Source: Ruminococcus bromii
GTDB lineage: Bacteria; Bacillota; Clostridia; Oscillospirales; Acutalibacteraceae
NCBI RefSeq assembly: GCF_002834235.1
Contig: NZ_NNBY01000034.1
Coordinates: 1-64,000 of the forward strand
DNA length: 64,000 nucleotides
Direction: 5' to 3'
Part shown: piece after piece, positions 1 through 64,000 of the stretch
How positions within the stretch are numbered: position 1 is the first letter of the stretch
Layout of the letters: the number at the start of each line of letters is the position of its first letter
The notes under the pieces: model-generated
Told to the model about the DNA's origin: nothing
Database searches by the model: none
The model's input: only the letters and a program-made list of their open reading frames with translations
Made by a program: the position numbers and the translations under genes

Positions 1-60
1 TGTGGTGACCCCAAAAAGTTAGACTTGAAAGCGTAGTGACTTTTAGCTGCTACGCTTTTG

Positions 61-861
61 TTATGCAACTAAGGCATTAATCCTGTACTCAACCGGACTT
101 AACCAGCCGAGTTTCTGTTTGATTCTCTTGTTGTTGTAGTAATCAATGTATTTGATAATTGCTTGTTTAAGCTCTTCATAGCTGTAATAAACTTTTCCAT
201 AATATATTTCTTGCTTTAATATTCCAAAGAAATTTTCCATAACAGAGTTATCGTGACAATTTCCTTTTCTTGACATACTCTGAAATATTCTGTTTTCTTT
301 CAGCTTTTGTGAATATGCTTTCATCTGATAAGCCCATCCTCTGTCAGAGTGAAAAGTCCTGCGATATGAACAGTCATTAGTAATAGTAATAGCTTCATCT
401 AATGCACTCATAATGTTCTCGGCAGATGGCTTTTGAGATATGCCAAAACTCAGAATTTCTCCGTTAAACATATCCATAAATGGATCAAGATAGAGCTTTT
501 TGATTATCATTCTGCCCTTGCTGTCAACCTCATAATACTTAAATTCACTTGTATCTGTTGTGATTTTCTGATGCGGTACACTTGTGTTAAATCTACGGTT
601 AATCCTGTTTGGAGCAATCTTTCCTACTTTACCTTTGTATGAACTGTATTTTCTGCTTTTATGAATAAACGAGGTCACTTGCAGGTTCAATTTCTGAACA
701 ATTCTTTGAACTTTTTTCTTGTTTACAAAAATATTTCTGTTTCGCAATTCTCCCCAAATTCTGCGATAACCATAGTCTTTATGCACTTTTCGTATATCAA
801 GAATTTCTTTTTCTAATTTTTCATCCGGGTTCTCTCGCTCAAATCTATTTTGCCAATACAT
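61..861 (-). CDS. IS3-family transposase OrfB (DDE integrase domain)
   Basis: This is the catalytic transposase half: an HTH_21-like N-terminus (VHKDYGYRRIWGELR) and an rve/RNase-H-fold integrase core. The three acidic residues are visible: D in TTDTSEFKYYE, D in FHSDRGWAYQ and E in VMENFFGILKQE. The C-terminus (YYNNKRIKQKLGWLSPVEY) is the usual IS3 ending. The first ATG is at 861, but the same frame stays open upstream to about 960 and encodes a typical OrfB beginning (LKDILAVTVFPKSTY). The functional protein is therefore probably made as an OrfAB fusion by -1 frameshift, not from this ATG. No internal stop or deletion is seen. Confidence 0.92.
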   Translation of the reverse strand: MYWQNRFERENPDEKLEKEILDIRKVHKDYGYRRIWGELRNRNIFVNKKKVQRIVQKLNLQVTSFIHKSRKYSSYKGKVGKIAPNRINRRFNTSVPHQKITTDTSEFKYYEVDSKGRMIIKKLYLDPFMDMFNGEILSFGISQKPSAENIMSALDEAITITNDCSYRRTFHSDRGWAYQMKAYSQKLKENRIFQSMSRKGNCHDNSVMENFFGILKQEIYYGKVYYSYEELKQAIIKYIDYYNNKRIKQKLGWLSPVEYRINALVA

Positions 862-932
862 ATATGTTGACTTTGGAAAAACTGTTACGGCAAGAATATC
901 TTTTAGCCTGAATTCTCCTCGGAGACTGTGTA

Positions 933-1469
933 TTATTCTTGCCTGTTTTTCGGAGGTTTTTCTTCCTCCAAACGCAATCTCCTCAGCTCTTTTAAATACG
1001 CATTTTCAATCCTTAATCTTAAATTCTCATCTTCAAGCTGTTTCAGATATTCTGATTCAGCTTTTTCTTTTTCTGTGTTAGGTATTATCTTTTTTGGTTT
1101 AGACACTTTGGGTTTCCGTCCTTTTCTCTTTGGTCGTAACGCATCAGGCCCAACTGCACGGTAATCGGTTACCCATTTTGCTATCATTGGTGGATTATTG
1201 ATACCTAAACTCAATGCAAGTTCTCGATACGATACTTCCGTTGTTAAGTATAATTCTACCACATGCATCTTAAATTCAAAAGAGTAATTTTTCTTTTCTC
1301 TTGATCGCATTAATCCTTTGTTTCCAAATTCTTTGTATGCTGAGATCCAATCTCGTAATATTGTTTGACTCGGTATCCCATTTTCTTTACATAAACTTTT
1401 ATATCCTCCTTTTCCATTTATGTAGTCCATTACTACCTTCTTCTTGAATTCATAACTGTATTTTGACAT
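933..1469 (-). CDS. IS3-family transposase OrfA (helix-turn-helix subunit)
   Basis: About 178 residues. It carries two successive helix-turn-helix segments (around residues 10-50 and 60-105), each of the type KVVMDYINGKGGYKSLCKENG, followed by a basic linker (RPKRKGRKPKVSKPKK) and a C-terminal leucine-rich coiled coil (YLKQLEDENLRLRIENAYLK). In this family OrfA binds the IS ends. ATG at 1469 is chosen because a GGAGGTCGG ribosome site lies just upstream; an in-frame TTG at 1487 is less likely. The gene ends in TAA at 933 while the OrfB frame is already open in the -1 frame. A slippery G_AAA_AAC sits at 945-951 on the minus strand, so an OrfAB fusion by -1 frameshifting is likely. Confidence 0.9.
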   Translation of the reverse strand: MSKYSYEFKKKVVMDYINGKGGYKSLCKENGIPSQTILRDWISAYKEFGNKGLMRSREKKNYSFEFKMHVVELYLTTEVSYRELALSLGINNPPMIAKWVTDYRAVGPDALRPKRKGRKPKVSKPKKIIPNTEKEKAESEYLKQLEDENLRLRIENAYLKELRRLRLEEEKPPKNRQE

Positions 1470-1611
1470 AAAAATACCGACCTCCAAAGTTAGATTTTTT
1501 AGGTCTAACTTTTGGGGGTCGGGTCAAATATCGGTGCTGTTGTGCGTTGTATTATAGGTTTTGCTGTGATAAAATGTTTAAGAAATAATCCAACGAAAGG
1601 GAGAACGTGAG

Positions 1612-3372
1612 ATGAATTTATACCCAAAGAAAGAATCGTTGAAAGATGTTTTATCCGGTGAAAGAAAATATGTTGTTCCTGCATATCAAAGACCATATGA
1701 ATGGGGTAAAGATGAGATAATCAATATGCTCGACAGTATACGAGAACACATAGATACAAACTGTGAAGAAAATCTGCTGTTTGGAACGCTTCAATTCAAT
1801 GCCGATAAAATTATCATTGAAAATAATTTTTCAAAAGTATACGACGGTGAAATTAGTTGTGAAATAATTGACGGCCATCAGAGAATTACTACATTTTACA
1901 TTTTGAGAAAATTTCTTGGAATAGAAAAACTTCCGAATATTTCAAACGAAATTAATCGCAAGTCGCTCGAAGAAAACTTGGAAAGTGCAAAATATGTTGA
2001 AAACAGAAAGTGTATTGAAAATTATTTTAAGAATGATGCGGTTTTGAAAGATAAATTTAAGAATTTTATAGATAATAAAATCATCTTCGTGTCAATATAT
2101 GTTTCAAAAGTAAGCTCAATTGCAACAACGCTTAAAATATTTAATTCGATAAATACAACGGGATTGAGCCTTGATGTAAAGGATATTTTTAAAATCAACT
2201 TTTGCGATTACCTTTGCGAAGATAGCACCCTTGAAAGATCGGATGTTCTTAAAAAAATCAATCAGGCATATGAAAATATCACAAAATTTGACGGAGTATA
2301 CAGTCTTGATGAAAATGCACTTCTTGATGTTTTTCGATTTCATATTATGAAAATTAATAATAATTTTACCCAAGAAAGACTCAGAGCAAGCAATAATATG
2401 TTTTTCATTGAAAAGGACGGTTTGTTCAACGGAAACAATAAATTAAAGTTATCAAAAAAAGAACAGCTTGATGTCTTTTGTGAAATTGCAGAGTGTATGA
2501 GCAAAACGCAAAAGTATTTAGAAAAACACGATAAAGGAAAAATCGATTTGGTAAAACATTGTGCCAAAGAATTGCTTAAAAACAGTGGATACGGCAAGCT
2601 GACAAATCTGTATTACTATTTTGTTTATGAACAGGATTGCAACGAAAAAATCATAACAGATGAAATTATTTCAAATACAGAAAATGCGGTTACCGCTATA
2701 TGGAAGTACTGTTCAATCTTTGCGTCATCGTATTCCAGACAGATTTATGAGGTGTACAGGGAAATTGCCGATGTGTTAAACAGAGGAGAAACAAACAATA
2801 TTGAAGAAATATTGCAGAAGAAACTCGGCGAACATACCAACAAGGCAGATTTTAAAGATTTTAAAGCGATTTTTAAAAATGCGGTTTTTACAAACAGAAT
2901 GAAACATCTTTTCGTTATGCTGAGTTATATAGATGATTGTGAAAATGAAGTTGACGCTATCTCGGTTAAAAATGATATGTTCTACAGACAAAAATGGAAC
3001 CTTGACATAGAGCATATTATTTCACACAGATATTCAAATCCTGCATTGAATGAAGAAGATAAAATTGAAAATTCAATCGGCAATTTAATGTATCTTGACC
3101 GAAGCCTTAATCGAAAACTCGGTAAAATGACAGTGGGTTTTAACTTTGTTCAAGACGATTATAACAATAAAATTGAAAACTATAGTGAAAAAGTAACTTT
3201 GCAATGTGTGAGAGCATTTCTTGGAAATTATCAGAAGTACAACTCTCCGAATGATGCAATAGGAAAAAGAAGAGATGATAAAGTAAAGTTTTTAAAAAAA
3301 CTTTATGACGGTTATGTTCAAAAAGTCTTGTCTGAATCTGATGATGACAATGCGTTGCTTATCAATAGTTAA
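1612..3372 (+). CDS. DUF262-DUF1524 (GmrSD-like) putative nuclease, single chain
   Basis: 586 residues. The N-terminal DUF262 domain carries YVVPAYQRPYEWGKDEI (about residues 20-37) and DGHQRITTFY (about 88-97), a variant of the DGQQR motif linked to nucleotide binding in GmrS-type proteins. The C-terminal DUF1524 domain has the HNH-like DIEHIIS (about 465-471) followed by NSIGNLMYL, the His-Asn pattern of this nuclease fold. GmrSD proteins are known as type IV, modification-dependent restriction enzymes against phage DNA; assigning that role here is inference. A purine-rich site (AAAGGGAGAACGTGAG) precedes the ATG. It is followed by an intrinsic terminator. It is a stand-alone gene, with no methyltransferase nearby. 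The IS immediately upstream could have changed its promoter. Confidence 0.85.
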   Translation: MNLYPKKESLKDVLSGERKYVVPAYQRPYEWGKDEIINMLDSIREHIDTNCEENLLFGTLQFNADKIIIENNFSKVYDGEISCEIIDGHQRITTFYILRKFLGIEKLPNISNEINRKSLEENLESAKYVENRKCIENYFKNDAVLKDKFKNFIDNKIIFVSIYVSKVSSIATTLKIFNSINTTGLSLDVKDIFKINFCDYLCEDSTLERSDVLKKINQAYENITKFDGVYSLDENALLDVFRFHIMKINNNFTQERLRASNNMFFIEKDGLFNGNNKLKLSKKEQLDVFCEIAECMSKTQKYLEKHDKGKIDLVKHCAKELLKNSGYGKLTNLYYYFVYEQDCNEKIITDEIISNTENAVTAIWKYCSIFASSYSRQIYEVYREIADVLNRGETNNIEEILQKKLGEHTNKADFKDFKAIFKNAVFTNRMKHLFVMLSYIDDCENEVDAISVKNDMFYRQKWNLDIEHIISHRYSNPALNEEDKIENSIGNLMYLDRSLNRKLGKMTVGFNFVQDDYNNKIENYSEKVTLQCVRAFLGNYQKYNSPNDAIGKRRDDKVKFLKKLYDGYVQKVLSESDDDNALLINS

Positions 3373-3373
3373 G

Positions 3374-3413
3374 AAAATGCAAGAGGGTAATTAACATCCT
3401 CTTGCATTTTTGT
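3374..3413 (+). terminator. Intrinsic terminator after the DUF262 gene
   Basis: A 13-bp perfect stem pairs AAAATGCAAGAGG (3374-3386) with CCTCTTGCATTTT (3398-3410) around an 11-nt loop, followed by T-rich sequence. A-rich sequence on the other side means it may also serve the convergent gene ending at 3450. Confidence 0.85.
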
Positions 3414-3449
3414 TAATAGGAATTCAATTTTTCCTAATTTTATTAAACC

Positions 3450-4040
3450 TCAAAAATCCTCAATGGGATTTTCGTATGCGGATTTGATTTTTGCTATTCT
3501 GCCTTTGAGGAGGCAATTGTCAATGTCAATTTGATAGTTGTGGTAATCCCACGGGGCACGCTCACCTCTGTGAGCGTAGATGAAGTCGCTTTTGCCGGTT
3601 TTGTCGATTTTTTTGATGAGGTCAAGCAAATCTTCTGCCGACATATCGTCAATAATTCCTCTGCCTGCTCCGTCAGAAACCTTTGGATAGGCTCGTCCGC
3701 TGCCTTTTGGCATTTCTTCATCAGAAAGCAAGGTTATTTCAAACTCCTGTTCCTCGCCAAAATCATAAATCATATGAATTTTATCGCCAATTTCAAGTTT
3801 TAAATTGCCGAGTTTCGTTTCTGACATAAGCTTTGGTTTTGTCTGAAATTCTTCATCGTCCAACTCGTAATTTGTACCTTTGTATGTCATCATGAACAGA
3901 TGATAAGCACAGGTGCTGAATGACGAAAGCACGGCATAGCCCAACACAGCCATTGTCGAATTTGAAGAAATCTGAATATCTCGCCATATTTTGTTCTCGC
4001 ATCCTATATAGACAATTTTGAATGTATAAACTCTTGCCAT
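3450..4040 (-). CDS. pRiA4b ORF-3-like (IS1096 passenger TnpR-type) protein
   Basis: 196 residues with the pattern of the plasmid pRiA4b ORF-3-like family: an N-terminal beta-rich part (YTFKIVYIGCENKIWRDIQIS), a central FGEEQEFEITLL strand pair after IYDFG, and a Gly-rich PKVSDGAGRGIIDD segment. The name IS1096 passenger is historical; the family is mostly chromosomal and its biochemical role is unknown. It is the last gene of a three-gene minus-strand operon (HTH, SWIM, this gene), starting 27 bp after the SWIM gene. No transposase accompanies it, so it is not a mobile element here. Its ribosome site (TAGGTAC) is weak, consistent with translation coupled to the upstream gene. Confidence 0.75.
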   Translation of the reverse strand: MARVYTFKIVYIGCENKIWRDIQISSNSTMAVLGYAVLSSFSTCAYHLFMMTYKGTNYELDDEEFQTKPKLMSETKLGNLKLEIGDKIHMIYDFGEEQEFEITLLSDEEMPKGSGRAYPKVSDGAGRGIIDDMSAEDLLDLIKKIDKTGKSDFIYAHRGERAPWDYHNYQIDIDNCLLKGRIAKIKSAYENPIEDF

Positions 4041-4067
4041 AATATGTACCTATTTGTGCTAATTTGT

Positions 4068-4568
4068 TCAAATCCAATTATTCACAAAATCCCGTAGCAT
4101 CCATTCGGGGGCTGACTCAATAATATCATATAGCGCAGATTGAGCCTCCGATTTTGTTATTTTTGAAATCCTATGATTTAGAATATCGCAGACAATCTCT
4201 CTGAAATCTCCGTCAAATTCATCATCTTCATCAAAATAATCATCGTCATAATCATCGTCAAACTCGGGTTCATCATAGCTTTTGAGACTTTTGTAATATT
4301 CCTCGGCTTTTTCGGGAAATGCAGAAAAATATATTGCAATTTTGTGCTTGCAGACCTTTCTGTTACCTTCCGCAAACGGACAATTACAAAATGATTTTTT
4401 TATATGAATAATATCAATGTGAACATCGTAAGGCTTTTTCGCAGATCCCGATACTTTGCCCTCATATTCATTTTCACTTGCCTGTTTAAAGGAAATCACA
4501 TTCCCTCTTTTATAATAATCGTATCCACGCTCAATAGACGCATATCTCGCATTCTCAAGTAATCCCAT
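4068..4568 (-). CDS. SWIM zinc-finger protein
   Basis: 166 residues. The centre holds a SWIM motif: CNCPF...VCKHKIAIYF (Cys-x-Cys, spacer, Cys-x-His). SWIM fingers are thought to bind zinc and to mediate DNA or protein contacts. The N-terminus (YERGYDYYKRGNVISF...VHIDI) is the usual beta-rich lead-in to such fingers. After the finger comes a strongly acidic tract (EPEFDDDYDDDYFDEDDEFD), which may hold a basic partner or mimic nucleic acid; that is speculation. It is the middle gene of the HTH-SWIM-pRiA4_ORF3 operon, 16 bp downstream of the HTH gene, with a good GAGGGG ribosome site. It has no SNF2 helicase domain, unlike many SWIM proteins. Confidence 0.82.
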   Translation of the reverse strand: MGLLENARYASIERGYDYYKRGNVISFKQASENEYEGKVSGSAKKPYDVHIDIIHIKKSFCNCPFAEGNRKVCKHKIAIYFSAFPEKAEEYYKSLKSYDEPEFDDDYDDDYFDEDDEFDGDFREIVCDILNHRISKITKSEAQSALYDIIESAPEWMLRDFVNNWI

Positions 4569-4584
4569 TATGCACCCCTCATTG

Positions 4585-5013
4585 TTAATTCAAAGTATCT
4601 TCCCCCTCGTTATAGAGAGCCTCGTTGATTTCTACAACGCTTTTGTTGTTATTCATATTTATGATTATAATGCTGTCACGCTTGATTTTTGGATAGAGAG
4701 GTGAGAGCCCTGCAATTTTAAGGACGCTGTTGGTTTCATTTACCGACAGACCCATTCCTATTGAAAGGCAAATTAGTTTATCTCTTTTCGGGGCAGTTTT
4801 CAAGCCTGAAAAAATCTGATAGGCATAGCCGTCGCTGAGTTCGGCTTTACGAATGACCTCCGCTTTTGTAAGATTCCTTTCGTTCAAAAGGTCGGTAAGG
4901 TATTCCGAGAGATTTTTGCTTATCATTGAATCCCTGTTTGCGTTTTCGTATTCTTCAAATGTGTTGAAATTTTCAAGTTCTTTTAAAAGTTGAGTTGTGG
5001 TTTTGCGTATCAT
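4585..5013 (-). CDS. Helix-turn-helix protein, divergent partner of the kinase gene
   Basis: About 142 residues. An XRE-like helix-turn-helix lies around residues 35-95 (LTDLLNERNLTKAEVIRKAELS...YAYQIFSGLKTAPKRDKLI), followed by a predicted second helical unit (GLSVNETNSVLKIAGLSPLYPK) and a short hydrophobic strand (RDSIIIINMN). ATG at 5013 is chosen because GGGAG lies 9 nt upstream. It is the first gene of a minus-strand operon and is divergent from the Ser/Thr kinase at 5338. The 318-bp gap between them carries repeated palindromes that are natural operator candidates for this protein. I believe similar HTH/kinase divergent pairs occur in other gut Firmicutes, but the function is not known to me. 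Confidence 0.75.
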   Translation of the reverse strand: MIRKTTTQLLKELENFNTFEEYENANRDSMISKNLSEYLTDLLNERNLTKAEVIRKAELSDGYAYQIFSGLKTAPKRDKLICLSIGMGLSVNETNSVLKIAGLSPLYPKIKRDSIIIINMNNNKSVVEINEALYNEGEDTLN

Positions 5014-5065
5014 AATCAAAAACTCCCTGAATTAAAGTTTTGTAAGTTTCCAAAACTATTTTAAC

Positions 5066-5318
5066 ATGATATAATAAGCACGGCAAGTACGATTAGACTT
5101 ATAATTTTGCAAAGTGCTTATTATGTCAATTTATATTCCCCTCAAATTTTGCTGTGCAAAATTCTCGATGGGTGATTATATCATAACTCATTTCATGATT
5201 TATGATATAATAAGCACGGCAAGTACGATTAGACTTTATAATTTTGCAAAGTGCTTATTATGTCAATTTATAAGCACAGCAAGTATTATTATACTAATAT
5301 TTTTGTTATGTGCCTGTA
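5066..5318. repeat. Repeated palindromic block between HTH and kinase genes
   Basis: Two nearly identical copies, 5066-5134 (69 bp) and 5202-5271 (70 bp), differ by one T. A third, degraded copy runs from about 5270 to 5318. Each full copy carries 11-bp inverted arms, ATAATAAGCAC and GTGCTTATTAT, around a 32-nt centre containing a TATAAT-like box (TTATAATTTT). The block fills most of the intergenic space between divergent genes. It could hold operators and promoters for the locus; that is inference. No credible reading frame lies inside. Confidence 0.85.
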
Positions 5319-5337
5319 AATATTGTGAGGAAATGTT

Positions 5338-6042
5338 ATGGGAAATAATTGGATTGATACGGTGATTAATGAACAATATCAGTTTGTGCGATTGCTTAAA
5401 CGAACAGATAAAACGGAAATCTGTGTTTTCAGGCATAAGGAACTCGGCAAACAGATTGTAAAACGCACATTAAAAGGTTCGGGAGAGGTTTATTTTGCAC
5501 TTAGAACGCTTTCACACCCAAATATTGCAAATGTTTACGATGTTGTCAAAACCGAAACGGGAGTCACCGTTCTTGAAGAATATGTTGACGGTCAGACTGT
5601 GGCAGATTATCTGCAAACGGGATTGTATTCTCCGTCAGGCGTGAGAAAAGTTATTTCATCTCTTTGTGACGCACTTGATTTGTTACATTCGCACCAAATT
5701 ATACACAAGGATATTAAGCCTGAAAATGTGATGATTGACAGCAACGGTAATGTAAAGCTGATTGATTTTGATGCGGCGAGAATTTACAAGCCGTTTCAGT
5801 CGCAGGATACGCAGGCAATCGGCACAATGGGATATGCCGCACCCGAACAGTACGGAATAAATCAGACCGATGAAAGAACCGATATTTACGCAATAGGTGT
5901 TTTGATGAATGTTATGCTCACAGGTCAGCCACCTGAAATTCGCCTTTATAACGGCAGACTAAAAAGGATTGTCATAAAATGCACCCAGACAATTCCCGAC
6001 AACCGCTATCAAAATGTGAAAGAATTGAAAAGAAATCTTTAA
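5338..6042 (+). CDS. Small soluble Hanks-type Ser/Thr protein kinase
   Basis: 234 residues, essentially a kinase domain alone. Seen: a lysine candidate in QIVKRTL near residue 42, the catalytic loop HKDIKPENVM (about 123-132), a metal-binding LIDFDAAR (DFD in place of DFG, about 141-148) and the activation-segment end AAPEQYG (about 167-173) followed by TDIYAIGVLMNVMLTG. There is no transmembrane helix or PASTA domain, unlike housekeeping PrkC/PknB kinases of about 600 residues, so it should act in the cytoplasm. The N-lobe lacks an obvious glycine-rich loop. ATG at 5338 has GAGG upstream. It is divergent from the HTH operon and shares its repeat-filled control region. No phosphatase gene is nearby. 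Confidence 0.88.
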   Translation: MGNNWIDTVINEQYQFVRLLKRTDKTEICVFRHKELGKQIVKRTLKGSGEVYFALRTLSHPNIANVYDVVKTETGVTVLEEYVDGQTVADYLQTGLYSPSGVRKVISSLCDALDLLHSHQIIHKDIKPENVMIDSNGNVKLIDFDAARIYKPFQSQDTQAIGTMGYAAPEQYGINQTDERTDIYAIGVLMNVMLTGQPPEIRLYNGRLKRIVIKCTQTIPDNRYQNVKELKRNL

Positions 6043-6080
6043 AACAGAATAAAACTGTGCTGACAGCACAGGACAAAAAT

Positions 6081-6130
6081 ACCGTCTTTGATTATACTTT
6101 AATTAGAGTTTAATCAAGGACGGTAATTAT
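6081..6130. terminator. Bidirectional terminator between kinase and XRE genes
   Basis: A 14-bp stem (ACCGTCTTTGATTA at 6081-6094 with TAATCAAGGACGGT at 6111-6124, one G-T pair) has a 16-nt loop and is followed by T-rich sequence. It lies between convergent genes. Confidence 0.8.
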
Positions 6131-6153
6131 TTTGTGGATTTTTAACAAATTGT

Positions 6154-6489
6154 TTACAACTTGTCAATGTTATCGGCAAGAACTCTTACCGTGTTTAGAA
6201 ATGTGGTTACTTTGGTTTTGTCGGTGTCTTTAAGCACGCTGTTAATTTCGTTAAGCATATGTTTGTTTTCGACCGAATCAAATACAAGCCAGTCAATGCT
6301 TGTGTCAAGTGCCTGAGAAATGCGGAAAAGAACATCAACGGAAAGTATTCTTGTTCCACGCTCAATGTGACCGATGTGTGCCGCAGAAAGTTCGCACAAT
6401 TCGCCGAGCTGTTCCTGTGTAAAACCCTTTTCAATCCGCTTATTTTTTATCCTTTTGCCGAGTGCCGTATAATCAATGTTTTTGTTCAT
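6154..6489 (-). CDS. XRE-family transcriptional regulator
   Basis: 111 residues. A classic HTH_3 domain covers residues 9-65: LGKRIKNKRIEKGFTQEQLGELCELSAAHIGHIERG, with TQEQLG and SAAHIGHIERG as the two DNA-binding helices. The C-terminal 40 residues are helical and could dimerise. RBS TGAGGT precedes the ATG at 6489. It is divergent from the gene at 6684, whose promoter lies in the 194-bp gap, so it may control that gene and itself. Single-domain repressors of this kind are common next to mobile or defence-related genes. Confidence 0.88.
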   Translation of the reverse strand: MNKNIDYTALGKRIKNKRIEKGFTQEQLGELCELSAAHIGHIERGTRILSVDVLFRISQALDTSIDWLVFDSVENKHMLNEINSVLKDTDKTKVTTFLNTVRVLADNIDKL

Positions 6490-6569
6490 AAGTAAAACCT
6501 CAGAATCCTATATATAGTTTATTTTAAACTTTTTGAACAAAAAAATAAATTTACTATAAGCATTTATTA

Positions 6570-6598
6570 TTGACTTGTAGCATTATTTGTGCTAAACT
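6570..6598 (+). promoter_or_regulatory. Sigma-A-type promoter for the gene at 6684
   Basis: TTGACT (6570-6575), a 17-bp spacer and TAAACT (6593-6598). It lies in the divergent gap between the XRE gene and the next operon. Confidence 0.65.
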
Positions 6599-6683
6599 TG
6601 TTTTACAACAGATAAATTTTTTATGAACTTTGACAGACCGCAGTTCAGCCGTCTGTAATAAATAAATTTTTAGGAGGAAAATT

Positions 6684-7088
6684 ATGTCGGTTTATGGAAT
6701 GGGTTCACTGTTCTGCGGAACAGAAGAGCAATTGGATAATTTTGTTAACGAGGGGTTTGTATGTATCGGTTGGAAGAAAGAAGATAAGCCTGAATTATAT
6801 GCTATTTTAAATAACATTAAAATCGGCGATATCATTTACATCAAGGCTCTTCCACTCAGTTCAAAAACCATGAGAATTAAAGCGGTTGGAATTGTGACAA
6901 CTGCTTTAAAAACCGAAAACACACATCATGGTTATGAGGAATGCGGAAATGAGATTGGTATAAAATGGCTCAAATCAAATATCAATAAGTCAATTAACAT
7001 TGATGACAGTAATATAAACAAGAGAAAAGGCAGCCTTTTCGTTGAAACAAATACAGATTATATAGATAAAATAATCAGTTGTATCTAA
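6684..7088 (+). CDS. Uncharacterised 134-residue protein, possibly PUA/EVE-like fold
   Basis: I do not recognise a named family with confidence. The sequence is a compact alpha/beta protein: GFVCIGW near residue 25, then PELYAILNNIKIGDIIYIKAL (35-56) and MRIKAVGIVTTAL (62-75). The arrangement (helix, GD-I-IYIK strand, IKAVGIV strand) resembles PUA/EVE/YTH-type small-ligand or modified-base readers, but this is inference from pattern only. A strong AGGAGGAAAA ribosome site and a TTGACT-17-TAAACT promoter precede it. It is followed after 40 bp by the zinc-ribbon cluster. No transmembrane segment or signal peptide. Confidence 0.55.
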   Translation: MSVYGMGSLFCGTEEQLDNFVNEGFVCIGWKKEDKPELYAILNNIKIGDIIYIKALPLSSKTMRIKAVGIVTTALKTENTHHGYEECGNEIGIKWLKSNINKSINIDDSNINKRKGSLFVETNTDYIDKIISCI

Positions 7089-7127
7089 ATAGATGTTTGT
7101 AAAATAATATAGATGATGGGGGATTTT

Positions 7128-7655
7128 ATGCCGTATTGTGAAAAGTGTGGTTCAAAAATAAGAGAAAGTGCAAGTTTTTGCCCTTCATGTGGCGCAAAGA
7201 TACCTGATGAAATCAATAGTAACAATGACTGTGTTACTGATGAAAGTATATATCAGGATAATGAAAGCGGTGTTGTTTATAAATACAATTCTGCGTCAAT
7301 CGGTGGAATAATTGTTGCTTGCGGTACTTTGGCTGTATCCGTTAGTACGATTATTACACAAGGAAATGCATCGCAGCACAAATTTTGGGATCCAAGTGAT
7401 GGCACATATATTACTCCCGGCTACAATCCGGGATCAATAACATTTTCTGTAATATTGGCAATTCTTGCGTTGATTATACTTGTTGTTTCAATTAAAAAAC
7501 TTCGTATCAAATGTAAATATGTCGAATGTCCTTATTGCCAAAAAACAACAGTGATTCCATGTGACGCACAGAGTTGCGATTGTGATGTCTGCGGTCAGAA
7601 AATATTGATAACCAACGGTAAACCTGAGCGTTTTCATTATAAAGAAAAGGAGTGA
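7128..7655 (+). CDS. Zinc-ribbon membrane protein
   Basis: About 175 residues. The N-terminal zinc ribbon is PYCEKCGSKIRESASFCPSC (CxxC...CxxC). Two hydrophobic segments follow (SIGGIIVACGTLAVSVSTII and FSVILAILALIILVVSI), with a short Gly/Pro-rich loop between them, and a C-terminal second ribbon (VECPYCQKT...CDCDVCGQKI). ATG at 7128 is chosen because GATGGGGGA sits about 8 nt upstream; ATGs at 7113 and 7116 are possible. It is first in a run of three zinc-ribbon membrane proteins and a lipoprotein, and its end overlaps the ribosome site of the lipoprotein gene. Function unknown. Confidence 0.75.
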   Translation: MPYCEKCGSKIRESASFCPSCGAKIPDEINSNNDCVTDESIYQDNESGVVYKYNSASIGGIIVACGTLAVSVSTIITQGNASQHKFWDPSDGTYITPGYNPGSITFSVILAILALIILVVSIKKLRIKCKYVECPYCQKTTVIPCDAQSCDCDVCGQKILITNGKPERFHYKEKE

Positions 7656-7660
7656 AATTT

Positions 7661-8182
7661 ATGAAAAAATCGCTTGTTGCATTAACTGTGATTTTATTGA
7701 TATCAACAGTATTAAGCGGATGTTCGAAACAACCGAGTTCTGAATCTTCAGCCACACAAACTAATTTTGATTCAACTACGGTTGAAGAGACGACAGTTGA
7801 AGAAACTACAGAAGAAAATAATGAATATGAGGATGATGTTGTAGATATATTAAATTCGACAAGTTTTATGGACTCAATTGATCCATCATATGTTCAAAAC
7901 GGATTATGTTCAGATATAACTTTTGGGCAATTAGTGGCTTCAATGTTTGAAAATCCTCAACTTGATATCACTCCGACAAAAACACGAGACACGGGAACTT
8001 TGTTGGGGTATCAGGTAACCATTTCCGGAAATTATAGAAATACTCCTGATGGATATTATAATAACAGCGGTAACGCATACATAGTTATAAATTTGACAAA
8101 TGACACTTGTACTCTTACAGGTGACCATGATTATAAATCAGCTGCTGAATACTATGCTTTTGAAGTTACAGGATTTTATTAA
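7661..8182 (+). CDS. Putative lipoprotein
   Basis: About 173 residues. It has a typical lipoprotein signal peptide (MKKSLVALTVILLISTVLSG) with Cys at about residue 21, then a Ser/Thr/Glu-rich linker (TTVEETTVEETTEENNEYED) and a roughly 110-residue extracellular domain ending in AAEYYAFEVTGFY. ATG at 7661 is chosen because AAAGGAG lies 8 nt upstream; GTG at 7652 is inside that ribosome site. Translation is probably coupled to the preceding zinc-ribbon gene, whose stop codon lies within the ribosome site. No family recognised. Confidence 0.75.
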   Translation: MKKSLVALTVILLISTVLSGCSKQPSSESSATQTNFDSTTVEETTVEETTEENNEYEDDVVDILNSTSFMDSIDPSYVQNGLCSDITFGQLVASMFENPQLDITPTKTRDTGTLLGYQVTISGNYRNTPDGYYNNSGNAYIVINLTNDTCTLTGDHDYKSAAEYYAFEVTGFY

Positions 8183-8266
8183 AATTAGCATTGTAAATAT
8201 AACATAACTGAATAACAGCAACTTTGATAAAATAGGTGATTATTCAAGTGATAAGGAGGATTAAAA

Positions 8267-9580
8267 ATGAGGCGTTGCCCAAAATGTGGATTCCCACTTA
8301 ATGAAAAAGATAAATACTGCGAGAATTGCGGAGAAGATTGCTCGGCTGTTGAAGATTCTGAAGTTAATGAGGTTGTCAGCCCTGATGAAGAAAAGGAAAA
8401 GCTGAAAAGGCAGTGGAAAATCGGCGGTATAGTATTTGGTGTTGTTGCACTTGTTTTTGCGGCAATACTTGCGTTGGTCTTGTTTGTGCCGCATAGCAGC
8501 AGTTCTTCAAATACAAAAACAAAAAGCAGTTTGACTGAACCGACAACGGTTGATAACAGTATCGACGGCAAAGGATACTATTACTTCGATAATAAATTTA
8601 ATGAAGAAACAGTAGATAAGTTTATGAGTGCCTTTGACGATGAAGGTTCTATGGGCGATTTGGGCTTAGGTGTAGAATTTGACGATTTTAAGTACCAACA
8701 GGATTATCTGTTGCTTGGCAAAAAAGTTTCTCAATATATGCAAGTTGATTTCAATGGTAAAACAGGAACAATTTTGTTCTTGGATGATGAAAATAATGTT
8801 GTTGCATATTCATTAACTTTTGTTCCCTCTTTGCTTAATGATATAACAACCGATGATGTTTATAAAGTGAAACAGACAGTAGGAAGATTGGCATCATGGT
8901 TGTATGCTTTATCTGATTATAAAAGTTATAATTCCTGTGAAAAAGTTGCCAAATATTTTATTTCTGAAATGTTAGATGAAGATAATAAGTTAATTCCTTG
9001 CTTATACTATAATGGATATACGATGCTTTGTAATGGTAATGCTAATCAAATTGCATTGAATTTTTTTGTTACTGATTCTTATTTTATCGAAAGACACGGC
9101 ATAGATAAAGGTACATCTTCAATTTTTCAAGCTGTTACCGAATCTACAACAACTGAGACTACCACAGATGTTACAACTACAGAGGAATCATCAGATGCTA
9201 AGCCTGCTAAAGTTAGCGACTCGGAAATTAAGAAAGCAGAAGAGTTGCTCAAAGAAGAGCCTTACGGTATAGACGATCATAGTGACACTTATTTAGAAGA
9301 AAATGGTGTTGATGTTGATGAATATCATAATAGGCTGAATGTGTATGATGCTATTCATTATTATTTAAGTGATGTGACTCTTGACGCTCAAAGAAACGAA
9401 GATGGGTCAGTAACTATGAAATACACGGGAACGCATACTGTTTTTGGCGAGGGAGAATATATTACATATATAGTAGATATTGAAAACAAAACAGTGTATT
9501 ATGATAGCGCTTCGTATGACTGGTTGTTAGATCAAGATTTTTATGCGACAGATGTATATAACGATTTAGTGAGTTATTAA
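8267..9580 (+). CDS. Zinc-ribbon, single-pass membrane protein with large outer domain
   Basis: 437 residues. An N-terminal zinc ribbon (MRRCPKCGFPLNEKDKYCEN, continuing CGEDC) is followed by an acidic linker, a transmembrane helix at about residues 48-70 (IGGIVFGVVALVFAAILALV) and a Ser/Thr-rich spacer. Two outer regions follow, separated by a Thr-rich linker (TESTTTETTTDVTTTEESS). The topology implies a cytoplasmic ribbon and an extracellular C-terminal part. AAGGAGG precedes the ATG. It has the same architecture as the gene at 9680 and lies in the same cluster. Tyr/Asp-rich outer domains could bind a ligand, but nothing identifies one. Confidence 0.75.
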   Translation: MRRCPKCGFPLNEKDKYCENCGEDCSAVEDSEVNEVVSPDEEKEKLKRQWKIGGIVFGVVALVFAAILALVLFVPHSSSSSNTKTKSSLTEPTTVDNSIDGKGYYYFDNKFNEETVDKFMSAFDDEGSMGDLGLGVEFDDFKYQQDYLLLGKKVSQYMQVDFNGKTGTILFLDDENNVVAYSLTFVPSLLNDITTDDVYKVKQTVGRLASWLYALSDYKSYNSCEKVAKYFISEMLDEDNKLIPCLYYNGYTMLCNGNANQIALNFFVTDSYFIERHGIDKGTSSIFQAVTESTTTETTTDVTTTEESSDAKPAKVSDSEIKKAEELLKEEPYGIDDHSDTYLEENGVDVDEYHNRLNVYDAIHYYLSDVTLDAQRNEDGSVTMKYTGTHTVFGEGEYITYIVDIENKTVYYDSASYDWLLDQDFYATDVYNDLVSY

Positions 9581-9679
9581 TTATGCGAAAAAGATAATTT
9601 CCTGACGGTATAGGAGATTATCTTTTTCTTGTATTTTTGCCTAATGTTATTTATAATGTAATAAAAGAGGTGAGGCGTT

Positions 9680-10735
9680 ATGGGTAAGGATACGAAGTTT
9701 TGCAGGAATTGCGGTAAGGAACTTCCGATTGAATCGACCTTTTGTCCGTATTGTATGACAAAGCTGATTGATGTTACAACAGGCGGAGAAATTAAGGTAA
9801 AAAAGAAAAAACCGATTATTATTGCCGTTGCAGCGGCAATAGTTTTGCTCGTTGTAATTGCGGTGATTATAATTTTGAACAGCACGATTTTTGGCGGCAA
9901 ATCGGATAATGTTACCACACATGCAACAACTGTTCCGACAACTGCGGTCATGACAACGGCTGAAAATAAAACCTCGGATTATTCAAAATATGTCGGAATA
10001 TGGTGCGATAAAGACAGCGATATTTCAACCGCAACTCAAAACGGCGGCAATATTCTTGAGATAATTTCCGTCAAAGACGATGTTGTGAGATTTACTTTTA
10101 CAAAGACCTCGTCTGCACCGCAAAACCGAATTGCGAGAATAAGCAATGTGACAACAAAGGTAATTGACGGAATAGGAACTTTTTCGTTTGATGATGACGG
10201 CTGGCAGAACAGCGGTACGGGTAAAATCAAGTTTTCCGACGGCGAAATCTATATTGAAAACACGGTCACAAATCAGAACAGCGAATCAATGTGGGATATA
10301 GGCGGAAAGTTTTATCTTAAAAAGTCCGAAAGTTCAATGCTTGATGTTGAGAGCAATAATTTTTTGAACGCTGATTTTGACGATGTAAAAAATGCTTTTG
10401 GCGAAGAAATTTCAGATCCGTTTTTAGCGTCGGACAAGTGGTATATTCATTACTACAGTGGTATGAATGTTATGGTCACCGCCGAAACAAATAAAATTTA
10501 CAGCATTACGGTTGATTACTCATCAGGCAACCTTGCCAATTCAAACATCGGTTTTGGCGAAATCAACGGCAACAGCACCTATGACGATGTCTATTCCGAA
10601 CTCGGCGAGCCAATGTACAATAACATAACCCACGGCGATGTTACCTATAAGCGGAAAGACGGATATGTAACTTTCACCTTTGACGATAATATGAACCTCA
10701 CAAACTTTGTGTACTGCATTGAAGATACGCATTAA
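9680..10735 (+). CDS. Zinc-ribbon, single-pass membrane protein
   Basis: 351 residues. An N-terminal ribbon (FCRNCGKELPIESTFCPYC), a Lys-rich stop (VKKKKP), a transmembrane helix at about residues 40-64 (IIIAVAAAIVLLVVIAVIII), a Thr-rich stalk (TTHATTVPTTAVMTTAENKT), and then an outer region with two parts. The first part (YVGIWCDKDSD...FYLKKSES) looks like a small beta-barrel. The second (SNIGFGEINGNSTYDDVYSE...VYCIEDTH) resembles beta-lactamase-inhibitor or SmpA-like small modules; this is weak inference. GAGGTGAGG lies upstream of the ATG. It ends the zinc-ribbon cluster. Confidence 0.72.
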   Translation: MGKDTKFCRNCGKELPIESTFCPYCMTKLIDVTTGGEIKVKKKKPIIIAVAAAIVLLVVIAVIIILNSTIFGGKSDNVTTHATTVPTTAVMTTAENKTSDYSKYVGIWCDKDSDISTATQNGGNILEIISVKDDVVRFTFTKTSSAPQNRIARISNVTTKVIDGIGTFSFDDDGWQNSGTGKIKFSDGEIYIENTVTNQNSESMWDIGGKFYLKKSESSMLDVESNNFLNADFDDVKNAFGEEISDPFLASDKWYIHYYSGMNVMVTAETNKIYSITVDYSSGNLANSNIGFGEINGNSTYDDVYSELGEPMYNNITHGDVTYKRKDGYVTFTFDDNMNLTNFVYCIEDTH

Positions 10736-10758
10736 AACATAATAAGTAATAAAAAATC

Positions 10759-10789
10759 AGCCTGAGCATCAAGTAACAATGCTCAGGCT
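10759..10789 (-). terminator. Hairpin terminator, minus-strand T-run
   Basis: An 11-bp perfect stem, AGCCTGAGCAT (10759-10769) with ATGCTCAGGCT (10779-10789). The T-run (GATTTTTTATT) follows on the minus strand, but the hairpin may also stop plus-strand transcription from the zinc-ribbon operon. Confidence 0.7.
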
Positions 10790-10835
10790 GGTGTGTTATG
10801 GAGATAATAAAAATTTCAGAAGTATCAGAAATAAA

Positions 10836-10868
10836 AATAAGCACTAACCATTACGGTTAGTGCTTATT
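10836..10868 (-). terminator. Terminator of the initiator tRNA gene
   Basis: A 14-bp perfect stem, AATAAGCACTAACC (10836-10849) with GGTTAGTGCTTATT (10855-10868), loop of 5. It lies 3 bp beyond the tRNA 3' end on the minus strand and runs into TTTTAT. Confidence 0.85.
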
Positions 10869-10871
10869 GAA

Positions 10872-10948
<77 letters not shown>

Positions 10949-10981
10949 ATATACAACTCTGCTGTTTTTTACAGCTTTATT

Positions 10982-11010
10982 ATTATAGCATTATGTAAAG
11001 GTTGTGTCAA
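10982..11010 (-). promoter_or_regulatory. Promoter of the initiator tRNA gene
   Basis: On the minus strand, TTGACA (11010-11005), 17-bp spacer, TATAAT (10987-10982): a consensus promoter 34 bp upstream of the tRNA. Confidence 0.88.
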
Positions 11011-11229
11011 TAGTTTTTTGCATATTTTTTTATTTTATGCTTTGTCCGGCTTTTTTGACTGAATTTATTTACATTTTAATCTTAGTTTTTTTAAGGGTAT
11101 GTACACAATTGTATGGCGGAACAGATGTAAAGAACAGATGCAAATAAAAGATTTAAATGCCTGTTGAAACAAAAGTGAGATTGTGCAAAATAATGATTTA
11201 TATGTGTTTTGCACGGCGAATTTGATATA

Positions 11230-11258
11230 TTGATTGCAGATTGCTTTTGTGGTACAAT
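11230..11258 (+). promoter_or_regulatory. Promoter of the acyltransferase gene
   Basis: TTGATT (11230-11235), 17-bp spacer, TACAAT (11253-11258), 57 bp before the ATG. The rest of the 10949-11314 gap is AT-rich and I see no other feature in it. Confidence 0.65.
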
Positions 11259-11314
11259 TACCGTGTGAATTTGCGGAATTTTTAAATTGCGACAAATACA
11301 GATGAGAGGGAATT

Positions 11315-12559
11315 ATGGGAAAGAACAAAACACGCAGTAAATCTGCACTTAAACAAAACAGTGTCACAGCTGAAAACAAAAGGCTCAGCGATGACGGAAA
11401 CATTAATTTTACTTTTAAAATTTTGTCGGCAATCGGCATTATTATCATAGTTTCGGGGCATTGCTACAACGGCGGTGTGTCGCTGATGTACGATTGGTTT
11501 CCGAAGTATTCGTACAATCTCGCCTTGTTTGTTTTCATTTCGGGCTATTTTTACAAGGAAAAACACGAGGAACATATTTTCAAATATATATGGGGACGGA
11601 CAAAACGCTTGTTGATTCCAGCGTATCTATGGAACATTGTTTACGGAATAATCGCATTCGCACTTACTCAGGTCGGCTATACGATTGCTCAGGGCAAATT
11701 TGATCTGTACAACCTTTTTGTTATGCCGTTTATTGACGGCGAAAGTTTTGCCTACAACCTCGGTTCGTGGTTTGTGTATCCGCTGTTCTGTGTTTATGTT
11801 TTTAACATACTGTTCCGCAAATTGCTCAAAAAGGTTCACAGGGGCAACGAGTATGTCATTCTTGCCGTGTATCTTGCAATCGGAATTTTCGGTGTGCAAT
11901 ACTGCATTTGGAATCCTGCCCCAAAGGGTGCGTTGCTGTTGTTGTTCAGGTCAATGTTTTTTCTGCCGTGTTTTGAGTTCGGCAGATTTTATCACGAAAA
12001 GCTTGAGAAACACGATAATCTCAACAGCGTTGCATATTTTGCAATCGTTCTCGGAGTTCAGCTCCTTCTCCTCACATTCTGTGAAAATCTTGAATACACT
12101 CCGTCAAAGTGCGTGAAGTTTGACAACGGCTGCGTCATTCCTTATGTAACCGCAATCACGGGCATTGCGTTCTGGCTGAGGGTTGCAAAGCTGATTACTC
12201 CGATTATTAAGAACAAAAAGCTTGTCAGGATGATTTCGGACAATACCTACAGCATTATGATTCACCACATTTTTGCCTTTATGATTGTAAAATGGGCGTT
12301 CTGGGGATTGAGCGTAATTACACCGCTGTTCAAAGATTTCGATATTTTAAAACTCAAGTCAACAATCTGGTACATTTATCGTCCGAACGGCTTAAATTTT
12401 TACTGCATAATCTACCTTGCCGCAGGAATATTCATTCCGATTCTTATAGGAACGGTTACGCACAGGATATTTGAATTTATGAAAGAGCATACTTTGAAGA
12501 GTATGCAAAAAAGCAGTCGGACAGGTAAAGTAAACAAAATTGAAAAAGTCGTAAAATAA
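11315..12559 (+). CDS. Membrane acyltransferase family 3 protein
   Basis: 414 residues. It starts with a basic cytoplasmic tail (GKNKTRSKSALKQN), then about ten hydrophobic helices. The first (ILSAIGIIIIVSGHCYNGGV) contains the conserved His of the acyltransferase_3 family; a later SGYFYKEKHEEHIFKYIWGR with basic residues also fits. Such proteins move acetyl or succinyl groups from the cytoplasm onto envelope sugars or lipids. The substrate cannot be told from sequence. GAGAGGGAATT precedes the ATG. It is a single-gene unit; the next gene has its own ribosome site after a 211-bp gap. C-terminus is basic and cytoplasmic. Confidence 0.85.
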   Translation: MGKNKTRSKSALKQNSVTAENKRLSDDGNINFTFKILSAIGIIIIVSGHCYNGGVSLMYDWFPKYSYNLALFVFISGYFYKEKHEEHIFKYIWGRTKRLLIPAYLWNIVYGIIAFALTQVGYTIAQGKFDLYNLFVMPFIDGESFAYNLGSWFVYPLFCVYVFNILFRKLLKKVHRGNEYVILAVYLAIGIFGVQYCIWNPAPKGALLLLFRSMFFLPCFEFGRFYHEKLEKHDNLNSVAYFAIVLGVQLLLLTFCENLEYTPSKCVKFDNGCVIPYVTAITGIAFWLRVAKLITPIIKNKKLVRMISDNTYSIMIHHIFAFMIVKWAFWGLSVITPLFKDFDILKLKSTIWYIYRPNGLNFYCIIYLAAGIFIPILIGTVTHRIFEFMKEHTLKSMQKSSRTGKVNKIEKVVK

Positions 12560-12770
12560 TGCTTTTTTTACAGGCTTTAAAATGAATAAAAAATAAGCTG
12601 TATGTGCATTGTTACAAAATAACACGGCTTGTATTGTGCAATATTTGCCTTTAAAGCTGTGCGACTGAACAACTTGCACTAAAAGGTAAAATAATATTTA
12701 TTCATTTCGCCGTAGCAAAAAGCATTAATTTGTGTTACAATATTTCATTATAGTATTTAGCGGAGCAGAT

Positions 12771-13484
12771 ATGCCGATATACAGAATAGCTGATTTGAAT
12801 GTTGAAGTTAATCCAAAATTTAAAATATGCAGGAAACGGCTTGAAAGCTATGCCGTTAAGTCGAATGAATCGGGAAAGACCGACATTGCAATATCGGTTT
12901 CGGATGACGAAATCCGTGAGCGTCTCAGGCTTTCCGACAACCTCAGCGAACAAGGTGCGGAGGATGTTCTGATACTCTCAAAATTCTGCAACGCCGTGCT
13001 TGACGGATTTGACGGATTCTTTTTTCATTCGTCCTGTCTTGAGCTTGACGGCGAGGGCTATGTTTTTTCGGCAGTCAGCGGAACGGGCAAGTCTACCCAC
13101 ACGGCTCTGTGGCGAAGGCATTTTGGCAACAGGGTGACGATGATTAACGATGATAAGCCGGTTATACGAAAATGTGACGGAAAATTTTATGCTTACGGAA
13201 CTCCGTGGATGGGGAAAGCTGACATAGGAACAAATACAAAAGCACCCGTTAAGGCTGTGTATATTCTTCAGAGAGCAGAAGAGAACACGGCAGTCAGGGT
13301 GTTACCGTCACAGGTTATAAAACAGTTGCTTGAGGCAACGGTTATTGATGTTGAGCGGAGCAGAATGGAAAAGCTGCTTGAATTGCTTGATGAGTTCTTT
13401 AAGGAAACACCGTTGTTTTTGCTCGGTTGTAATATGGATGAAAGTGCTGTTATGACGGCTTACAATGCCGCAAACGGCGGATAA
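12771..13484 (+). CDS. HPr-kinase-like P-loop protein
   Basis: About 237 residues. A Walker A motif SAVSGTGKSTHT (about residues 101-112) follows FFFHSSCLELDGEG and precedes MINDDKPVIRK and YGTPWMGK. This order matches the C-terminal kinase fold of HPr kinase/phosphorylase and PEP carboxykinase-like proteins. It lacks the N-terminal HPrK domain and the HPrK signature for HPr binding, so the target is unknown. ATG at 12771 has GGAG six bases upstream; a GTG at 12732 in the same frame lies in promoter-like sequence and is unlikely. The NAD(P)HX epimerase gene follows after 35 bp, probably in the same operon. Related small proteins occur with PqqD-like peptide-modification genes, but none is seen here. 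Confidence 0.72.
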   Translation: MPIYRIADLNVEVNPKFKICRKRLESYAVKSNESGKTDIAISVSDDEIRERLRLSDNLSEQGAEDVLILSKFCNAVLDGFDGFFFHSSCLELDGEGYVFSAVSGTGKSTHTALWRRHFGNRVTMINDDKPVIRKCDGKFYAYGTPWMGKADIGTNTKAPVKAVYILQRAEENTAVRVLPSQVIKQLLEATVIDVERSRMEKLLELLDEFFKETPLFLLGCNMDESAVMTAYNAANGG

Positions 13485-13519
13485 GGCTATGGAAATTTCA
13501 GAAAGCGGAGGAATATAAT

Positions 13520-14380
13520 ATGGAATTTGTTCAGGTCGTTTCGGTTGAAAATATGAGAAAAAGCGACGCAAGGACGATTGCGGAGCATACTCCTTCGGCG
13601 GAGCTTATGTACAGAGCCGCACAGGGAATTTTTAATTCGGCAAAGTTTGTGGGCAGGGTTGCCATAGTTTGCGGTAAGGGCAACAACGGCGGCGACGGTT
13701 ATGCGCTCGCCTGTATTTTATGCAAAAACGGCTTTACACCGACAATTTTCAGAGCAAGCGACGGCTTTTCAAAGGACGGCCTTTACTATTATAAAACCGC
13801 AATGTCGCTCGGTGCCGAGGAGATGCCGATGTCACAGGCGGCGGCTTTCACGGGATTTGATATTGTAGTTGACTGTCTGCTCGGAACAGGCTTTTCGGGT
13901 GAATTAAAGGGTGAAATGCTTGAAGCGGTTGAGCAGATTAATATGACAAATGCCTATGTTATAAGTGCAGACATCAACAGCGGAATCAACGGTGACACGG
14001 GTGTGTGCAGTACGGCGGTAAACTCGGATCTTACCGTTTCAATCGGTTCGTTCAAGACAGGTTTGTTCCTCAATGACGCACCGTATTACATCGGTTCAGT
14101 CACAAACTGCGATATCGGCATCAGCCTTATTGAAGATGAATACAAGCTGATTGACTATTCTCTTTTGCATATGTTTGAGGGCTACGGCTCTCTTGTTATG
14201 ACTGCGGAAGAATTTTTTGAAAAGTACGGCTACGAGCCTTCAAAGTGCAATGTTGCACGCTGTGTTGAGGAAATCAGCAAAAAAGAACGCAGAACAGTTG
14301 TAGTAAAAACAGACCATTCTGCGGTAATTGCGGATCTTAAATATATTTATTTTTGCGCTGACTATGTTATTAACAATTGA
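13520..14380 (+). CDS. nnrE: NAD(P)H-hydrate epimerase (YjeF N-terminal domain)
   Basis: 286 residues. The YjeF-N Rossmann-like fold covers about residues 1-205, with VAIVCGKGNNGGDGYALA (the GKGNNGGDG nucleotide loop), DIVVDCLLGTGFSG and ISADINSGINGDTG. The enzyme interconverts R and S forms of damaged, hydrated NAD(P)H so that a dehydratase can repair them. The usual fused ADP/ATP-dependent dehydratase (about 270 residues) is absent. Instead there is an 80-residue C-terminal tail (MFEGYGSLVMTAEEFFEKYG...) that I do not recognise. GCGGAGGAATATAAT precedes the ATG. It is probably co-transcribed with the HPrK-like gene upstream and the AraC gene 29 bp downstream. Confidence 0.87.
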   Translation: MEFVQVVSVENMRKSDARTIAEHTPSAELMYRAAQGIFNSAKFVGRVAIVCGKGNNGGDGYALACILCKNGFTPTIFRASDGFSKDGLYYYKTAMSLGAEEMPMSQAAAFTGFDIVVDCLLGTGFSGELKGEMLEAVEQINMTNAYVISADINSGINGDTGVCSTAVNSDLTVSIGSFKTGLFLNDAPYYIGSVTNCDIGISLIEDEYKLIDYSLLHMFEGYGSLVMTAEEFFEKYGYEPSKCNVARCVEEISKKERRTVVVKTDHSAVIADLKYIYFCADYVINN

Positions 14381-14409
14381 TTGATTTTAATTGAGTTGAG
14401 GGTGAAACC

Positions 14410-15243
14410 ATGAAGTACAAGAAGGTGTTGTTACCGCCCGAGCCGTATTACAGCGGCAGGGTTACAAGATATCCGGACAGAAAAGTTGCCTTTGAATCTG
14501 GACTCAGGTGGCATGGTTCATATGAAATTTCCTATATAAAAAAAGGTAAGGTAAGGCTTAACAAGCTTGACTGTGAAATTATTCTCAATGCGGGCGATGT
14601 CTATGTTCTTAACAGTCAGGAGGTTCATTCCTATGAGGACATCGGTGAGGATACTCAGGCTGTTATGCTCAATATCATTCCAAAGGCAATTGCACCGTAT
14701 GTTGACGATCCGCATATTGTGCCGAGTTTTAAACAACCCGAGGGCGAAGCTCTTGAGTTTATCAGAAAAGCAATGGACATATTCTACGGATATGAAGAGT
14801 ACAAGAGCAAGCTTATCAGCATGAAGGTGAGAGCGGTGATGTACAGCGTTGCGTACTATCTCATCCGTGATTGCATTGACAACGATATACAATATGTTCA
14901 CGGTTCTCAGGCTGATGATTTTGACTGTGCCAAAAGTGCTATCAGATATATGCACGATAATTACAAACGCGAAATCACGCTCAATGAAATCGCCAATTAT
15001 GTTGGCATGACGCCTGCTCATTTTTCAAAATATTTTAAGGATAAAACAGAGGAAACATTTTCAAAGTATCTTCGCCGTGTTCGTCTTGAACACGCTATTG
15101 ATGATTTGAGAAACAAAAAAATCACCGTCAGACAGGCGGCGATTGAAAACGGTTTTCCGAATGTAAATTCGTTTATCCTGTCCTGCAAGTCCGAATACGG
15201 CAGAACTCCTGCGGAACTTAGGAATTACAGCGAGAAGAACTGA
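14410..15243 (+). CDS. AraC-family regulator with cupin sensor domain
   Basis: 277 residues. The N-terminal cupin-type beta barrel covers about residues 15-110 (LRWHGSYEISYIKKGKVRLN, ILNAGDVYVLNSQEVHSYED). The C-terminal AraC double helix-turn-helix (about 180-275) has ITLNEIANYVGMTPAHFSKYFK and VRQAAIENGFPNVNSFILSCK followed by EYGRTPAELR. Such regulators sense sugars or related ligands and control nearby catabolic genes; no sugar operon is next to it, so the target is unknown. TTGAGGGTGAAACC precedes the ATG. A dispersed repeat begins right at its TGA stop codon. Confidence 0.9.
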   Translation: MKYKKVLLPPEPYYSGRVTRYPDRKVAFESGLRWHGSYEISYIKKGKVRLNKLDCEIILNAGDVYVLNSQEVHSYEDIGEDTQAVMLNIIPKAIAPYVDDPHIVPSFKQPEGEALEFIRKAMDIFYGYEEYKSKLISMKVRAVMYSVAYYLIRDCIDNDIQYVHGSQADDFDCAKSAIRYMHDNYKREITLNEIANYVGMTPAHFSKYFKDKTEETFSKYLRRVRLEHAIDDLRNKKITVRQAAIENGFPNVNSFILSCKSEYGRTPAELRNYSEKN

Positions 15244-15415
15244 CGGCGAGCCACCGTTCTCGGTTCGTGAAGACAGTCGTATCGATGCGAAAGCTTTTTA
15301 AATTGAAAATTGAAAATTGCGGTCGGCGGTGTGCCACCGCAATCTATTCGAGAAGATACTCGGATAAAAGAATTGCATCAGATGCCCAAATACGGCATTG
15401 ATGCAATTTTTGCTT
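15241..15415 (+). repeat. Dispersed intergenic repeat (family B/D) with terminator
   Basis: Starts on the TGA stop of the AraC gene with ACGGCGAGCCACCGT, continues with a TTGAAAATTGAAAATTGCGG leader, a GGCGGTGTGCCACCGC hairpin and TATTCGAGAAGATA, and ends in a terminator: AATTGCATCA (15371-15380) with TGATGCAATT (15399-15408) and a T-run. The same succession appears inverted at 54600-54745 and partly at 57681-57786. Confidence 0.75.
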
Positions 15416-15444
15416 TATATGAAAGTAATAGGGGAGAACCGATG

Positions 15445-16290
15445 TTATACAACCGTCACAACACCTATTTCAACTTGATTATTGATTCTGGGGATGAATA
15501 CGGTGTTGCTCAGACCTGCGCAGACAATCATTTTTGTGCCGTCAAGGTCAAATTCGCCTTTGTCATATTTCGGAAAAAGTCCCTGATTCGGAGCGATTAC
15601 TCCGCCGATGAACGGCAATTGAATCTGTCCTCCGTGAGTGTGACCGCAGACGATTAAGTCTATGTCGGTTTTCTTTGCGTCCTCGGCAATGTATTCGGGC
15701 TGGTGGTGCAGAAGAATTGTGAAATTGTTCTTTGCTTTTTCGGCAAATTCTTCCCACAGCGTTCTTGACGGAACATCGTCATCGGGAGTGTAGAACTCAT
15801 AATAAGGGTAGTCGCTCATTCCGCCGATAAGCACACTCTTGCCGTTTTTGGTGAATTTTATGTATTCATTATCGAGCAATACAGCGCCTGTTGAATTTGT
15901 TTCGCTTTTAAAATCCGTTCCGAATTTGGCGGCATTGTCACGCTCATGGTTGCCGAGACAGCAGTATGTGGGTGCAATTTTTGAAAGCTTTTCAAGCACA
16001 TCTTTCATCTTCGTTGTGTCGGGATCGCCACGGTTGACCATATCTCCGCAAACTGCAATAAAATCGGGATTTTGTTCTTTTACAAGCTCTGCAAGGTCTG
16101 CGTTCTTTTCTCCGTATTCCTTGTTGTGCAAATCCGTGATGACAACAAATTTCAGCTTTGCGTCGTTCTTAGTATTGTTTACACAGTAATTTGTGATTGC
16201 AATTGTGTTGTCACAGTAAACGCCCCATATTACGAGAGCCACAAACAGCGCAAGTATTATTGCTCCGAGGATTATCGAAAATTTTTTCAT
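15445..16290 (-). CDS. Membrane-anchored metallophosphoesterase (YkuE-like)
   Basis: 281 residues. An N-terminal transmembrane anchor (FSIILGAIILALFVALVIWGV) is followed by a calcineurin-like phosphoesterase domain on the outside. Metal-binding motifs are all present: VITDLHN (D-x-H), VCGDMVNRGD (GD), LGNHERD (GNHE), LLHHQPE (H) and VCGHTHGGQIQLP (GHTHGGQ). The YkuE branch hydrolyses phosphodiester bonds in lipids or related envelope molecules; the substrate here is unknown. It is transcribed alone, convergent with the AraC gene. Its own 3' end is close to the terminator at 15371-15413. Confidence 0.9.
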   Translation of the reverse strand: MKKFSIILGAIILALFVALVIWGVYCDNTIAITNYCVNNTKNDAKLKFVVITDLHNKEYGEKNADLAELVKEQNPDFIAVCGDMVNRGDPDTTKMKDVLEKLSKIAPTYCCLGNHERDNAAKFGTDFKSETNSTGAVLLDNEYIKFTKNGKSVLIGGMSDYPYYEFYTPDDDVPSRTLWEEFAEKAKNNFTILLHHQPEYIAEDAKKTDIDLIVCGHTHGGQIQLPFIGGVIAPNQGLFPKYDKGEFDLDGTKMIVCAGLSNTVFIPRINNQVEIGVVTVV

Positions 16291-16434
16291 TCAATTTACC
16301 GCCCATATTAAGTATGGTATTATTTTAGGCTCGTTTTGTGCGGTTGTCAACAAATGTGTGTCGAACAAGTCTGATTATTACTGTTTCTTGTGCTTCGGTT
16401 GTCGGATTTTGAGTTGATTTAGGAATTGCTTTGT

Positions 16435-16463
16435 TTGACATTCCTTTTGCACTGTTGTATAAT
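16435..16463 (+). promoter_or_regulatory. Consensus promoter of the capD-like/glmS operon
   Basis: TTGACA (16435-16440), 17-bp spacer, TATAAT (16458-16463): a perfect sigma-A-type promoter 68 bp before the first start codon. Confidence 0.9.
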
Positions 16464-16530
16464 AAATCATAATTGTATTTATATGTTACTCGGGAAATTT
16501 ACACAAAGTTAAACAGAAGAGGTATGGGTT

Positions 16531-18408
16531 ATGAAGAAGATTAATTTGCGTAAGATGTTGCTGGCTCTCGCAGATGTGTTTATTATCGTTGTCAGCGGTA
16601 TACTTGCAAATTATATTCTCTTGCTTGTCGGCTACATAGGTGCTGCTTCAAGCAAAGGCTTGTTGAGCTATATTGTTATTGATCTTGTCATGTGTCTGTT
16701 TACGCTTTATATAAGCGGAACATATTCAAAATTGTGGCGATACTTTAACGCAAAGGACTATATGGTGTGCGGAACTGCCGTCTTTTCGGGGTTTACGCTC
16801 GGCTTTGTAATCTCGTTGTTTTTGCAGATTCCGCAGAGAAAGATTTTTTGTATAGTACATTTCGCAATAGCCCTTGTCGGAATTCTTGCATTCCGTTTTG
16901 TTTTCAGAAGGGCTTTTCTTGACCTTACCGAGGCAGGAAGGGCAGAGGGCGGAGAGCGTACACTTATTGTAGGTGCAGGCAATGCCGGCAGAATGATTGT
17001 TCGTGAAATTCACAATGCGAAAGAGCAGGGTGATGTTAATAATCCTTCAAAAAGCATCATTCCGGTATGCTTTGTCGATGATGATTTGAAAAAGCTGAAT
17101 CAGAAAATCGAAGGAATCCCCATTGTCGGAACCTGTCCCGAAATTGTTAAAATATGTGATGAATACCGCATAGACAATATTATTGTTGCAGTTCCGTCAT
17201 GTGAGGAAGATGAGAAGAGGAAGATTCTTGATTACTGTTCCGCAACAGAGTGCAAAATCAAGATTATCCCTTATCTCGGTGAGCTTTTGTTTGATGACGG
17301 GCATACACAGCTTATTTCACAGGCAAAGGAAATCAAGATTGAGGATCTTCTCGGCAGAAAACCAATTGAGTTTGACCGAAAGGAGATTCATGACCTTATC
17401 AACGGAAAGGTTTGTCTTGTTACAGGCGGCGGCGGTTCAATCGGCAGTGAGCTTGTAAGACAGATTGCAAAGAATGATCCGAAACAAATCATCATTGTTG
17501 ATATCTACGAAAACAACGCATATGACATTCAGCAGGAGCTTGTGCTTGAATACGGCACAAAGCTTAACCTTGTAACGCTTATTTCATCGGTTCGTGATTA
17601 CGACAAAATGGAGCTTATCTTCAAGACATATCGCCCCGAACTCGTATTCCACGCTGCCGCTCACAAGCATGTTCCGCTTATGGAAACCGTTCCCGAGGAG
17701 GCTGTAAAGAACAACATCTTCGGCACATTCAATGTTGCAACCCTTGCAGAAAAGTACAAGGCAAAGAAGTTTGTTATGATTTCAACCGACAAGGCTGTTA
17801 ATCCGACAAATGTTATGGGCGCAACAAAGCGTGCGTGCGAGATGATTATTCAGTACAAGGCGCAGCACAGCACCGATACCGAATTTGTAACAACAAGATT
17901 CGGTAATGTTCTCGGCTCAAACGGCTCGGTTATTCCGCTGTTTCGCCGTCAGATTGAAAACGGTGCGCCCGTTACCGTAACACATCCCGATATTATCAGA
18001 TATTTTATGACTATTCCCGAGGCTGTTTCGCTTGTTCTTGAGGCAGGTGCAATGGCAAAGGGCGGTGAGATTTTTGTTCTTGATATGGGTGCTCCCGTCA
18101 AGATTACAACCCTTGCCGAGAACCTTATCAGAATGTACGGTAAGGTTCCGTACAAAGATGTTCCGATTATTTTCACGGGACTTCGTCCGGGTGAAAAGCT
18201 TTTTGAGGAGCTTCTTATGGACGAAGAAGGTCTTAAGTCAACACAGAACAAGAAAATTTTCATAGGAAATCAAATTAAAATAGACGAAACAGATATGCTG
18301 TCAAAGCTTGAGGTTCTTAAAAAGACCGCAGAAAACAATGACAGTGAAAAGACAGTTGAACTTTTGGCAGAACTTGTACCTACTTTTTGCCACAAGGTCA
18401 ATGACTAA
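16531..18408 (+). CDS. Membrane UDP-sugar 4,6-dehydratase (CapD/PglF type)
   Basis: 625 residues. Four N-terminal transmembrane helices (about 1-135) are followed by a CoA-binding-like Rossmann domain (LIVGAGNAGRMIVREI, about 145-155) and a C-terminal short-chain dehydrogenase domain. The latter has LVTGGGGSIGSELVRQI (about 296-312), the catalytic-region MISTDKAVNPTNVMGATKR and RFGNVLGSNGSVIPLF. Members convert UDP-GlcNAc to a 4-keto-6-deoxy sugar, the first step to bacillosamine- or QuiNAc-type sugars for capsule or glycan. It is 18 bp upstream of glmS, so the operon couples UDP-GlcNAc precursor supply to its use. Length and domain order are normal for the family. Confidence 0.9.
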   Translation: MKKINLRKMLLALADVFIIVVSGILANYILLLVGYIGAASSKGLLSYIVIDLVMCLFTLYISGTYSKLWRYFNAKDYMVCGTAVFSGFTLGFVISLFLQIPQRKIFCIVHFAIALVGILAFRFVFRRAFLDLTEAGRAEGGERTLIVGAGNAGRMIVREIHNAKEQGDVNNPSKSIIPVCFVDDDLKKLNQKIEGIPIVGTCPEIVKICDEYRIDNIIVAVPSCEEDEKRKILDYCSATECKIKIIPYLGELLFDDGHTQLISQAKEIKIEDLLGRKPIEFDRKEIHDLINGKVCLVTGGGGSIGSELVRQIAKNDPKQIIIVDIYENNAYDIQQELVLEYGTKLNLVTLISSVRDYDKMELIFKTYRPELVFHAAAHKHVPLMETVPEEAVKNNIFGTFNVATLAEKYKAKKFVMISTDKAVNPTNVMGATKRACEMIIQYKAQHSTDTEFVTTRFGNVLGSNGSVIPLFRRQIENGAPVTVTHPDIIRYFMTIPEAVSLVLEAGAMAKGGEIFVLDMGAPVKITTLAENLIRMYGKVPYKDVPIIFTGLRPGEKLFEELLMDEEGLKSTQNKKIFIGNQIKIDETDMLSKLEVLKKTAENNDSEKTVELLAELVPTFCHKVND

Positions 18409-18426
18409 CCGAAAAGGAGAAATTTT

Positions 18427-20256
18427 ATGTGCGGTATTGTAGGTTATGTAGGACCTAAGGATTGCAGTGAGGTGCTTGTTAATGCTCTCACAAAGCTTGA
18501 ATACAGAGGCTATGACTCGGCAGGTATTGCGGTTTTTGATAACGGAGAAATCAAGACCGTAAAGACCAAGGGTAAGCTTCAGGACTTAAAGGATAAGCTT
18601 GCAGAGGTCGGCACTCCGAAAGGTCATGTCGGCATAGGTCACACCCGTTGGGCAACCCACGGCGAGCCTTCGGATGTAAACTCACATCCACACAGCGGTG
18701 CAAGGGTTACAATCGTTCACAACGGTATTATTGAAAATTATATGGAGCTTAAAGACTTCCTCATCTCAAAGGGAAGAACTTTTTTAAGCGACACAGATAC
18801 AGAGGTTGTTGCTCAGCTCCTCGACTATAAATACAACGGAAATCCTCTTGAAACAATTGACAGTGTAATGGCTGAGCTTAAGGGTTCGTTTGCACTCGGA
18901 ATTATGTTCAAGGATTTCCCCGACAGAGTTTTTGCGGTTCGCCGTGAAAGTCCTCTTATCGTAGGCGTTGCAGAGGGTGAGTGCTTTATTGCGTCCGATG
19001 TTCCTGCAATTCTTCAGTACACAAGGGATTATTATCTTCTTGACCATGATGAAATCGTAACACTTTCACCTGACGGTGTTTCGTTCGTTGACGAACACCT
19101 TGATCCGATTGAAAAGGAACTTCAGACAGCCGACTGGGATATGGAGGCTGCCGAAAAGGGCGGTTATCCGCACTTTATGATTAAGGAAATCAACGAACAG
19201 CCCGAGGCTATCAGAACAACGATTATGCCGAGAATCAAAGAGGGACTTCCGTTTCTTGAGGAGTGCGGCATAACAACGGAAACAATCAAGAATTTCAAAA
19301 ATATCACAATCGTTGCCTGCGGTACTGCTATGCACGCAGGTATGGTCGGCAAGTATGTTATTGAGGATATCGCAAGAGTTCCCGTAAATGTTGACATTGC
19401 GTCCGAGTTCCGTTACAGAAATCCGATTGTAGGCGAGGGCGACCTTGTAATCATCATTTCACAGTCGGGCGAAACAGCCGACAGCCTTGCCGCAATGCGT
19501 CTTGCAAAGCAGAAGGGTGCAAAAACTCTTGCAATCGTAAACGCAAAGGGCAGTTCAATTGCCCGTGAGGCGGATATGCTCATCTACACACTCGCAGGTC
19601 CCGAAATTTCCGTTCCGTCAACAAAGGCATACATCACACAGCTTTCCGTTATGTATCTCTTTGCCTTTGAGCTTGCTCTTGCAAAGGAAACAATCAGCAC
19701 AGCCGAGTGCAAGCGACTTGTTTCGGCTCTTACAAAAATGCCCGAGGCAGTTCAGTATGTAATCGACAACTGCGAGGATACCTGCAAGTTCGTTGCCACA
19801 AAGCTTGTCGCAACCGACAGCTTGCTTTACATAGGCAGAGGTCTTGACTATGCCCTTTCAATGGAGGGTTCGCTCAAGCTCAAAGAGGTTTCGTACATTC
19901 ACTCAGAAAGCTATGCCGCAGGCGAGTTAAAGCACGGCACAATTTCGCTTATTGACGAGGATGTTCCCGTTATCGCCGTTGCAACTCAGACAGGTATTAT
20001 CCCCAAGACAATCAGCAATGTTGTTGAGGTTAAGTCAAGAGGTGCAAAGGTTATTCTTGTTTGTACAGACGCCTGCGCAAGAGAACTCAAGGACGGTGTT
20101 GCGGATTATGTTATCGAAATTCCGCATACAGACGAGCTTCTTATGCCGATTACAGCGGTTGTTCCGCTCCAGATTCTTGCTTATTACACATCAATCAACA
20201 GAGGTATTGATCCCGATAAGCCAAAGAACCTTGCTAAGTCGGTTACTGTAGAATAA
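18427..20256 (+). CDS. glmS: Glutamine-fructose-6-phosphate aminotransferase
   Basis: 609 residues, full length. The N-terminal glutaminase domain starts MCGIVGYVG with the catalytic Cys2 exposed after Met removal; HTRWATHGEPS and HNGIIENY are its binding motifs. Two SIS sugar-isomerase domains follow (VACGTAMHAG, ISQSGETADS, GRGLDYALSMEGSLKLKEVS), ending AKSVTVE as in other GlmS proteins. It makes glucosamine-6-phosphate from fructose-6-phosphate and glutamine, committing carbon to peptidoglycan. AAAAGGAG precedes the ATG. Only 18 bp separate it from the CapD-like gene, so there is no room for a glmS ribozyme, unlike many Firmicutes; control must be by other means. The repeat at 20273-20365 forms its terminator. 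Confidence 0.97.
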   Translation: MCGIVGYVGPKDCSEVLVNALTKLEYRGYDSAGIAVFDNGEIKTVKTKGKLQDLKDKLAEVGTPKGHVGIGHTRWATHGEPSDVNSHPHSGARVTIVHNGIIENYMELKDFLISKGRTFLSDTDTEVVAQLLDYKYNGNPLETIDSVMAELKGSFALGIMFKDFPDRVFAVRRESPLIVGVAEGECFIASDVPAILQYTRDYYLLDHDEIVTLSPDGVSFVDEHLDPIEKELQTADWDMEAAEKGGYPHFMIKEINEQPEAIRTTIMPRIKEGLPFLEECGITTETIKNFKNITIVACGTAMHAGMVGKYVIEDIARVPVNVDIASEFRYRNPIVGEGDLVIIISQSGETADSLAAMRLAKQKGAKTLAIVNAKGSSIAREADMLIYTLAGPEISVPSTKAYITQLSVMYLFAFELALAKETISTAECKRLVSALTKMPEAVQYVIDNCEDTCKFVATKLVATDSLLYIGRGLDYALSMEGSLKLKEVSYIHSESYAAGELKHGTISLIDEDVPVIAVATQTGIIPKTISNVVEVKSRGAKVILVCTDACARELKDGVADYVIEIPHTDELLMPITAVVPLQILAYYTSINRGIDPDKPKNLAKSVTVE

Positions 20257-20272
20257 ACGGCGGTCTTGTATT

Positions 20273-20365
20273 TAATTGAAAATTGAAAATGTAAAATTAT
20301 GGTCGGGAAGGCAGTTTGCAAAATGCAAATCATTGTCGCCCGACCATTTTTTATTTATATGAAAG
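20273..20365 (+). repeat. Dispersed repeat family A, acts as glmS terminator
   Basis: AATTGAAAATGTAAAATTA leader, then ATGGTCGGG (20299-20307) pairing with CCCGACCAT (20339-20347), an inner TTTGCAAAATGCAAA, and a T-run. Related copies lie at 30994-31066, 52334-52412, 53501-53570, 54463-54552 and 61482-61560. Confidence 0.85.
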
Positions 20366-20444
20366 TATATGTTTAATTGTAGGAGCGTCCAATGAACGTT
20401 CCTACATAACTTGCTCTTGTTTTCAAATTTCAGCGGTAAAAACC

Positions 20445-20473
20445 TTGTATTTTTTTGACAGATTATGTATAAT
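20445..20473 (+). promoter_or_regulatory. Promoter of the 659-residue membrane protein gene
   Basis: TTGTAT (20445-20450), 17-bp spacer, TATAAT (20468-20473), about 70 bp before the ATG. Confidence 0.65.
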
Positions 20474-20540
20474 TAATTAGATATACATTCTAAAAAGCAG
20501 TATTGATGAATCTAATTTAGTTTCGGGGGAATATACGGAC

Positions 20541-22520
20541 ATGATGAAAACTGTTTTTAAAAGAGCTGTAACGCTTGCAATTTGTGCTGTAATGGTATTT
20601 TGCGGTATTTTTGCCTGTTCAGGCGCAACAAAAGATTACGAGATTCCGCAGATTGACGATATGACGCTTTCAATGCCTGACGGTATGAGCGCTGTTACAA
20701 GGGACAGTGAAAGCACAGATAAATATTTTTCTGTTTTCGGTCTTGATTATGACACAACAATGAAAACCTTTCAGAACGGAAATATCTATCTTCAGGGTAT
20801 GGATAATATGTCATCGGTTATTCTGACCGTGACAATGACAAAAAATGAGAGCAGCGAGAATGTCGGCAACTATGCTCAGCTTTCTTCAAGCGAGCTTTCA
20901 AATATACGCAACAATTTTCTTAATTCCGACGAGTATCGGAGCTGTACTCCCGACCAAAAAGAAAAAGTTGTGTGGCTTGTGTTTGACGCAACTGCTCAGA
21001 GCAGTAAGGGCGATGTAAAAACCTTTGTTGCCAACACGGTTTATGACGGTATGAACATTAATATCACAATGCAGAGAACAGAGGGTGATGTTACAACCGT
21101 TGACTACGATACTTTTTCCAAAATTGTATCTTCGGTGAAATTCAGCGACCTGCCGTTTTCAAAGGGATTTATTCCGTACATAATCATCGGCGGCGGTGTT
21201 GTTATCCTTATTTTGATTGTTCTCATCATAATTTTTGCCGTGAGAATCAGAAAGCATAAAAAGGCTAAGAAGAATAACGCTATTCTTGAGGAGCTTGCAG
21301 TCAAGTATAAACTCGGTGAAAAGGGTACGGACTACGACATTGACAATTTTGACGATTCTCCCGAAAAGCCCGATAAACGCTCAAAGAAAAAGCAGAGATA
21401 TGCGGAAGAGGTTGAAGAAGAACCGGCTTTGCCGGGCAGAAGATATGCTCCCGAGCCGATAATCGAAAATATGGAAGAACCGGAAGAAATTACAAGTGAG
21501 TATTCAAACTTTGGTTATGATACGGATGATGCCAAGGAAAAAGAAATTGACGAGATAATCAACTCCGCAAAGGCTTACAAGAGTGAGCTTGAGCGTGAGG
21601 CATATAAAAACAACTACGGTTACGAGGAAAACAGCACGGAGGACGAAAAAAAAAAGGAGCCTACCGCAGCAGATACCTCAGAGACTGAACCCGAAAAAAT
21701 TGACGAAAACGAAAAAGATAACGCAGAAACACCTGAAAAATACGAGGACATAAGCTCTTCGTCGGGTCCTACACTCGTTATCCCCGAACCCGAACACGAT
21801 CTTTTTGAAACAAGCGAGCCTGACGATATCGACCGTGAGGACGATGCCGATGTTGAAGAAACCGAGGAGGTTTCCGAACAAAAGCATCCGCTTGAAAAAA
21901 AGGTTGACGAGTACGCAAACATCATTTTCGGCAGTGACGATCCCGAGGAGGAAACCGGGGAAGAGGTTGATGATGAGGAACTTGTAAGGGCAAAGGCTAA
22001 GAAAAACAAGTTTGACAGCGGTTATGACTTTTTTGACGAAGCTCCCAAAAAGTCAATGGGGGTTATCAAAAGCTCAGACCTCAGAGATGCCGAGGACGTT
22101 GATGTTATCGGCGAGGTTGAAAGAAAAGCAGAAACCGTAAAGCAGAACGCTCTTGAAGAAGAGAATAATAAAGAAACCGAGGGTGAACCGAATGATAAAC
22201 GGTCAACGGAAGAGGTTCTTGCCAATGTAGGCAAAAACATCGGTAACGCTCTCAGGGGCTTTGCAGGCGGAGTTAAGAATTTTGGCATTCACTGCGGATA
22301 TTTCTGCAAGAATGTTTCAATAATGATAAAGCATAAGCGTGCAATTGCCAAACGCAAAAAGGCAGAGGAAGAGAGAAGAGAGAGAGAAAGACAAAAGGCA
22401 GAGCGTGCAAGAAAGCGTGCCGAAAGAGGCGAGAGTGACGGACTTGTTCAGGTTCACAGCAGAACCGACCGCCGCCCACAGCAGAATCGCCACCCTGCAA
22501 ACAGAAACAAGAGAAGATAA
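20541..22520 (+). CDS. Large membrane protein with long acidic cytoplasmic tail
   Basis: 659 residues (or 658 from the second ATG). A signal peptide (AVTLAICAVMVFCGIFACSG) is followed by an outer domain to about residue 210 (MTLSMPDGMSAVTRDSESTD...VTTVDYDTFSKIVSSVKFS). A transmembrane helix lies at about 212-235 (IIIGGGVVILILIVLIIIFA). The remaining 420 residues are cytoplasmic: a very acidic, low-complexity region, then a hydrophobic-poor AFAGGVKNFGIHCGYF segment and a strongly basic tail (KRKKAEEERRERERQKAERA). No family recognised. A run of ten A residues (21646-21655) inside the acidic region is a possible slippage site. The ribosome site is poorly placed (GGGGGA 15 bases upstream). pyrC follows after 25 bp. 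Confidence 0.75.
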   Translation: MMKTVFKRAVTLAICAVMVFCGIFACSGATKDYEIPQIDDMTLSMPDGMSAVTRDSESTDKYFSVFGLDYDTTMKTFQNGNIYLQGMDNMSSVILTVTMTKNESSENVGNYAQLSSSELSNIRNNFLNSDEYRSCTPDQKEKVVWLVFDATAQSSKGDVKTFVANTVYDGMNINITMQRTEGDVTTVDYDTFSKIVSSVKFSDLPFSKGFIPYIIIGGGVVILILIVLIIIFAVRIRKHKKAKKNNAILEELAVKYKLGEKGTDYDIDNFDDSPEKPDKRSKKKQRYAEEVEEEPALPGRRYAPEPIIENMEEPEEITSEYSNFGYDTDDAKEKEIDEIINSAKAYKSELEREAYKNNYGYEENSTEDEKKKEPTAADTSETEPEKIDENEKDNAETPEKYEDISSSSGPTLVIPEPEHDLFETSEPDDIDREDDADVEETEEVSEQKHPLEKKVDEYANIIFGSDDPEEETGEEVDDEELVRAKAKKNKFDSGYDFFDEAPKKSMGVIKSSDLRDAEDVDVIGEVERKAETVKQNALEEENNKETEGEPNDKRSTEEVLANVGKNIGNALRGFAGGVKNFGIHCGYFCKNVSIMIKHKRAIAKRKKAEEERRERERQKAERARKRAERGESDGLVQVHSRTDRRPQQNRHPANRNKRR

Positions 22521-22545
22521 TTTCTTTTCTTAACGGAGGAAAAAC

Positions 22546-23811
22546 ATGGAAATGCTAATTAAAAACGCAGTGGTTGTTTCCCCTGCCGACAAGCTTAACG
22601 AAAAAACAGATATTCTCATAAAGGACGGTGTGATTGCCGAAATCGGCAGCGGCATTACATCAGACGGAGAGATTATTGATGCAGACGGTCTTTGTGCCGT
22701 TCCGGGATTTGTTGATATGCATGTGCATCTTCGTGATCCCGGTCAGACTCACAAAGAGGATATTATCACGGGATGCAAGGCGGCTGCCGCAGGCGGTGTT
22801 ACAAGCCTGCTTGCAATGCCTAACACCAACCCGACAACCGACAGCCCCGAAATTGTAAAGTATATTCTTGACAAAGCTAAAGACGCCGACAGCCGTGTTT
22901 ATGTTGCGGCAAGCGTTACCAAGGGGCTTAAAAGCGAAGAACCCACAGACATTGATGCTGTGAAAAGTGCAGGTGCAATAGCACTTACCGATGACGGCAG
23001 ACCTGTTGAAAACACAAAGTATTTGAGTGACGCAATGAAAAAAGCTCCAAAGCTCGACATGACAATTGTCGCACATTGCGAGGACTTGTTCCTTGCCGAC
23101 GGCGGTAAAATTAACGAGGGCGAGGTTTCGGAAAAGCTCGGTGTCAAGGGAATCCCTGCCGGTGCCGAGGACTGCGGAACTGCAAGAGAAATTGCACTTG
23201 CCGCCGCTCTTAACGAGCCTATTCATATCTGTCATGTCAGCACCAAAACAAGCGTTGCACTTATCCGTGATGCCAAAAGGAGAGGTGTTAAGGTGACCGC
23301 CGAAACCGCTCCGCATTATGTTTCGCTCACGGACAGGGAGCTTTTAAGAGGTGACGCTGATTACAGAATGAATCCGCCTCTCAGAACTCAGGCTGATGTT
23401 GATGAGATTATCAACGGGCTTTGTGACGGTACGCTTGATGCCATAGCAACCGACCACGCACCGCACACACCCGAGGAAAAGGCAGATTTTGTAAAAGCCC
23501 CCAACGGTTCAATCGGCATGGAAACCTCGTTTGCGGTCTGCAACACATACCTGGTTAAGACAGGCAAAATGACGCTTTCACAGCTTGTTGAGAAGATGAG
23601 TGTTAATCCTGCAAGGATTTTGAAAATCAACGCAGGCACTCTTTCAGTCGGTGCAAATGCCGATGTTGTTCTTATAAATCCCGATGAAGAATGGACAGTT
23701 GATGCTGGTAAACTTCACGGCAAAAGCAAAAACACCCCGTTTAAAGGCAGAACCCTCACAGGTAAAGTCAAAAAGACAATCCTCGGCGGTAAGGTAGTTT
23801 TTGAAGATTGA
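22546..23811 (+). CDS. pyrC: Dihydroorotase
   Basis: 421 residues, class I length. It begins LIKNAVVVSPADKLNEKTDI and has the amidohydrolase metal motif VDMHVHLRDPGQTHKEDI (about 56-73), SLLAMPNTNPTTDSP, IVAHCEDL, PIHICHVSTKTSV and AIATDHAPHTPEEK (catalytic Asp). It cyclises carbamoyl-aspartate to dihydroorotate in pyrimidine synthesis. AACGGAGGAAAAAC precedes the ATG. It is not in a full pyr operon: the acidic membrane protein is upstream and a DRE-TIM aldolase downstream, with pyrF 1.4 kb further on. No PyrR attenuator is visible upstream. Confidence 0.96.
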   Translation: MEMLIKNAVVVSPADKLNEKTDILIKDGVIAEIGSGITSDGEIIDADGLCAVPGFVDMHVHLRDPGQTHKEDIITGCKAAAAGGVTSLLAMPNTNPTTDSPEIVKYILDKAKDADSRVYVAASVTKGLKSEEPTDIDAVKSAGAIALTDDGRPVENTKYLSDAMKKAPKLDMTIVAHCEDLFLADGGKINEGEVSEKLGVKGIPAGAEDCGTAREIALAAALNEPIHICHVSTKTSVALIRDAKRRGVKVTAETAPHYVSLTDRELLRGDADYRMNPPLRTQADVDEIINGLCDGTLDAIATDHAPHTPEEKADFVKAPNGSIGMETSFAVCNTYLVKTGKMTLSQLVEKMSVNPARILKINAGTLSVGANADVVLINPDEEWTVDAGKLHGKSKNTPFKGRTLTGKVKKTILGGKVVFED

Positions 23812-23992
23812 GTTTGTTTTAATTGTAGATGTTGATACGATTAAAATTGTGCAAACGGTAGCTGTACTACGCTTGGGCATAAATGTTTTTTATTTGTCAA
23901 ACTGTCTGCACGAATTGGGGACGGCGGCTCGCCGTGTTCGCTCACCAAATAAATTTAATTTAATATAAACTTTAACATAAAGGAGTAAAATT

Positions 23993-24973
23993 ATGGCACA
24001 GAAAGGCGACCTCCTGTCGGTAAGACAGGACATCAGAGTAGTAGACGCAACAATCCGTGACGGCGGTCTTTGTAACGATTTCAGATTTGACGACAAATTT
24101 ATCAAGGCTCTTTACAATGCAAATGTTAAAGCCGGTGTTGATTATATGGAATTCGGCTACAAGGCATCAAAGGAAATCTTTAACGAAGAAGATTTCGGTA
24201 AGTGGAAATTCTGTAACGATGCAGATATCAGAAAAATTGTAGGCGACAACAAGACTCCTCTTAAAATCGCTGTTATGGCTGATGTCGGCAGAACAGATTT
24301 TAAGAAGGATATTATCGCAAAGAAGGACAGCCCGATTGACCTCATCAGAATTGCAACATACATCAACGCAATTCCTGCAGCTGTTGAAATGATTGAGGAC
24401 GCTGCAAAGAAGGGCTACGAAACAACAATCAATATTATGGCTGTTTCAAAGGCAAGAACCGAGGATATTACAGCGGCTCTTGAAACTCTCGGCAAAACTC
24501 CCGTAAACGCTTTCTACATTGTTGACAGCTACGGCGCACTCTATCCCGAGGAGTCAAGAAGACTTGCAGACCTTTACTGCTCAATTGCCGACAAGTACGG
24601 CAAGTCGGTCGGTATTCACGCTCACAACAACCAGCAGCTTGCTTTTGCCAACACAATTGAGGCTATGACTCAGGGCGTCAGCTACCTTGACGCAACCGTT
24701 GACGGCATGGGCAGAGGCGCAGGCAACTGTGCGCTTGAACTTCTTCTCGGTTTCCTCAAAAACCCGAAGTATCAGGTTGCTCCTATTCTCAAAATCATTG
24801 AGGAGTACACCCACAAGTTTAAGGCTGAGGGCGTTAAGTGGGGTTACGATATTCCGTACCTTCTCACAGGTCAGTACAACACACATCCCCGTCCTGCAAT
24901 TCAGTTCGTAAAAGAGGACAGACAGGATTATTACAAGTTCTCAAATGAACTTTATGATATTATCAACAGCTAA
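23993..24973 (+). CDS. DRE-TIM aldolase/lyase family protein
   Basis: 326 residues. The start DIRVVDATIRDGGLCNDFRF holds the family R-D motif. EFGYKASKEIF, LIRIATYINAI, VDSYGALYPEESRR, GIHAHNNQQLAFANTIEA (the H-x-H metal ligands) and DATVDGMGRGAGNCALELLL complete an HMG-CoA lyase / 4-hydroxy-2-oxovalerate aldolase-like TIM barrel with a bound divalent metal. The substrate is not clear; it lacks an alpha-isopropylmalate synthase C-terminal domain and no acetaldehyde dehydrogenase lies beside it, so a meta-cleavage pathway role is unlikely. AAAGGAGTAAAATT precedes the ATG. It sits between pyrC and pyrF, followed by the large palindromic repeat at 24982. Confidence 0.85.
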   Translation: MAQKGDLLSVRQDIRVVDATIRDGGLCNDFRFDDKFIKALYNANVKAGVDYMEFGYKASKEIFNEEDFGKWKFCNDADIRKIVGDNKTPLKIAVMADVGRTDFKKDIIAKKDSPIDLIRIATYINAIPAAVEMIEDAAKKGYETTINIMAVSKARTEDITAALETLGKTPVNAFYIVDSYGALYPEESRRLADLYCSIADKYGKSVGIHAHNNQQLAFANTIEAMTQGVSYLDATVDGMGRGAGNCALELLLGFLKNPKYQVAPILKIIEEYTHKFKAEGVKWGYDIPYLLTGQYNTHPRPAIQFVKEDRQDYYKFSNELYDIINS

Positions 24974-24981
24974 TTAAATTT

Positions 24982-25142
24982 GTAGCGGCGTTCATTGACC
25001 GCCAATCGAACCGATTGCAAAATCGGTTCGACCATACAAACGATTTGAATTAAAGTAATTAACCACGATATAACAATACATTTGTTGTTTATTCGTTTTG
25101 GTTTCACAACCAAAACGATTGGCGGTCATTGACCGCCGCTAC
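24982..25142. repeat. Palindromic MITE-like repeat family C, copy 1
   Basis: 161 bp with 27-bp terminal inverted arms (25 of 27 matching): GTAGCGGCGTTCATTGACCG at the left, CGGTCATTGACCGCCGCTAC at the right. Inside are two smaller hairpins, one around AACCGATTGCAAAATCGGTT and one around TTTTGGTTTCACAACCAAAA. No coding capacity. Further copies are at 28732 and 52432. Confidence 0.88.
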
Positions 25143-25221
25143 GGTTAAGCAATGACATTGTTTAAATCAAAATATGAACGAACAAATTGTTTTTACATTA
25201 CAAAAAATGAGGAGAATCACT

Positions 25222-26157
25222 ATGGCATTTGACAGACTTATCGAAAATATTGTAAAAATGCAGAATCCTACGGTTGCAGGTCTTGACCCTAAGCTTGACT
25301 ATGTTCCCGAATCAATCAAAACAAAATGCTTTGAAAAGTATGGCAAGACGCTTGAGGGTGCGGCTGCTGCACTTTTTGAATTCAACAAGGCGCTTATTGA
25401 CGCACTTTATGATATTGTTCCTGCCGTAAAGCCACAGGCTGCATATTATGAAATGTACGGCTGGCAGGGTGTTAAGGCTCTTTGCGACACAATCGCTTAT
25501 GCAAAGTCAAAGGGTATGTTCGTTATCACAGACGGCAAGCGTAACGATATCGGCACAACTATGGAGGCATATGCTACGGCACACCTCGGTCATACAGATG
25601 TTGCAGGCGAAAGTATTGACGCATTCGGTGCAGACGCACTCACGGTAAACGGCTACCTCGGAACAGACGGTATCAAGCCGCTTGCAAAAATTTGCGATTC
25701 GGACGACAAGAGCATTTTTGTTCTTGTAAAAACTTCAAACCCAAGCTCGGGCGAACTTCAGGATATGAAGCTTGAAACAAATGAGAGCGTTTATGAGCAT
25801 ATGGGCAAGATGTGCGAAGGCTGGGGCGAAGACCTTATGGGTAAGCACGGCTATTCGGCAGTAGGTGCAGTTGTGGGTGCAACATATCCCGAACAGCTCG
25901 GTGAAATGAGAGCAAAACTTCCGCACACATTCTTCCTTGTTCCCGGTTACGGTGCTCAGGGCGGCGGTGCCGATGATGTTAAAAACGCATTTGACGAAAA
26001 CGGTCTTGGTGCAATCATCAACTCAAGCCGTGGCATTATGTGTGCATGGAAAAAGCAGGGGCTTACAGAAGATGACTTTGCCGTTGCCGCTCGTAAAGAG
26101 GCTGAGCGTATGAGAGATGAAATCGTTGGTTGCATCGGCAAAATTAAGCTTGGCTGA
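25222..26157 (+). CDS. pyrF: Orotidine 5'-phosphate decarboxylase (type 2)
   Basis: 311 residues. Motifs: TVAGLDPKLDYVPESI (substrate Asp), AVKPQAAYYEMYG, VITDGKRNDIGTT (catalytic Lys and Asp in the type 2 DGKRNDIG form) and FFLVPGYGAQGG. It removes CO2 from OMP to give UMP, the last step of pyrimidine synthesis. The 311-residue type 2 form is typical of Clostridia and actinobacteria. ATG at 25222 is chosen because GAGGAG lies about 8 nt upstream; an in-frame ATG at 25174 has no ribosome site. It stands alone between the repeat at 24982 and serC, with a weak hairpin and T-run (26178-26196) after it. Confidence 0.95.
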   Translation: MAFDRLIENIVKMQNPTVAGLDPKLDYVPESIKTKCFEKYGKTLEGAAAALFEFNKALIDALYDIVPAVKPQAAYYEMYGWQGVKALCDTIAYAKSKGMFVITDGKRNDIGTTMEAYATAHLGHTDVAGESIDAFGADALTVNGYLGTDGIKPLAKICDSDDKSIFVLVKTSNPSSGELQDMKLETNESVYEHMGKMCEGWGEDLMGKHGYSAVGAVVGATYPEQLGEMRAKLPHTFFLVPGYGAQGGGADDVKNAFDENGLGAIINSSRGIMCAWKKQGLTEDDFAVAARKEAERMRDEIVGCIGKIKLG

Positions 26158-26218
26158 TTCATTTGCACAACAGAATCACGAAATTTTTCGTTTTTTATGC
26201 TTTAGTGCTATGAATTTA

Positions 26219-26247
26219 TTGACTTTAGCGTGCTAAAAGCGTATAAT
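26219..26247 (+). promoter_or_regulatory. Promoter of serC-serA
   Basis: TTGACT (26219-26224), 17-bp spacer, TATAAT (26242-26247). The leader of about 56 nt is too short for a T-box. Confidence 0.88.
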
Positions 26248-26309
26248 TTGAATGTATTTATTTTTACAACTATATTTTTAAATTTTCTTTAAAAAGGGAG
26301 ATATCAGAA

Positions 26310-27395
26310 ATGGCAAGAGTATATAATTTTTCGGCAGGTCCTTCAATGCTGCCTGAGTCTGTGCTTAAAAAAGCAGCGGCAGAAATGCTCGATTATGAGG
26401 GCAGTGGTCAGAGCGTTATGGAAATGTCACACCGCTCAAAAATTTACGGTACAATCATCGAGGGTGCCGAGGCTCTTTTGAGAGAGGTTATGAACATTCC
26501 TGACAACTACAAGGTTCTTTTCCTTCAGGGCGGTGCGTCAACACAGTTTGCGGCTATCCCTATGAACCTTATGACAAAGAGCGGTAAGGCTGATTATGTT
26601 ATTACAGGTCAGTGGGCTAAAAAGGCTCATGCAGAGGCTGCCCGTTACGGTCAGGCTAATGTTGTTGCTTCTTCGGCTGACAAGACCTTCACATACATTC
26701 CAAAGCTTGATCCTTCAACATTCACAAAGGATGCTGACTATTTCTACATTTGCATGAACAACACAATTTACGGTACTGTTTATCACGAGCTTCCCGACAC
26801 AGGTGATGTTCCGCTCGTTGCAGATATTTCTTCCTGTATTCTTTCAAGACCGATTGATGTTTCAAAGTTCGGCGTTCTCTATGCAGGCGCACAGAAGAAC
26901 ATGGCTCCGGCAGGTCTTACGGTTGTTATCGTTCGTGAGGATCTTATCGGCAACGCTATGGATATCACTCCTACAATGCTTAACTGGAAAACTCACGCTG
27001 ACAACGGTTCAATGTTCAACACACCGCCTTGCTACACAATCTACATTGCAAAGCTTGTTCTTGAGTGGATTAAGAACGAGGTTGGCGGTCTTGATAAGAT
27101 GTATGAAATCAACAAGAAGAAGGCTGACCTTCTCTACGGTTTCCTCGATTCTTCAGAGCTTTTCAAGGGTACTGTTGTTCCCGAGGATCGTTCGCTTATG
27201 AATGTTCCGTTCGTTACAGGTGACGCTGACCTTGACGCTAAATTCGTTAAAGAGGCTACTGAAAACGGCCTTGTTAATATCAAGGGTCATCGCACAGTCG
27301 GCGGTATGAGAGCTTCAATTTACAACGCTATGCCTTATGAGGGCGTTGAAAAACTCGTTGAGTTTATGAAGAAGTTCGAGGCTGAAAACAAGTAA
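26310..27395 (+). CDS. serC: Phosphoserine aminotransferase
   Basis: 361 residues, full length. It starts RVYNFSAGPSMLPESVLKKA, as SerC does, with LFLQGGASTQFAAIPMNL, and the PLP lysine in VLYAGAQKNMAPAGLTVVIV. The C-terminus (LVNIKGHRTVGGMRASIYNA) carries the substrate-binding Arg/His set. It makes phosphoserine from 3-phosphohydroxypyruvate and glutamate. AAAAGGGAGATATC precedes the ATG. serA lies 87 bp downstream, making a two-gene serine operon. serB is not in the window. Confidence 0.96.
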   Translation: MARVYNFSAGPSMLPESVLKKAAAEMLDYEGSGQSVMEMSHRSKIYGTIIEGAEALLREVMNIPDNYKVLFLQGGASTQFAAIPMNLMTKSGKADYVITGQWAKKAHAEAARYGQANVVASSADKTFTYIPKLDPSTFTKDADYFYICMNNTIYGTVYHELPDTGDVPLVADISSCILSRPIDVSKFGVLYAGAQKNMAPAGLTVVIVREDLIGNAMDITPTMLNWKTHADNGSMFNTPPCYTIYIAKLVLEWIKNEVGGLDKMYEINKKKADLLYGFLDSSELFKGTVVPEDRSLMNVPFVTGDADLDAKFVKEATENGLVNIKGHRTVGGMRASIYNAMPYEGVEKLVEFMKKFEAENK

Positions 27396-27482
27396 TTATT
27401 GAATATTATGATATAACGGGCGAACGCTGTTCGCCTGTTATTGTAAATTCTTAAAATAAAAAATTAAAAAGGATTGATTTTG

Positions 27483-28637
27483 ATGTATAACATTCTTACA
27501 TTAAACAAAATCGCCGCTATCGGCACAAGCCGTCTCGGTGATAACTATAAATACGGTGACGATGTTCAGAACCCTGACGCAGTTCTTGTAAGAAGTGCCG
27601 CAATGCACGATATGGAATTTGCCGATAACCTTCTTGCAATTGCAAGAGCAGGCGCAGGCACAAACAACATTCCGAAGGATAAGTGCAGCGAGCAGGGCAT
27701 TGTTGTTTTCAATACACCGGGTGCTAACGCAAACGCTGTTAAGGAGCTTGTTATCGCAGGACTTCTTATTTCAAACCGTAAGGTTATTGAGGGTTATGAA
27801 TGGGCAAAGACTCTCAAGGGCAACGGTGCAGCTGTCGGTAAGATGGTTGAAAAGGGCAAGAGTCAGTTTGTCGGTCCCGAAATCAAGGGCAAGACTCTCG
27901 GTGTTATCGGTCTTGGAGCAATCGGTATTCTTGTTGCAAATGCCGCTGTTGCTCTCGGTATGAATGTAATCGGCTTTGACCCGTTTATGTCTGTAGGCAA
28001 CGCTCTCAAGCTTGCTCCTACAGTTAAGCTCATGAAGAGCGCAGAAGATGTTATGGTAAATTGCGACTACCTCACAATCCATGTTCCGCTTACTGACGAC
28101 ACAAGAGATATGGTTGATGCCGATATGATTGCCAAGATGAAAGACGGTGTTCGTATTCTCAATTTCAGCCGTGACGGTCTTGTTAATTCAACAGCAGTTC
28201 TTGAGGCTGTTAAGAGCGGCAAGGTTGCTAAGTATGTTACAGACTTCGGAACAGACGATATCCTCGGTGAAGAGAATATTATTTGCCTCCCACACCTCGG
28301 TGCATCAACTCCCGAAAGTGAAGAAAATTGTGCTGTTATGGCTTGTGATCAGGTTAAGGAGTACCTCGAGAACGGTAACATCATCAACTCCGTAAACTAT
28401 CCTGCAATTTCACTTGCAAGAACAAATGCTGACGATACCCGTTTCTGCGTTGCTCACAAGAATGTTCCCGAGCTTCTCAAGAAGGTTCTCACACAGATCA
28501 GCGGCAATGTTGAAAATATGCTTTCAAAGAGCCGTGGCGACTATGCTTACACAATTATTGATGTAGCAGGCGCCGGTGCAGATGACCTTGCAAAAATCGC
28601 AGCAGTTGACGGCGTAATCAGAGTTCGTGCAATCTGA
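27483..28637 (+). CDS. serA: D-3-phosphoglycerate dehydrogenase, short ACT form
   Basis: About 384 residues. The 2-hydroxyacid dehydrogenase fold has LGVIGLGAIGILVANAA (NAD loop), FSRDGLVNSTAVLEAVKSG and the catalytic His in CLPHLGASTPESEENCA. A C-terminal segment of about 70 residues (ARTNADDTRFCVAHKNVPELL...VDGVIRVRAI) looks like a short ACT domain, which in other SerA proteins gives serine feedback. It oxidises 3-phosphoglycerate as the first step of serine synthesis, together with serC. ATG at 27483 is chosen because AAAAAGGA lies 9 nt upstream; an in-frame TTG at 27474 is too close to it. Confidence 0.95.
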   Translation: MYNILTLNKIAAIGTSRLGDNYKYGDDVQNPDAVLVRSAAMHDMEFADNLLAIARAGAGTNNIPKDKCSEQGIVVFNTPGANANAVKELVIAGLLISNRKVIEGYEWAKTLKGNGAAVGKMVEKGKSQFVGPEIKGKTLGVIGLGAIGILVANAAVALGMNVIGFDPFMSVGNALKLAPTVKLMKSAEDVMVNCDYLTIHVPLTDDTRDMVDADMIAKMKDGVRILNFSRDGLVNSTAVLEAVKSGKVAKYVTDFGTDDILGEENIICLPHLGASTPESEENCAVMACDQVKEYLENGNIINSVNYPAISLARTNADDTRFCVAHKNVPELLKKVLTQISGNVENMLSKSRGDYAYTIIDVAGAGADDLAKIAAVDGVIRVRAI

Positions 28638-28675
28638 TTTCGATTAAAATTTAATCGTTGAAAATTTAATCTATG

Positions 28676-28713
28676 AAAAAAGTCCGAACACGCAAAATGT
28701 TCGGACTTTTTGT
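28676..28713 (+). terminator. serC-serA terminator
   Basis: AAAAAGTCCGAACA (28677-28690) pairs perfectly with TGTTCGGACTTTTT (28698-28711), loop of 7, with T-run; probably works in both directions. Confidence 0.88.
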
Positions 28714-28731
28714 TTGTGTGAATCTAAATAT

Positions 28732-28857
28732 GTAGCGGCGTTCAGTGAACGCCAATCGAAACGATTGCAAAATCGGTTCGACCGTATTTCAAAATATTGG
28801 TGTATGGTTGATTTGGCTTTGCAGCCAAATCAAATGGCGATCACTGATCGCCGCTAC
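28732..28857. repeat. Palindromic MITE-like repeat family C, copy 2
   Basis: 126 bp, GTAGCGGCGTTCAGTGAACG at the left and CGATCACTGATCGCCGCTAC at the right. Same inner layout as the 24982 copy: an AATCGAAACGATTG/CGGTTCGACC part and an ATTTGGCTTTGCAGCCAAAT hairpin. It lies between convergent genes. Confidence 0.86.
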
Positions 28858-28870
28858 GTATCGCTATATA

Positions 28871-30205
28871 TTAAACTTTTACCAGATGGTATTTTTTTGC
28901 ATTGGCAATTATAAATGTTACGGAAATTGCAACGGCACACAATTCTGCAACGGGCAATGCCGACCATACGCCGTTTATGCCTATAAACATCGGCAAAATC
29001 AGCATTGCGGCACATTCGAAAACAAGCGTTCTTGCAACGGAAATCACGGCTGAAATCTTGCCGTTGTTGAGTGCGGTGAAAAGTCCCGATGCGAAAATAT
29101 TCATTCCGCACAACAGATAATTTATTGCAAAAATTCTGAATCCGCTGAGTGCAATCTGCTGAATTTTTTCGTCGCCTGCCGAGAAAATTCCGACAAGTGG
29201 TTCTGCAAAAAATTCAGATGCCGTAATCATTGCAACCGAAATTATCAGCGTGATTTTTATGCATAATTTGAACAGCTTTTGCAGTTTTTCGTGATTTTGT
29301 GCGCCGTAGTTAAAGCTGATGACGGGTGAAACTCCCGAAGTGAATCCAAACGAAACCGCAGTGAAAATAAAGTGAATGTACAAAATAGCACTTATAGCCG
29401 CAACGCCTTTTGCGCCTGCAAAGTGCATCATTTGAATGTTGAACAGCGCTGTTGTCACGGCTGTTGAAAGATTTGTCACAGCCTCTGACGAGCCGTTTGC
29501 CATTGCAAAGAGGATTTCACTGACCTTGAATTCAGGCTTGCCAAAGTGCAGAGTTTGCTTCTTGTTGAAAAAGAGCAAAAGCGGAATTGCACCCACAGCC
29601 ATTCCTATAATGGTGCCGAGTCCTGCACCGATTATTCCAAAATCCCACACTGCCATAAAAAGAATGTCAAGCACAATGTTTGTGCAACCCGACAGTATCG
29701 AGAAAACAAGCATGATATGTGGCTTGTCCGCTGTTACAAGGTACGATTGGTTGAGCATCTGCCAGCACATTACAAAGCCGTACGGAATCATAACGCTGCC
29801 GTAGTCAATGCAGTAGGGGAGAATTTTTTCGTTTGAACCGAACATCATGTACATAGGTTCGGCAAAAATTGTGAACAGCACAGCAATGATAACAGAAATG
29901 ACCGTTGCCGTGATTGCAACACCGGACATAAGTCGGTTTGCTTCCTCCTGTTTGCCTTCTCCCATTTTCTTTGCGATTATAGCATTTGAGCCTGTTGAAA
30001 ACATTAAGCCCACAGCCATAAATACGAGCGTGAACGGATATACAATATTGATTGCGGACAATGCGTCACTTCCGACACAGTTCGCAACAACGATTCCGTC
30101 AACAACCGTGTAAAGTGACATAAAAACCATCATAAGAACGGTTGGCAAAGTGAATTTCAGAATCGTTTTTGCTTTGATAGGTTTTGCATAAATTGATGTT
30201 GCCAT
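28871..30205 (-). CDS. MATE-family multidrug/Na+ antiporter
   Basis: 444 residues with twelve hydrophobic helices. The start (IYAKPIKAKTILKFTLPTVL) and repeated halves with MFSTGSNAIIAKKMGEGKQEEANRLMSG and SVSFGFTSGVSPVISFNYGA-type motifs match the MATE family (MepA/DinF branch). It would export cationic drugs or metabolites using Na+ or H+. The promoter TTGTAA-17-TACAAT (30282-30254, minus strand) lies just upstream. A second MATE gene is at 33374; the two share fold but differ clearly in sequence, so this is not a recent duplication. No adjacent regulator. Confidence 0.9.
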   Translation of the reverse strand: MATSIYAKPIKAKTILKFTLPTVLMMVFMSLYTVVDGIVVANCVGSDALSAINIVYPFTLVFMAVGLMFSTGSNAIIAKKMGEGKQEEANRLMSGVAITATVISVIIAVLFTIFAEPMYMMFGSNEKILPYCIDYGSVMIPYGFVMCWQMLNQSYLVTADKPHIMLVFSILSGCTNIVLDILFMAVWDFGIIGAGLGTIIGMAVGAIPLLLFFNKKQTLHFGKPEFKVSEILFAMANGSSEAVTNLSTAVTTALFNIQMMHFAGAKGVAAISAILYIHFIFTAVSFGFTSGVSPVISFNYGAQNHEKLQKLFKLCIKITLIISVAMITASEFFAEPLVGIFSAGDEKIQQIALSGFRIFAINYLLCGMNIFASGLFTALNNGKISAVISVARTLVFECAAMLILPMFIGINGVWSALPVAELCAVAISVTFIIANAKKYHLVKV

Positions 30206-30253
30206 AAAATTTCCTTACCCTCAAATTTATATTTTTCACAGACCATTCAAACG

Positions 30254-30316
30254 ATTGTATCATAACTTTGTCGCAATTACAACCGATTTGTCTTTTTTTG
30301 TAAAATATGCTATTAT
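30254..30316. promoter_or_regulatory. Divergent promoters: MATE (minus) and HAD phosphatase (plus)
   Basis: Minus strand: TTGTAA (30282-30277), 17-bp spacer, TACAAT (30259-30254). Plus strand: TTGTCT (30288-30293), 17-bp spacer, TATTAT (30311-30316). The two are back to back, so a single regulator could act on both. Confidence 0.65.
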
Positions 30317-30350
30317 ATACAGACTTAAAAGCGAAAAAAGGGGCGGTTTT

Positions 30351-30998
30351 ATGTTTAAGGGCGCAGTTTTTGATATGGACGGGCTTATGATTGACAGCGA
30401 AAGGCTTGTTTATTCAATCTGGCAGGAAATGCTTGATGAGGACGGCAAAGAGTTTAATCTCGACATTTTCAAAAAGACAATCGGACTTCGCAGTGAGGAT
30501 TCCTACGAATATTACAAGTCGGTTTACGGCGATGATTTTGACTATCCTGCTTACAAGGCGGAGTCGAGAATCCGCTATTTTAAGCGTATCGAAAAGAACG
30601 GTGTGCCTGTAAAAAAAGGCTTGTACGAAATTTTTGATTATTTAAAATCAGTCGGTTGTAAAATTTCGCTTGCAACTTCAACCTCGTCACAAACGGCTTT
30701 GAAGATTATGAAGAAAATCAATCTCTATGATAAATTTGACGCATTCGTGTGCGGTGATGATGTTAAAAACGGCAAACCCGATCCCGAGGTTTTTTTGATT
30801 GCCGCAAAGAAGCTCGGGCTTGAGCCGGTGGACTGCGTTGCGTTTGAGGACAGCATTAACGGCATAAAATCTGCACATGCCGCAGGTATGACCACGGTTA
30901 TGGTTCCCGATTTGTCAGAGCCGACAGACGAAATTAAACCGATGATAGATTTTTTGTGTACGGATTTAAGCGAAGCGATAGAACGAATTTCAAATTGA
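30351..30998 (+). CDS. HAD-family phosphatase (beta-phosphoglucomutase-like)
   Basis: 215 residues. Motif I is GAVFDMDGLMIDSE (nucleophile Asp8 and Asp10), motif II is ISLATSTSS, motif III is NGKPDPEVF, and motif IV is CVAFEDSINGIKSA. The alpha-helical cap between motif I and II fits subfamily I sugar-phosphate phosphatases or beta-phosphoglucomutases. The substrate is not predictable. ATG at 30351 has GGGGCGG upstream; an earlier in-frame ATG at 30255 lies inside the promoter region. It is transcribed alone and divergent from the MATE gene. Confidence 0.9.
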   Translation: MFKGAVFDMDGLMIDSERLVYSIWQEMLDEDGKEFNLDIFKKTIGLRSEDSYEYYKSVYGDDFDYPAYKAESRIRYFKRIEKNGVPVKKGLYEIFDYLKSVGCKISLATSTSSQTALKIMKKINLYDKFDAFVCGDDVKNGKPDPEVFLIAAKKLGLEPVDCVAFEDSINGIKSAHAAGMTTVMVPDLSEPTDEIKPMIDFLCTDLSEAIERISN

Positions 30999-31066
30999 AA
31001 ATGGAAAATTGAAAATTAATGTCGGGCAGACAGTTTGTAATGTAAAAAACATATTATGCCCGAGCG
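30994..31066 (+). repeat. Dispersed repeat family A, variant copy
   Basis: Begins at the HAD stop codon with the ATTGAAAATGGAAAATTGAA leader, then CGGGCA ... TGCCCG arms (31023-31042 region) enclosing GACAGTTTGTAATG. The downstream GGGCGGATATTATCCGCC (31094-31111) is a second small palindrome. The remaining gap to 31415 (about 300 bp) also has a DnaA-box-like stretch at 31256-31277. Confidence 0.7.
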
Positions 31067-31354
31067 TAGCATTGTAATTGTTCGCACAAATCTGTATGGG
31101 CGGATATTATCCGCCACAGGCGGTGGTCGCAAGGCTACCCCTGCGAGTTTATGGTTCTTGCATATTGTTGGTTCAATTATCCGAGAAAATTACAAATAAT
31201 TACAAATGGTTACAATTTACAAAAATACAATTGAGCAAGGTTAATTATTATACACATTTTCCACATAGTTTTCAACAATTGTTAAAAAAGAACGGCAATG
31301 CCTGTTGAGCGTTGCCACGGTTACTGCGGAAAAGGGTAAAATGAAAAATAATTA

Positions 31355-31384
31355 TTGAATTACAGCACGATAATATGTTATACT
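31355..31384 (+). promoter_or_regulatory. Promoter of the DUF885 lipoprotein gene
   Basis: TTGAAT (31355-31360), 18-bp spacer, TATACT (31379-31384), 32 bp before the ATG. Confidence 0.65.
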
Positions 31385-31415
31385 TTGGTAAACAACAATC
31401 TTTACGGAGGACAAA

Positions 31416-33209
31416 ATGAAGAAAATTATAAATAAAAAGTCACTCAAGGGTGCGCTTGCTGTTATGTTATGTGCCGTTATGGCGTTTTCTGTTTGTGCCT
31501 GTGACTTTGATTCTGACACAGAACCAACCAAAACGGATGCACAAATTCAGTTTGATAAATATTGTGACGATTTGTTTTCGGAAGAACTTGAGGATGACGC
31601 TCTTACTGCACATTTTGACATTTCAAATCCGTCGGACTACGGTCTGAAATATGACGAGGAGGACTATACCCTCGGTCATGTGTCCGATGAAGAAACAAAA
31701 GAATCCTTTGATGAACTGAAAGAGGCAAAAACGGATTTGGAGGAGTTTGACCGTTCGGGACTTACTTCTTCTCAAAAGCAGACATATGACACCCTTGAAA
31801 GCTACTTTGAAATTCAGCTTTCATATGAGGGTACAACAGAATTGCAGAGTATATTTGCACCGCAGTCGGGAATTGTTGCAAACCTCTTTACCACCCTTTC
31901 CGAGTTTACTTTCTATGAAAAGGATGATACCGACCTTTACCTTGCTGTTTTGAAGGACACAAAACGCTATATGGACGAGTGCATTGAGTTCACAAGGAAA
32001 CAGGCTGAGGACGGTTACTTTATGGCTGAAGATATCGCACAGCAGTCAATTGACGAGTGCGAAAAGCATATTAAGAATGACAAGTCCGTGCTTGTTGACG
32101 AGTTTGAGTCGAGAATAAAGTCACTCGGCCTTAGCGATTCCGAGAAAAAGACTGTTGTCGAAACCAACAAAAAGTATTTTGAAGAATACTACATTCCTGC
32201 TTTGAAATCAGCAAATTCAGCACTTGAAAGTCTCAAAAAATCAGGCAAAAACGAAGAAGGTCTTTGCGGTTACGGCAAAATCGGCAAAAAGTATTATTCG
32301 GCAATTGTCAAAGACAAAACAAGCAGCAGTATGACTCCCGAGGAGCTTAAGTCATACCTTACAAACAGCTTTACAAAGGTTGGAATGAGCATGAGCAATG
32401 TTTCACAGGATGACTTGAGCAAATTTCAGGACTACAAACCCGACTTTAAGGACGCCGATGAGGTGCTTGAATTTTTGATTGAGAATATCGAGGATGACTT
32501 TCCGACTCCCGTTACAACCTCTTACACGGCAGATTATATGAGCGATTCCGCAAAGAGCGACAATGTGGGAGCGTACTATGTTCAGGGACGAATTGACGAT
32601 ACAAGCGTTAATATCATCAAAATCAACCCCGACTTTGCAAATAAGGGTATGACTCAGATGTACACAACTCTTGCCCATGAAGGCTATCCCGGTCATCTTT
32701 ATCAGTTTACCGCATCAAATGCAAACAAGGATATCCCGAATGTACGCAAGATTTTAAGCTTTATCGGCGCTACCGAGGGCTGGGCGCAGTATGCATCAAA
32801 ATGTACGCTTGATTACCTTGATACAAGCGAGGGCATTAAGAAGCTTATCTACGCAAATGATATTCTCGGCTATATTCTCTATTCCATGGTCGATATCGGT
32901 GTGAACTACAACGGCTGGGATTATGAAAAAGTCAAGGAGTATATGTCAACGGCACTCGGTTCGGCTGACAGCGAGAGCGTTACAGCCGCAACAAAAGAGG
33001 CGTATGACCTTGCCCGTTCAAATCCGGGTTACTTTCTCCCCTATACCGTAGGCTACCTCAAGATGATTGATATGCGTGAAACAGCCGAAAGCGAGCTTGG
33101 CTCAAGCTTTGACGCAAAGGAGTATCACACATTCATTATGAATCTCGGAATCACAAGCATTGATGTCTACGAAAAAGCCCTTGATATGTGGCTTGAAAGC
33201 AAAAAGTAA
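31416..33209 (+). CDS. DUF885-family lipoprotein, putative metallopeptidase
   Basis: 597 residues. A lipoprotein signal peptide (LKGALAVMLCAVMAFSVCAC) is followed by a mostly helical DUF885 domain. The family hallmark HEGYPGH occurs in TTLAHEGYPGHLYQFTAS (about residues 423-440), with a downstream Glu in IGATEGWAQYASK that would complete a gluzincin-type zinc site. DUF885 proteins are related to M32/M2-like peptidases; peptidase activity here is inferred, not shown. The enzyme would sit on the outer face of the membrane. ACGGAGGACAAA precedes the ATG. A MATE gene follows with its own promoter. Confidence 0.87.
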   Translation: MKKIINKKSLKGALAVMLCAVMAFSVCACDFDSDTEPTKTDAQIQFDKYCDDLFSEELEDDALTAHFDISNPSDYGLKYDEEDYTLGHVSDEETKESFDELKEAKTDLEEFDRSGLTSSQKQTYDTLESYFEIQLSYEGTTELQSIFAPQSGIVANLFTTLSEFTFYEKDDTDLYLAVLKDTKRYMDECIEFTRKQAEDGYFMAEDIAQQSIDECEKHIKNDKSVLVDEFESRIKSLGLSDSEKKTVVETNKKYFEEYYIPALKSANSALESLKKSGKNEEGLCGYGKIGKKYYSAIVKDKTSSSMTPEELKSYLTNSFTKVGMSMSNVSQDDLSKFQDYKPDFKDADEVLEFLIENIEDDFPTPVTTSYTADYMSDSAKSDNVGAYYVQGRIDDTSVNIIKINPDFANKGMTQMYTTLAHEGYPGHLYQFTASNANKDIPNVRKILSFIGATEGWAQYASKCTLDYLDTSEGIKKLIYANDILGYILYSMVDIGVNYNGWDYEKVKEYMSTALGSADSESVTAATKEAYDLARSNPGYFLPYTVGYLKMIDMRETAESELGSSFDAKEYHTFIMNLGITSIDVYEKALDMWLESKK

Positions 33210-33225
33210 TTTTTTGGTGATAATC

Positions 33226-33350
33226 TTGAATATTTTTTACAGGTATGATATAATTAACTCATTGATATGATAAATATAAATTGGTATGGATTTTTCTAAG
33301 ATGTGATTCTTATTTTCGCCATACACTCATTATGGGTGTATGGCGATTTT
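33226..33350 (+). promoter_or_regulatory. Promoter and candidate attenuator in the MATE leader
   Basis: Promoter TTGAAT (33226-33231), 17-bp spacer, TATAAT (33249-33254). About 60 nt into the leader is a 10-bp terminator hairpin, CGCCATACAC (33317-33326) with GTGTATGGCG (33336-33345), followed by ATTTTTATTTT. An upstream GTATGG (33284-33289) can pair with CCATAC of the left arm and so block the terminator. The MATE start is 28 nt downstream of the hairpin. Confidence 0.6.
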
Positions 33351-33373
33351 TATTTTACACAAGGGGTGTTAAT

Positions 33374-34705
33374 ATGGGCGTTAAAACGGAAAATAAAATG
33401 GCTTATGAACCTGTCAACAAGCTTATAATTCAAATGTCGGCACCGCCGCTGATTTCAATGTTTTTTCAGTATTCATACAACCTTGTTGACAGTATGTTTG
33501 TTGCGGGGATAAATGAACAGGCACTTGCGGCAGTATCGCTTGCATTCCCGATTACAACGCTTATGAATGCGTTGTCCGTGTGGATAGGTGTGGGTGTTAA
33601 TGTTTTGATTGCAGGTTATTTGGGACAGAAAAATCAGCAAAAGGCAAATTCTGCAGCGGCTCTCGGAGTGGCAATTTCGGTAGTTGTCGGAGTGCTGATA
33701 AATTTCCTTTCGCTTTTCATAATAAATCCCTATTATTCGGCTTTTACGCAAAACAAAGAGATTTTTGAATACGGAATTGCGTATATGAGCGTCTGCGTTT
33801 TTATGCAGATACCAAATATGGTGCATATTGTAATTCAAAAAATACTTCAGGCAACAGGCAATATGATTGCTCCGATGTGGTTTCAAATTGCAGGTGTTGT
33901 ATTCAATTTTGTGTTTGACCCTTTGCTCATTTTCGGCATAGGTCCGTTTCCGAAAATGGGTGTGGTCGGAGCTGCAGTTGCCACGGTTTTAGGCTATGTT
34001 GTTTCAACAATCATTGCGTTGATACAGCTGTTTCTTACAAAACAAAAGGTTAAGCCGGTGTTTAAAAACTGCCTTGAACCGCAGATGATAAAGCTGATAT
34101 TTTCCTACGGATTGCCCTCGTTTGTTATGAATGCGTTGGGAGCATTCACCGTGAATTTTGCAAATATGTTTTTGGTGCGATATTCGGACACGGCGGTTGC
34201 ATTTTTCGGAGCATATTTCAAGGTTCAGCAGTTGATTTTTATGACGGTGAACGGACTGATTCAAGGCTGTTTGCCTATAATGCGGTTTAATTACAGAGCA
34301 AAAGAGTACGGTCGCCTTAAACAAGCAAATAAGAGCGGAACAATTATCGCGACTGTTATGATGATTGTCGGTATGCTCTTGGTGCTGATTTTCCCGAAAG
34401 AGATATTGTTTTTGTTTTCGGCATCGGAAGAAATGTGCGCTTTTGGAGTGCCGGCAATGAGAATTATGTCACTCGGATTTGTGTTCAGCGGCTTTTCCGC
34501 AATGATTGCAACCTATGAACAGGCAACAGACAGTATTATGCCCGGCGTTGTAGTTCAACTGTTGCGACAGGGCGTGCTGTTAGTCCCCGTAATTTGGCTT
34601 TTAAACAGCGCTGTTCAAATGACAGGAATATGGCTTGCGTTCCCAATTACAGAATTTGTCACATTTCTTGTTGCTGTTGTATTTGCAAAAATTAAAAATC
34701 ATTGA
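33374..34705 (+). CDS. MATE-family efflux transporter
   Basis: 443 residues with about twelve hydrophobic helices. The start NKLIIQMSAPPLISMFFQYSYNLVDSMFVAG and VNVLIAGYLGQKNQQKANSA are typical of the MATE family, and the second half repeats the pattern (SYGLPSFVMNALGAFTVNFA). ATG at 33374 is chosen because AAGGGG lies 8 nt upstream; the same frame is open upstream through the leader hairpin, so an earlier TTG at 33281 is rejected. The attenuator-like leader suggests ligand- or stress-controlled expression. A bidirectional terminator follows. Confidence 0.9.
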   Translation: MGVKTENKMAYEPVNKLIIQMSAPPLISMFFQYSYNLVDSMFVAGINEQALAAVSLAFPITTLMNALSVWIGVGVNVLIAGYLGQKNQQKANSAAALGVAISVVVGVLINFLSLFIINPYYSAFTQNKEIFEYGIAYMSVCVFMQIPNMVHIVIQKILQATGNMIAPMWFQIAGVVFNFVFDPLLIFGIGPFPKMGVVGAAVATVLGYVVSTIIALIQLFLTKQKVKPVFKNCLEPQMIKLIFSYGLPSFVMNALGAFTVNFANMFLVRYSDTAVAFFGAYFKVQQLIFMTVNGLIQGCLPIMRFNYRAKEYGRLKQANKSGTIIATVMMIVGMLLVLIFPKEILFLFSASEEMCAFGVPAMRIMSLGFVFSGFSAMIATYEQATDSIMPGVVVQLLRQGVLLVPVIWLLNSAVQMTGIWLAFPITEFVTFLVAVVFAKIKNH

Positions 34706-34717
34706 ATAAATAAAAAT

Positions 34718-34762
34718 AACAACCGCCAAAACCCGATATAATGGATTTTGGCGGTTGTTTGT
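34718..34762. terminator. Bidirectional terminator, MATE / glycosyltransferase operon
   Basis: A 14-bp perfect stem, AACAACCGCCAAAA (34718-34731) with TTTTGGCGGTTGTT (34746-34759), loop of 14, between convergent genes, T-rich on both sides. Confidence 0.88.
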
Positions 34763-34782
34763 TATTTAAAATATGTTTAATT

Positions 34783-35985
34783 TTAAATTGTTTTTGCAAA
34801 AACATTATCAGATGATTTTGCTCTGAAAATTGTTTTTACGAGCAAGAATGTTATATAAACATAAAGTGCGGTGTAGATGATTGCCGTAAATTTAAGGCTA
34901 ATAAGCTCGTAGGAGAACAGATAGTAGCAATAGCCTCTCAGGCTTATAAGCATTGACGCAATCGGAATCCACAAATGCTTTGTACTTACCGCCGCATAGA
35001 CAATTAAAATAATGTCAAGCAGATAACCGTAGCGTTCGTGCATTGACGAAAGGAACATGATACAGGTGAACACAGTCCACGCTGTTGTCAGAAGAAAAGT
35101 TTCAAGGTTTTTCAAATCAACCTTTTTATAGATGATAATGCACATCATAATTCCGAGTACGGCAATTGTCAGAAAGACCGAAAACTGCTTGAACAGATAA
35201 TAATATGTAATATCGTTTCCGTCACATATGAGTGCATAAAAGTTCGGACAGTTCATCTGAATAAGCTTTCCGTAGTCGGTCTGTTCCGCATATATTGTGA
35301 TGATATCGATAAACGGTCTGCCCATAATAATTGCAGGCAGGCACATTATCACATCAAGTGCAGGGATTATAAAGAAATGCAGAATCGAAATTTTCTTTGT
35401 CGAAATCCAGTAATAAAGCAGAACGGGAATGATGAATACGGTTTGCAGCTTGAATGCAAACGCAATGCCGATGAACACAAACGATGCAATCGGCTTGTCT
35501 TTGTGCAAAAACAGGATTGCAAGGATTATAAACGAGGTGTAAATTGAATCGCACTGCGCCCAAAACGATGAGTTAAAAATAACGGTTGCCGAAAGAAGTA
35601 CGGCTGAGTAGGTGAGTATCGCTTTGAGCCGTCGGTTATTCTTTGCAAACGAATAAACAAGCATTGCGGTTGAAATTGCAAGTACAAAATCGAATATTAT
35701 TGATACGATTTTGTACGCATACAGAGCATTTAGCGGCAAAAGAGTCATAAGATAGATTATGACTTGATACGGAATGTTGTAGTTTCCCACCTGAGTTGCA
35801 AGCCCCGTAAAATCATTCAGCTTGATTATGCTCCACCACGGATTTAAAAAGCTGTTGAAATCATCGCTTTGAAAATCCATTCCGCAGGCTCTGAGGAAAA
35901 TTGCAATAATCGTTACCGCAACGAGTAAAAATAAAAGAATGTGTTTTTTTATAAAGTCAATGACTTTGCTTTCTGCTTTTGTCAT
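34783..35985 (-). CDS. GT-C-like polytopic membrane protein, putative glycosyltransferase
   Basis: 400 residues with about ten hydrophobic helices. The first loop after helix 1 contains RACGMDFQSDDFNSFLNPWW, an acidic outer loop like the catalytic D-D loops of GT-C mannosyl/arabinosyltransferases. Later helices have VLLSATVIFNSSFWAQCDSI and SSMHERYGYLLDIIL, patterns seen in DUF2029/PMT-like enzymes. It would use a lipid-linked sugar outside the cell. Identity of the sugar is unknown. It is the last gene of a minus-strand operon with an aminotransferase and trpS; the link to those genes is probably transcriptional only. Confidence 0.72.
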   Translation of the reverse strand: MTKAESKVIDFIKKHILLFLLVAVTIIAIFLRACGMDFQSDDFNSFLNPWWSIIKLNDFTGLATQVGNYNIPYQVIIYLMTLLPLNALYAYKIVSIIFDFVLAISTAMLVYSFAKNNRRLKAILTYSAVLLSATVIFNSSFWAQCDSIYTSFIILAILFLHKDKPIASFVFIGIAFAFKLQTVFIIPVLLYYWISTKKISILHFFIIPALDVIMCLPAIIMGRPFIDIITIYAEQTDYGKLIQMNCPNFYALICDGNDITYYYLFKQFSVFLTIAVLGIMMCIIIYKKVDLKNLETFLLTTAWTVFTCIMFLSSMHERYGYLLDIILIVYAAVSTKHLWIPIASMLISLRGYCYYLFSYELISLKFTAIIYTALYVYITFLLVKTIFRAKSSDNVFAKTI

Positions 35986-36006
35986 AGAGAAAATTCCTGT
36001 TCTGGT

Positions 36007-37005
36007 TTAAATAAACCCGATTTTCTTCATAACCTTGCCCATTGTGCGGCTGCTGATTTTAAGGGCAATTTCATCGGCTTTTCTGTAACAGCTTTCAAGA
36101 TATGCCTTGTCTGCAACAAGCTTTTCGTAGCGTTCACGAATCGGACGAAGTTCTTCGACAACTGCCTCGCCTACCGCTGTCTTGAAGTCGCCGTAGCCCT
36201 TGCCGTCAAAATCCTTTTCAATCTGTTCATATGAAAGACCTGTAACTGCGCTGTAAATTGCCATAAGGTTATTTACGCCGTCTTTGCCCTCCGCATAGCG
36301 AACCTTTGCCTCGCTGTCCGTAACGGCTCTCTTGAACTTCTTCATTATCACCTCGGGTGTATCAAGAAGATGTACACAGCCGTTGACATTTTCATCGGAC
36401 TTGCTCATCTTTCTTGTCGGGTCCTGAAGACTCATAACCCTTGCACCGTTCTTTGGAATGAAACCGTCCGGAATCTTAAACACATTGCCGTAAATACCGT
36501 TAAAACGCTCTGCAATGTTCCTTGTAATTTCAATGTGCTGTTTCTGGTCTGCACCGACAGGCACTTTGTCAGCCTGATAGAGAAGAATGTCGGCAGCCAT
36601 GAGTACGGGATATGTGAAAAGACCTGCGTTGATGTTGTCGGCATGCTTTGCAGACTTGTCCTTGAACTGCGTCATTCTTGAAAGCTCGCCGAACTGTGTG
36701 TAACAGCTGAGCGCCCATGCAAGCTCTGCGTGAGTGTGAACATGACTCTGAATGAAGAAAAGACTTTTTTCAACATCAATACCGCAAGCCATAATTGAAG
36801 CATAAGCGTCAATTATATTCTTACGCATAACGGCAGGAGTCTGTCTTACTGTGATTGTGTGCAAATCTGCAAGAGCGTAAATGCAGTCGTATTCGTTCTG
36901 CATTGTAACCCAGTTGCGAACCGCACCGAGATAGTTTCCGAGTGTAATTGTTCCGCTGGGCTGTATTGCGCTGAATACAACCTCTTTTTTTGTCTGATTT
37001 TCCAT
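36007..37005 (-). CDS. trpS: Tryptophanyl-tRNA synthetase
   Basis: 332 residues, the usual bacterial length. The class I signature is the HIGH-like TITLGNYLGA near the N-terminus, and the KMSKS loop appears literally as RKMSKSDENVN (about residue 200). YPVLMAADILLYQADKVPVG and QHIEITRNIAERFN are TrpRS-specific. It charges tRNA-Trp. CGGAGGGGAATA precedes the ATG. It starts 15 bp after the aminotransferase gene, so there is no room for a T-box leader between them, and none is evident upstream of the operon. Confidence 0.96.
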   Translation of the reverse strand: MENQTKKEVVFSAIQPSGTITLGNYLGAVRNWVTMQNEYDCIYALADLHTITVRQTPAVMRKNIIDAYASIMACGIDVEKSLFFIQSHVHTHAELAWALSCYTQFGELSRMTQFKDKSAKHADNINAGLFTYPVLMAADILLYQADKVPVGADQKQHIEITRNIAERFNGIYGNVFKIPDGFIPKNGARVMSLQDPTRKMSKSDENVNGCVHLLDTPEVIMKKFKRAVTDSEAKVRYAEGKDGVNNLMAIYSAVTGLSYEQIEKDFDGKGYGDFKTAVGEAVVEELRPIRERYEKLVADKAYLESCYRKADEIALKISSRTMGKVMKKIGFI

Positions 37006-37020
37006 TATTCCCCTCCGTGA

Positions 37021-38205
37021 TTAAAGACTGTTTGCATACTCGCCGAGGATTTTTATTCCTCTTTCGAGCTGTTCGTCAGTCGGTGTTGAAAAGTTTATTC
37101 TGAAACTGTGACAGGTTTCGTTTTCGTCAGTTAAAAATGCGTTGCCCGGAACTACGCAAACCTTTTTGAGAACGAGTTCTTTGCAGAAATTCGGCATATC
37201 AATATCCTCGGGCAAGTCACACCAAATGAAAAGACCGCCGTCAATTTTATGATATGTGATTTTCGGTGCGCAGTATTTGTCAAGAAGCTCCATGCAGAAG
37301 TTCGCTTTCTTTGTGTAGATTTCACGAAGCTTTGCAAGATGAGCGTTAAAGTCATACTTTGTGATGAATTCATCGCATACATATTGTGCCCAGATGTTTG
37401 TATGTACATCGTTGCCCTGTTTGCACACAACAAGCTTTTGAAAAATCGGCTTTGGTGCAATTGTGTAAGCAACACGCATACCCGGTGAAATTACCTTTGA
37501 GAATGAACCGGCATAGATTACAATTCCGTCCGTATCAAAGCTTTTTATGTTCGGAACATATTCACCGCTGTAACGCAGGTCGCCGTACGGGTTGTCCTCA
37601 ATGATGAGAACACCGTATTTTTTGGCAAGCTCATAAACTTTCTTACGCTTTTCAAGGCTCATTGTAACACCCGAAGGATTTTGAAAATTCGGAATTGTGT
37701 AAATGAGCTTTGCGTTCGGATTGGCTTTTAAAGCCTCTTCAAGCTTTTCTGTGCTCATACCGTCAGGCTCAACGGGAACACCTGCAAGCTTTGCGTTGTA
37801 GCTTCTGAATGTGTTGAGCGAGCCGATGAATGACGGTGCCTCGCAGATTACAACATCGCCCTCGTTTACAAGAGCCTTTGAGCATAAATCCATAATCTGC
37901 TGTGCGCCTGTTGTGATGAGAATGTCGTCATTGTCAGAGCCTGTGTTATGCTCCTTTTTCATATATTCCGTAAGGTGCTTTCTCAGCGGAGTGTAACCCT
38001 CCGAAACGCTGTACTGTAAAACCGAAATCGGATCTTCTGCAAAAACCTTTGCCGAGATTTCCGCAATCTCCTTTGAGGGAAATGCATCGGGCGACGGGTT
38101 TCCTGCCGAAAGCGACACAACGCTCGGATCGGCGGCATATTTGAAAATTTCTCTGATAGCACTCGGTTTCAGGCTTGAAACCCTGTCGGAAAACCTGTAT
38201 TCCAT
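37021..38205 (-). CDS. PLP-dependent aminotransferase (class I, LysN/MocR-like catalytic domain)
   Basis: 394 residues. Fold type I motifs: SLSAGNPSPDAFPSKEI, ILITTGAQQIMDLCSKAL, IPNFQNPSGVTMSLEKR, IIEDNPYGDLRYSG (Asp and Tyr for PLP) and IVIYAGSFSKVISPGMRVAY with the Schiff-base Lys in SFSK. The C-terminal SFRINFSTPTDEQLERGI holds the carboxylate-binding Arg. It resembles 2-aminoadipate/aromatic aminotransferases of the MocR catalytic type, without the DNA-binding domain. AAAAGGAGAT precedes the ATG. First gene of the minus-strand operon; promoter at 38259-38287. Confidence 0.9.
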   Translation of the reverse strand: MEYRFSDRVSSLKPSAIREIFKYAADPSVVSLSAGNPSPDAFPSKEIAEISAKVFAEDPISVLQYSVSEGYTPLRKHLTEYMKKEHNTGSDNDDILITTGAQQIMDLCSKALVNEGDVVICEAPSFIGSLNTFRSYNAKLAGVPVEPDGMSTEKLEEALKANPNAKLIYTIPNFQNPSGVTMSLEKRKKVYELAKKYGVLIIEDNPYGDLRYSGEYVPNIKSFDTDGIVIYAGSFSKVISPGMRVAYTIAPKPIFQKLVVCKQGNDVHTNIWAQYVCDEFITKYDFNAHLAKLREIYTKKANFCMELLDKYCAPKITYHKIDGGLFIWCDLPEDIDMPNFCKELVLKKVCVVPGNAFLTDENETCHSFRINFSTPTDEQLERGIKILGEYANSL

Positions 38206-38258
38206 AAAAATATCTCCTTTTAAGATGATAAGGATTTTTTAAAATTCCATACCCTGTA

Positions 38259-38287
38259 ATTCTATCACGAATTGCATATATGTTCAA
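38259..38287 (-). promoter_or_regulatory. Promoter of the aminotransferase-trpS-glycosyltransferase operon
   Basis: Minus strand TTGAAC (38287-38282), 17-bp spacer, TAGAAT (38264-38259). Confidence 0.72.
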
Positions 38288-38393
38288 GAAATTTGACTGT
38301 TTTTACTGCGATTTTATTCAAAAAATGTGTAATTTATTATTTTGCATTTGTAAATGTTAATTCACGGAAATTGTATTTTTTGTGCTTTTTGTA

Positions 38394-38422
38394 TTGTTTT
38401 TGATGAGTTTCTGTTGTATAAT
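38394..38422 (+). promoter_or_regulatory. Promoter of the DHHW protein gene
   Basis: TTGTTT (38394-38399), 17-bp spacer, TATAAT (38417-38422). The leader to 38560 is about 130 nt; I see no defined structure in it beyond an AATTCAAATTGAATT palindrome near 38515. Confidence 0.68.
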
Positions 38423-38560
38423 CTAAGTGATAATGTCCTTACGGTCAGAGCAAGGCTTGCTTTGATTCAAACAGGAGTACACTGCGAGTAATTAATACAC
38501 TTATATAATTCATTGAATTCAAATTGAATTTAAAAATCTTCAGTTTGGGAGAATAACACT

Positions 38561-39859
38561 ATGAGCAGAAGAAACGATTACGATTATTTTGATCTTGATA
38601 ATTTCGATGACAGCATTGATTCCCGTGAATATCGTCGCAGACAGCAACAGCGCCGTCCTGCAAGCTATGCCGCAAGACCGTCATCACAGCGTCCCGTCAG
38701 AAGAACTGTAAAAAGAAGAAACAAAAGAAGAACCAGAAACAGAATTATTATCGTTGCGAGCGCATTGATAATTCTGTTTGTTATTATTTTTATTATAACT
38801 TCAATTTTTAAGGGTTGTTCAAAGGAAGATGCCCTTGCAAGCGTTCCCACGGGAACAGTGGGTACAACGGCATCTCCCGACGAAACCGCAAAATCTTCGA
38901 CCGCTGACAAAGCAAACGAGCTTTCTCCTACATATTTTATGACACCGAGCATAAAGGACGACAATACAAAAGGAACTCTTTCGTACAGCATTTATGTGTG
39001 GAACAAAACAGGCTACGAATTGTTCAGCAGTGATGATGCAAGAGCGCAGAACTATGCTCAGACAATCAACGGCTTTGCAGACAAGTTCGGCAGTTCCGTA
39101 AAGGTTTATGATATGATTGTTCCTAACCATACCGAAATGGGACTTCCGCAAAGGCTCAAAGACAGCGACGCTCCGTCAACCTCACAGGCTGACAACATCA
39201 AGGCGGCTTATGCGGCTCTTTCCGATAAGGTAACTCCGATTAACTGCTACAACCGTCTTGCAGAACATAATACAGATTACGTCTACTTTAAGAGCGACCA
39301 CCATTGGACAGGCCTCGGCGCTTACTATGCTTACACAGCATTTGCCGATACAAACGATTTGCCCGTTCTTTCGCTTGATGATTGCGAGGAACAGAAGATT
39401 AACGGCTTTACAGGCTCGTTTACCAACTCGGCAGACGGTCTTGACAGCGATACGGTAAGTTATTGGAAGTTCCCTTATAATGTAACAATGGATATCACAC
39501 AGGCAGACGGTTCTTCCGCAAGCTATGACAGTCCCTACTATGAAGCCGCAGAGGGCGGTTCAAACACCTACGGTGTGTTTATTATGGGTGATAATGCCCT
39601 CACGGTTCTGAAATCAGCTTCGGAAAATGCGGCGGCAGGCAAGAAGATTGCCGTTGTAAAGGAAAGCTACGGCAACGCTTTTGTTCCGTATCTCACAAAT
39701 AACTACGAAGAAGTTCATGTTATCGACTTCAGATATTTCAAACAGAATCTTGTTGATTACTGCAAAACCAACGGAATTGACGAGGTGCTTTTTATGAACG
39801 GTGTAATGAGTGCCAACACTCAGGTTCAGCTTGACAGTATGAGCGGACTTTTTAACTGA
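38561..39859 (+). CDS. DHHW-family membrane-anchored protein (SGNH/AlgX-like)
   Basis: 432 residues. A basic, Arg-rich cytoplasmic N-terminus (SQRPVRRTVKRRNKRRTRNR) precedes one transmembrane helix (IIIVASALIILFVIIFIITS, about residues 63-82). The outer domain has the DHHW motif in FKSDHHWTGLGAYYAYTAF and a later VVKESYGNAFVPYL, together the Ser-x-x-Asp-His logic of SGNH/GDSL-like AlgX/AlgJ proteins that acetylate exopolysaccharide. Activity is inferred. TTGGGAGAATAACACT precedes the ATG. NUDIX gene follows after 33 bp. A membrane acyltransferase_3 (11315), the usual acyl donor for such proteins, is in this window but not adjacent. Confidence 0.83.
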   Translation: MSRRNDYDYFDLDNFDDSIDSREYRRRQQQRRPASYAARPSSQRPVRRTVKRRNKRRTRNRIIIVASALIILFVIIFIITSIFKGCSKEDALASVPTGTVGTTASPDETAKSSTADKANELSPTYFMTPSIKDDNTKGTLSYSIYVWNKTGYELFSSDDARAQNYAQTINGFADKFGSSVKVYDMIVPNHTEMGLPQRLKDSDAPSTSQADNIKAAYAALSDKVTPINCYNRLAEHNTDYVYFKSDHHWTGLGAYYAYTAFADTNDLPVLSLDDCEEQKINGFTGSFTNSADGLDSDTVSYWKFPYNVTMDITQADGSSASYDSPYYEAAEGGSNTYGVFIMGDNALTVLKSASENAAAGKKIAVVKESYGNAFVPYLTNNYEEVHVIDFRYFKQNLVDYCKTNGIDEVLFMNGVMSANTQVQLDSMSGLFN

Positions 39860-39892
39860 TATCATATCGGGTAAATTCTTGTAAGGAGGTGT

Positions 39893-40594
39893 ATGCCGAT
39901 GATAGCAGACAGCGTGAAGGTGAGCGTGTTCGGAAAAATAAGCGATAAGCTGTATTCGGCACAAATTACCTCCGTTTCAGGACGCTGTAAAAGTGCGTAT
40001 GTGATTTCGCACAAACCCGTAACAGAATATTTTGAGGGCGTTGTGGTTGCCGTTGCCGAATTTGACGGCCTTGACGGCGAGCGTCCGATAATCTCACAAT
40101 ACGGTGAGGTGTTTTATGAGCCCGAACTGCGACAGGTGCTTTCAAAACTGAAAAATATTAAGCTGAAAAGCATTGTGTGCCTTTACGAAAAGTCGTGCGG
40201 TGCGGTTATCTTCTATAAAAGCAGACAGAACACGAAAATTCTGCTTGTAAAGAACAGCAACGGCAGATATTGGAGTTTTCCGAAGGGACATATTGAAGAC
40301 GGTGAAAACGAACATCAGACAGCAATCCGTGAAATTAAAGAGGAAACAGGTCTTGATGTCGTGATTGAAAAGGGCTTTCGTGAAATCAGCGAATACTGTC
40401 CTTTCGGTAAAATTCGCAAACGGGTTGTCTTTTTCCTTGCACAGGCATTTACGGATAATGTCAAAATTCAGGAGGAGGAAATTGACAGTTATATTTGGGT
40501 TGATTTGCAACAGGCACGAAAAATGTGCTCCTATGATAATGATTTGAGGATTATTGAGAAAGCTGAAACGGCGATTCATCTTCTCAGAAACTAA
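39893..40594 (+). CDS. NUDIX hydrolase with extra N-terminal domain
   Basis: 233 residues. The C-terminal half holds a complete Nudix box, GHIEDGENEHQTAIREIKEE followed by TGL (G-x5-E-x7-REUXEEXGU), about residues 125-147. The substrate-loop start is GAVIFYKSR and WSFPKG, as in diadenosine-polyphosphate hydrolases (MutT/Ap4A type). The first 95 residues form an unrelated beta-rich region (VKVSVFGKISDKLYSAQITS) that I do not recognise. AAGGAGGTGT precedes the ATG; a second ATG six bases on is possible. Likely co-transcribed with the DHHW gene. Confidence 0.88.
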   Translation: MPMIADSVKVSVFGKISDKLYSAQITSVSGRCKSAYVISHKPVTEYFEGVVVAVAEFDGLDGERPIISQYGEVFYEPELRQVLSKLKNIKLKSIVCLYEKSCGAVIFYKSRQNTKILLVKNSNGRYWSFPKGHIEDGENEHQTAIREIKEETGLDVVIEKGFREISEYCPFGKIRKRVVFFLAQAFTDNVKIQEEEIDSYIWVDLQQARKMCSYDNDLRIIEKAETAIHLLRN

Positions 40595-40620
40595 AAGCCG
40601 ACAATTTAACGCGAAATTTA

Positions 40621-40650
40621 CAGGTACACGGCGGTGTGCCTGTTTTTTTG
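40621..40650 (+). terminator. Terminator after the NUDIX gene
   Basis: CAGGTACAC (40621-40629) with GTGTGCCTG (40634-40642), 4-nt loop, one G-T pair, followed by seven T. Beyond it the gap 40651-41038 holds no gene. Confidence 0.88.
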
Positions 40651-40707
40651 ATTTTATAAAACATTTTCTGTAAATTAAAAATGTTGAAAAAAAGCAAAAA
40701 ATACCAC

Positions 40708-40737
40708 TTGACATGTGGATTATACAGAATGTAATCT
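40708..40737 (+). promoter_or_regulatory. Possible promoter in a gene-free, DnaA-box-like region
   Basis: TTGACA (40708-40713), 18-bp spacer, TAATCT (40732-40737). The region 40700-40910 also has two inverted GTTTTCCACA sites (40769-40778 on the minus strand, 40866-40875 on the plus) and a repeated TTATACAGAATGTA (40720 and 40896). The next start codon is 300 bp away, so the assignment is uncertain. Confidence 0.4.
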
Positions 40738-41038
40738 AATTTCCCCGTTACAATCCTGTATCCAAAAATGTGGAAAACCTATTTTTTTAATGTTAAAAGT
40801 TACAACTTTGTAAATTTCGTGTAGTATCGGGATTTTTTAACATCACTTTCAACACTTTCAACATAGTTTTCCACATTGATGTTTAAAATGTTGAGTTATA
40901 CAGAATGTATAAGTGCAAATTTAGAAAAATAAATCGCAAATTCGTGATTCAAAAAAACATTTTTTTCTGCGATTCAAATTGTGACAAGGTAATATATGAC
41001 AATCTATACTCATAAAATACATCGGCGAGGTGTGTTTT

Positions 41039-41620
41039 ATGAAAAAGGAAACCGTGAAAATGAGGCTTTGGGGGCTTGTCATTGTTCCGATGATGATAAT
41101 TGTGTTCAAAAATCTTTATTCGCTGACAAACGGTGCGTTGCTTGGCATATTTTTCGGTGCTGTAAACGGCAGTATGTGGGAGCAGATCAAGGTTGTTATG
41201 CTTTCCTACCTTGTGTGGAGTCTTGTTGAGGCAATCGGAAAACGCTCGGGATTCCATCGCTTTGCCGTGTCAAGAATAATTTCGCTGTGGTTTGTCGGAA
41301 TATTCTGTCTTGCGTCATATCTGCTAATCTATGCACTCGGTGTTGAAAGTGCAGGTCTGCCAAGGTTTATTTGTGCAATTGCCGTGTGTTTTTCTGCGTT
41401 TGCACTCAGCGCAAGGCTTGAATACGGCGAAAGAAAAATTGAACAGCTTTTTTTGCCCTGCGTGTTTATGATGTTGCTTTTGATTGCCGTGTATTGCAGT
41501 TTTACAGTGTTCCCTCCGCACATGATACTTTTTGAGGACATTCAAACGGGAATGTACGGCATAATTCCCGAATACATCGACTCCGGAGCGATTGCTCTTG
41601 ATACATTGTACAGAGTTTGA
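41039..41620 (+). CDS. DUF6512-like small membrane protein
   Basis: About 193 residues with five or six hydrophobic helices. Key features are LYSLTNGALLGIFFGAVNGSMWEQIKVV, with a conserved Asn-Gly-Ser-Met-Trp-Glu in the first loop, and a C-terminal PPHMILFEDIQTGMYGIIPE. The match to the DUF6512 membrane family is from memory and function is unknown. ATG at 41039 has CGAGGTG about 8 nt upstream; GTG at 41030 lies inside this site. Transcribed alone; the rlmB gene follows at 127 bp. Confidence 0.7.
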   Translation: MKKETVKMRLWGLVIVPMMIIVFKNLYSLTNGALLGIFFGAVNGSMWEQIKVVMLSYLVWSLVEAIGKRSGFHRFAVSRIISLWFVGIFCLASYLLIYALGVESAGLPRFICAIAVCFSAFALSARLEYGERKIEQLFLPCVFMMLLLIAVYCSFTVFPPHMILFEDIQTGMYGIIPEYIDSGAIALDTLYRV

Positions 41621-41747
41621 GTTTTTAAAAACAAATGGCTTAAAAGTATTTAATAATTTGAATTGTTATGTTATAATAGATAGCAAAATGAAGTGGTGTG
41701 TCCCATGCAGACACAAAAAATAAAAAGGAAACCGAATAAGGCTGATT

Positions 41748-42509
41748 ATGATGAAAAACGAAAGATTTGAAAATACAGAACAAAAGCCTGATGTGATTGC
41801 AGGGCGAAATCCTGTAAGTGAGGCTGTTCGCAGTAATCGCCCGATTGACAAAATTCTTGTTGCAAAGGGTGAAAAGAGCGGTGCGATTGTGGGAATCCTC
41901 GCAAAAGCCCGAGATAAGAAAATTCCCGTTAAGGAGGTTGACCGCACAAAGCTTGATTATGTGAGCGGCGGCGCAACTCATCAGGGTATTGTCGCATTTG
42001 CAGCGGCAAAGGATTATTCAACGGTTGACGATATCCTCGAATATGCCGAAAGCAGGGGCGAAGCTCCGTTTGTTGTTGTGCTTGACGAGGTTGAAGATCC
42101 GCATAATCTCGGTGCAATAATCAGAACCGCAGAATGTGCCGGAGTTCACGGAATTATTATTCCGAAACGCAGAAGTGCCGGTTTAAGCTACACGGTTGCC
42201 AAAGCGTCTGCAGGCGCAATTGAATATATGCGTGTTGCAAGGGTGACTAATATTGCGGTTACACTTGATGAGCTCAAAGAAAAAGGCGTGTGGGTTTACG
42301 GCGCAGACATGGACGGCACGGATTATGACGAGTGTGATTTTTCGGGTGCGTGTGCAATTGTTATCGGCAACGAAGGTAAGGGCATTTCCAGACTTGTCCG
42401 TGAAAAGTGCGATGTAATAGCGTCATTGCCCATGAAAGGTCAGATAAATTCCCTTAATGCGTCGGTTGCCGCAGGAATTTTGATGTACAAAGCGATGAAA
42501 AACCGCTGA
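41748..42509 (+). CDS. rlmB: 23S rRNA 2'-O-ribose methyltransferase (TrmH/RlmB family)
   Basis: 253 residues. The N-terminal substrate-binding part starts VIAGRNPVSEAVRSNRPIDK, and the SpoU (alpha/beta knot) domain carries VVLDEVEDPHNLGAIIRTAE (motif 1, Asn-x-G-x-x-x-R), AIVIGNEGKGISRLVREKCD (motif 2) and IPMKGQ-type LPMKGQINSLNASVAAGILM (motif 3). It methylates a guanosine ribose in 23S rRNA using SAM. Two ATGs lie at 41748 and 41751; TAAGG is just upstream. The downstream gap (42510-42732) is filled with a dispersed repeat. Confidence 0.93.
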   Translation: MMKNERFENTEQKPDVIAGRNPVSEAVRSNRPIDKILVAKGEKSGAIVGILAKARDKKIPVKEVDRTKLDYVSGGATHQGIVAFAAAKDYSTVDDILEYAESRGEAPFVVVLDEVEDPHNLGAIIRTAECAGVHGIIIPKRRSAGLSYTVAKASAGAIEYMRVARVTNIAVTLDELKEKGVWVYGADMDGTDYDECDFSGACAIVIGNEGKGISRLVREKCDVIASLPMKGQINSLNASVAAGILMYKAMKNR

Positions 42510-42550
42510 TGTCAAATTGAAAATGTAAAATGGAAAATTTATGATAGTAT

Positions 42551-42630
42551 GTAGGGGCGTTCATTGGACGCCCGCATTGATGAAATATTATGTTTAAATA
42601 AAATCATTTGATGTTATCAAAGTTGTGTGT
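42551..42630 (+). repeat. Dispersed repeat family E, copy 1
   Basis: GTAGGGGCGTTCATTGGACG palindrome followed by GCATTGATGAAATATTATG and TTTAAATAAAATCATTTGAT. Copies: 53597-53645 (plus), 61741-61817 and 61911-61982 (minus). The remaining gap has CTCGGGCGG...CTGCCCGAG arms (42667-42710) before the next gene. Confidence 0.72.
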
Positions 42631-42732
42631 TTAAATGTCAAAGATTGCAAAAACAGAGAGTACCGCTCGGGCGGCATAGTTTCCGATAAATCTAACTATC
42701 TGCCCGAGAGTAAATAAAAAGGAGTGAATGCT

Positions 42733-45393
42733 TTGGCTGATATGGACAAGGACAGGCTTAAAGAGCTTGAAATCGAGAGCATACTCGAAGAAACCCACTA
42801 TCTTGCCGATCAGGAGCGAATGGAGCAGACGGCACAGAAATACCGTGCAAAGCCGAAGATTGAAGAGATTTTCAGCAATGCCGATAAAAAGCCGAGGTTA
42901 AAAAATACAAATCCGCTTGATGAATCCGAACCTGATACTTCAAACTCAATAGTCGGGGATAAGACTGCCGCCACAATGCAGGCAGAGCTTATAATGGACG
43001 GAAATGACGATGACCTTGTAACTCCCGAACAGCTTAAAGCAGAGGCTGAAAAAAAGGCTGCGGAAAAAGCCGAAAAAGCCAAGCGTGAGTATGAGGAGGC
43101 AAAGAAAAAAGCCGCCGAGGAAGAAAATAAAATAGTTACCCTCACACCTGAGTATGATGAAAATACAGAATTTTCGGGCGAAGTGCTCGGAGAGGTTGAC
43201 CAGTTTCGTGACGAGGCTGAAATTAAAAGCTACCATACCATAGATATCGACATTCCCGAGGATAAGCCAAAGGAAAAGACCGAAACCAAAGAAAAGAAAG
43301 AGGCTTCGCAGACTCCCGTTCATCAGTTCCCGAATACCGAAAAACCGCCTCGCAAGGTGGTTGCAAAAGTTCCCGTGTATCGTCCCGATGAACCGAGAAA
43401 TATTCTCAATGTCAAGGCAGGCAGATTTTCCGAGGTTGTATCGAATGAGTATGAGGAGTATGTGCGTTCAAAGAATCCTTCGGTAATCGCTCATGTGCTT
43501 CGTCCCGAGCCGACAATCGTTGATGAGGAGATTGCCCCGACCGAGGAAAAGCATAAGGATAACCGCCCTATAGGCGAAAAGGTTATTTCTGCCCTTGTCG
43601 GAATCTTTTCAAAGGATGAATCCGACGATAACGATACCGTAAAAGAGGAAAATTCAAAGCCTGTTGAGGATTATACAGGCGAGGAGGACGAAAAAAGTAT
43701 TCTCTATGAGCTGAATCATAATATAAGAAAGCTCTTTATGAGAAGTCTGTTGTCGGGAATAATTGCCGCAGTTGTGGTTGTTCTCACAATCGTTACAAGA
43801 ATTTTTCCGAGTGCAATATGTTCGGCAGTTCCTTTTGCACCGGCGGCATACGCAATTTTGCTGTTTGTTCTTATGGCGGCATCGCTTGTGCTGAACCGTG
43901 TGGCAATGCTCAGCGGACTTTCACCGCTTGTGCATATCAAAGGTAATTCCGATACAGCCGTTGCCGTTGCAGGTGCGGCAGGAATGGTTCAGATAATTGT
44001 GTCATTCTTCTGCCTTGGCGATTTGAACGGATTTCATGTGAACTACTACACGGTAATTCCTATGCTTGCGTTCTTTGCAAATAATGTGGGAAAGCTTTAT
44101 ATGGTTCTTCGTGTAAAGGACAATTTCAAGTTTGTTTCGTCAAAAGGACAGAAATATGCGTCAAAAATTTACAACAACGAGTCTGTTGCAATGCAGATGA
44201 TGAGCGGTACTGCCGCCGACCGTCCGATAATTGCCTATCAGCATAAGACCGAATTTCCGTCAAACTTTCTCAAAATATCTTATGCACCCGATCCGAGCGA
44301 GGATTTGGCGTCAAAGCTTGCCCCGATAACAACAATTGCATCAATAACCATTGCGGTAATGTACGGTGTTGTTAAGCTGTCATTTGCAGACGCTTTGAAT
44401 GCATTTGCACTTATCACTGCGGTGTCTGTGCCTGTGGCAACACTTCTTTCTGTTAATGCCCCCGTGAGAAAGCTCTGCAAAACTCTGCTCTCCTACGGCT
44501 CAATGCTTTCGGGTTATCCGTCGGTAAAGCAGTTCTGCGACAGTACGGCTATAATGATAGATGCAAATGAATTGTTCCCTGCCGAGTCAATCTCGCTTGA
44601 GGGCATCAAAACCTTTGAGGATTACGGCATTGACGAATCTCTTCTCTGCGGAATTGCAATTCTTAAAGAGGCTCAGAATCCGATTGCAAATGCTTTTGAT
44701 TCGGTAGTTGCAGAAACCGAGGAAACACTTCCCGAGGTTGAAAGCGTTCTTTATGAGGATGAAATCGGACTTGTGGGATGGATTAAGAGCGAAAGAATCC
44801 TTGTGGGTTCACGCACGCTTATGGAAAAGTACAGCGTGGAAGTTCCGAATATGGAATATGAGGAGAAATATACTTCTCAGGGCAGACAGGTCACATATCT
44901 GTCAAGAGCAGGCAGACTTGTTGCAATGTTTGTTACAAGATACACTCCCGATGCTCAGCTCAAGGCTGAAATGCAGAGAGCCGAAACCAACGGCATAAGC
45001 TTTCTCATCAGAACAACCGATTATAATGTTACAAATGACCTTGTTGCAAAACTCTACGATTTGTTTTACCGCAGTATCAAGGTGCTTCCGACAGGACTCG
45101 GAAATGTTCTCAGGGAGGCTGAGGATACGGTTGAGGAAACCTCCCGTTCATATCTCATTACAAACGGCAAAGCCGCATCGCTTGCCCGTGCAGTTACGGG
45201 TTGCGTAAAAATCAAGCACAATATTTCGCTTTCAATCATAATTCAGCTGATTGCCGTAATTTTCGGATTGCTCGTTGCGTCAACACTTTCGCTTTATGCC
45301 GGTGTACAGGTTATGGGTTCGCTTGAAGTGCTGATTTATGCGTTGTTCTGGGGCGCCGCCGCTGTTTTTGCTCCGGCTGTCCAAAAACCGTAG
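42733..45393 (+). CDS. Degenerate P-type ATPase-like membrane protein without DKTGT
   Basis: About 886 residues. Residues 1-330 are a charged, low-complexity cytoplasmic region (AEAEKKAAEKAEKAKREYEE). Then come about six transmembrane helices (two pairs near 338-390 and 410-460, a third near 530-575), a 260-residue soluble loop and two final helices (835-885). Layout and local patterns (AVSVPVATLL in the CPC helix position; QVTYLSRAGRLVAMF; LIRTTDYNVTNDLVAKLY; AASLARAVTGCVKIKHNISL) match a P1-type ATPase. The phosphorylation motif DKTGT is replaced: AIMIDANELFP near residue 610. The actuator TGES is also missing. It should not hydrolyse ATP as a pump. Start: TTG at 42733, 8 nt after GGAG; the GTG at 42724 overlaps the ribosome site. 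rpe follows after 15 bp. Confidence 0.75.
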   Translation: MADMDKDRLKELEIESILEETHYLADQERMEQTAQKYRAKPKIEEIFSNADKKPRLKNTNPLDESEPDTSNSIVGDKTAATMQAELIMDGNDDDLVTPEQLKAEAEKKAAEKAEKAKREYEEAKKKAAEEENKIVTLTPEYDENTEFSGEVLGEVDQFRDEAEIKSYHTIDIDIPEDKPKEKTETKEKKEASQTPVHQFPNTEKPPRKVVAKVPVYRPDEPRNILNVKAGRFSEVVSNEYEEYVRSKNPSVIAHVLRPEPTIVDEEIAPTEEKHKDNRPIGEKVISALVGIFSKDESDDNDTVKEENSKPVEDYTGEEDEKSILYELNHNIRKLFMRSLLSGIIAAVVVVLTIVTRIFPSAICSAVPFAPAAYAILLFVLMAASLVLNRVAMLSGLSPLVHIKGNSDTAVAVAGAAGMVQIIVSFFCLGDLNGFHVNYYTVIPMLAFFANNVGKLYMVLRVKDNFKFVSSKGQKYASKIYNNESVAMQMMSGTAADRPIIAYQHKTEFPSNFLKISYAPDPSEDLASKLAPITTIASITIAVMYGVVKLSFADALNAFALITAVSVPVATLLSVNAPVRKLCKTLLSYGSMLSGYPSVKQFCDSTAIMIDANELFPAESISLEGIKTFEDYGIDESLLCGIAILKEAQNPIANAFDSVVAETEETLPEVESVLYEDEIGLVGWIKSERILVGSRTLMEKYSVEVPNMEYEEKYTSQGRQVTYLSRAGRLVAMFVTRYTPDAQLKAEMQRAETNGISFLIRTTDYNVTNDLVAKLYDLFYRSIKVLPTGLGNVLREAEDTVEETSRSYLITNGKAASLARAVTGCVKIKHNISLSIIIQLIAVIFGLLVASTLSLYAGVQVMGSLEVLIYALFWGAAAVFAPAVQKP

Positions 45394-45408
45394 GAAAGGA
45401 TGTAAAAT

Positions 45409-46056
45409 ATGAAAATAGCTCCGTCACTTTTGTCTTGTGACTTTTCAAAAATGGGTGAAGAAATTGAAAGAATGGATCTGGCGGGTGCCGATTGGATGCA
45501 TCTTGATGTTATGGACGGTCACTTTGTTCCGAACATAACCTTTGGCGCTCCCGTAATCAAGGCGGTAAGGAAGTTCTCAAACCGCCCGTTTGATGTTCAC
45601 CTTATGATAAGCGATCCGCTTAAATATATTGACGATTTTGCCGATGCAGGTGCGGATATCATTACCTTCCATGTTGAATGTGACTCTGACATTGATGATA
45701 CAATTGCGAAAATCAAGTCAAGAGGAATCAAACCCGGACTTGTTCTAAAGCCAAACACTCCTGCCTGGACAGTATTTCCGTATCTTGAAAAGCTTGACCT
45801 TGTACTTGTTATGACGGTTGAACCGGGCTTTGGCGGACAGAGCTTTATGCCCGAGATGATGCCGAAGGTTAAGGAAATCAAGAGGGAATGCCAACGCAGA
45901 GGTCTGAACAATATCCTTATTGAGGCTGACGGCGGAATCGGCAGAGATACCATTGAACAGGCGTCAGAGGCAGGCGTTGATGTGTGTGTTGCGGGAACAG
46001 CCGTTTTCAGAGCCGCAGATCCCGCAAAAGCAATTGAGCTTTTTAAATCATTCTGA
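45409..46056 (+). CDS. rpe: Ribulose-phosphate 3-epimerase
   Basis: 215 residues, full length. MKIAPSLLSCDFSKMGEEIE, HLDVMDGHFVPNITFGAPVI (catalytic Asp and metal His), DVHLMISDPLKYIDDFADAG, MTVEPGFGGQSFMPEMMPKV and ADGGIGRDTI (second Asp) are the textbook family motifs. The TIM barrel interconverts ribulose-5-phosphate and xylulose-5-phosphate in the pentose phosphate pathway. GAAAGGATG precedes the ATG. It is probably co-transcribed with the P-type ATPase-like gene upstream, a pairing with no evident functional reason, and is followed by a strong terminator. Confidence 0.96.
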   Translation: MKIAPSLLSCDFSKMGEEIERMDLAGADWMHLDVMDGHFVPNITFGAPVIKAVRKFSNRPFDVHLMISDPLKYIDDFADAGADIITFHVECDSDIDDTIAKIKSRGIKPGLVLKPNTPAWTVFPYLEKLDLVLVMTVEPGFGGQSFMPEMMPKVKEIKRECQRRGLNNILIEADGGIGRDTIEQASEAGVDVCVAGTAVFRAADPAKAIELFKSF

Positions 46057-46074
46057 TAAATTCTGATAATAAGC

Positions 46075-46117
46075 AAGCCCGAATCCGATATTTCTCGAAT
46101 TCGGGCTTTTGTTTTTT
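46075..46117 (+). terminator. rpe terminator
   Basis: AAGCCCGAAT (46075-46084) with ATTCGGGCTT (46099-46108), followed by TTTTGTTTTTT. Confidence 0.9.
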
Positions 46118-46304
46118 ATATGAAATGAACAGGCGTAAAACACTGAAAATTCTTATATTGTAATTGTCAATATATGTAAAAACGGTCGATAAAAAGGCAA
46201 TATACACAATAACAAGCACGAAAATTTGTACAATGCAACAATTTCACCGTTATTTTGCACAGATTTTTAGCTAAAACATTTCCGTTAAAAGAATAACAGA
46301 TTCA

Positions 46305-46403
46305 TTGCCCGAACAACTTAAATGTGTTATAATTTAAATGTCCTCGGAAATTTTGTACTGTTAAAGTTTCCGAAGCTTAGAAGTATTGCCACAAAACTGT
46401 GGC
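46305..46403 (+). promoter_or_regulatory. Promoter and structured leader of the cohesin-like gene
   Basis: TTGCCC (46305-46310), 17-bp spacer, TATAAT (46328-46333). The leader of about 100 nt has two hairpins: TCGGAAA (46344-46350) with TTTCCGA (46367-46373), and GCCACA (46388-46393) with TGTGGC (46398-46403). They may stabilise the mRNA of an abundant secreted protein; no known riboswitch is recognised. The stretch 46118-46304 is AT-rich with nothing else visible. Confidence 0.65.
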
Positions 46404-46439
46404 GAACGGTAATTTTATTTTATTAAAGGAGCAGCAAGT

Positions 46440-48053
46440 ATGAAAAAAATTCAGAAAAAGCTTTCTGTGGTTCTTGCGGTAATGATGGTGCTGTGCATGT
46501 TCACAGCTCTGCCTTTCTCAGCAAGTGCTGCCGAAACAAGCGAAGAAACAAGTGCAGGCAACAAGATCAATGTTACATCAAATGTGGCAGATCCTGTTTC
46601 GTATGATTACAATGCACAGACAAAGCAGGTTGTTGTCACTTACCTTCTCAAGGCAGATCACATGATCGTTAATGCACAGAGCAGTCTTACATACGACAGC
46701 AAGGTTCTCAAGCTTGCATCAACAAATACAAGGGAAAAGGTTTTCCCTGTATTCCAGAGAAGCATCGTTTGGAATCCAAGCCTTACAAATAAGGTTCGCT
46801 TCACCTGCTCAAGCCTTGATCTTTTCAACTTCAAGTCAGAGAATGTTTATTGCACATTTACATTTGATGTTGTAGGCAGCGGTGACACAACAGTAAATCT
46901 CGATGTTGATTATCTTACAGGTACAGAGGCTGATACATATAAGGAGCTCTTCGAAAGCGAAAAGAAGGACATCGGTTATATTGACAATAGTGCTAACAAA
47001 GTAGCAGGTGCTGCATTTACTGCAAAGGCAGTTCTCGTTCAGGACGAAGAGCCAACAACAGCTCCTCAGCCTACAACAGCAACACAGCCCACAACAGCAA
47101 CACAGCCCACAACAGCAACACAGCCGACAACAGCAACACAGCCGGCAACACAGCCGACAACAGTTGCTCCTTCGGATGTTCCTACAGACGGCTACTATGT
47201 ATACGGCGACAACATCAAGCTCAAGCTTACATCAATCGGTACAGATAAAGTAGGCGGAAAAATCGCTCTTCAGAAGGGTACATACACATTCAAGATTGAT
47301 AACTATGGCACACTTCTCGGTTACTCTAAGACATTTACAGACACAACAAAGGGTCTTACATTCAACAAGAATTACAAAAGCAGCACAACACTCGTTGCAA
47401 CAGGCGGTACATACACATTCCAGTTTAACACAAAGACAAACACACTCGTTGTTAAGTATGACAAGAATCTCCCGAATGATTACCTCATCGGTGACCTCAA
47501 CACAATTCTTTCGCCTGTAAAAGGCAGAACTATCGCAGTTGGTTCAACATATCTTGCAGCAGGCACATACAAGTTCAAGCTTTCTGCAGATAATGTGGTT
47601 TACGGTTACAGCAAAGTAATCAACAACACAACAAACGGAAATTCACTTTCACTCAACAGCAAGTATTCAAGCTACCTAACACTCAACGCAACAGGCGGTA
47701 CATACACATTCACACTCAACACAAAAACAAAGAAACTCGTTGTAGGTTATGTTCCTACAAAGGATGAGAAAGCTGATGATGTTCATGTATCGGGCGACAT
47801 CAACCTCGTACTTGATGACAAGGGCGGCGAGAGCAATGTTGCAAAGGGTACAGTAAAGCTTAGTGAGGGTACATACTCATTCAAGGTTTATAACTACGGT
47901 ACAGCATACACAATCGGTTCAAAGATTGTTGACAGCGGTACAAAGAACCTCAAGAGCTCTTACACATCTAATGTAACACTTATCGCATCAGGCGGTACAT
48001 ATACATTCAGCTTCGACAAGACAACAGGAGCACTTAAAGTAACTAAAAAATAA
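46440..48053 (+). CDS. Secreted protein: cohesin-like domain plus three beta-sandwich repeats
   Basis: 537 residues. A signal peptide (KLSVVLAVMMVLCMFTALPF, cleavage near ASA-AET) is followed by a cohesin-like beta-sandwich at about 40-200 (VVVTYLLKADHMIVNAQSSL, VYCTFTFDVVGSGDTTVNL). A PTTATQ linker is repeated about five times. Three related repeats of about 85-90 residues follow, each ending in a TGGTYTFxFNTKTxxLVV-type strand pair (SGGTYTFSFDKTTGALKV in the last), resembling early-set/X25-like starch-binding modules. No dockerin, LPXTG or membrane anchor is visible. Surface glycan binding or scaffolding is inferred; codon use is highly biased to preferred codons, suggesting strong expression. 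AAAGGAGCAGCAAGT precedes the ATG. Confidence 0.72.
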   Translation: MKKIQKKLSVVLAVMMVLCMFTALPFSASAAETSEETSAGNKINVTSNVADPVSYDYNAQTKQVVVTYLLKADHMIVNAQSSLTYDSKVLKLASTNTREKVFPVFQRSIVWNPSLTNKVRFTCSSLDLFNFKSENVYCTFTFDVVGSGDTTVNLDVDYLTGTEADTYKELFESEKKDIGYIDNSANKVAGAAFTAKAVLVQDEEPTTAPQPTTATQPTTATQPTTATQPTTATQPATQPTTVAPSDVPTDGYYVYGDNIKLKLTSIGTDKVGGKIALQKGTYTFKIDNYGTLLGYSKTFTDTTKGLTFNKNYKSSTTLVATGGTYTFQFNTKTNTLVVKYDKNLPNDYLIGDLNTILSPVKGRTIAVGSTYLAAGTYKFKLSADNVVYGYSKVINNTTNGNSLSLNSKYSSYLTLNATGGTYTFTLNTKTKKLVVGYVPTKDEKADDVHVSGDINLVLDDKGGESNVAKGTVKLSEGTYSFKVYNYGTAYTIGSKIVDSGTKNLKSSYTSNVTLIASGGTYTFSFDKTTGALKVTKK

Positions 48054-48135
48054 TCATTGATTTTTGATTATAATTTGGCGGTGTTCGTCACTTGTTCGTA
48101 AGCGAATAATAAGACATAACTGAAATTATTAAAAA

Positions 48136-48172
48136 ATGCATCAGATCCCGAAAAAGGTCTGATGCATTTTTG
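48136..48172 (+). terminator. Terminator after the cohesin-like gene
   Basis: ATGCATCAGA (48136-48145) with TCTGATGCAT (48158-48167), then TTTTTG. The same GCATCAGA...TCTGATGC core occurs at 15371 and 57741. Confidence 0.87.
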
Positions 48173-48211
48173 TTTTGTATAAAACCCGTACGGCGACTTG
48201 CCGTCAGCAAA

Positions 48212-49279
48212 TTATATACAATATAAATTCGTATCCCATGCCGGAATATATGGGTGGTGGCGGAGAAAAATTTTGTAGTCGGGATTCACGCTGTGAATGT
48301 ATAGTGCAAGGCGGAAAATATCCTCAAATCTGTGGTATGCCGAAAAATTCAGCTTTGGTTTGCAGTTTTCCATTGTTTTCTGCATACCGATAAGGGTTTC
48401 CATATCCGCCCCCTCAACATCGGCTTTAATGTAGCCTGCCGCCATTCCGCAGAGAATCGTATCGACTGTCGCAACCTTTGTTGCAACGCCCTTGTCGGCA
48501 ATTGCGCTGTTGCGACCGGCCTTGTTGTTGAATATAAGCTCCGTGTTTTTACTGTATGAGCCGAGTTGCCAAAGCGACACATTCGCCATGCCCTTGCAAT
48601 GAAGTTTCAGCTTTTCAAAATTCTTTGCGTTAGGTTCAAATGCGATTATACGCTTGTAATTGCCGTTTGTGTAGTGCAGAAATTCGTCAATCGTGTCGCC
48701 GTTGTATGCGCCGAGGTCAACATAGCTTTCGTTTTTACTGAGATTCAGAATATTGCCAAAAGCCTCGTCCTTGTCGGTTGTGACAGGGGGGAGGAGGTCA
48801 ATTCTGCCTGTGTAGTAGAATTTCAGAATGTTTTCGTAAACCTTTTTTGAAAGGTCATCGGCAAGCAGACTGTATGCACTTTCAATTTGTTCTTTATTTT
48901 CGGTAATAAAATCATTGTCAAAAAGTTTGTTTCCAAAAACAGGAACGGAGGGGACAAGCGTTTCGTGCTTTTCAGAAATTTTCGTTATGTGTTCCATAAC
49001 ATCGGGGAGCTGGCTTGCAAAGCAGAGGGCGATTATAATGTCGCCAAATTCCGTTTCAACATCGGAAAGCTTCTTCACCGTGAAATCGTGGAATTTCTGC
49101 CCACGCACAAAATCATCACTTGCAATAACGGCAGACGCTTTGATTCCGTATCGGTCAAATGCGGCAAGAACCTTGTCCGCACCGTCACCCATTCCGTAAA
49201 GCACAACAGGCTTTCCGCAATTTTTCAGTCGTTCCCATACAGATATTTCATTTTTTAAAAGTTCGGTTATATTAAACAT
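48212..49279 (-). CDS. FkbM-family methyltransferase
   Basis: About 355 residues. The C-terminal SAM-dependent domain has YVDLGAYNGDTIDEFLHY (motif I), IIAFEPNAKNFEKLKLH (motif II, acidic), and the FkbM signature DTILCGMAAGYIKADVEGAD followed by METLIGM. The N-terminal 150 residues contain a Rossmann-like KPVVLYGMGDGADKVLAAFD, a pattern seen in glycan-modifying FkbM proteins that also bind a nucleotide sugar. It probably O-methylates a sugar. ATG at 49279 has GGAG about 8 nt upstream; an in-frame start at 49348 is less likely. Transcribed alone on the minus strand. Confidence 0.85.
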   Translation of the reverse strand: MFNITELLKNEISVWERLKNCGKPVVLYGMGDGADKVLAAFDRYGIKASAVIASDDFVRGQKFHDFTVKKLSDVETEFGDIIIALCFASQLPDVMEHITKISEKHETLVPSVPVFGNKLFDNDFITENKEQIESAYSLLADDLSKKVYENILKFYYTGRIDLLPPVTTDKDEAFGNILNLSKNESYVDLGAYNGDTIDEFLHYTNGNYKRIIAFEPNAKNFEKLKLHCKGMANVSLWQLGSYSKNTELIFNNKAGRNSAIADKGVATKVATVDTILCGMAAGYIKADVEGADMETLIGMQKTMENCKPKLNFSAYHRFEDIFRLALYIHSVNPDYKIFLRHHPYIPAWDTNLYCI

Positions 49280-49362
49280 ATAGATACTCCAATTAGTGTA
49301 TATGGCATTGTAATTGTTTTCGCAATGAACGCCCCTACGGGTTTGCAAAGCAAAAAAAGTAT

Positions 49363-49388
49363 AAAAAAACGCCCACCCTACTGGGTGG
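49363..49388 (-). terminator. Terminator of the 5S rRNA gene
   Basis: Minus strand: CCACCC (49388-49383) with GGGTGG (49378-49373), AGTA-type loop, then GCG and seven T. Confidence 0.88.
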
Positions 49389-49399
49389 ACACTTTATAT

Positions 49400-49515
49400 G
49401 TTGGCATCTCCCTATTTTTCCGGGCCGTCACCAGCCAAGTATTTTCGGCACCACTGAGCTTAACTTCTGTGTTCGGTATGGGAACAGGTGGACCCTCAGC
49501 GTCATCAACACCAAC
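49400..49515 (-). rRNA. 5S ribosomal RNA, isolated gene
   Basis: About 116 nt on the minus strand. The ends GTTGG and CCAAC pair; the conserved internal stretches CCATACCGAACACAGAAG and TGGTGCCGAAAATACTTGGC are present. No 16S or 23S sequence lies on either side. The gene has its own consensus promoter and terminator, so it is transcribed alone. Confidence 0.96.
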
Positions 49516-49551
49516 TTATTAACTTTTGTTTCTCTCTTGAGAACAGTATTG

Positions 49552-49580
49552 ATTATACTACGGGCTGCACCAAATGTCAA
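49552..49580 (-). promoter_or_regulatory. Promoter of the isolated 5S rRNA gene
   Basis: Minus strand TTGACA (49580-49575), 17-bp spacer, TATAAT (49557-49552), preceded by an A/T-tract UP-like element (49581-49610). Confidence 0.9.
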
Positions 49581-49758
49581 CACTTTTTTTAAAAAAATTT
49601 AAAAATTCTTTTAAAACCCAGAAAAGCCCGTATTTATCCCGATTTATCGCCGTTTTAACCGTCATTGAACCCAATGTATACTTGATGCGGTGAAAAATTA
49701 TACATATTTTGGCTTGTTAAAGCGTAAAAAATAGGATGCCGTTGTTTGTCGTAAATTA

Positions 49759-49787
49759 TTGACTAAACGGATAAAAATGTGTACAAT
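49759..49787 (+). promoter_or_regulatory. Promoter of the DUF815 ATPase gene
   Basis: TTGACT (49759-49764), 17-bp spacer, TACAAT (49782-49787). Confidence 0.8.
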
Positions 49788-49810
49788 AAAATAGATTAGA
49801 ACAGATTGGG

Positions 49811-51055
49811 ATGTTTAGAATGAATAATGTAAATAAGTGTAAAATGCTTTTGTCATCACTCTCTGTATTCAGAGGTATAATGAACAGAAGCGTTCCGAAA
49901 GCCTTTTATGAACTTTTGCTTTCGCTCGACAAAAAGCCTGAGGAATTTCTCGGTGCATACGGCAAGCTTTGCTCAATGCTTTGCGAAAGAGGCTGTGCGG
50001 ATAAGTTCGCATTTGCAATCAGCGAAACGGCTCTTTTTGACGATAACTGTTTTGCCCGTGCCGCAACAGCCGGCAAACAGGGCGAGTTACCCGAAAATGT
50101 TGTTTCTGCCGTTAAGACAGACTGCGACGCTATTTTAACAGCCGCAAAGCTTACTTCCGATGAAGTGCTTGAGGCATATACCTATGCCGATGAAATCAAG
50201 GAGCTTATTCCGATTCTTCCAAAGTGGCAGACAGGCAAGTGCGCTCCGTGCTTTGACGGATTTGACGGTTCACTTGACAAGCTTTCTGCTTATTATAAGG
50301 AAAACGGTTGCGGAATGTTTGCCCGTTACAAGGCATTCATCTGGCGTGACGGTGACATTCAGCCTGTTGAGCATCCTGACAAAATTGATATGGATACATT
50401 TACGGGATATGAGCGTCAGAGAAGTCAGGTTGTAAACAACACACTTTCATTTATTCAGGGCAAGAGCTGTAACAACTGTCTGCTTTACGGTGATAAGGGT
50501 ACAGGTAAAAGCTCAACAGTCAAGGCAATTGCAAACGAGTTCCGCAAAGACGGACTCCGCATTGTTGAAATGCCTAAGGACAGGCTCATTGACTTTCCGC
50601 TTCTTGTTGACAAGATTGCCGCTCTTCCGCTTAAATTCATTATATTTATTGATGATCTTTCGTTCCAGCATCAGGATCAGAGCTATACAACCCTTAAAGC
50701 CGTGCTTGAGGGCGGACTTGCGGCTCGTCCCGATAATGCGTTGATTTATGCAACATCAAATCGCAGACACCTTGTTAAGGAAAGCATTTCCGACAGAACT
50801 CATACTGTTGATGATATCAATGTTCGTGACAATATGCAGGAAAGTCTTTCGCTTTCGGACCGTTTCGGTCTGGCAGTCTGCTACACAATTCCTTCAAAGA
50901 ATGATTTTCTTGAAATTGTATATTCTCTTGCAGAGCAGAGAGGCGTCAAGATGACTCACGAAGAGCTTGCACTCGGCGCTGAGCAGTTTGCACTTTCAAG
51001 AGGCGGTCGTTCGCCAAGATGTGCAAGACAGTATGTTGAATCGCTGTTTTGCTGA
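49811..51055 (+). CDS. DUF815-family AAA-type ATPase
   Basis: 414 residues. The N-terminal half is helical and unrecognised. The C-terminal DUF815 domain begins TFTGYERQRSQVVNNTLSFI, with Walker A LLYGDKGTGKSSTVKAI (about 224-240), Walker B FIIFIDDLSFQ, sensor-1-like LIYATSNRRHLVKES and a sensor-2 region SRGGRSPRCARQYVE. The arrangement is that of an AAA+ P-loop ATPase; its physiological partner is unknown. ATG at 49811 is used; ATG at 49820 is equally possible because the ribosome site is weak (TTGGG). The substrate-binding protein gene follows at 17 bp with its own GGAGG, so the two may be co-transcribed. Confidence 0.85.
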   Translation: MFRMNNVNKCKMLLSSLSVFRGIMNRSVPKAFYELLLSLDKKPEEFLGAYGKLCSMLCERGCADKFAFAISETALFDDNCFARAATAGKQGELPENVVSAVKTDCDAILTAAKLTSDEVLEAYTYADEIKELIPILPKWQTGKCAPCFDGFDGSLDKLSAYYKENGCGMFARYKAFIWRDGDIQPVEHPDKIDMDTFTGYERQRSQVVNNTLSFIQGKSCNNCLLYGDKGTGKSSTVKAIANEFRKDGLRIVEMPKDRLIDFPLLVDKIAALPLKFIIFIDDLSFQHQDQSYTTLKAVLEGGLAARPDNALIYATSNRRHLVKESISDRTHTVDDINVRDNMQESLSLSDRFGLAVCYTIPSKNDFLEIVYSLAEQRGVKMTHEELALGAEQFALSRGGRSPRCARQYVESLFC

Positions 51056-51072
51056 TTAATCGGAGGTCAGTT

Positions 51073-52332
51073 ATGAAAACAAAAATAATTTCAATTGCTC
51101 TTGCAGTTGTGACAATGCTTTCGGCAGTTGCGCTTTTCAGCGGTTGTTCTGACGGAGAATATCCTGTTAAGGTGGCAAACATCACGATTGAAAGTCAGCC
51201 AAAGAACATTGTTGTTCTTGATGCGCCGACAGCCGATATCCTCATCGCAACAGGCTATGACAGATATATTGTGGGCAGAAGTGATGACGTTGACCAGCAG
51301 TCAATCGCAGTTGCCCCGAGCGTCGGTTCATATGAAAATCCCGATACCGACAAAATTATCAATTCCGGCACAAACCTTGTGTTTGCAGGTCAGTCAATAA
51401 ATGAGGACGCAAAGAAGAAGCTTCAGGACAAGGGTATTCAGGTTGTCACAATGTCACACGGTGACACTCCCAAGCAGGTTGAAACGAACTATGTGACAAT
51501 CGGCAAAATTTGCGGCGGCACAAAAACGGGCGCAAAGAAGGGTGAAGATACCTATAATGAATTGCTTGATAAGATGAACAACTACAAACAGCAGGTTAAT
51601 AACAGAAATTCCGGCATTCTTGATACGGTTTGTTATCTCTATACAGAAAACGACAGGCTCAAGATGATGACAAGCGGAACATACGGTGATATGCTCCTCG
51701 GCTATACGGGGGCGGTTAATGCCGCAGTAAACATCAGCGACAACAATGTTGATGTTGCAACTCTCAAGATTGCAAATCCGAACTTTATCTTCTATGCAGA
51801 CAATGCTACTCTTGATAAAATTAAGGGTGATACAACACTCGCAAGTCTTGGCGCAGTTAAGACAGGCAAAATTCTTGAGGTTTCGCTTGAAGAAATGTCA
51901 AGACCCGGCAATACTGCTCTGGAAGCACTTGAAAAAATGGTTTACTTTATGTATCCCGACCTCAAGCCAAAGTCTGCAACAGACACAACAAAGGCTCAGG
52001 ATGCGACAGCATCAAAGACTGACGCAACAACCGCAACTCAGGCAACAACCGCAAGCGATTCGAAGTCGGTTGCCGATAAGTATAATCTTACCATTACATC
52101 AGACCTTTCACTCAAGCAGGAAGATGAAAATGACACGGTAAAGGCTATGCAGCTCCGCCTTTATAACATCGGTTACATTGCCGACAAGGACAATGTGACA
52201 GGCTACTACGGCGAAGTAACAGCCGAGGCGGTTAAGAAATTCCAGAAAAACAACGGTCTTAAAGAAACAGGTAAAGCCGATAACGCAACTCTTGTATTGC
52301 TTTTTGACAGTTCAGCGAAAAAAGCCAAATAA
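51073..52332 (+). CDS. ABC-type substrate-binding lipoprotein fused to a peptidoglycan-binding domain
   Basis: About 419 residues. A lipoprotein signal (SIALAVVTMLSAVALFSGCS) is followed by a BtuF/FepB-type periplasmic-binding domain (PKNIVVLDAPTADILIATGY, VGSYENPDTDKIINSGTNLV, YNELLDKMNNYKQQV, GNTALEALEKMVYFMYP). A Thr/Ala-rich linker (DTTKAQDATASKTDATTATQ) follows, then a PG_binding_1 domain (VKAMQLRLYNIGYIADK, YGEVTAEAVKKFQKNNGLKE). Binding proteins of this fold carry corrinoids, haem or siderophores; the ligand is not predictable. No permease or ATPase gene is adjacent. ATG at 51073 has CGGAGG 8 nt upstream. Confidence 0.83.
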   Translation: MKTKIISIALAVVTMLSAVALFSGCSDGEYPVKVANITIESQPKNIVVLDAPTADILIATGYDRYIVGRSDDVDQQSIAVAPSVGSYENPDTDKIINSGTNLVFAGQSINEDAKKKLQDKGIQVVTMSHGDTPKQVETNYVTIGKICGGTKTGAKKGEDTYNELLDKMNNYKQQVNNRNSGILDTVCYLYTENDRLKMMTSGTYGDMLLGYTGAVNAAVNISDNNVDVATLKIANPNFIFYADNATLDKIKGDTTLASLGAVKTGKILEVSLEEMSRPGNTALEALEKMVYFMYPDLKPKSATDTTKAQDATASKTDATTATQATTASDSKSVADKYNLTITSDLSLKQEDENDTVKAMQLRLYNIGYIADKDNVTGYYGEVTAEAVKKFQKNNGLKETGKADNATLVLLFDSSAKKAK

Positions 52333-52333
52333 T

Positions 52334-52412
52334 TCAAATTGAAAATGTAAAATTATAGTCGGGAAGACAGTTTGCAAAATGCAAAACATTGTCTTCCCGA
52401 CTGTTTTTTATA
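52334..52412 (+). repeat. Dispersed repeat family A, best-preserved copy
   Basis: AATTGAAAATGTAAAATTAT leader; 13-bp stem AGTCGGGAAGACA (52357-52369) with TGTCTTCCCGACT (52390-52402); inner TTTGCAAAATGCAAA; T-run 52404-52409. It serves as terminator of the gene above. Confidence 0.9.
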
Positions 52413-52431
52413 TGTGATTTACCGATATACC

Positions 52432-52567
52432 GTAGCGGCGATCAGCGATCGCCATTTGATTTGGTTGTAAAACCAAATCAATAATAGATGCCGCAATAAA
52501 ATTGTGATAATGCACGGTCGAACTGATTTTGCAATCGTTTCGATTGGTGGTCACTGACCGCCGCTAC
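52432..52567. repeat. Palindromic MITE-like repeat family C, copy 3 (inverted)
   Basis: 136 bp from GTAGCGGCGATCAGCGATCG to CACTGACCGCCGCTAC. Its inner parts (TGATTTGGTTGTAAAACCAA, then GATTTTGCAATCGTTTCGAT) are in reverse order relative to the copies at 24982 and 28732, so it lies in the opposite orientation. Confidence 0.86.
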
Positions 52568-52598
52568 AATTAAACCTTAACATTACGGTGGTACACCG

Positions 52599-53432
52599 TT
52601 AAAACAGTTCGGGGTGCATTCGGCTGTAGTGAAAAATGTACTGCTGGGCAATGCCTGCGTACTGACCGAAATCGTCACCGTTCATATTCGGGAACAGCTT
52701 TTCCATTGCCCGTTTCATCCACACATCAATCGGAAAAGCCTCAATTCTGTGCATACCGAAAAGGAGTGTGCAGTCGGCAACCTTTTTGCCGACGCCCGTA
52801 ATTTTCATAAGCTCCGCTCTTGCGTCTTCATAGCCAAGCGTGAAACAGCTGTCAAGATTCACCTCGCCGTTTGTAACCTTTTGCGCCGCATCAATAATGT
52901 AACGGTTGCGAAATCCTGCTCTAAGCGGTGCAAGGTCATCGGGCGAAAGTTTTGCAAGTGTTTCGGCTGTCGGGAACGCAAATTCTCCGTCACCAAGCGA
53001 TGTGCCGAAGTTCTCGCACAAACGCTCAACAATACCCTTGATTCGCTTTATATTGTTGTTCTGCGAAATGATGAATGTGCAGAGTGCCTCAAAAGGCTCT
53101 TGCCTTAAAATCCTTATGCCCGGGGCGTACTTTGCCGCCTCGTTCAGAACGGGATGTATTGTGCTGATTTCTTCACGGATTTTTCCGTAATCAAGCGAAA
53201 AGTCAAAGTAGCTGTACCAGATGTTTTTGAAATCGTCAGCCGTTGCATTTTCAATGTACATATCCGTTTTGTCAAGGCTGACGGTTACGCTTTTGCCGTA
53301 GGCAACACCGTGAAAAGAACCGTCGTCCTGCGACTTCCAACGAAAGCTCTGACCGCAGTCGAGAGTCTGCGCAAGGTCAAGGTCATGCACATCGGTTATT
53401 TTGATTTTGTTGTCGAGTTCAATACATTCCAT
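52599..53432 (-). CDS. 8-oxoguanine DNA glycosylase/AP lyase (OGG1-like)
   Basis: About 277 residues. The N-terminal OGG domain includes LAQTLDCGQSFRWKSQDDGS and IRILRQEPFEALCTFIISQN. The helix-hairpin-helix region has ITGVGKKVADCTLLFGMHRI with catalytic Lys, and AFPIDVWMKRAM with catalytic Asp. It removes oxidised guanine from DNA and nicks the strand. ATG at 53432 has GGTGA about 7 nt upstream; an in-frame start 39 bases earlier is possible. Clostridial OGG enzymes of this type are about this length. Single gene on the minus strand. Confidence 0.92.
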   Translation of the reverse strand: MECIELDNKIKITDVHDLDLAQTLDCGQSFRWKSQDDGSFHGVAYGKSVTVSLDKTDMYIENATADDFKNIWYSYFDFSLDYGKIREEISTIHPVLNEAAKYAPGIRILRQEPFEALCTFIISQNNNIKRIKGIVERLCENFGTSLGDGEFAFPTAETLAKLSPDDLAPLRAGFRNRYIIDAAQKVTNGEVNLDSCFTLGYEDARAELMKITGVGKKVADCTLLFGMHRIEAFPIDVWMKRAMEKLFPNMNGDDFGQYAGIAQQYIFHYSRMHPELF

Positions 53433-53500
53433 GATTTTCACCGCCGAAATATTCTTAATAAAGTATATCACATTCGGGAAAATTATGATATACTTTATTT

Positions 53501-53645
53501 AAAATTGAAAATGGAAAATGAATGTCGGGAAGATAGTTTGTTTGTAAAACAGATTTCAGTCCCGACTGTATTTCAGACAGGAACTCATTGAACGCAAGCC
53601 TTGATGAAATATTTTGTTTAAACACATATGTTTTGATATGATGAA
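53501..53645 (+). repeat. Degenerate family A repeat followed by family E segment
   Basis: AAATTGAAAATGGAAAATG leader with GTCGGGA ... TCCCGAC arms (about 53524-53566), then from 53597 the family E stretch CTTGATGAAATATTTTGTTT. It fills the gap before the DUF6062 gene. Confidence 0.65.
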
Positions 53646-53690
53646 AACGGTGTGTTATAACCACTACATTAACTCAAAAGGAGGATTATT

Positions 53691-54380
53691 GTGAAAGAAA
53701 CTATCTGCACAATTCCGATTAACGATATATTTATGCCGAAATGCGGTTGTCCGTTTTGCCGAATGGAGAGTATGCTTGAGGAGCAGTATGTAAAATTCAT
53801 TACGGGCGATGCGATGATGGAGCCTAATATCAGGATTGAAACCAACAAAAAAGGCTTTTGTCACCGCCATTTTTCGCAGATGTTTGAAAAAGGACAAAAA
53901 CTGCCGAATGCGCTTATTCTTGAAAGTCATCTTCAGGAAATTATTGATAACGATGTGCCGAAAAAGCTGAAGGGCAAGCCTGATAAGAAACAGCTTGAAG
54001 TCATTAAAAAGCGACTTGATTCGTGTTATGTATGCGACAGAATCGAGTGGGATATGCACCATTTTTGCGACACGATTTTTGTTGAGTGGGCAAAGGGAGG
54101 GGAGTTTTATAAGCTGTACAACGAACAGCCGTTTATCTGCTTTAAACACTACGATTTTATTATGAATGTTGCAACCCAAAAGAGCAAGCTGCCGTCAAAG
54201 CTTTTACCGCAGTTCTATGCCGAAACAGCAGGTCTTACAAAAAAATATCTGCTGTCGCTTAAAGAAGATATCACATATTTCTGCTCAATGTTTGATTACC
54301 GCAACCACGGCAAAGATTGGGGAAGCTCCAAGGATTCAATTGAGAGAAGTATTGAATTTTTGACAGGCGAAAAGCCGTAA
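53691..54380 (+). CDS. DUF6062-family Cys/His-rich protein
   Basis: 229 residues. Three Cys/His clusters stand out: CGCPFCRMESML (about 18-29), GFCHRHFSQMF (about 56-66) and SCYVCDRIEWDMHHFC (about 108-123), with a later FICFKHYDFI. They suggest bound zinc or an Fe-S centre. The DUF6062 assignment is from memory; the function is unknown. It is soluble and mostly helical. The start is GTG at 53691, chosen because AAAAGGAGG lies 7 nt upstream. Transcribed alone, with repeats on both sides. Confidence 0.8.
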   Translation: MKETICTIPINDIFMPKCGCPFCRMESMLEEQYVKFITGDAMMEPNIRIETNKKGFCHRHFSQMFEKGQKLPNALILESHLQEIIDNDVPKKLKGKPDKKQLEVIKKRLDSCYVCDRIEWDMHHFCDTIFVEWAKGGEFYKLYNEQPFICFKHYDFIMNVATQKSKLPSKLLPQFYAETAGLTKKYLLSLKEDITYFCSMFDYRNHGKDWGSSKDSIERSIEFLTGEKP

Positions 54381-54552
54381 ACGGCGAGCCGACTTTTTAT
54401 GTTCATGAAGATAGTTTGTAATGTAAAAAAACATATTATGCCCGAGCGAAAGGTTTAATTAATGTAAAATTGAAAATTGAAAATGGAAAATTAATGTCGG
54501 GAAGACAGTTCGCAAAATAAAATGCAATGTCTTCCCGACTGTTTTATTAATA
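54381..54552 (+). repeat. Family D fragment plus family A repeat
   Basis: Begins at the DUF6062 stop codon with ACGGCGAGCCG, then GAAGATAGTTTGTAATG and ATTATGCCCGAGCG. A full family A copy follows at 54463-54552: GTCGGGAAGACA (about 54496-54507) with TGTCTTCCCGAC (about 54528-54539) and TTTT. A GGCGAACACGGTTCGCC palindrome and CGCTAC, a family C end fragment, follow at 54574-54596. Confidence 0.75.
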
Positions 54553-54599
54553 TGAAATTTACTGTTTATTTATGGCGAACACGGTTCGCCGCTACTGAT

Positions 54600-54745
54600 A
54601 AATTTTTGATATGAACAAAGATTGCATCAGAACCTTACTCGGGTATCTTATGTAATTTCTTTATCCGACTGCCTTCTCGAATAGACTGCGGTGGCACACC
54701 GCCGACCGCAATTTTCAATTTTCCATTTTCAACTTTCAATTTGAA
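54600..54745 (-). repeat. Dispersed repeat family B, inverted copy
   Basis: Read on the minus strand it matches 15295-15420: TTGAAAATGGAAAATTGAAA leader, GCGGTCGGCGGTGTGCCACC, TATTCGAGAAGGCAGT, and a decayed CTGATGCAATC end. The terminator stem is no longer intact. Confidence 0.7.
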
Positions 54746-54749
54746 TCAT

Positions 54750-54959
54750 TCACTGCCATACTGCCATAACGGCGTTGAAGTATTCGTCAGAGAGAACCTT
54801 TCTCAACTGTTCTCTGCCGAATTCATCGTTCATATATGCATTGCGGATGTTTCCGCCGACCTGCATTTCTTCACCGTTAAATGTCAAAAACTGCTGTCTG
54901 AGTACCGACACGCTGTCCTTTGTGAGCATATCGAGTGTGATTTTTTCTTTAAGTTCCAT
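54750..54959 (-). CDS. Small protein downstream of the baseplate-like gene
   Basis: 69 residues: MELKEKITLDMLTKDSVSVL ... EEMQVGGNIRNAYMNDEFGR. Mostly helical, no Cys, no membrane segment. I do not recognise a family, but position (20 bp after a BppU-like gene) and a good AACGGAGG ribosome site 9 nt upstream indicate a real gene. Small proteins in this place in phage modules are often tail chaperones or XkdX-like; this is inference from context only. The repeat block at 54600-54745 starts right after its stop. Confidence 0.65.
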   Translation of the reverse strand: MELKEKITLDMLTKDSVSVLRQQFLTFNGEEMQVGGNIRNAYMNDEFGREQLRKVLSDEYFNAVMAVWQ

Positions 54960-54979
54960 TTTTCATACCTCCGTTATTT

Positions 54980-56035
54980 TTATATTTTGTAAATCAAAGA
55001 AAAGTTTACCTGCTCATCAGCGACGAAATTATAAGCCTGTTTATTGAGCGGAGTAAACTGCAACCAAGCCGATTTATTTACACTTCCTCTGAACATTCCG
55101 CCGTTTTTGCTTATGCCGATATCATGAACAATCACATCCGATTTGTTTGAGAAAGGCATATTGAGCAAAGCTATTGTAGATGTTCCGCCTAAAGATGTTG
55201 CGTTCATAATGACGGTGACATTTACAATAACGATATCGCCAATTCTTTCATAAAGGCAAGTTGCAGATTTTATTTTATCAATCTGAGTAGAGTACGGAGT
55301 AAGAGTAGCTGTACCAAGTTCGATATTTGACGAATCGTATTTTGAGCCGATGCTCATATCCATACGGGTTAATCTTTCGTTAAGGGTTTTGCTGTCAGCT
55401 TTTGCGTTAAGCAGAATGTCAACCTCATCCGACGAGTAGCTGTCGGCACTATCCCAGTAGTTGTCGGTAAGATACTTGATACTCGGATAATTTTGAGTAT
55501 AGTCGGTAATCTGAGAGGAATCACTTACCTTGTTTGAGTTGTCCTCTTTTTTTGAAATGTCGGACTGTTCAATTAACTTTTTGGTTTTGTCAATTTCAGT
55601 CCGACAAAGCTTTGTTTCGTCAAGAAGCTTTTGCGTTTCTTCACGAAGCTTCAGCGTTTCTGAATTCGGATTAAGGTACTCTTTGTCCTCAATCGGAATA
55701 CTCTCGTCTGCATAAAGCGTGACGATCTGAGTTTGGAAAACATAGCCGTTTTCGCCTCTGCCTTCAAGCTGAAGTTCAAAATAGCCGTGCATGAAAATGT
55801 CATTTTTTCTGACCTTCCACACAAGTTTTGTGCCTGTTTCATCAATTGCGGTGCTGTCGGGAATTACCGAATTTACACTGCCGTCGGCAAAACGCAGATG
55901 AATGAAGTAGTCAACCGTAATGTCGCACATTCCCCGAATTAAAAATTCCTGTGTTTCGGCAAGATTTTCACCCGTGATGCCAACGCAGTTTGCACCGTCA
56001 AAATTTTTTGGTTTTCGTTTGTCATAGATAATCAT
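54980..56035 (-). CDS. Phage baseplate upper protein-like (BppU) / tail fibre protein
   Basis: 351 residues. The N-terminal 125 residues are a beta-sandwich like BppU N-terminal domains (NCVGITGENLAETQEFLIRG, TKLVWKVRKNDIFMHGYFEL, VFQTQIVTLYADESIPIED). A coiled coil follows (LREETQKLLDETKLCRTEID), then a short linker and a C-terminal beta-rich receptor-binding-type domain (LGTATLTPYSTQIDKI...FSLIYKI). This is the normal order for Gram-positive phage baseplate proteins. Start ATG with GTGGAGGTGTAAC upstream. Only the 69-residue gene follows; no capsid, tail tube, terminase or integrase genes are near, so this is an orphan module. Confidence 0.75.
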   Translation of the reverse strand: MIIYDKRKPKNFDGANCVGITGENLAETQEFLIRGMCDITVDYFIHLRFADGSVNSVIPDSTAIDETGTKLVWKVRKNDIFMHGYFELQLEGRGENGYVFQTQIVTLYADESIPIEDKEYLNPNSETLKLREETQKLLDETKLCRTEIDKTKKLIEQSDISKKEDNSNKVSDSSQITDYTQNYPSIKYLTDNYWDSADSYSSDEVDILLNAKADSKTLNERLTRMDMSIGSKYDSSNIELGTATLTPYSTQIDKIKSATCLYERIGDIVIVNVTVIMNATSLGGTSTIALLNMPFSNKSDVIVHDIGISKNGGMFRGSVNKSAWLQFTPLNKQAYNFVADEQVNFSLIYKI

Positions 56036-56145
56036 TGTTACACCTCCACTTAAAGAGGCAAAAACACGAAAAAATGCATTGTTTTATGCAATTTTCAGAA
56101 AAATTTTTGAAATTTTTTTAATTTCCCGTCACGAGGGGGAAACGG

Positions 56146-56173
56146 TTGCAATTGCAATGTTTTGTGATATAAT
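56146..56173 (+). promoter_or_regulatory. Promoter of the Crp-type regulator gene
   Basis: TTGCAA (56146-56151), 16-bp spacer, TATAAT (56168-56173). The leader of about 160 nt has a 5-bp ACGGC/GCCGT hairpin (56314-56328) between a GAAGGGGGA site and the ATG. Confidence 0.6.
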
Positions 56174-56336
56174 CTAATTTGAATAATTTGAACGAATTGA
56201 CTTAAACAGAAGAGAAGAAAAACTGTTTGTTCCGTGACGATTAAGAGGACGGAATTGTGTGCCGATGTACAAATTACGGCTTTTTTCGTTGCAAACCGTT
56301 TGAACGAAGGGGGACGGCAACACGCCGTGATATAAA

Positions 56337-57044
56337 ATGAGAAAATATGTAGAAGTTTTTACTCGTGATCATTTGCCAAAGCTGAGGGATCAGCTGTTGT
56401 TTTCGGGATTGACGGATCACGAAATTTTTATGTTCATACAATATGCAAAACCGTACTATCTGTCGCTGAACCGTGGCGAAACGGCAAGGGTTGAAAACAA
56501 GTTCAGCCATATGACGGGACTTGTGTTTTCGGGAACTGCATACCTTTATTCTGTGGACTACAACGGCAACAAAAGTCTGCTCAAAACAATTCGCAGCGGC
56601 GAGTCAAGCGGAACGCTTTACGCAATGTTTGACTACTACAATACTCTTGTTGAAATTATGGCAGGGGAGGACTGCGAAATCCTTTTTATTCCCCCCGAAC
56701 CGATGTTCATAACCGAGGATTCGCTTGCATCGATTCAGCAGAAAATCCTCGTCAATATGCTTGCGTCACAAAGACAGGTGTTTTTGCAGATTTCGGAACA
56801 CCTTGCCTGTCTTTCAAAGCGAAGTATCAAGGGCAAATTTATGCACCTTCTTCAAATCTATTGCAGGCGTGAGCGTAGCTGTGAGGTTGATCTGCCGTTC
56901 TCCCGTGACGAGCTTGCAAACTATCTTGCGGTTGACAGAGCGTCACTTTCAAGAGCACTCGGTGAACTGAAAAAAGCAGGAATTATTGAATTTAAAAAGA
57001 GCCATTTCAAACTGATTGAAACAGCTGAATATCATTTTGATTAA
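56337..57044 (+). CDS. Crp/Fnr-family transcriptional regulator
   Basis: 235 residues. The N-terminal cyclic-nucleotide-binding-like beta barrel covers about 15-135 (YLSLNRGETARVENKFSHMT, LKTIRSGESSGTLYAMFDYY). The C-terminal winged helix (about 160-230) has KFMHLLQIYCRRE, LPFSRDELANYLAVDRASLS as the recognition part, and RALGELKKAGIIEFKKSHFK. No Cys cluster for Fe-S binding as in Fnr. It lies 67 bp upstream of mntP and may regulate it, but metabolic or redox sensing is equally possible. The GGGGG ribosome site is 22 nt from the ATG with a hairpin between, an unusual arrangement. Confidence 0.88.
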   Translation: MRKYVEVFTRDHLPKLRDQLLFSGLTDHEIFMFIQYAKPYYLSLNRGETARVENKFSHMTGLVFSGTAYLYSVDYNGNKSLLKTIRSGESSGTLYAMFDYYNTLVEIMAGEDCEILFIPPEPMFITEDSLASIQQKILVNMLASQRQVFLQISEHLACLSKRSIKGKFMHLLQIYCRRERSCEVDLPFSRDELANYLAVDRASLSRALGELKKAGIIEFKKSHFKLIETAEYHFD

Positions 57045-57111
57045 ATAACGGTCGGCAAACGGTGTTCTGTTTCCTTTCACCGCCGACTAAAATATAACGG
57101 AGGATAATATT

Positions 57112-57675
57112 ATGAGTTTTGTGGAATTACTGCTGTTCGGCATCGGCTTGTCTATGGATGCATTTGCGGTTTCAATTTGCAAGGGGCTCTCCGTGCGTAA
57201 GTTAAGACCTAAACACGCAATTACTGTCGGATTGTGGTTTGGCGGATTTCAGGCGCTTATGCCGCTTATCGGTTATCTTCTCGGAAAGCAGTTTGAGTGG
57301 CTCATCACAAGCATTGACCATTGGATTGCATTCATCCTGCTTGCACTTATCGGTGCAAATATGATAAGAGAAGCTTTCGGCGAGGAAGAACAGCTTGACG
57401 ATTCGTTTTCGGTCAAGACAATGCTGCCCCTTGCCGTTGCAACAAGTATTGACGCACTTGCGGTAGGCGTTTCGTTTGCGTGTATTGATGTCGATATCGT
57501 ACCTGCAATCGCAATTATAGGCACAACAACATTCATACTTTCGGCTGTCGGCATCAAAATAGGCAATGTATTCGGTGCAAAGTATAAGTCAAAGGCAGAA
57601 TTTTTAGGCGGTGCAGTATTGATTTTGCTTGGACTCAAGATTTTGCTTGAAGATTTGGGGCTTTTGCCGTTCTGA
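57112..57675 (+). CDS. mntP: Manganese efflux pump MntP
   Basis: 187 residues, six transmembrane helices in two repeats of three. The conserved Asp motifs are [13 protein letters not shown] (about 15-27) and [14 protein letters not shown] (about 121-134), with [16 protein letters not shown] and [16 protein letters not shown]. The family exports Mn2+ to avoid toxicity. The 67-bp leader is too short for the yybP-ykoY Mn riboswitch often found before mntP, so regulation may come from the Crp-type gene upstream. AACGGAGGATAATATT precedes the ATG. Followed by a family B/D repeat and terminator. Confidence 0.94.
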
Positions 57676-57680
57676 CGAAT

Positions 57681-57786
57681 TTCAAATTGAAAGTTGACGG
57701 CGAGCCGCCGTTACCAATTCGAGAAGATAGTATAATATAGAAATCGCATCAGATGCCCGAAAAAGCTCTGATGCGATTTTTTATAT
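57681..57786 (+). repeat. Dispersed repeat family B/D with terminator
   Basis: TTGAAAGTTGACGGCGAGCC, AATTCGAGAAGATAGTATAA, then a terminator AAATCGCATCAGA (57741-57753) with TCTGATGCGATTT (57767-57779) and T-run. A GGGCGGATAATATCCGCC palindrome follows at 57807-57825. It lies between convergent mntP and ldh. Confidence 0.82.
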
Positions 57787-57846
57787 AAAAGTCGTTGCTG
57801 TTTCGTAGGGCGGATAATATCCGCCACTACAGACAATACAGGTTTT

Positions 57847-58800
57847 TTATAATTTCAATTTCTTAAAGTTGTCATTCAGAATTGTGCAGGAGTTATCTAA
57901 CTTTTGCAATTCCTGTTCGGTTAATTTAAGTTCCAGAATGCGTTTTGCACCGTTTGCGCTTACTATGCACGGGTTGCCGATGAACACATCTTTCTTGCCG
58001 CCGTATTCACCACGCAGACGAACCGATACTGTCAAAACGCTGTTTTCATCTTGAAGAATTGCACGGACGATACGAACAATTGACATACCAATGCCGTAGT
58101 AGGTTGCGCCCTTTGCCTCAATGATTTTGTGAGCGGCACAACGCACATCATCGCTTATCTGCTCAAGCTCCTCCATATAGTACGATTTTGGGTTATCACG
58201 CATGACATCCTTTAGCGGTTTGGCGGCAAGGAGTGCCTGACTCCACGGAACAAATTCGCTGTCTCCGTGTTCGCCTATTACATATGCGTGAATGTTGCGT
58301 GGATCAACCTCAAAATATTCGCCGAGGAGATATCTGAGCCGTGCCGTGTCAAGGGTAGTTCCCGTGCCGATGATTTTTGACGCATTGAATCCCGAAAGTT
58401 CATAGGTCACCCGTGTCATAATGTCAACGGGATTTGTCGCAACAAGGAAAATTCCCTCAAAACCGCTTTGCACAACCTTTGGCACAATTGAAGAAAATAC
58501 AACTGCGTTTTTCTGCAAAAGCTGAAGTCTGCTTTCGGTGGGCTTTTGATTTGCACCTGCGCAGATTACAACAATGTCGGCGTCGGCACATTCACCGTAA
58601 CCTCCGCAACGGATTTTCATGCTTGAATGCGAAAATGCAAGCCCGTGGTTCAAATCCATTGCCTCACCCTCGGCACGCTTTTCGTTGAGGTCAATCATAA
58701 TGAGCTCATCACACACATTTTGATTGAGTGCCGCATAGGCAAAGCTCATTCCGACCATTCCCGTTCCCACAAGTACAACCTTTCTTTTGTTTCCCGACAT
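57847..58800 (-). CDS. ldh: L-lactate dehydrogenase
   Basis: 317 residues. NAD-binding VVLVGTGMVGMSFAYAALNQ, IDLNEKRAEGEAMDLNHG, VICAGANQKPTESRLQLL, LVATNPVDIMTRV (substrate loop) and the catalytic region GTTLDTARLRYLLGEYF with YVIGEHGDSEFVPWSQ (His of the active site). It reduces pyruvate to L-lactate, a fermentation end-step. The substrate-specificity loop Gln in ANQKPTESR marks LDH over malate dehydrogenase (Gln where MDH has Arg). GAAAGGAACGGTCAT precedes the ATG. Single gene, convergent with mntP. Confidence 0.95.
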   Translation of the reverse strand: MSGNKRKVVLVGTGMVGMSFAYAALNQNVCDELIMIDLNEKRAEGEAMDLNHGLAFSHSSMKIRCGGYGECADADIVVICAGANQKPTESRLQLLQKNAVVFSSIVPKVVQSGFEGIFLVATNPVDIMTRVTYELSGFNASKIIGTGTTLDTARLRYLLGEYFEVDPRNIHAYVIGEHGDSEFVPWSQALLAAKPLKDVMRDNPKSYYMEELEQISDDVRCAAHKIIEAKGATYYGIGMSIVRIVRAILQDENSVLTVSVRLRGEYGGKKDVFIGNPCIVSANGAKRILELKLTEQELQKLDNSCTILNDNFKKLKL

Positions 58801-58980
58801 ATGACCGTTCCTTTCATTTGTATTCTTTTTTTAGGATTTTCATATGTGCAAAAATTATTCTTAGGTTCAAAAAATTGATTGAATTGTGCTTTTTGGGGGG
58901 TTGTGAAAAAAATAACGGCAGAATCGGCTGTTTGTTTGGTGAAATGGCAAAGATTATATGTAAAAATCATCAAAATTCAC

Positions 58981-59056
58981 TTGAAACGCAGATATAATTG
59001 TGCTAAAATTAATTCGACAAGGTGTTCGGAATACATTAGGCATATTCCGATTTTTA
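58981..59056 (+). promoter_or_regulatory. Promoter and promoter-proximal terminator in the nfnA leader
   Basis: TTGAAA (58981-58986), 17-bp spacer, TAAAAT (59004-59009). About 10 nt past the expected start is a hairpin TCGGAATA (59026-59033) with TATTCCGA (59043-59050), followed by TTTTTATTTT. The gene begins 180 nt further on. A second small hairpin, TGCGAG/CTCGCA, sits just before the ribosome site. The rest of 58801-58980 is AT-rich with nothing else seen. Confidence 0.6.
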
Positions 59057-59231
59057 TTTTATAGGAAAATATCAATTGCGAGATTCTTTTTTTGAAAACT
59101 GTCAAATTTTGCCGAGTTGTGCTTTAGCATAAAATCCTTGCAAGGCTACGCTCGGGCATTAAAAGTTTTTGAAAAGTAAGACTGTCTGCACGAATAGGGT
59201 GCGAGGCACTCGCAGAAAGGAAAAGAGAAAA

Positions 59232-60074
59232 ATGTACAAGATAGTTAAGAAAAAATCTCTGAATCCAACCGTTACACTTATGGAAATTGACGCTCCGCTT
59301 ATTGCCAAAAAGGCAGAGCCCGGACAGTTCATCATTCTCCGTGTTGACGAGAACGGTGAGCGTATTCCGCTTACGGTTGCAGGCTATGACAGAGAGGCCG
59401 GCACAGTTCGTATTATCTTCCAGATTGTCGGTGCAACAACAGAAAAGCTCAATCACCTTAACGAAGGCGATTATATTCACGATTTTGTAGGCCCTCTCGG
59501 TGTTCCCACACATACAGACGGTCTTAAAAAGGTTTGCGTTGTAGGCGGCGGCGTTGGCTGTGCAATTGCACTTCCTGTTGCCGAAAAGCTCCACGAAATC
59601 GGCTGTGAGGTTCACTCAATTGTCGGTTTCAGAAACAAGGATCTTGTTATTCTTGAAGATGAATTCAAGGCTTGCTCAGACAAGTTTATTCTTATGACAG
59701 ATGACGGTTCATACGGTCAAAAGGGCGTTGTTACAGCTCCTCTCGAAGAGATGATTAAGGCAGGCGAGGACTATGACCTCGTTATTACAATCGGTCCGCT
59801 TATCATGATGAAGTTTGTTGTTAAAACAACAAAGCCTTACAATATTCCCACAACAGTTTCCATGAACCCGATTATGATTGACGGCACAGGTATGTGCGGC
59901 GGCTGTCGTCTTACAGTTGACGGACAGACAAAGTTTGCCTGTGTTGACGGCCCCGACTTTGACGGCTTTAAGGTTGATTTTGACGAGGCTATGAAGCGTG
60001 GCGCAATGTACAAGCCGTTTGAGCGTCATGCACACGAAGAAACATGTAATCTGTTCAAGAAGGAGGTTGAGTAA
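59232..60074 (+). CDS. nfnA: Ferredoxin-NAD(P)+ oxidoreductase, FAD/2Fe-2S subunit (NfnA/SudB-like)
   Basis: 280 residues. The FAD domain has AKKAEPGQFIILRVDENGER and IPLTVAGYD, the NAD domain KVCVVGGGVGCAIALPVA, and the C-terminal Cys cluster GTGMCGGCRLTVDGQTKFAC holds a 2Fe-2S centre. The family includes PyrK-like and NfnA subunits. With the gene 2 bp downstream it forms the NfnAB complex, which couples NADH, NADPH and ferredoxin by electron bifurcation; without the pyrD gene nearby a PyrK role is unlikely. ATG at 59232 follows AGAAAGGAAAAGAG; an in-frame ATG at 59169 lacks a ribosome site. Confidence 0.9.
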   Translation: MYKIVKKKSLNPTVTLMEIDAPLIAKKAEPGQFIILRVDENGERIPLTVAGYDREAGTVRIIFQIVGATTEKLNHLNEGDYIHDFVGPLGVPTHTDGLKKVCVVGGGVGCAIALPVAEKLHEIGCEVHSIVGFRNKDLVILEDEFKACSDKFILMTDDGSYGQKGVVTAPLEEMIKAGEDYDLVITIGPLIMMKFVVKTTKPYNIPTTVSMNPIMIDGTGMCGGCRLTVDGQTKFACVDGPDFDGFKVDFDEAMKRGAMYKPFERHAHEETCNLFKKEVE

Positions 60075-60076
60075 TC

Positions 60077-61471
60077 ATGCCAAATATGTCACCAAAAAAG
60101 GCTCCTATGCCATCACAGGATCCTAATGTAAGAAATAAAAACTTTCTTGAGGTAGCAACAGGCTACACGGAAGAAGTTGCAATTGAGGAGGCACAGCGTT
60201 GCCTTAACTGTAAACACAGACCTTGCGTAAACGGCTGTCCCGTACATATCGCAATCCCTGATTTTATCAAAGAGGTTGCTCAGGGCAACTTTGCAGGCGC
60301 TTATGATGTAATTTCGCAGTCAAGCTCACTTCCTGCTGTTTGCGGTCGTGTTTGTCCGCAGGAGTCACAGTGTGAGTCAAAGTGCGTAAGAGGCATCAAG
60401 ACTGAGCCTGTCGGAATCGGCAGACTTGAGAGATTTGTTGCCGACTGGCACAACGCTCAGACAGATGTTAAGGTAAATAAGCCTGAGTCAAACGGTCACA
60501 AGGTTGCTATCGTCGGTTCAGGTCCTGCAGGTCTTACCTGTGCAGGCGACCTTGCAAAGAAGGGTTACGATGTAACAGTATTTGAGGCTCTCCACCTTGC
60601 AGGCGGTGTTCTCGTTTACGGTATCCCTGAGTTCAGACTTCCCAAGTCAATCGTTCAGAAGGAAGTTGACACACTTAAAGAGCTCGGTGTTAAGGTTGAA
60701 ACAAATATGGTTATCGGCAGAGTTCTCTCAATTGACGAGCTTATGGACGATTACGGCTTTGAGTCAGTATTTATCGGTTCGGGCGCAGGTCTTCCGAGAT
60801 TTATGAATATCCCCGGTGAGAACCTTTGCGGTGTTTACTCGGCAAATGAGTTCCTCACAAGAACAAACCTTATGAAGGCTTATAAGGATGACAGCACAAC
60901 TCCGATTATGCACGCAAAGAAGGTTGCAGTTGTCGGCGGCGGTAATGTTGCAATGGATGCCGCTCGTTGTGCAAAGCGTCTTGGTGCGGAAGAGGTTTAT
61001 ATTGTTTACAGAAGAAGCGAAGAAGAGCTTCCTGCCCGTAAGGAAGAGGTTGAGCATGCCAAGGAAGAGGGAATTATCTTCAAGCTCCTCAATAACCCTG
61101 TTGAAATTCTCGGCAACGAAGATGAGTTCGTAACGGGTATGAAGTGCATTAAGATGGAACTCGGCGAGCCTGACGCAAGCGGCAGAAGAAGACCTGTTGA
61201 AATCCCCGGCAGTGAGTTCGTTCTTGATGTTGACGCTGTTGTTATTTCAATCGGTACATCACCTAACCCGCTTATCAAGGCTACAACAAAGGGACTTGAC
61301 ACTCAGAAGTGGGGCGGTATCATCGCTGACGAAAACGGTCTTACATCCCGTGAAGGCGTATATGCAGGCGGTGACGCTGTAACAGGTGCCGCAACGGTTA
61401 TCCTCGCAATGGGTGCAGGCAAAACAGCCGCAGCCGCTATTGACGAATACATCCAGAACAAAAATAAGTAA
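60077..61471 (+). CDS. nfnB: NfnB / glutamate-synthase-like NADPH oxidoreductase
   Basis: 464 residues. N-terminal 4Fe-4S clusters: CLNCKHRPCVNGCPVHI and CGRVCPQESQCESKCVRG. FAD domain: VAIVGSGPAGLTCAGDLAKK and the VLVYGIPEFRLPKSIV motif. NADP domain: VAVVGGGNVAMDAARCAKRL and VYIVYRRSEEELPAR. The length equals NfnB or GltA-type small subunits (about 465). Only 2 bp separate it from nfnA, with AAGGAGGTTGAG overlapping nfnA's end, so translation is coupled. No large glutamate synthase subunit is adjacent, which favours NfnAB over glutamate synthase. Confidence 0.92.
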   Translation: MPNMSPKKAPMPSQDPNVRNKNFLEVATGYTEEVAIEEAQRCLNCKHRPCVNGCPVHIAIPDFIKEVAQGNFAGAYDVISQSSSLPAVCGRVCPQESQCESKCVRGIKTEPVGIGRLERFVADWHNAQTDVKVNKPESNGHKVAIVGSGPAGLTCAGDLAKKGYDVTVFEALHLAGGVLVYGIPEFRLPKSIVQKEVDTLKELGVKVETNMVIGRVLSIDELMDDYGFESVFIGSGAGLPRFMNIPGENLCGVYSANEFLTRTNLMKAYKDDSTTPIMHAKKVAVVGGGNVAMDAARCAKRLGAEEVYIVYRRSEEELPARKEEVEHAKEEGIIFKLLNNPVEILGNEDEFVTGMKCIKMELGEPDASGRRRPVEIPGSEFVLDVDAVVISIGTSPNPLIKATTKGLDTQKWGGIIADENGLTSREGVYAGGDAVTGAATVILAMGAGKTAAAAIDEYIQNKNK

Positions 61472-61481
61472 TTTTTGTTCT

Positions 61482-62000
61482 GAATTGAAAATGTAAAATT
61501 AAGGTCGGGAAGACAGTTTGCAAAATGCAAGCATTTGTCTTCCCGACTGTTTTTTATATATAGAAGGTGTTGTTAATTTGTAGGGGCGGATATTATCCGC
61601 CCGCAAGTAAAGACACAAATATTGTGATAGAAATAAACTATATAAATATCACAAAGTTACTGCTATTTTGTAGGAGAAAACCGTGTTCTCCCGTTCGTGT
61701 GCATTGCACACGATTGCACGCATTGCGTGCAAAATTGAATACACAGTTTATGTTATATCAAAACATATTATATAAACATAAATATTCATCAAGCGGGCGG
61801 ATGATATCCGCCCCTACGGGTTTGTGACATTTATAAAATTTGTTTTAACATATAATTTGTACCATTACTTGCAGGCGTACACGGTTCGTCCCTACAAATG
61901 AATACATAACATTGATAATATCAAATGATTTTTTGCAAACATAAATTCACATCAATGCCGGCGAATATTATCCGCACAAACGGGTTGTGGGATTATACAA
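61482..62000. repeat. Array of dispersed repeats (families A and E) in a gene-free gap
   Basis: Within 61472-62196 no gene is seen. 61482-61560 is a family A copy with GTCGGGAAGACA and TGTCTTCCCGAC arms and T-run (terminator of nfnB). 61580-61608 is a GGGGCGGATATTATCCGCCC palindrome. 61741-61817 and 61911-61982 are two family E copies on the minus strand, and 61871-61895 a CAGGCGTACACGGTTCGTCC fragment. Confidence 0.8.
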
Positions 62001-62091
62001 AACCTCGGCTCTTCGTGGTGTCAAACCTCGGCTCTTCTGTTTTGCACAATAAATAAAATTTGTATATAGTCGGATTCTTTCTATTTTGGTA

Positions 62092-62172
62092 TTGATTTTA
62101 GTATAAAATAGGTGTATTATGACTTTGGTATGCGGACGGGTGAATTTTTTCAGTGGTCCGCACCTTGTTTTT
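62092..62172 (+). promoter_or_regulatory. Promoter and promoter-proximal terminator in the trkA leader
   Basis: TTGATT (62092-62097), 17-bp spacer, TATTAT (62115-62120). Just after the expected start is TGCGGAC (62131-62137) pairing with GTCCGCA (62156-62162), then CCTTGTTTTT. trkA starts 35 nt on. The leader of about 70 nt is too short for a ydaO c-di-AMP riboswitch. Confidence 0.58.
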
Positions 62173-62196
62173 AAATATTGGTTAAGAGGAAAATTT

Positions 62197-63552
62197 ATGA
62201 GGATTATAATTGTTGGATGCGGAAAGGTTGGCTCTTCAATAGCGTCGGAGCTTAATTTGGAGGGGCATGAAATATCCGTAGTCGATATTAACCACGGTGC
62301 AGTCGATAAACTTGCAAATTCGCTTGATGTTCTCGGCATAGAGGGAAACGGTGCAACATATGATGTGCTTATTGAGGCAGGCGCAGAGTATGCTGATTTG
62401 CTTATTGCCGCAACCGCAAGGGATGAAATCAATCTGTATTCGTGTCTTATGGCTAAGGCGGCAGGCGTTACCCACACAATTGCAAGAGTGCGTAATCCCG
62501 AATACACAAACGACCTTTACAGAATCAAAGAGCATCTCGGTCTTTCTATGGCAATCAATCCCGAACAGACCGCCGCTAATGAAATCAGTCGTCTGTTAAG
62601 ATTTTCGGGTGCGCTTGAAATTGATTCGTTCTCAAAGGGCGTTGTTGAGCTTATCAAGGTAACTGTACCGCAGAATTCGTCAATTGTCGGAACTGCTTTG
62701 AGCAGAGTTGACAACCTCAGAGGTAAGGTGAGAATCTGTACGGTTGAGAGAGGGGATGAGATGTTCATTCCTAACGGTGATTTTGTTATTAACGGCGGTG
62801 ACAGAATTTCTGTTGTTGCAAAGCCCGAAATTGCCGCAAAATTCTTTAAGCGTATCAGTATTGCAATCGGCAGAAGTAAGGATGTTATCCTTCTCGGCGG
62901 CGGCAAGGTTTCGTTCTACCTTGCAAAGACGCTTATTAAATCGGGTGCGAATGTCAAAATTATCGAGAAAAATCCCGAACGCTGCAACTTTCTTTCGGAG
63001 GCTATGCCTGAGGCTGTTATAATTCAGGGCGATTGCATGGATCAGTCGCTGTTGCTTTCGGAGGGTGTTGAACACGCTGACGGCATTGCCGCTCTTATGG
63101 ATTATGACGAAGAAAATATTATCATAACGATGTACCTAAAGGGCATTACAAAGGCAAAATTGATTACTAAGGTAAATAATGCGTCATTTGATCCGCTTTT
63201 GCATGATCAGAATTTTGAATGTATTATTCATCCAAAGAGCCTTACAGGCGAATATATTGCAAGATATATCAGAGCGATGCAGAATACGGGCGACAGCAAT
63301 GTTGAATCGCTTTACCGCCTTAACGACGACAAGGTTGAGGCTCTTGAATTCAAGGTTAATGCGGAATCAAGGGTTACGAATGTTCCGATTATGAACCTTA
63401 ATCTGAAGAATAATCTTCAGATTATCTGCATTAACAGAGGCGGAAAAATTATTCTTCCGCAAGGTACGGATGTGATTAAACCTGAGGACACGGTAATTGT
63501 GCTTACCATGCAAAAAGGTCTTAGCAAGCTTGAAGATATTGTAAAGCGTTGA
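62197..63552 (+). CDS. trkA: Trk-type potassium uptake protein TrkA
   Basis: 451 residues. Two tandem RCK units: Rossmann starts [18 protein letters not shown] (residue 3 on) and [18 protein letters not shown] (about 230 on), each followed by a TrkA-C domain ([40 protein letters not shown]). They bind NAD(H) or ATP and gate the TrkH channel. Full-length double-RCK form, not the half-size KtrA. ATG at 62197 has AAGAGGA 7 nt upstream; a same-frame ATG at 62119 lies inside the leader hairpin region and is rejected. trkH begins 10 bp downstream. Confidence 0.95.
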
Positions 63553-63562
63553 GGGGAGCATA

Positions 63563-64000
63563 ATGAATAAACGATTAATTGTGTATATCCTCGGCTGGGT
63601 TCTTATTGTCGAGGGTGCGGCTATGCAGATTGCAACCGTTACTTCATTTATATACGGCGAACACGAGGGACTTTATTTTCTCGGAGTAGGTGCTTTGTCG
63701 GCACTTTTGGGCTTGCTTGCCGTAAAAGTAAAAAAGCCGAAAAATCCCGTGCTTTATCAGAAGGCAGGCTTTGCGGCTACTGCGTTAAGCTGGATTCTTA
63801 TGTCTTTTGTAGGATGTTTTCCGTTCTGGCTGAGCGGTGAGATTCCGAGTTTTATTGACGCTTTTTACGAAACCGTGTCGGGCTTTACAACAACAGGTTC
63901 AACTATACTTACCGATGTTGAGGCATTGAGCCACGGAATGCTTATGTGGCGAAGCTTTCTCCATTGGTTGGGCGGTATGGGCGTAATCGTGTTCTTGCTT
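63563..64000 (+). CDS. trkH: Trk-type potassium channel subunit TrkH, 5' part
   Basis: Only the first 146 codons lie in the window and the frame is open to the last base. Seen: a first helix ([20 protein letters not shown]), a second ([20 protein letters not shown]), a third ([20 protein letters not shown]), and the first pore loop with the selectivity-filter region [11 protein letters not shown], as in Trk[18 protein letters not shown] follows. GAGGGGAG lies 4 nt upstream of the ATG at 63563. Same operon as trkA. Confidence 0.93.

Follow-up and report, generated by a model that had tools for sequence, protein, structure and literature searches.

What task remains for a P-type ATPase once the residues that drive pumping have disappeared? 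The question is raised by a gene in the window, the 64,000-nucleotide stretch of DNA analyzed here. The source is a Ruminococcus bromii-like species: the protein is 90% identical to the copy of R. bromii ATCC 27255 (L093) and 97% identical to an incomplete copy found in an uncultured Ruminococcus (L061). The gene (42733-45393, + strand) encodes a P1B-ATPase-like membrane protein without catalytic motifs. Its frame opens with TTG at 42733 and continues without interruption to a stop codon whose last base is 45393, so that the intact 886 residues reported in a preliminary description are confirmed. GTG 42724 and ATG 42742 are other possible starts; TTG 42733 is the best choice, and AGGAG (42720-42724) lies 8 nt 5′ of it.

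Fold and catalytic motifs

Pfam returned no match to the protein up to an E-value of 10. NCBIfam gave local matches to CopA (1.7e-9) and to heavy-metal ATPases (2.9e-9), both far under the curated cut-offs, and LpCopA was matched at 3e-6 by sequence and at 1e-26 by the family profile. An AlphaFold2 model computed from 45 sequences (the window protein and 44 relatives) reached a mean pLDDT of 74.9 and a pTM of 0.62; residues 316-886 are mostly near pLDDT 90 and residues 1-315 mostly low. Compared with LpCopA, the model gave a Foldseek E-value of 1.8e-17 (4bbj) and a VIA-align Z of 23.6 over 475 residues (3rfu), and the matches listed in fold searches were all P-type ATPases. The whole-chain rmsd to LpCopA is large (about 9 Å), as differing domain arrangements can produce in such a model, and the N domain alone aligns with that of AfCopA with a Z of 15.1 and 2.2 Å over 115 residues. 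Given the NCBIfam matches, the LpCopA matches by sequence and by profile, and the predicted-fold matches, the P-type resemblance is not due to chance. The P1-type fold that had been proposed is thus borne out by comparison of the predicted structure with CopA, the model being related to P-type ATPases.

In the model, the core (about residues 316-886) is a P1B-ATPase fold with eight predicted membrane helices. Its N domain is intact, its P domain has shrunk and a proper A domain is lacking. The P-type layout, in which M4 of the membrane core leads into inserted P and N domains, is present in the predicted structure, and from the model and the LpCopA alignment we infer the membrane topology. All parts lie on the + strand. 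Helices equivalent to MA, MB, M1 and M2 occupy residues 316-466 (43678-44130); both MA and MB are predicted, and the LpCopA alignment runs from residue 324-327 onward. In the model and profile alignment, a short M2-M3 loop without TGES (residues 467-520, 44131-44292) stands where the A domain would be, followed by helices equivalent to M3-M4 (residues 521-587, 44293-44493) with V566-P567-V568 at the CPC site. The family alignment places DANELFP (residues 610-616, 44560-44580) at the former phosphorylation site, replacing DKTGTLT. By structure and family alignment, the N domain (residues 618-732, 44584-44928) retains G679 and G692 and has lost the HP histidine and the equivalent of E457. The model and alignment end with a reduced P domain (residues 733-812, 44929-45168), in which Y737 and D763-x-N765 are strongly conserved and the GDGxND region is deleted, and with helices equivalent to M5-M6 (residues 813-884, 45169-45384), which carry W873.

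The extent of the deletions was read from a profile alignment to LpCopA built from 20 family sequences, whose outer pieces score weakly and which has no large gaps from M3 to the P domain. Profile positions 382-469 face CopA 178-338 and positions 744-768 face CopA 615-671. Because these longer CopA spans have so short a counterpart, about 73 A-domain and about 32 P-domain residues are missing, the latter including GDGxND, and no A domain is recognizable. Both deletions go beyond the losses listed in the preliminary description.

Motifs were counted in 153 family sequences, some species being present twice, from two collections. DKTG occupies the phosphorylation site in none of them; the window protein reads DANE, and DANEL was correctly placed near residue 610 (residues 610-614) as the substitute for DKTGT. 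The lysine and the glycine of DKTG are each absent from all 153 (147 have E or D at the glycine), D610 is Asp in 113 and replaced in 40, and the DKTG strings of three members (L178, L147, L149) fall off-site in the tail. TGES, whose absence had also been seen correctly, stands at its place in none of the 153; strings in five of them belong to the tail or the N domain. The lone GDGxND string sits in a tail. CPx occurs in M4 of none of the 153, the lone CPC/SPC/CPH/TPC string being outside M4; the loss of CPC that had been described therefore stands, and the letters given for its replacement (SVP) do not, being off by one residue from the actual V566-P567-V568. The glycine of TGD is found in 0 of 152 sequences and its aspartate, D763, in 152 of 153. 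In the HP motif of the N domain the histidine is never found and the proline is kept in 122 of 153, the equivalents of E457 and H462 are missing throughout (0/153 each); of GxG, the first glycine remains in 35 of 153. The losses are shared across the family, none of the 153 having DKTG, TGES, CPx or GDGxND at its site. The gene also falls outside the five PF00122 matches of its own genome. That the protein is catalytically dead is strongly supported by these substitutions and deletions, and ATPase activity is presumably absent.

The conserved residues are found chiefly in what was once the nucleotide and P-domain region. Carried over from ordinary pumps are G679 and G692 (153/153 each), the M4 proline P567 (142/153) and D763; new and strongly conserved are Y737 (149/153), N765 (145/153), W873 (147/153) and P616 (143/153). 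G679 and G692 are equivalent to CopA G492 and G501, which we take to be nucleotide-site glycines. Six residues (G679, G692, Y737, D763, N765, W873) are invariant in 20 order-wide sequences. The new motif erodes in the 20 most divergent loci (19 genomes), where among the 18 with a residue D763 is kept in 15, N765 in 5 and Y737 in 16, and the two glycines stand wherever their site is present.

In comparison with CopA (LpCopA 3rfu and 4bbj; AfCopA N and P domains 2b8e and 2voy), the family thus shares the helix order, the N-domain fold, the position of the M4 proline and a colinear stretch from M3 to the P domain. In contrast to CopA, it lacks DKTGT, TGES, GDGxND, CPC and the HP histidine as well as the A- and P-domain segments described above, has no recognized metal-binding domain, and combines a long acidic tail with a link to rlmB.

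Constraint, distribution and origin

Purifying selection on the gene is strong. NG86 dN/dS is 0.068 against L093, 0.059 against L051, 0.047 against L061, 0.086 against L058 and 0.091 against L053, with dS above 2 in the last two pairs. Because of these values and of the distribution across the order, the gene is not decaying. Two broken-looking copies were seen elsewhere, one with an in-frame TGA (L193, in G045) and one in two frames (L035, in G034).

The family is near-universal in its bacterial order, which is itself common in gut and rumen. At 1e-10 an order-wide profile matches 297 of 297 order genomes, true ATPases included; by eye, 289 of the 297 have a best E-value no higher than 1e-40. 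Among these 289, the 19 weakest genomes were searched again, and their 20 opened loci contained no DKTG string. With a diverged, motif-less member in G300 (L229), family members are placed in 290 of the 297 sampled genomes, most of them counted from score alone. For the other seven (G113, G048, G078, G101, G136, G234, G320) the best match is a true ATPase with DKTG; likewise, the same-genus genome G021 has true-ATPase matches only, the best one with DKTG. Among the nearest genomes, 37 of 39 match at 0.001, some weakly. In a sample of the class (n = 392), 26 of the 27 genomes listed for the order score at least 280 bits, and none of the 365 genomes outside the order has a full-length match at 1e-30, a threshold that weaker members would escape. 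Ten of the 365 do match at 1e-30, at 106-120 bits, only over profile 466-751, the region common to true ATPases.

A tree of the N/P region, unrooted and drawn without the fifth ATPase of the window's genome (L226), sets 14 true ATPases apart from 35 family members, at a support of 0.938. The midpoint root falls inside the family, which suggests, rather than proves, a single origin.

Gene neighborhood and the acidic tail

The main new clue to the role is a conserved link to rlmB that is absent from the preliminary description. In the window, rlmB (41748-42509, + strand; TIGR00186 over cut-off) encodes the 23S rRNA guanosine-2251 2′-O-methyltransferase (Gm2251). It lies directly upstream of the family gene on the same strand at 60 of 61 loci in 20 families, a count that includes tblastn of ten uncalled loci and of L193 and L207 and in which about half of the loci belong to the window's own family. 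The exception is L043, with obgE (over cut-off) upstream, and at L037 the downstream gene is era (over cut-off); both are single neighbors and may be due to chance. The gaps after rlmB are mostly below 70 nt, some genes overlapping. The window has a gap of 214 nt, and co-transcription is not obvious here, given this length and a repeat element in the spacer. The repeat is a short palindrome (TAGGGGCG, 9 bases, CGCCCG) found three times in the window (42552-42574, in the spacer, and 61581-61603 and 61794-61816) and 23 times in the genome, as against 0 for a reversed-pattern control.

After rlmB, the next commonest neighbor families reach 15 of 60 loci; picking of the longest frames placed other, mostly antisense frames over rlmB, and these remaining counts may be low for the same reason. 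Among them is an EF-G paralog, found in 15 of 60 stretches. In 13 it follows the family gene on the same strand, and in 11 of these it is the very next frame. The paralog of L040 is over the cut-off of an NCBIfam EF-G subfamily and under that of EF-G proper (TIGR00484). Downstream in the window lies rpe, for ribulose-phosphate 3-epimerase (45409-46056, + strand), which also lies close to 12 of 60 other loci, every one of them from the window's own family (eight of the same genus, four of other genera). The neighbors point to ribosome or translation work, adjacency not being proof of it.

The long charged addition noted in the preliminary description is present as a 315-residue N-terminal region (42733-43677, + strand), for the most part modeled with low confidence, with 24% D/E, 16% K/R and a net charge of -27. 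A helix containing IESILEET is predicted at residues 4-38. The tails of all 13 members measured are acidic, with net charges from -5 to -142, and in two members of about 1470 residues (L185, L195) they extend to about 900 residues. Within the first 130 residues, the strict pattern [ST][VLI][DE][DE]ILxE is found in 14 of 60 members and a loose pattern in 35. A search of 11 genomes for this putative docking motif gave eight matches, versus none for a control, and four of the eight are the family's own genes. From reading of the sequences, the other four fall at the C terminus of a membrane protein (L215), in a frame resembling a glycosyltransferase (L216), in a DprA-like frame (L218) and in a probably spurious frame (L219). 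A docking motif common to other proteins was rejected, as no non-family protein in the 11 genomes bears it at the N terminus. The membrane protein L215, from the same genome, ends in ESEIDDILNEYRH, which resembles the N-terminal motif of the family.

Possible roles of a presumably non-pumping ATPase

Retention in almost all genomes of the order, nearly always beside rlmB, makes it probable that the dead pump does some other, non-pumping job; that this is the scaffold or sensor suggested in the preliminary description is conjectural. Our preferred reading, to which we give a probability of about 0.5, is that a P1B-type ATPase has been repurposed as a membrane platform that does not pump and that docks by an acidic tail, likely serving a ribosome or translation process. 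The residues for forming the phospho-aspartate, for removing it and for running the pump cycle are all gone; what is left would be an eight-helix membrane anchor, an N-domain head on a P-domain stub and a long, mostly disordered acidic tail. Head and tail may dock with a partner in the cytoplasm, and what was once the active site, now redesigned (D/E613, Y737, D763), may act as a binding or structural site. Ribosome maturation or translation is the most likely process served, in view of the near-universal pairing with rlmB and of the EF-G paralog present in some families. A bolder form, in which the protein would work with RlmB (and, in some families, the EF-G paralog) as a membrane-attached device of ribosome maturation or translation, a pump turned ribosome factor, is tentative and rather unlikely. 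Against the platform, gene adjacency can arise from co-transcription alone, the new motif erodes in divergent loci, the strict tail motif is confined to a minority of members, and the location of the conserved residues fits a ligand sensor equally well as a scaffold.

Such a sensor, whose head and redesigned site would bind nucleotide, phosphate or a cation without hydrolysis and signal its state through the tail, is the foremost alternative, although an outside chance. The invariant glycines and the conserved D/E613-Y737-D763 cluster are consistent with it, as is human TMEM94, which bound AMPPCP with micromolar affinity while ATPase activity was not detected (PMC12134183). However, the glycines may be structural, and the E457 and H462 equivalents, together with most first glycines of GxG, have been lost. 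TMEM94, also P-type-like, without TGES and of unsettled function, is the closest precedent in kind, likened here by description; unlike the family, it is eukaryotic, has ten helices and an A-like domain, and is nearest to SPCA rather than P1B (PMC12134183). Its inactivity is contested, the accessible part of another report presenting it as an ER Mg2+ ATPase, ERMA (PMC13322241). It retains a broken M4 with lipid beside this helix (PMC12134183). A role with lipids has been suggested for TMEM94, and by analogy the membrane domain of the family could conduct an ion or handle lipid passively by means of the M4 proline. This is unlikely: the proline is well conserved, but in the core conservation stays at or below 78% for every Cys, His and Met column, the membrane helices are no better conserved than the head, and W873 occupies M6. 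P-type folds joined to another function are also known from apicomplexan P4-ATPase-guanylate cyclase fusions; these differ in their fused cyclase domains, and DKTG loss is not described in the accessible part of the source (PMC6592433). According to the part available of a further paper, the activity of the ATPase domain of such a fusion is essential (PMC7858053).

The remaining alternatives are less probable still. A role as regulator of a genuine P1B pump of the cell that carries it would draw on the common fold and on the presence of possible partners, since the window's genome has five PF00122 ATPases (four opened, all four with DKTG) and at 3 of 61 loci (L036, L188, L190) the stretch retrieved also contains frames of true DKTG P-type ATPases. 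Yet the 22 commonest neighbor clusters inspected include no ATPase, and two carriers of the 25 genomes tested (G110 and G283, 94% and 91% complete) lack any heavy-metal P1B ATPase that passes the curated cut-off, which weakens an obligate P1B partner and leaves this role improbable. A pump still active through unusual chemistry could point to the frequent D610 and to the aspartate of TGD, but it would have to operate with D610 replaced in 40 sequences and with the lysine and glycine of DKTG, GDGxND, TGES and the A domain all gone; it was rejected because of these losses and is very improbable. A decaying pseudogene or sequencing artifact, for which only the two broken-looking copies could be adduced, was rejected on dN/dS and distribution, frames being mostly intact and synteny order-wide, and its probability is negligible.

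If the platform reading is correct, the fold of an ion pump can be retained for work in which nothing is pumped, and the tie to rlmB opens a connection of a membrane protein with ribosome work to direct test. To our knowledge, dead P-type ATPases have not been described as near-universal genes in bacteria. In the open-licence literature searched, no description of a bacterial family of this kind kept near-universally was found, and the accessible part of a review of P-type ATPases mentions none (PMC10654040).

Two further genes were observed in the window near the P1B-like gene or beyond it. An Rfam search of 36000-50000 located a 5S rRNA gene at 49399-49515 on the - strand, and a gene for a DUF815 AAA ATPase lies near the P1B-like gene, at 49811-51055.
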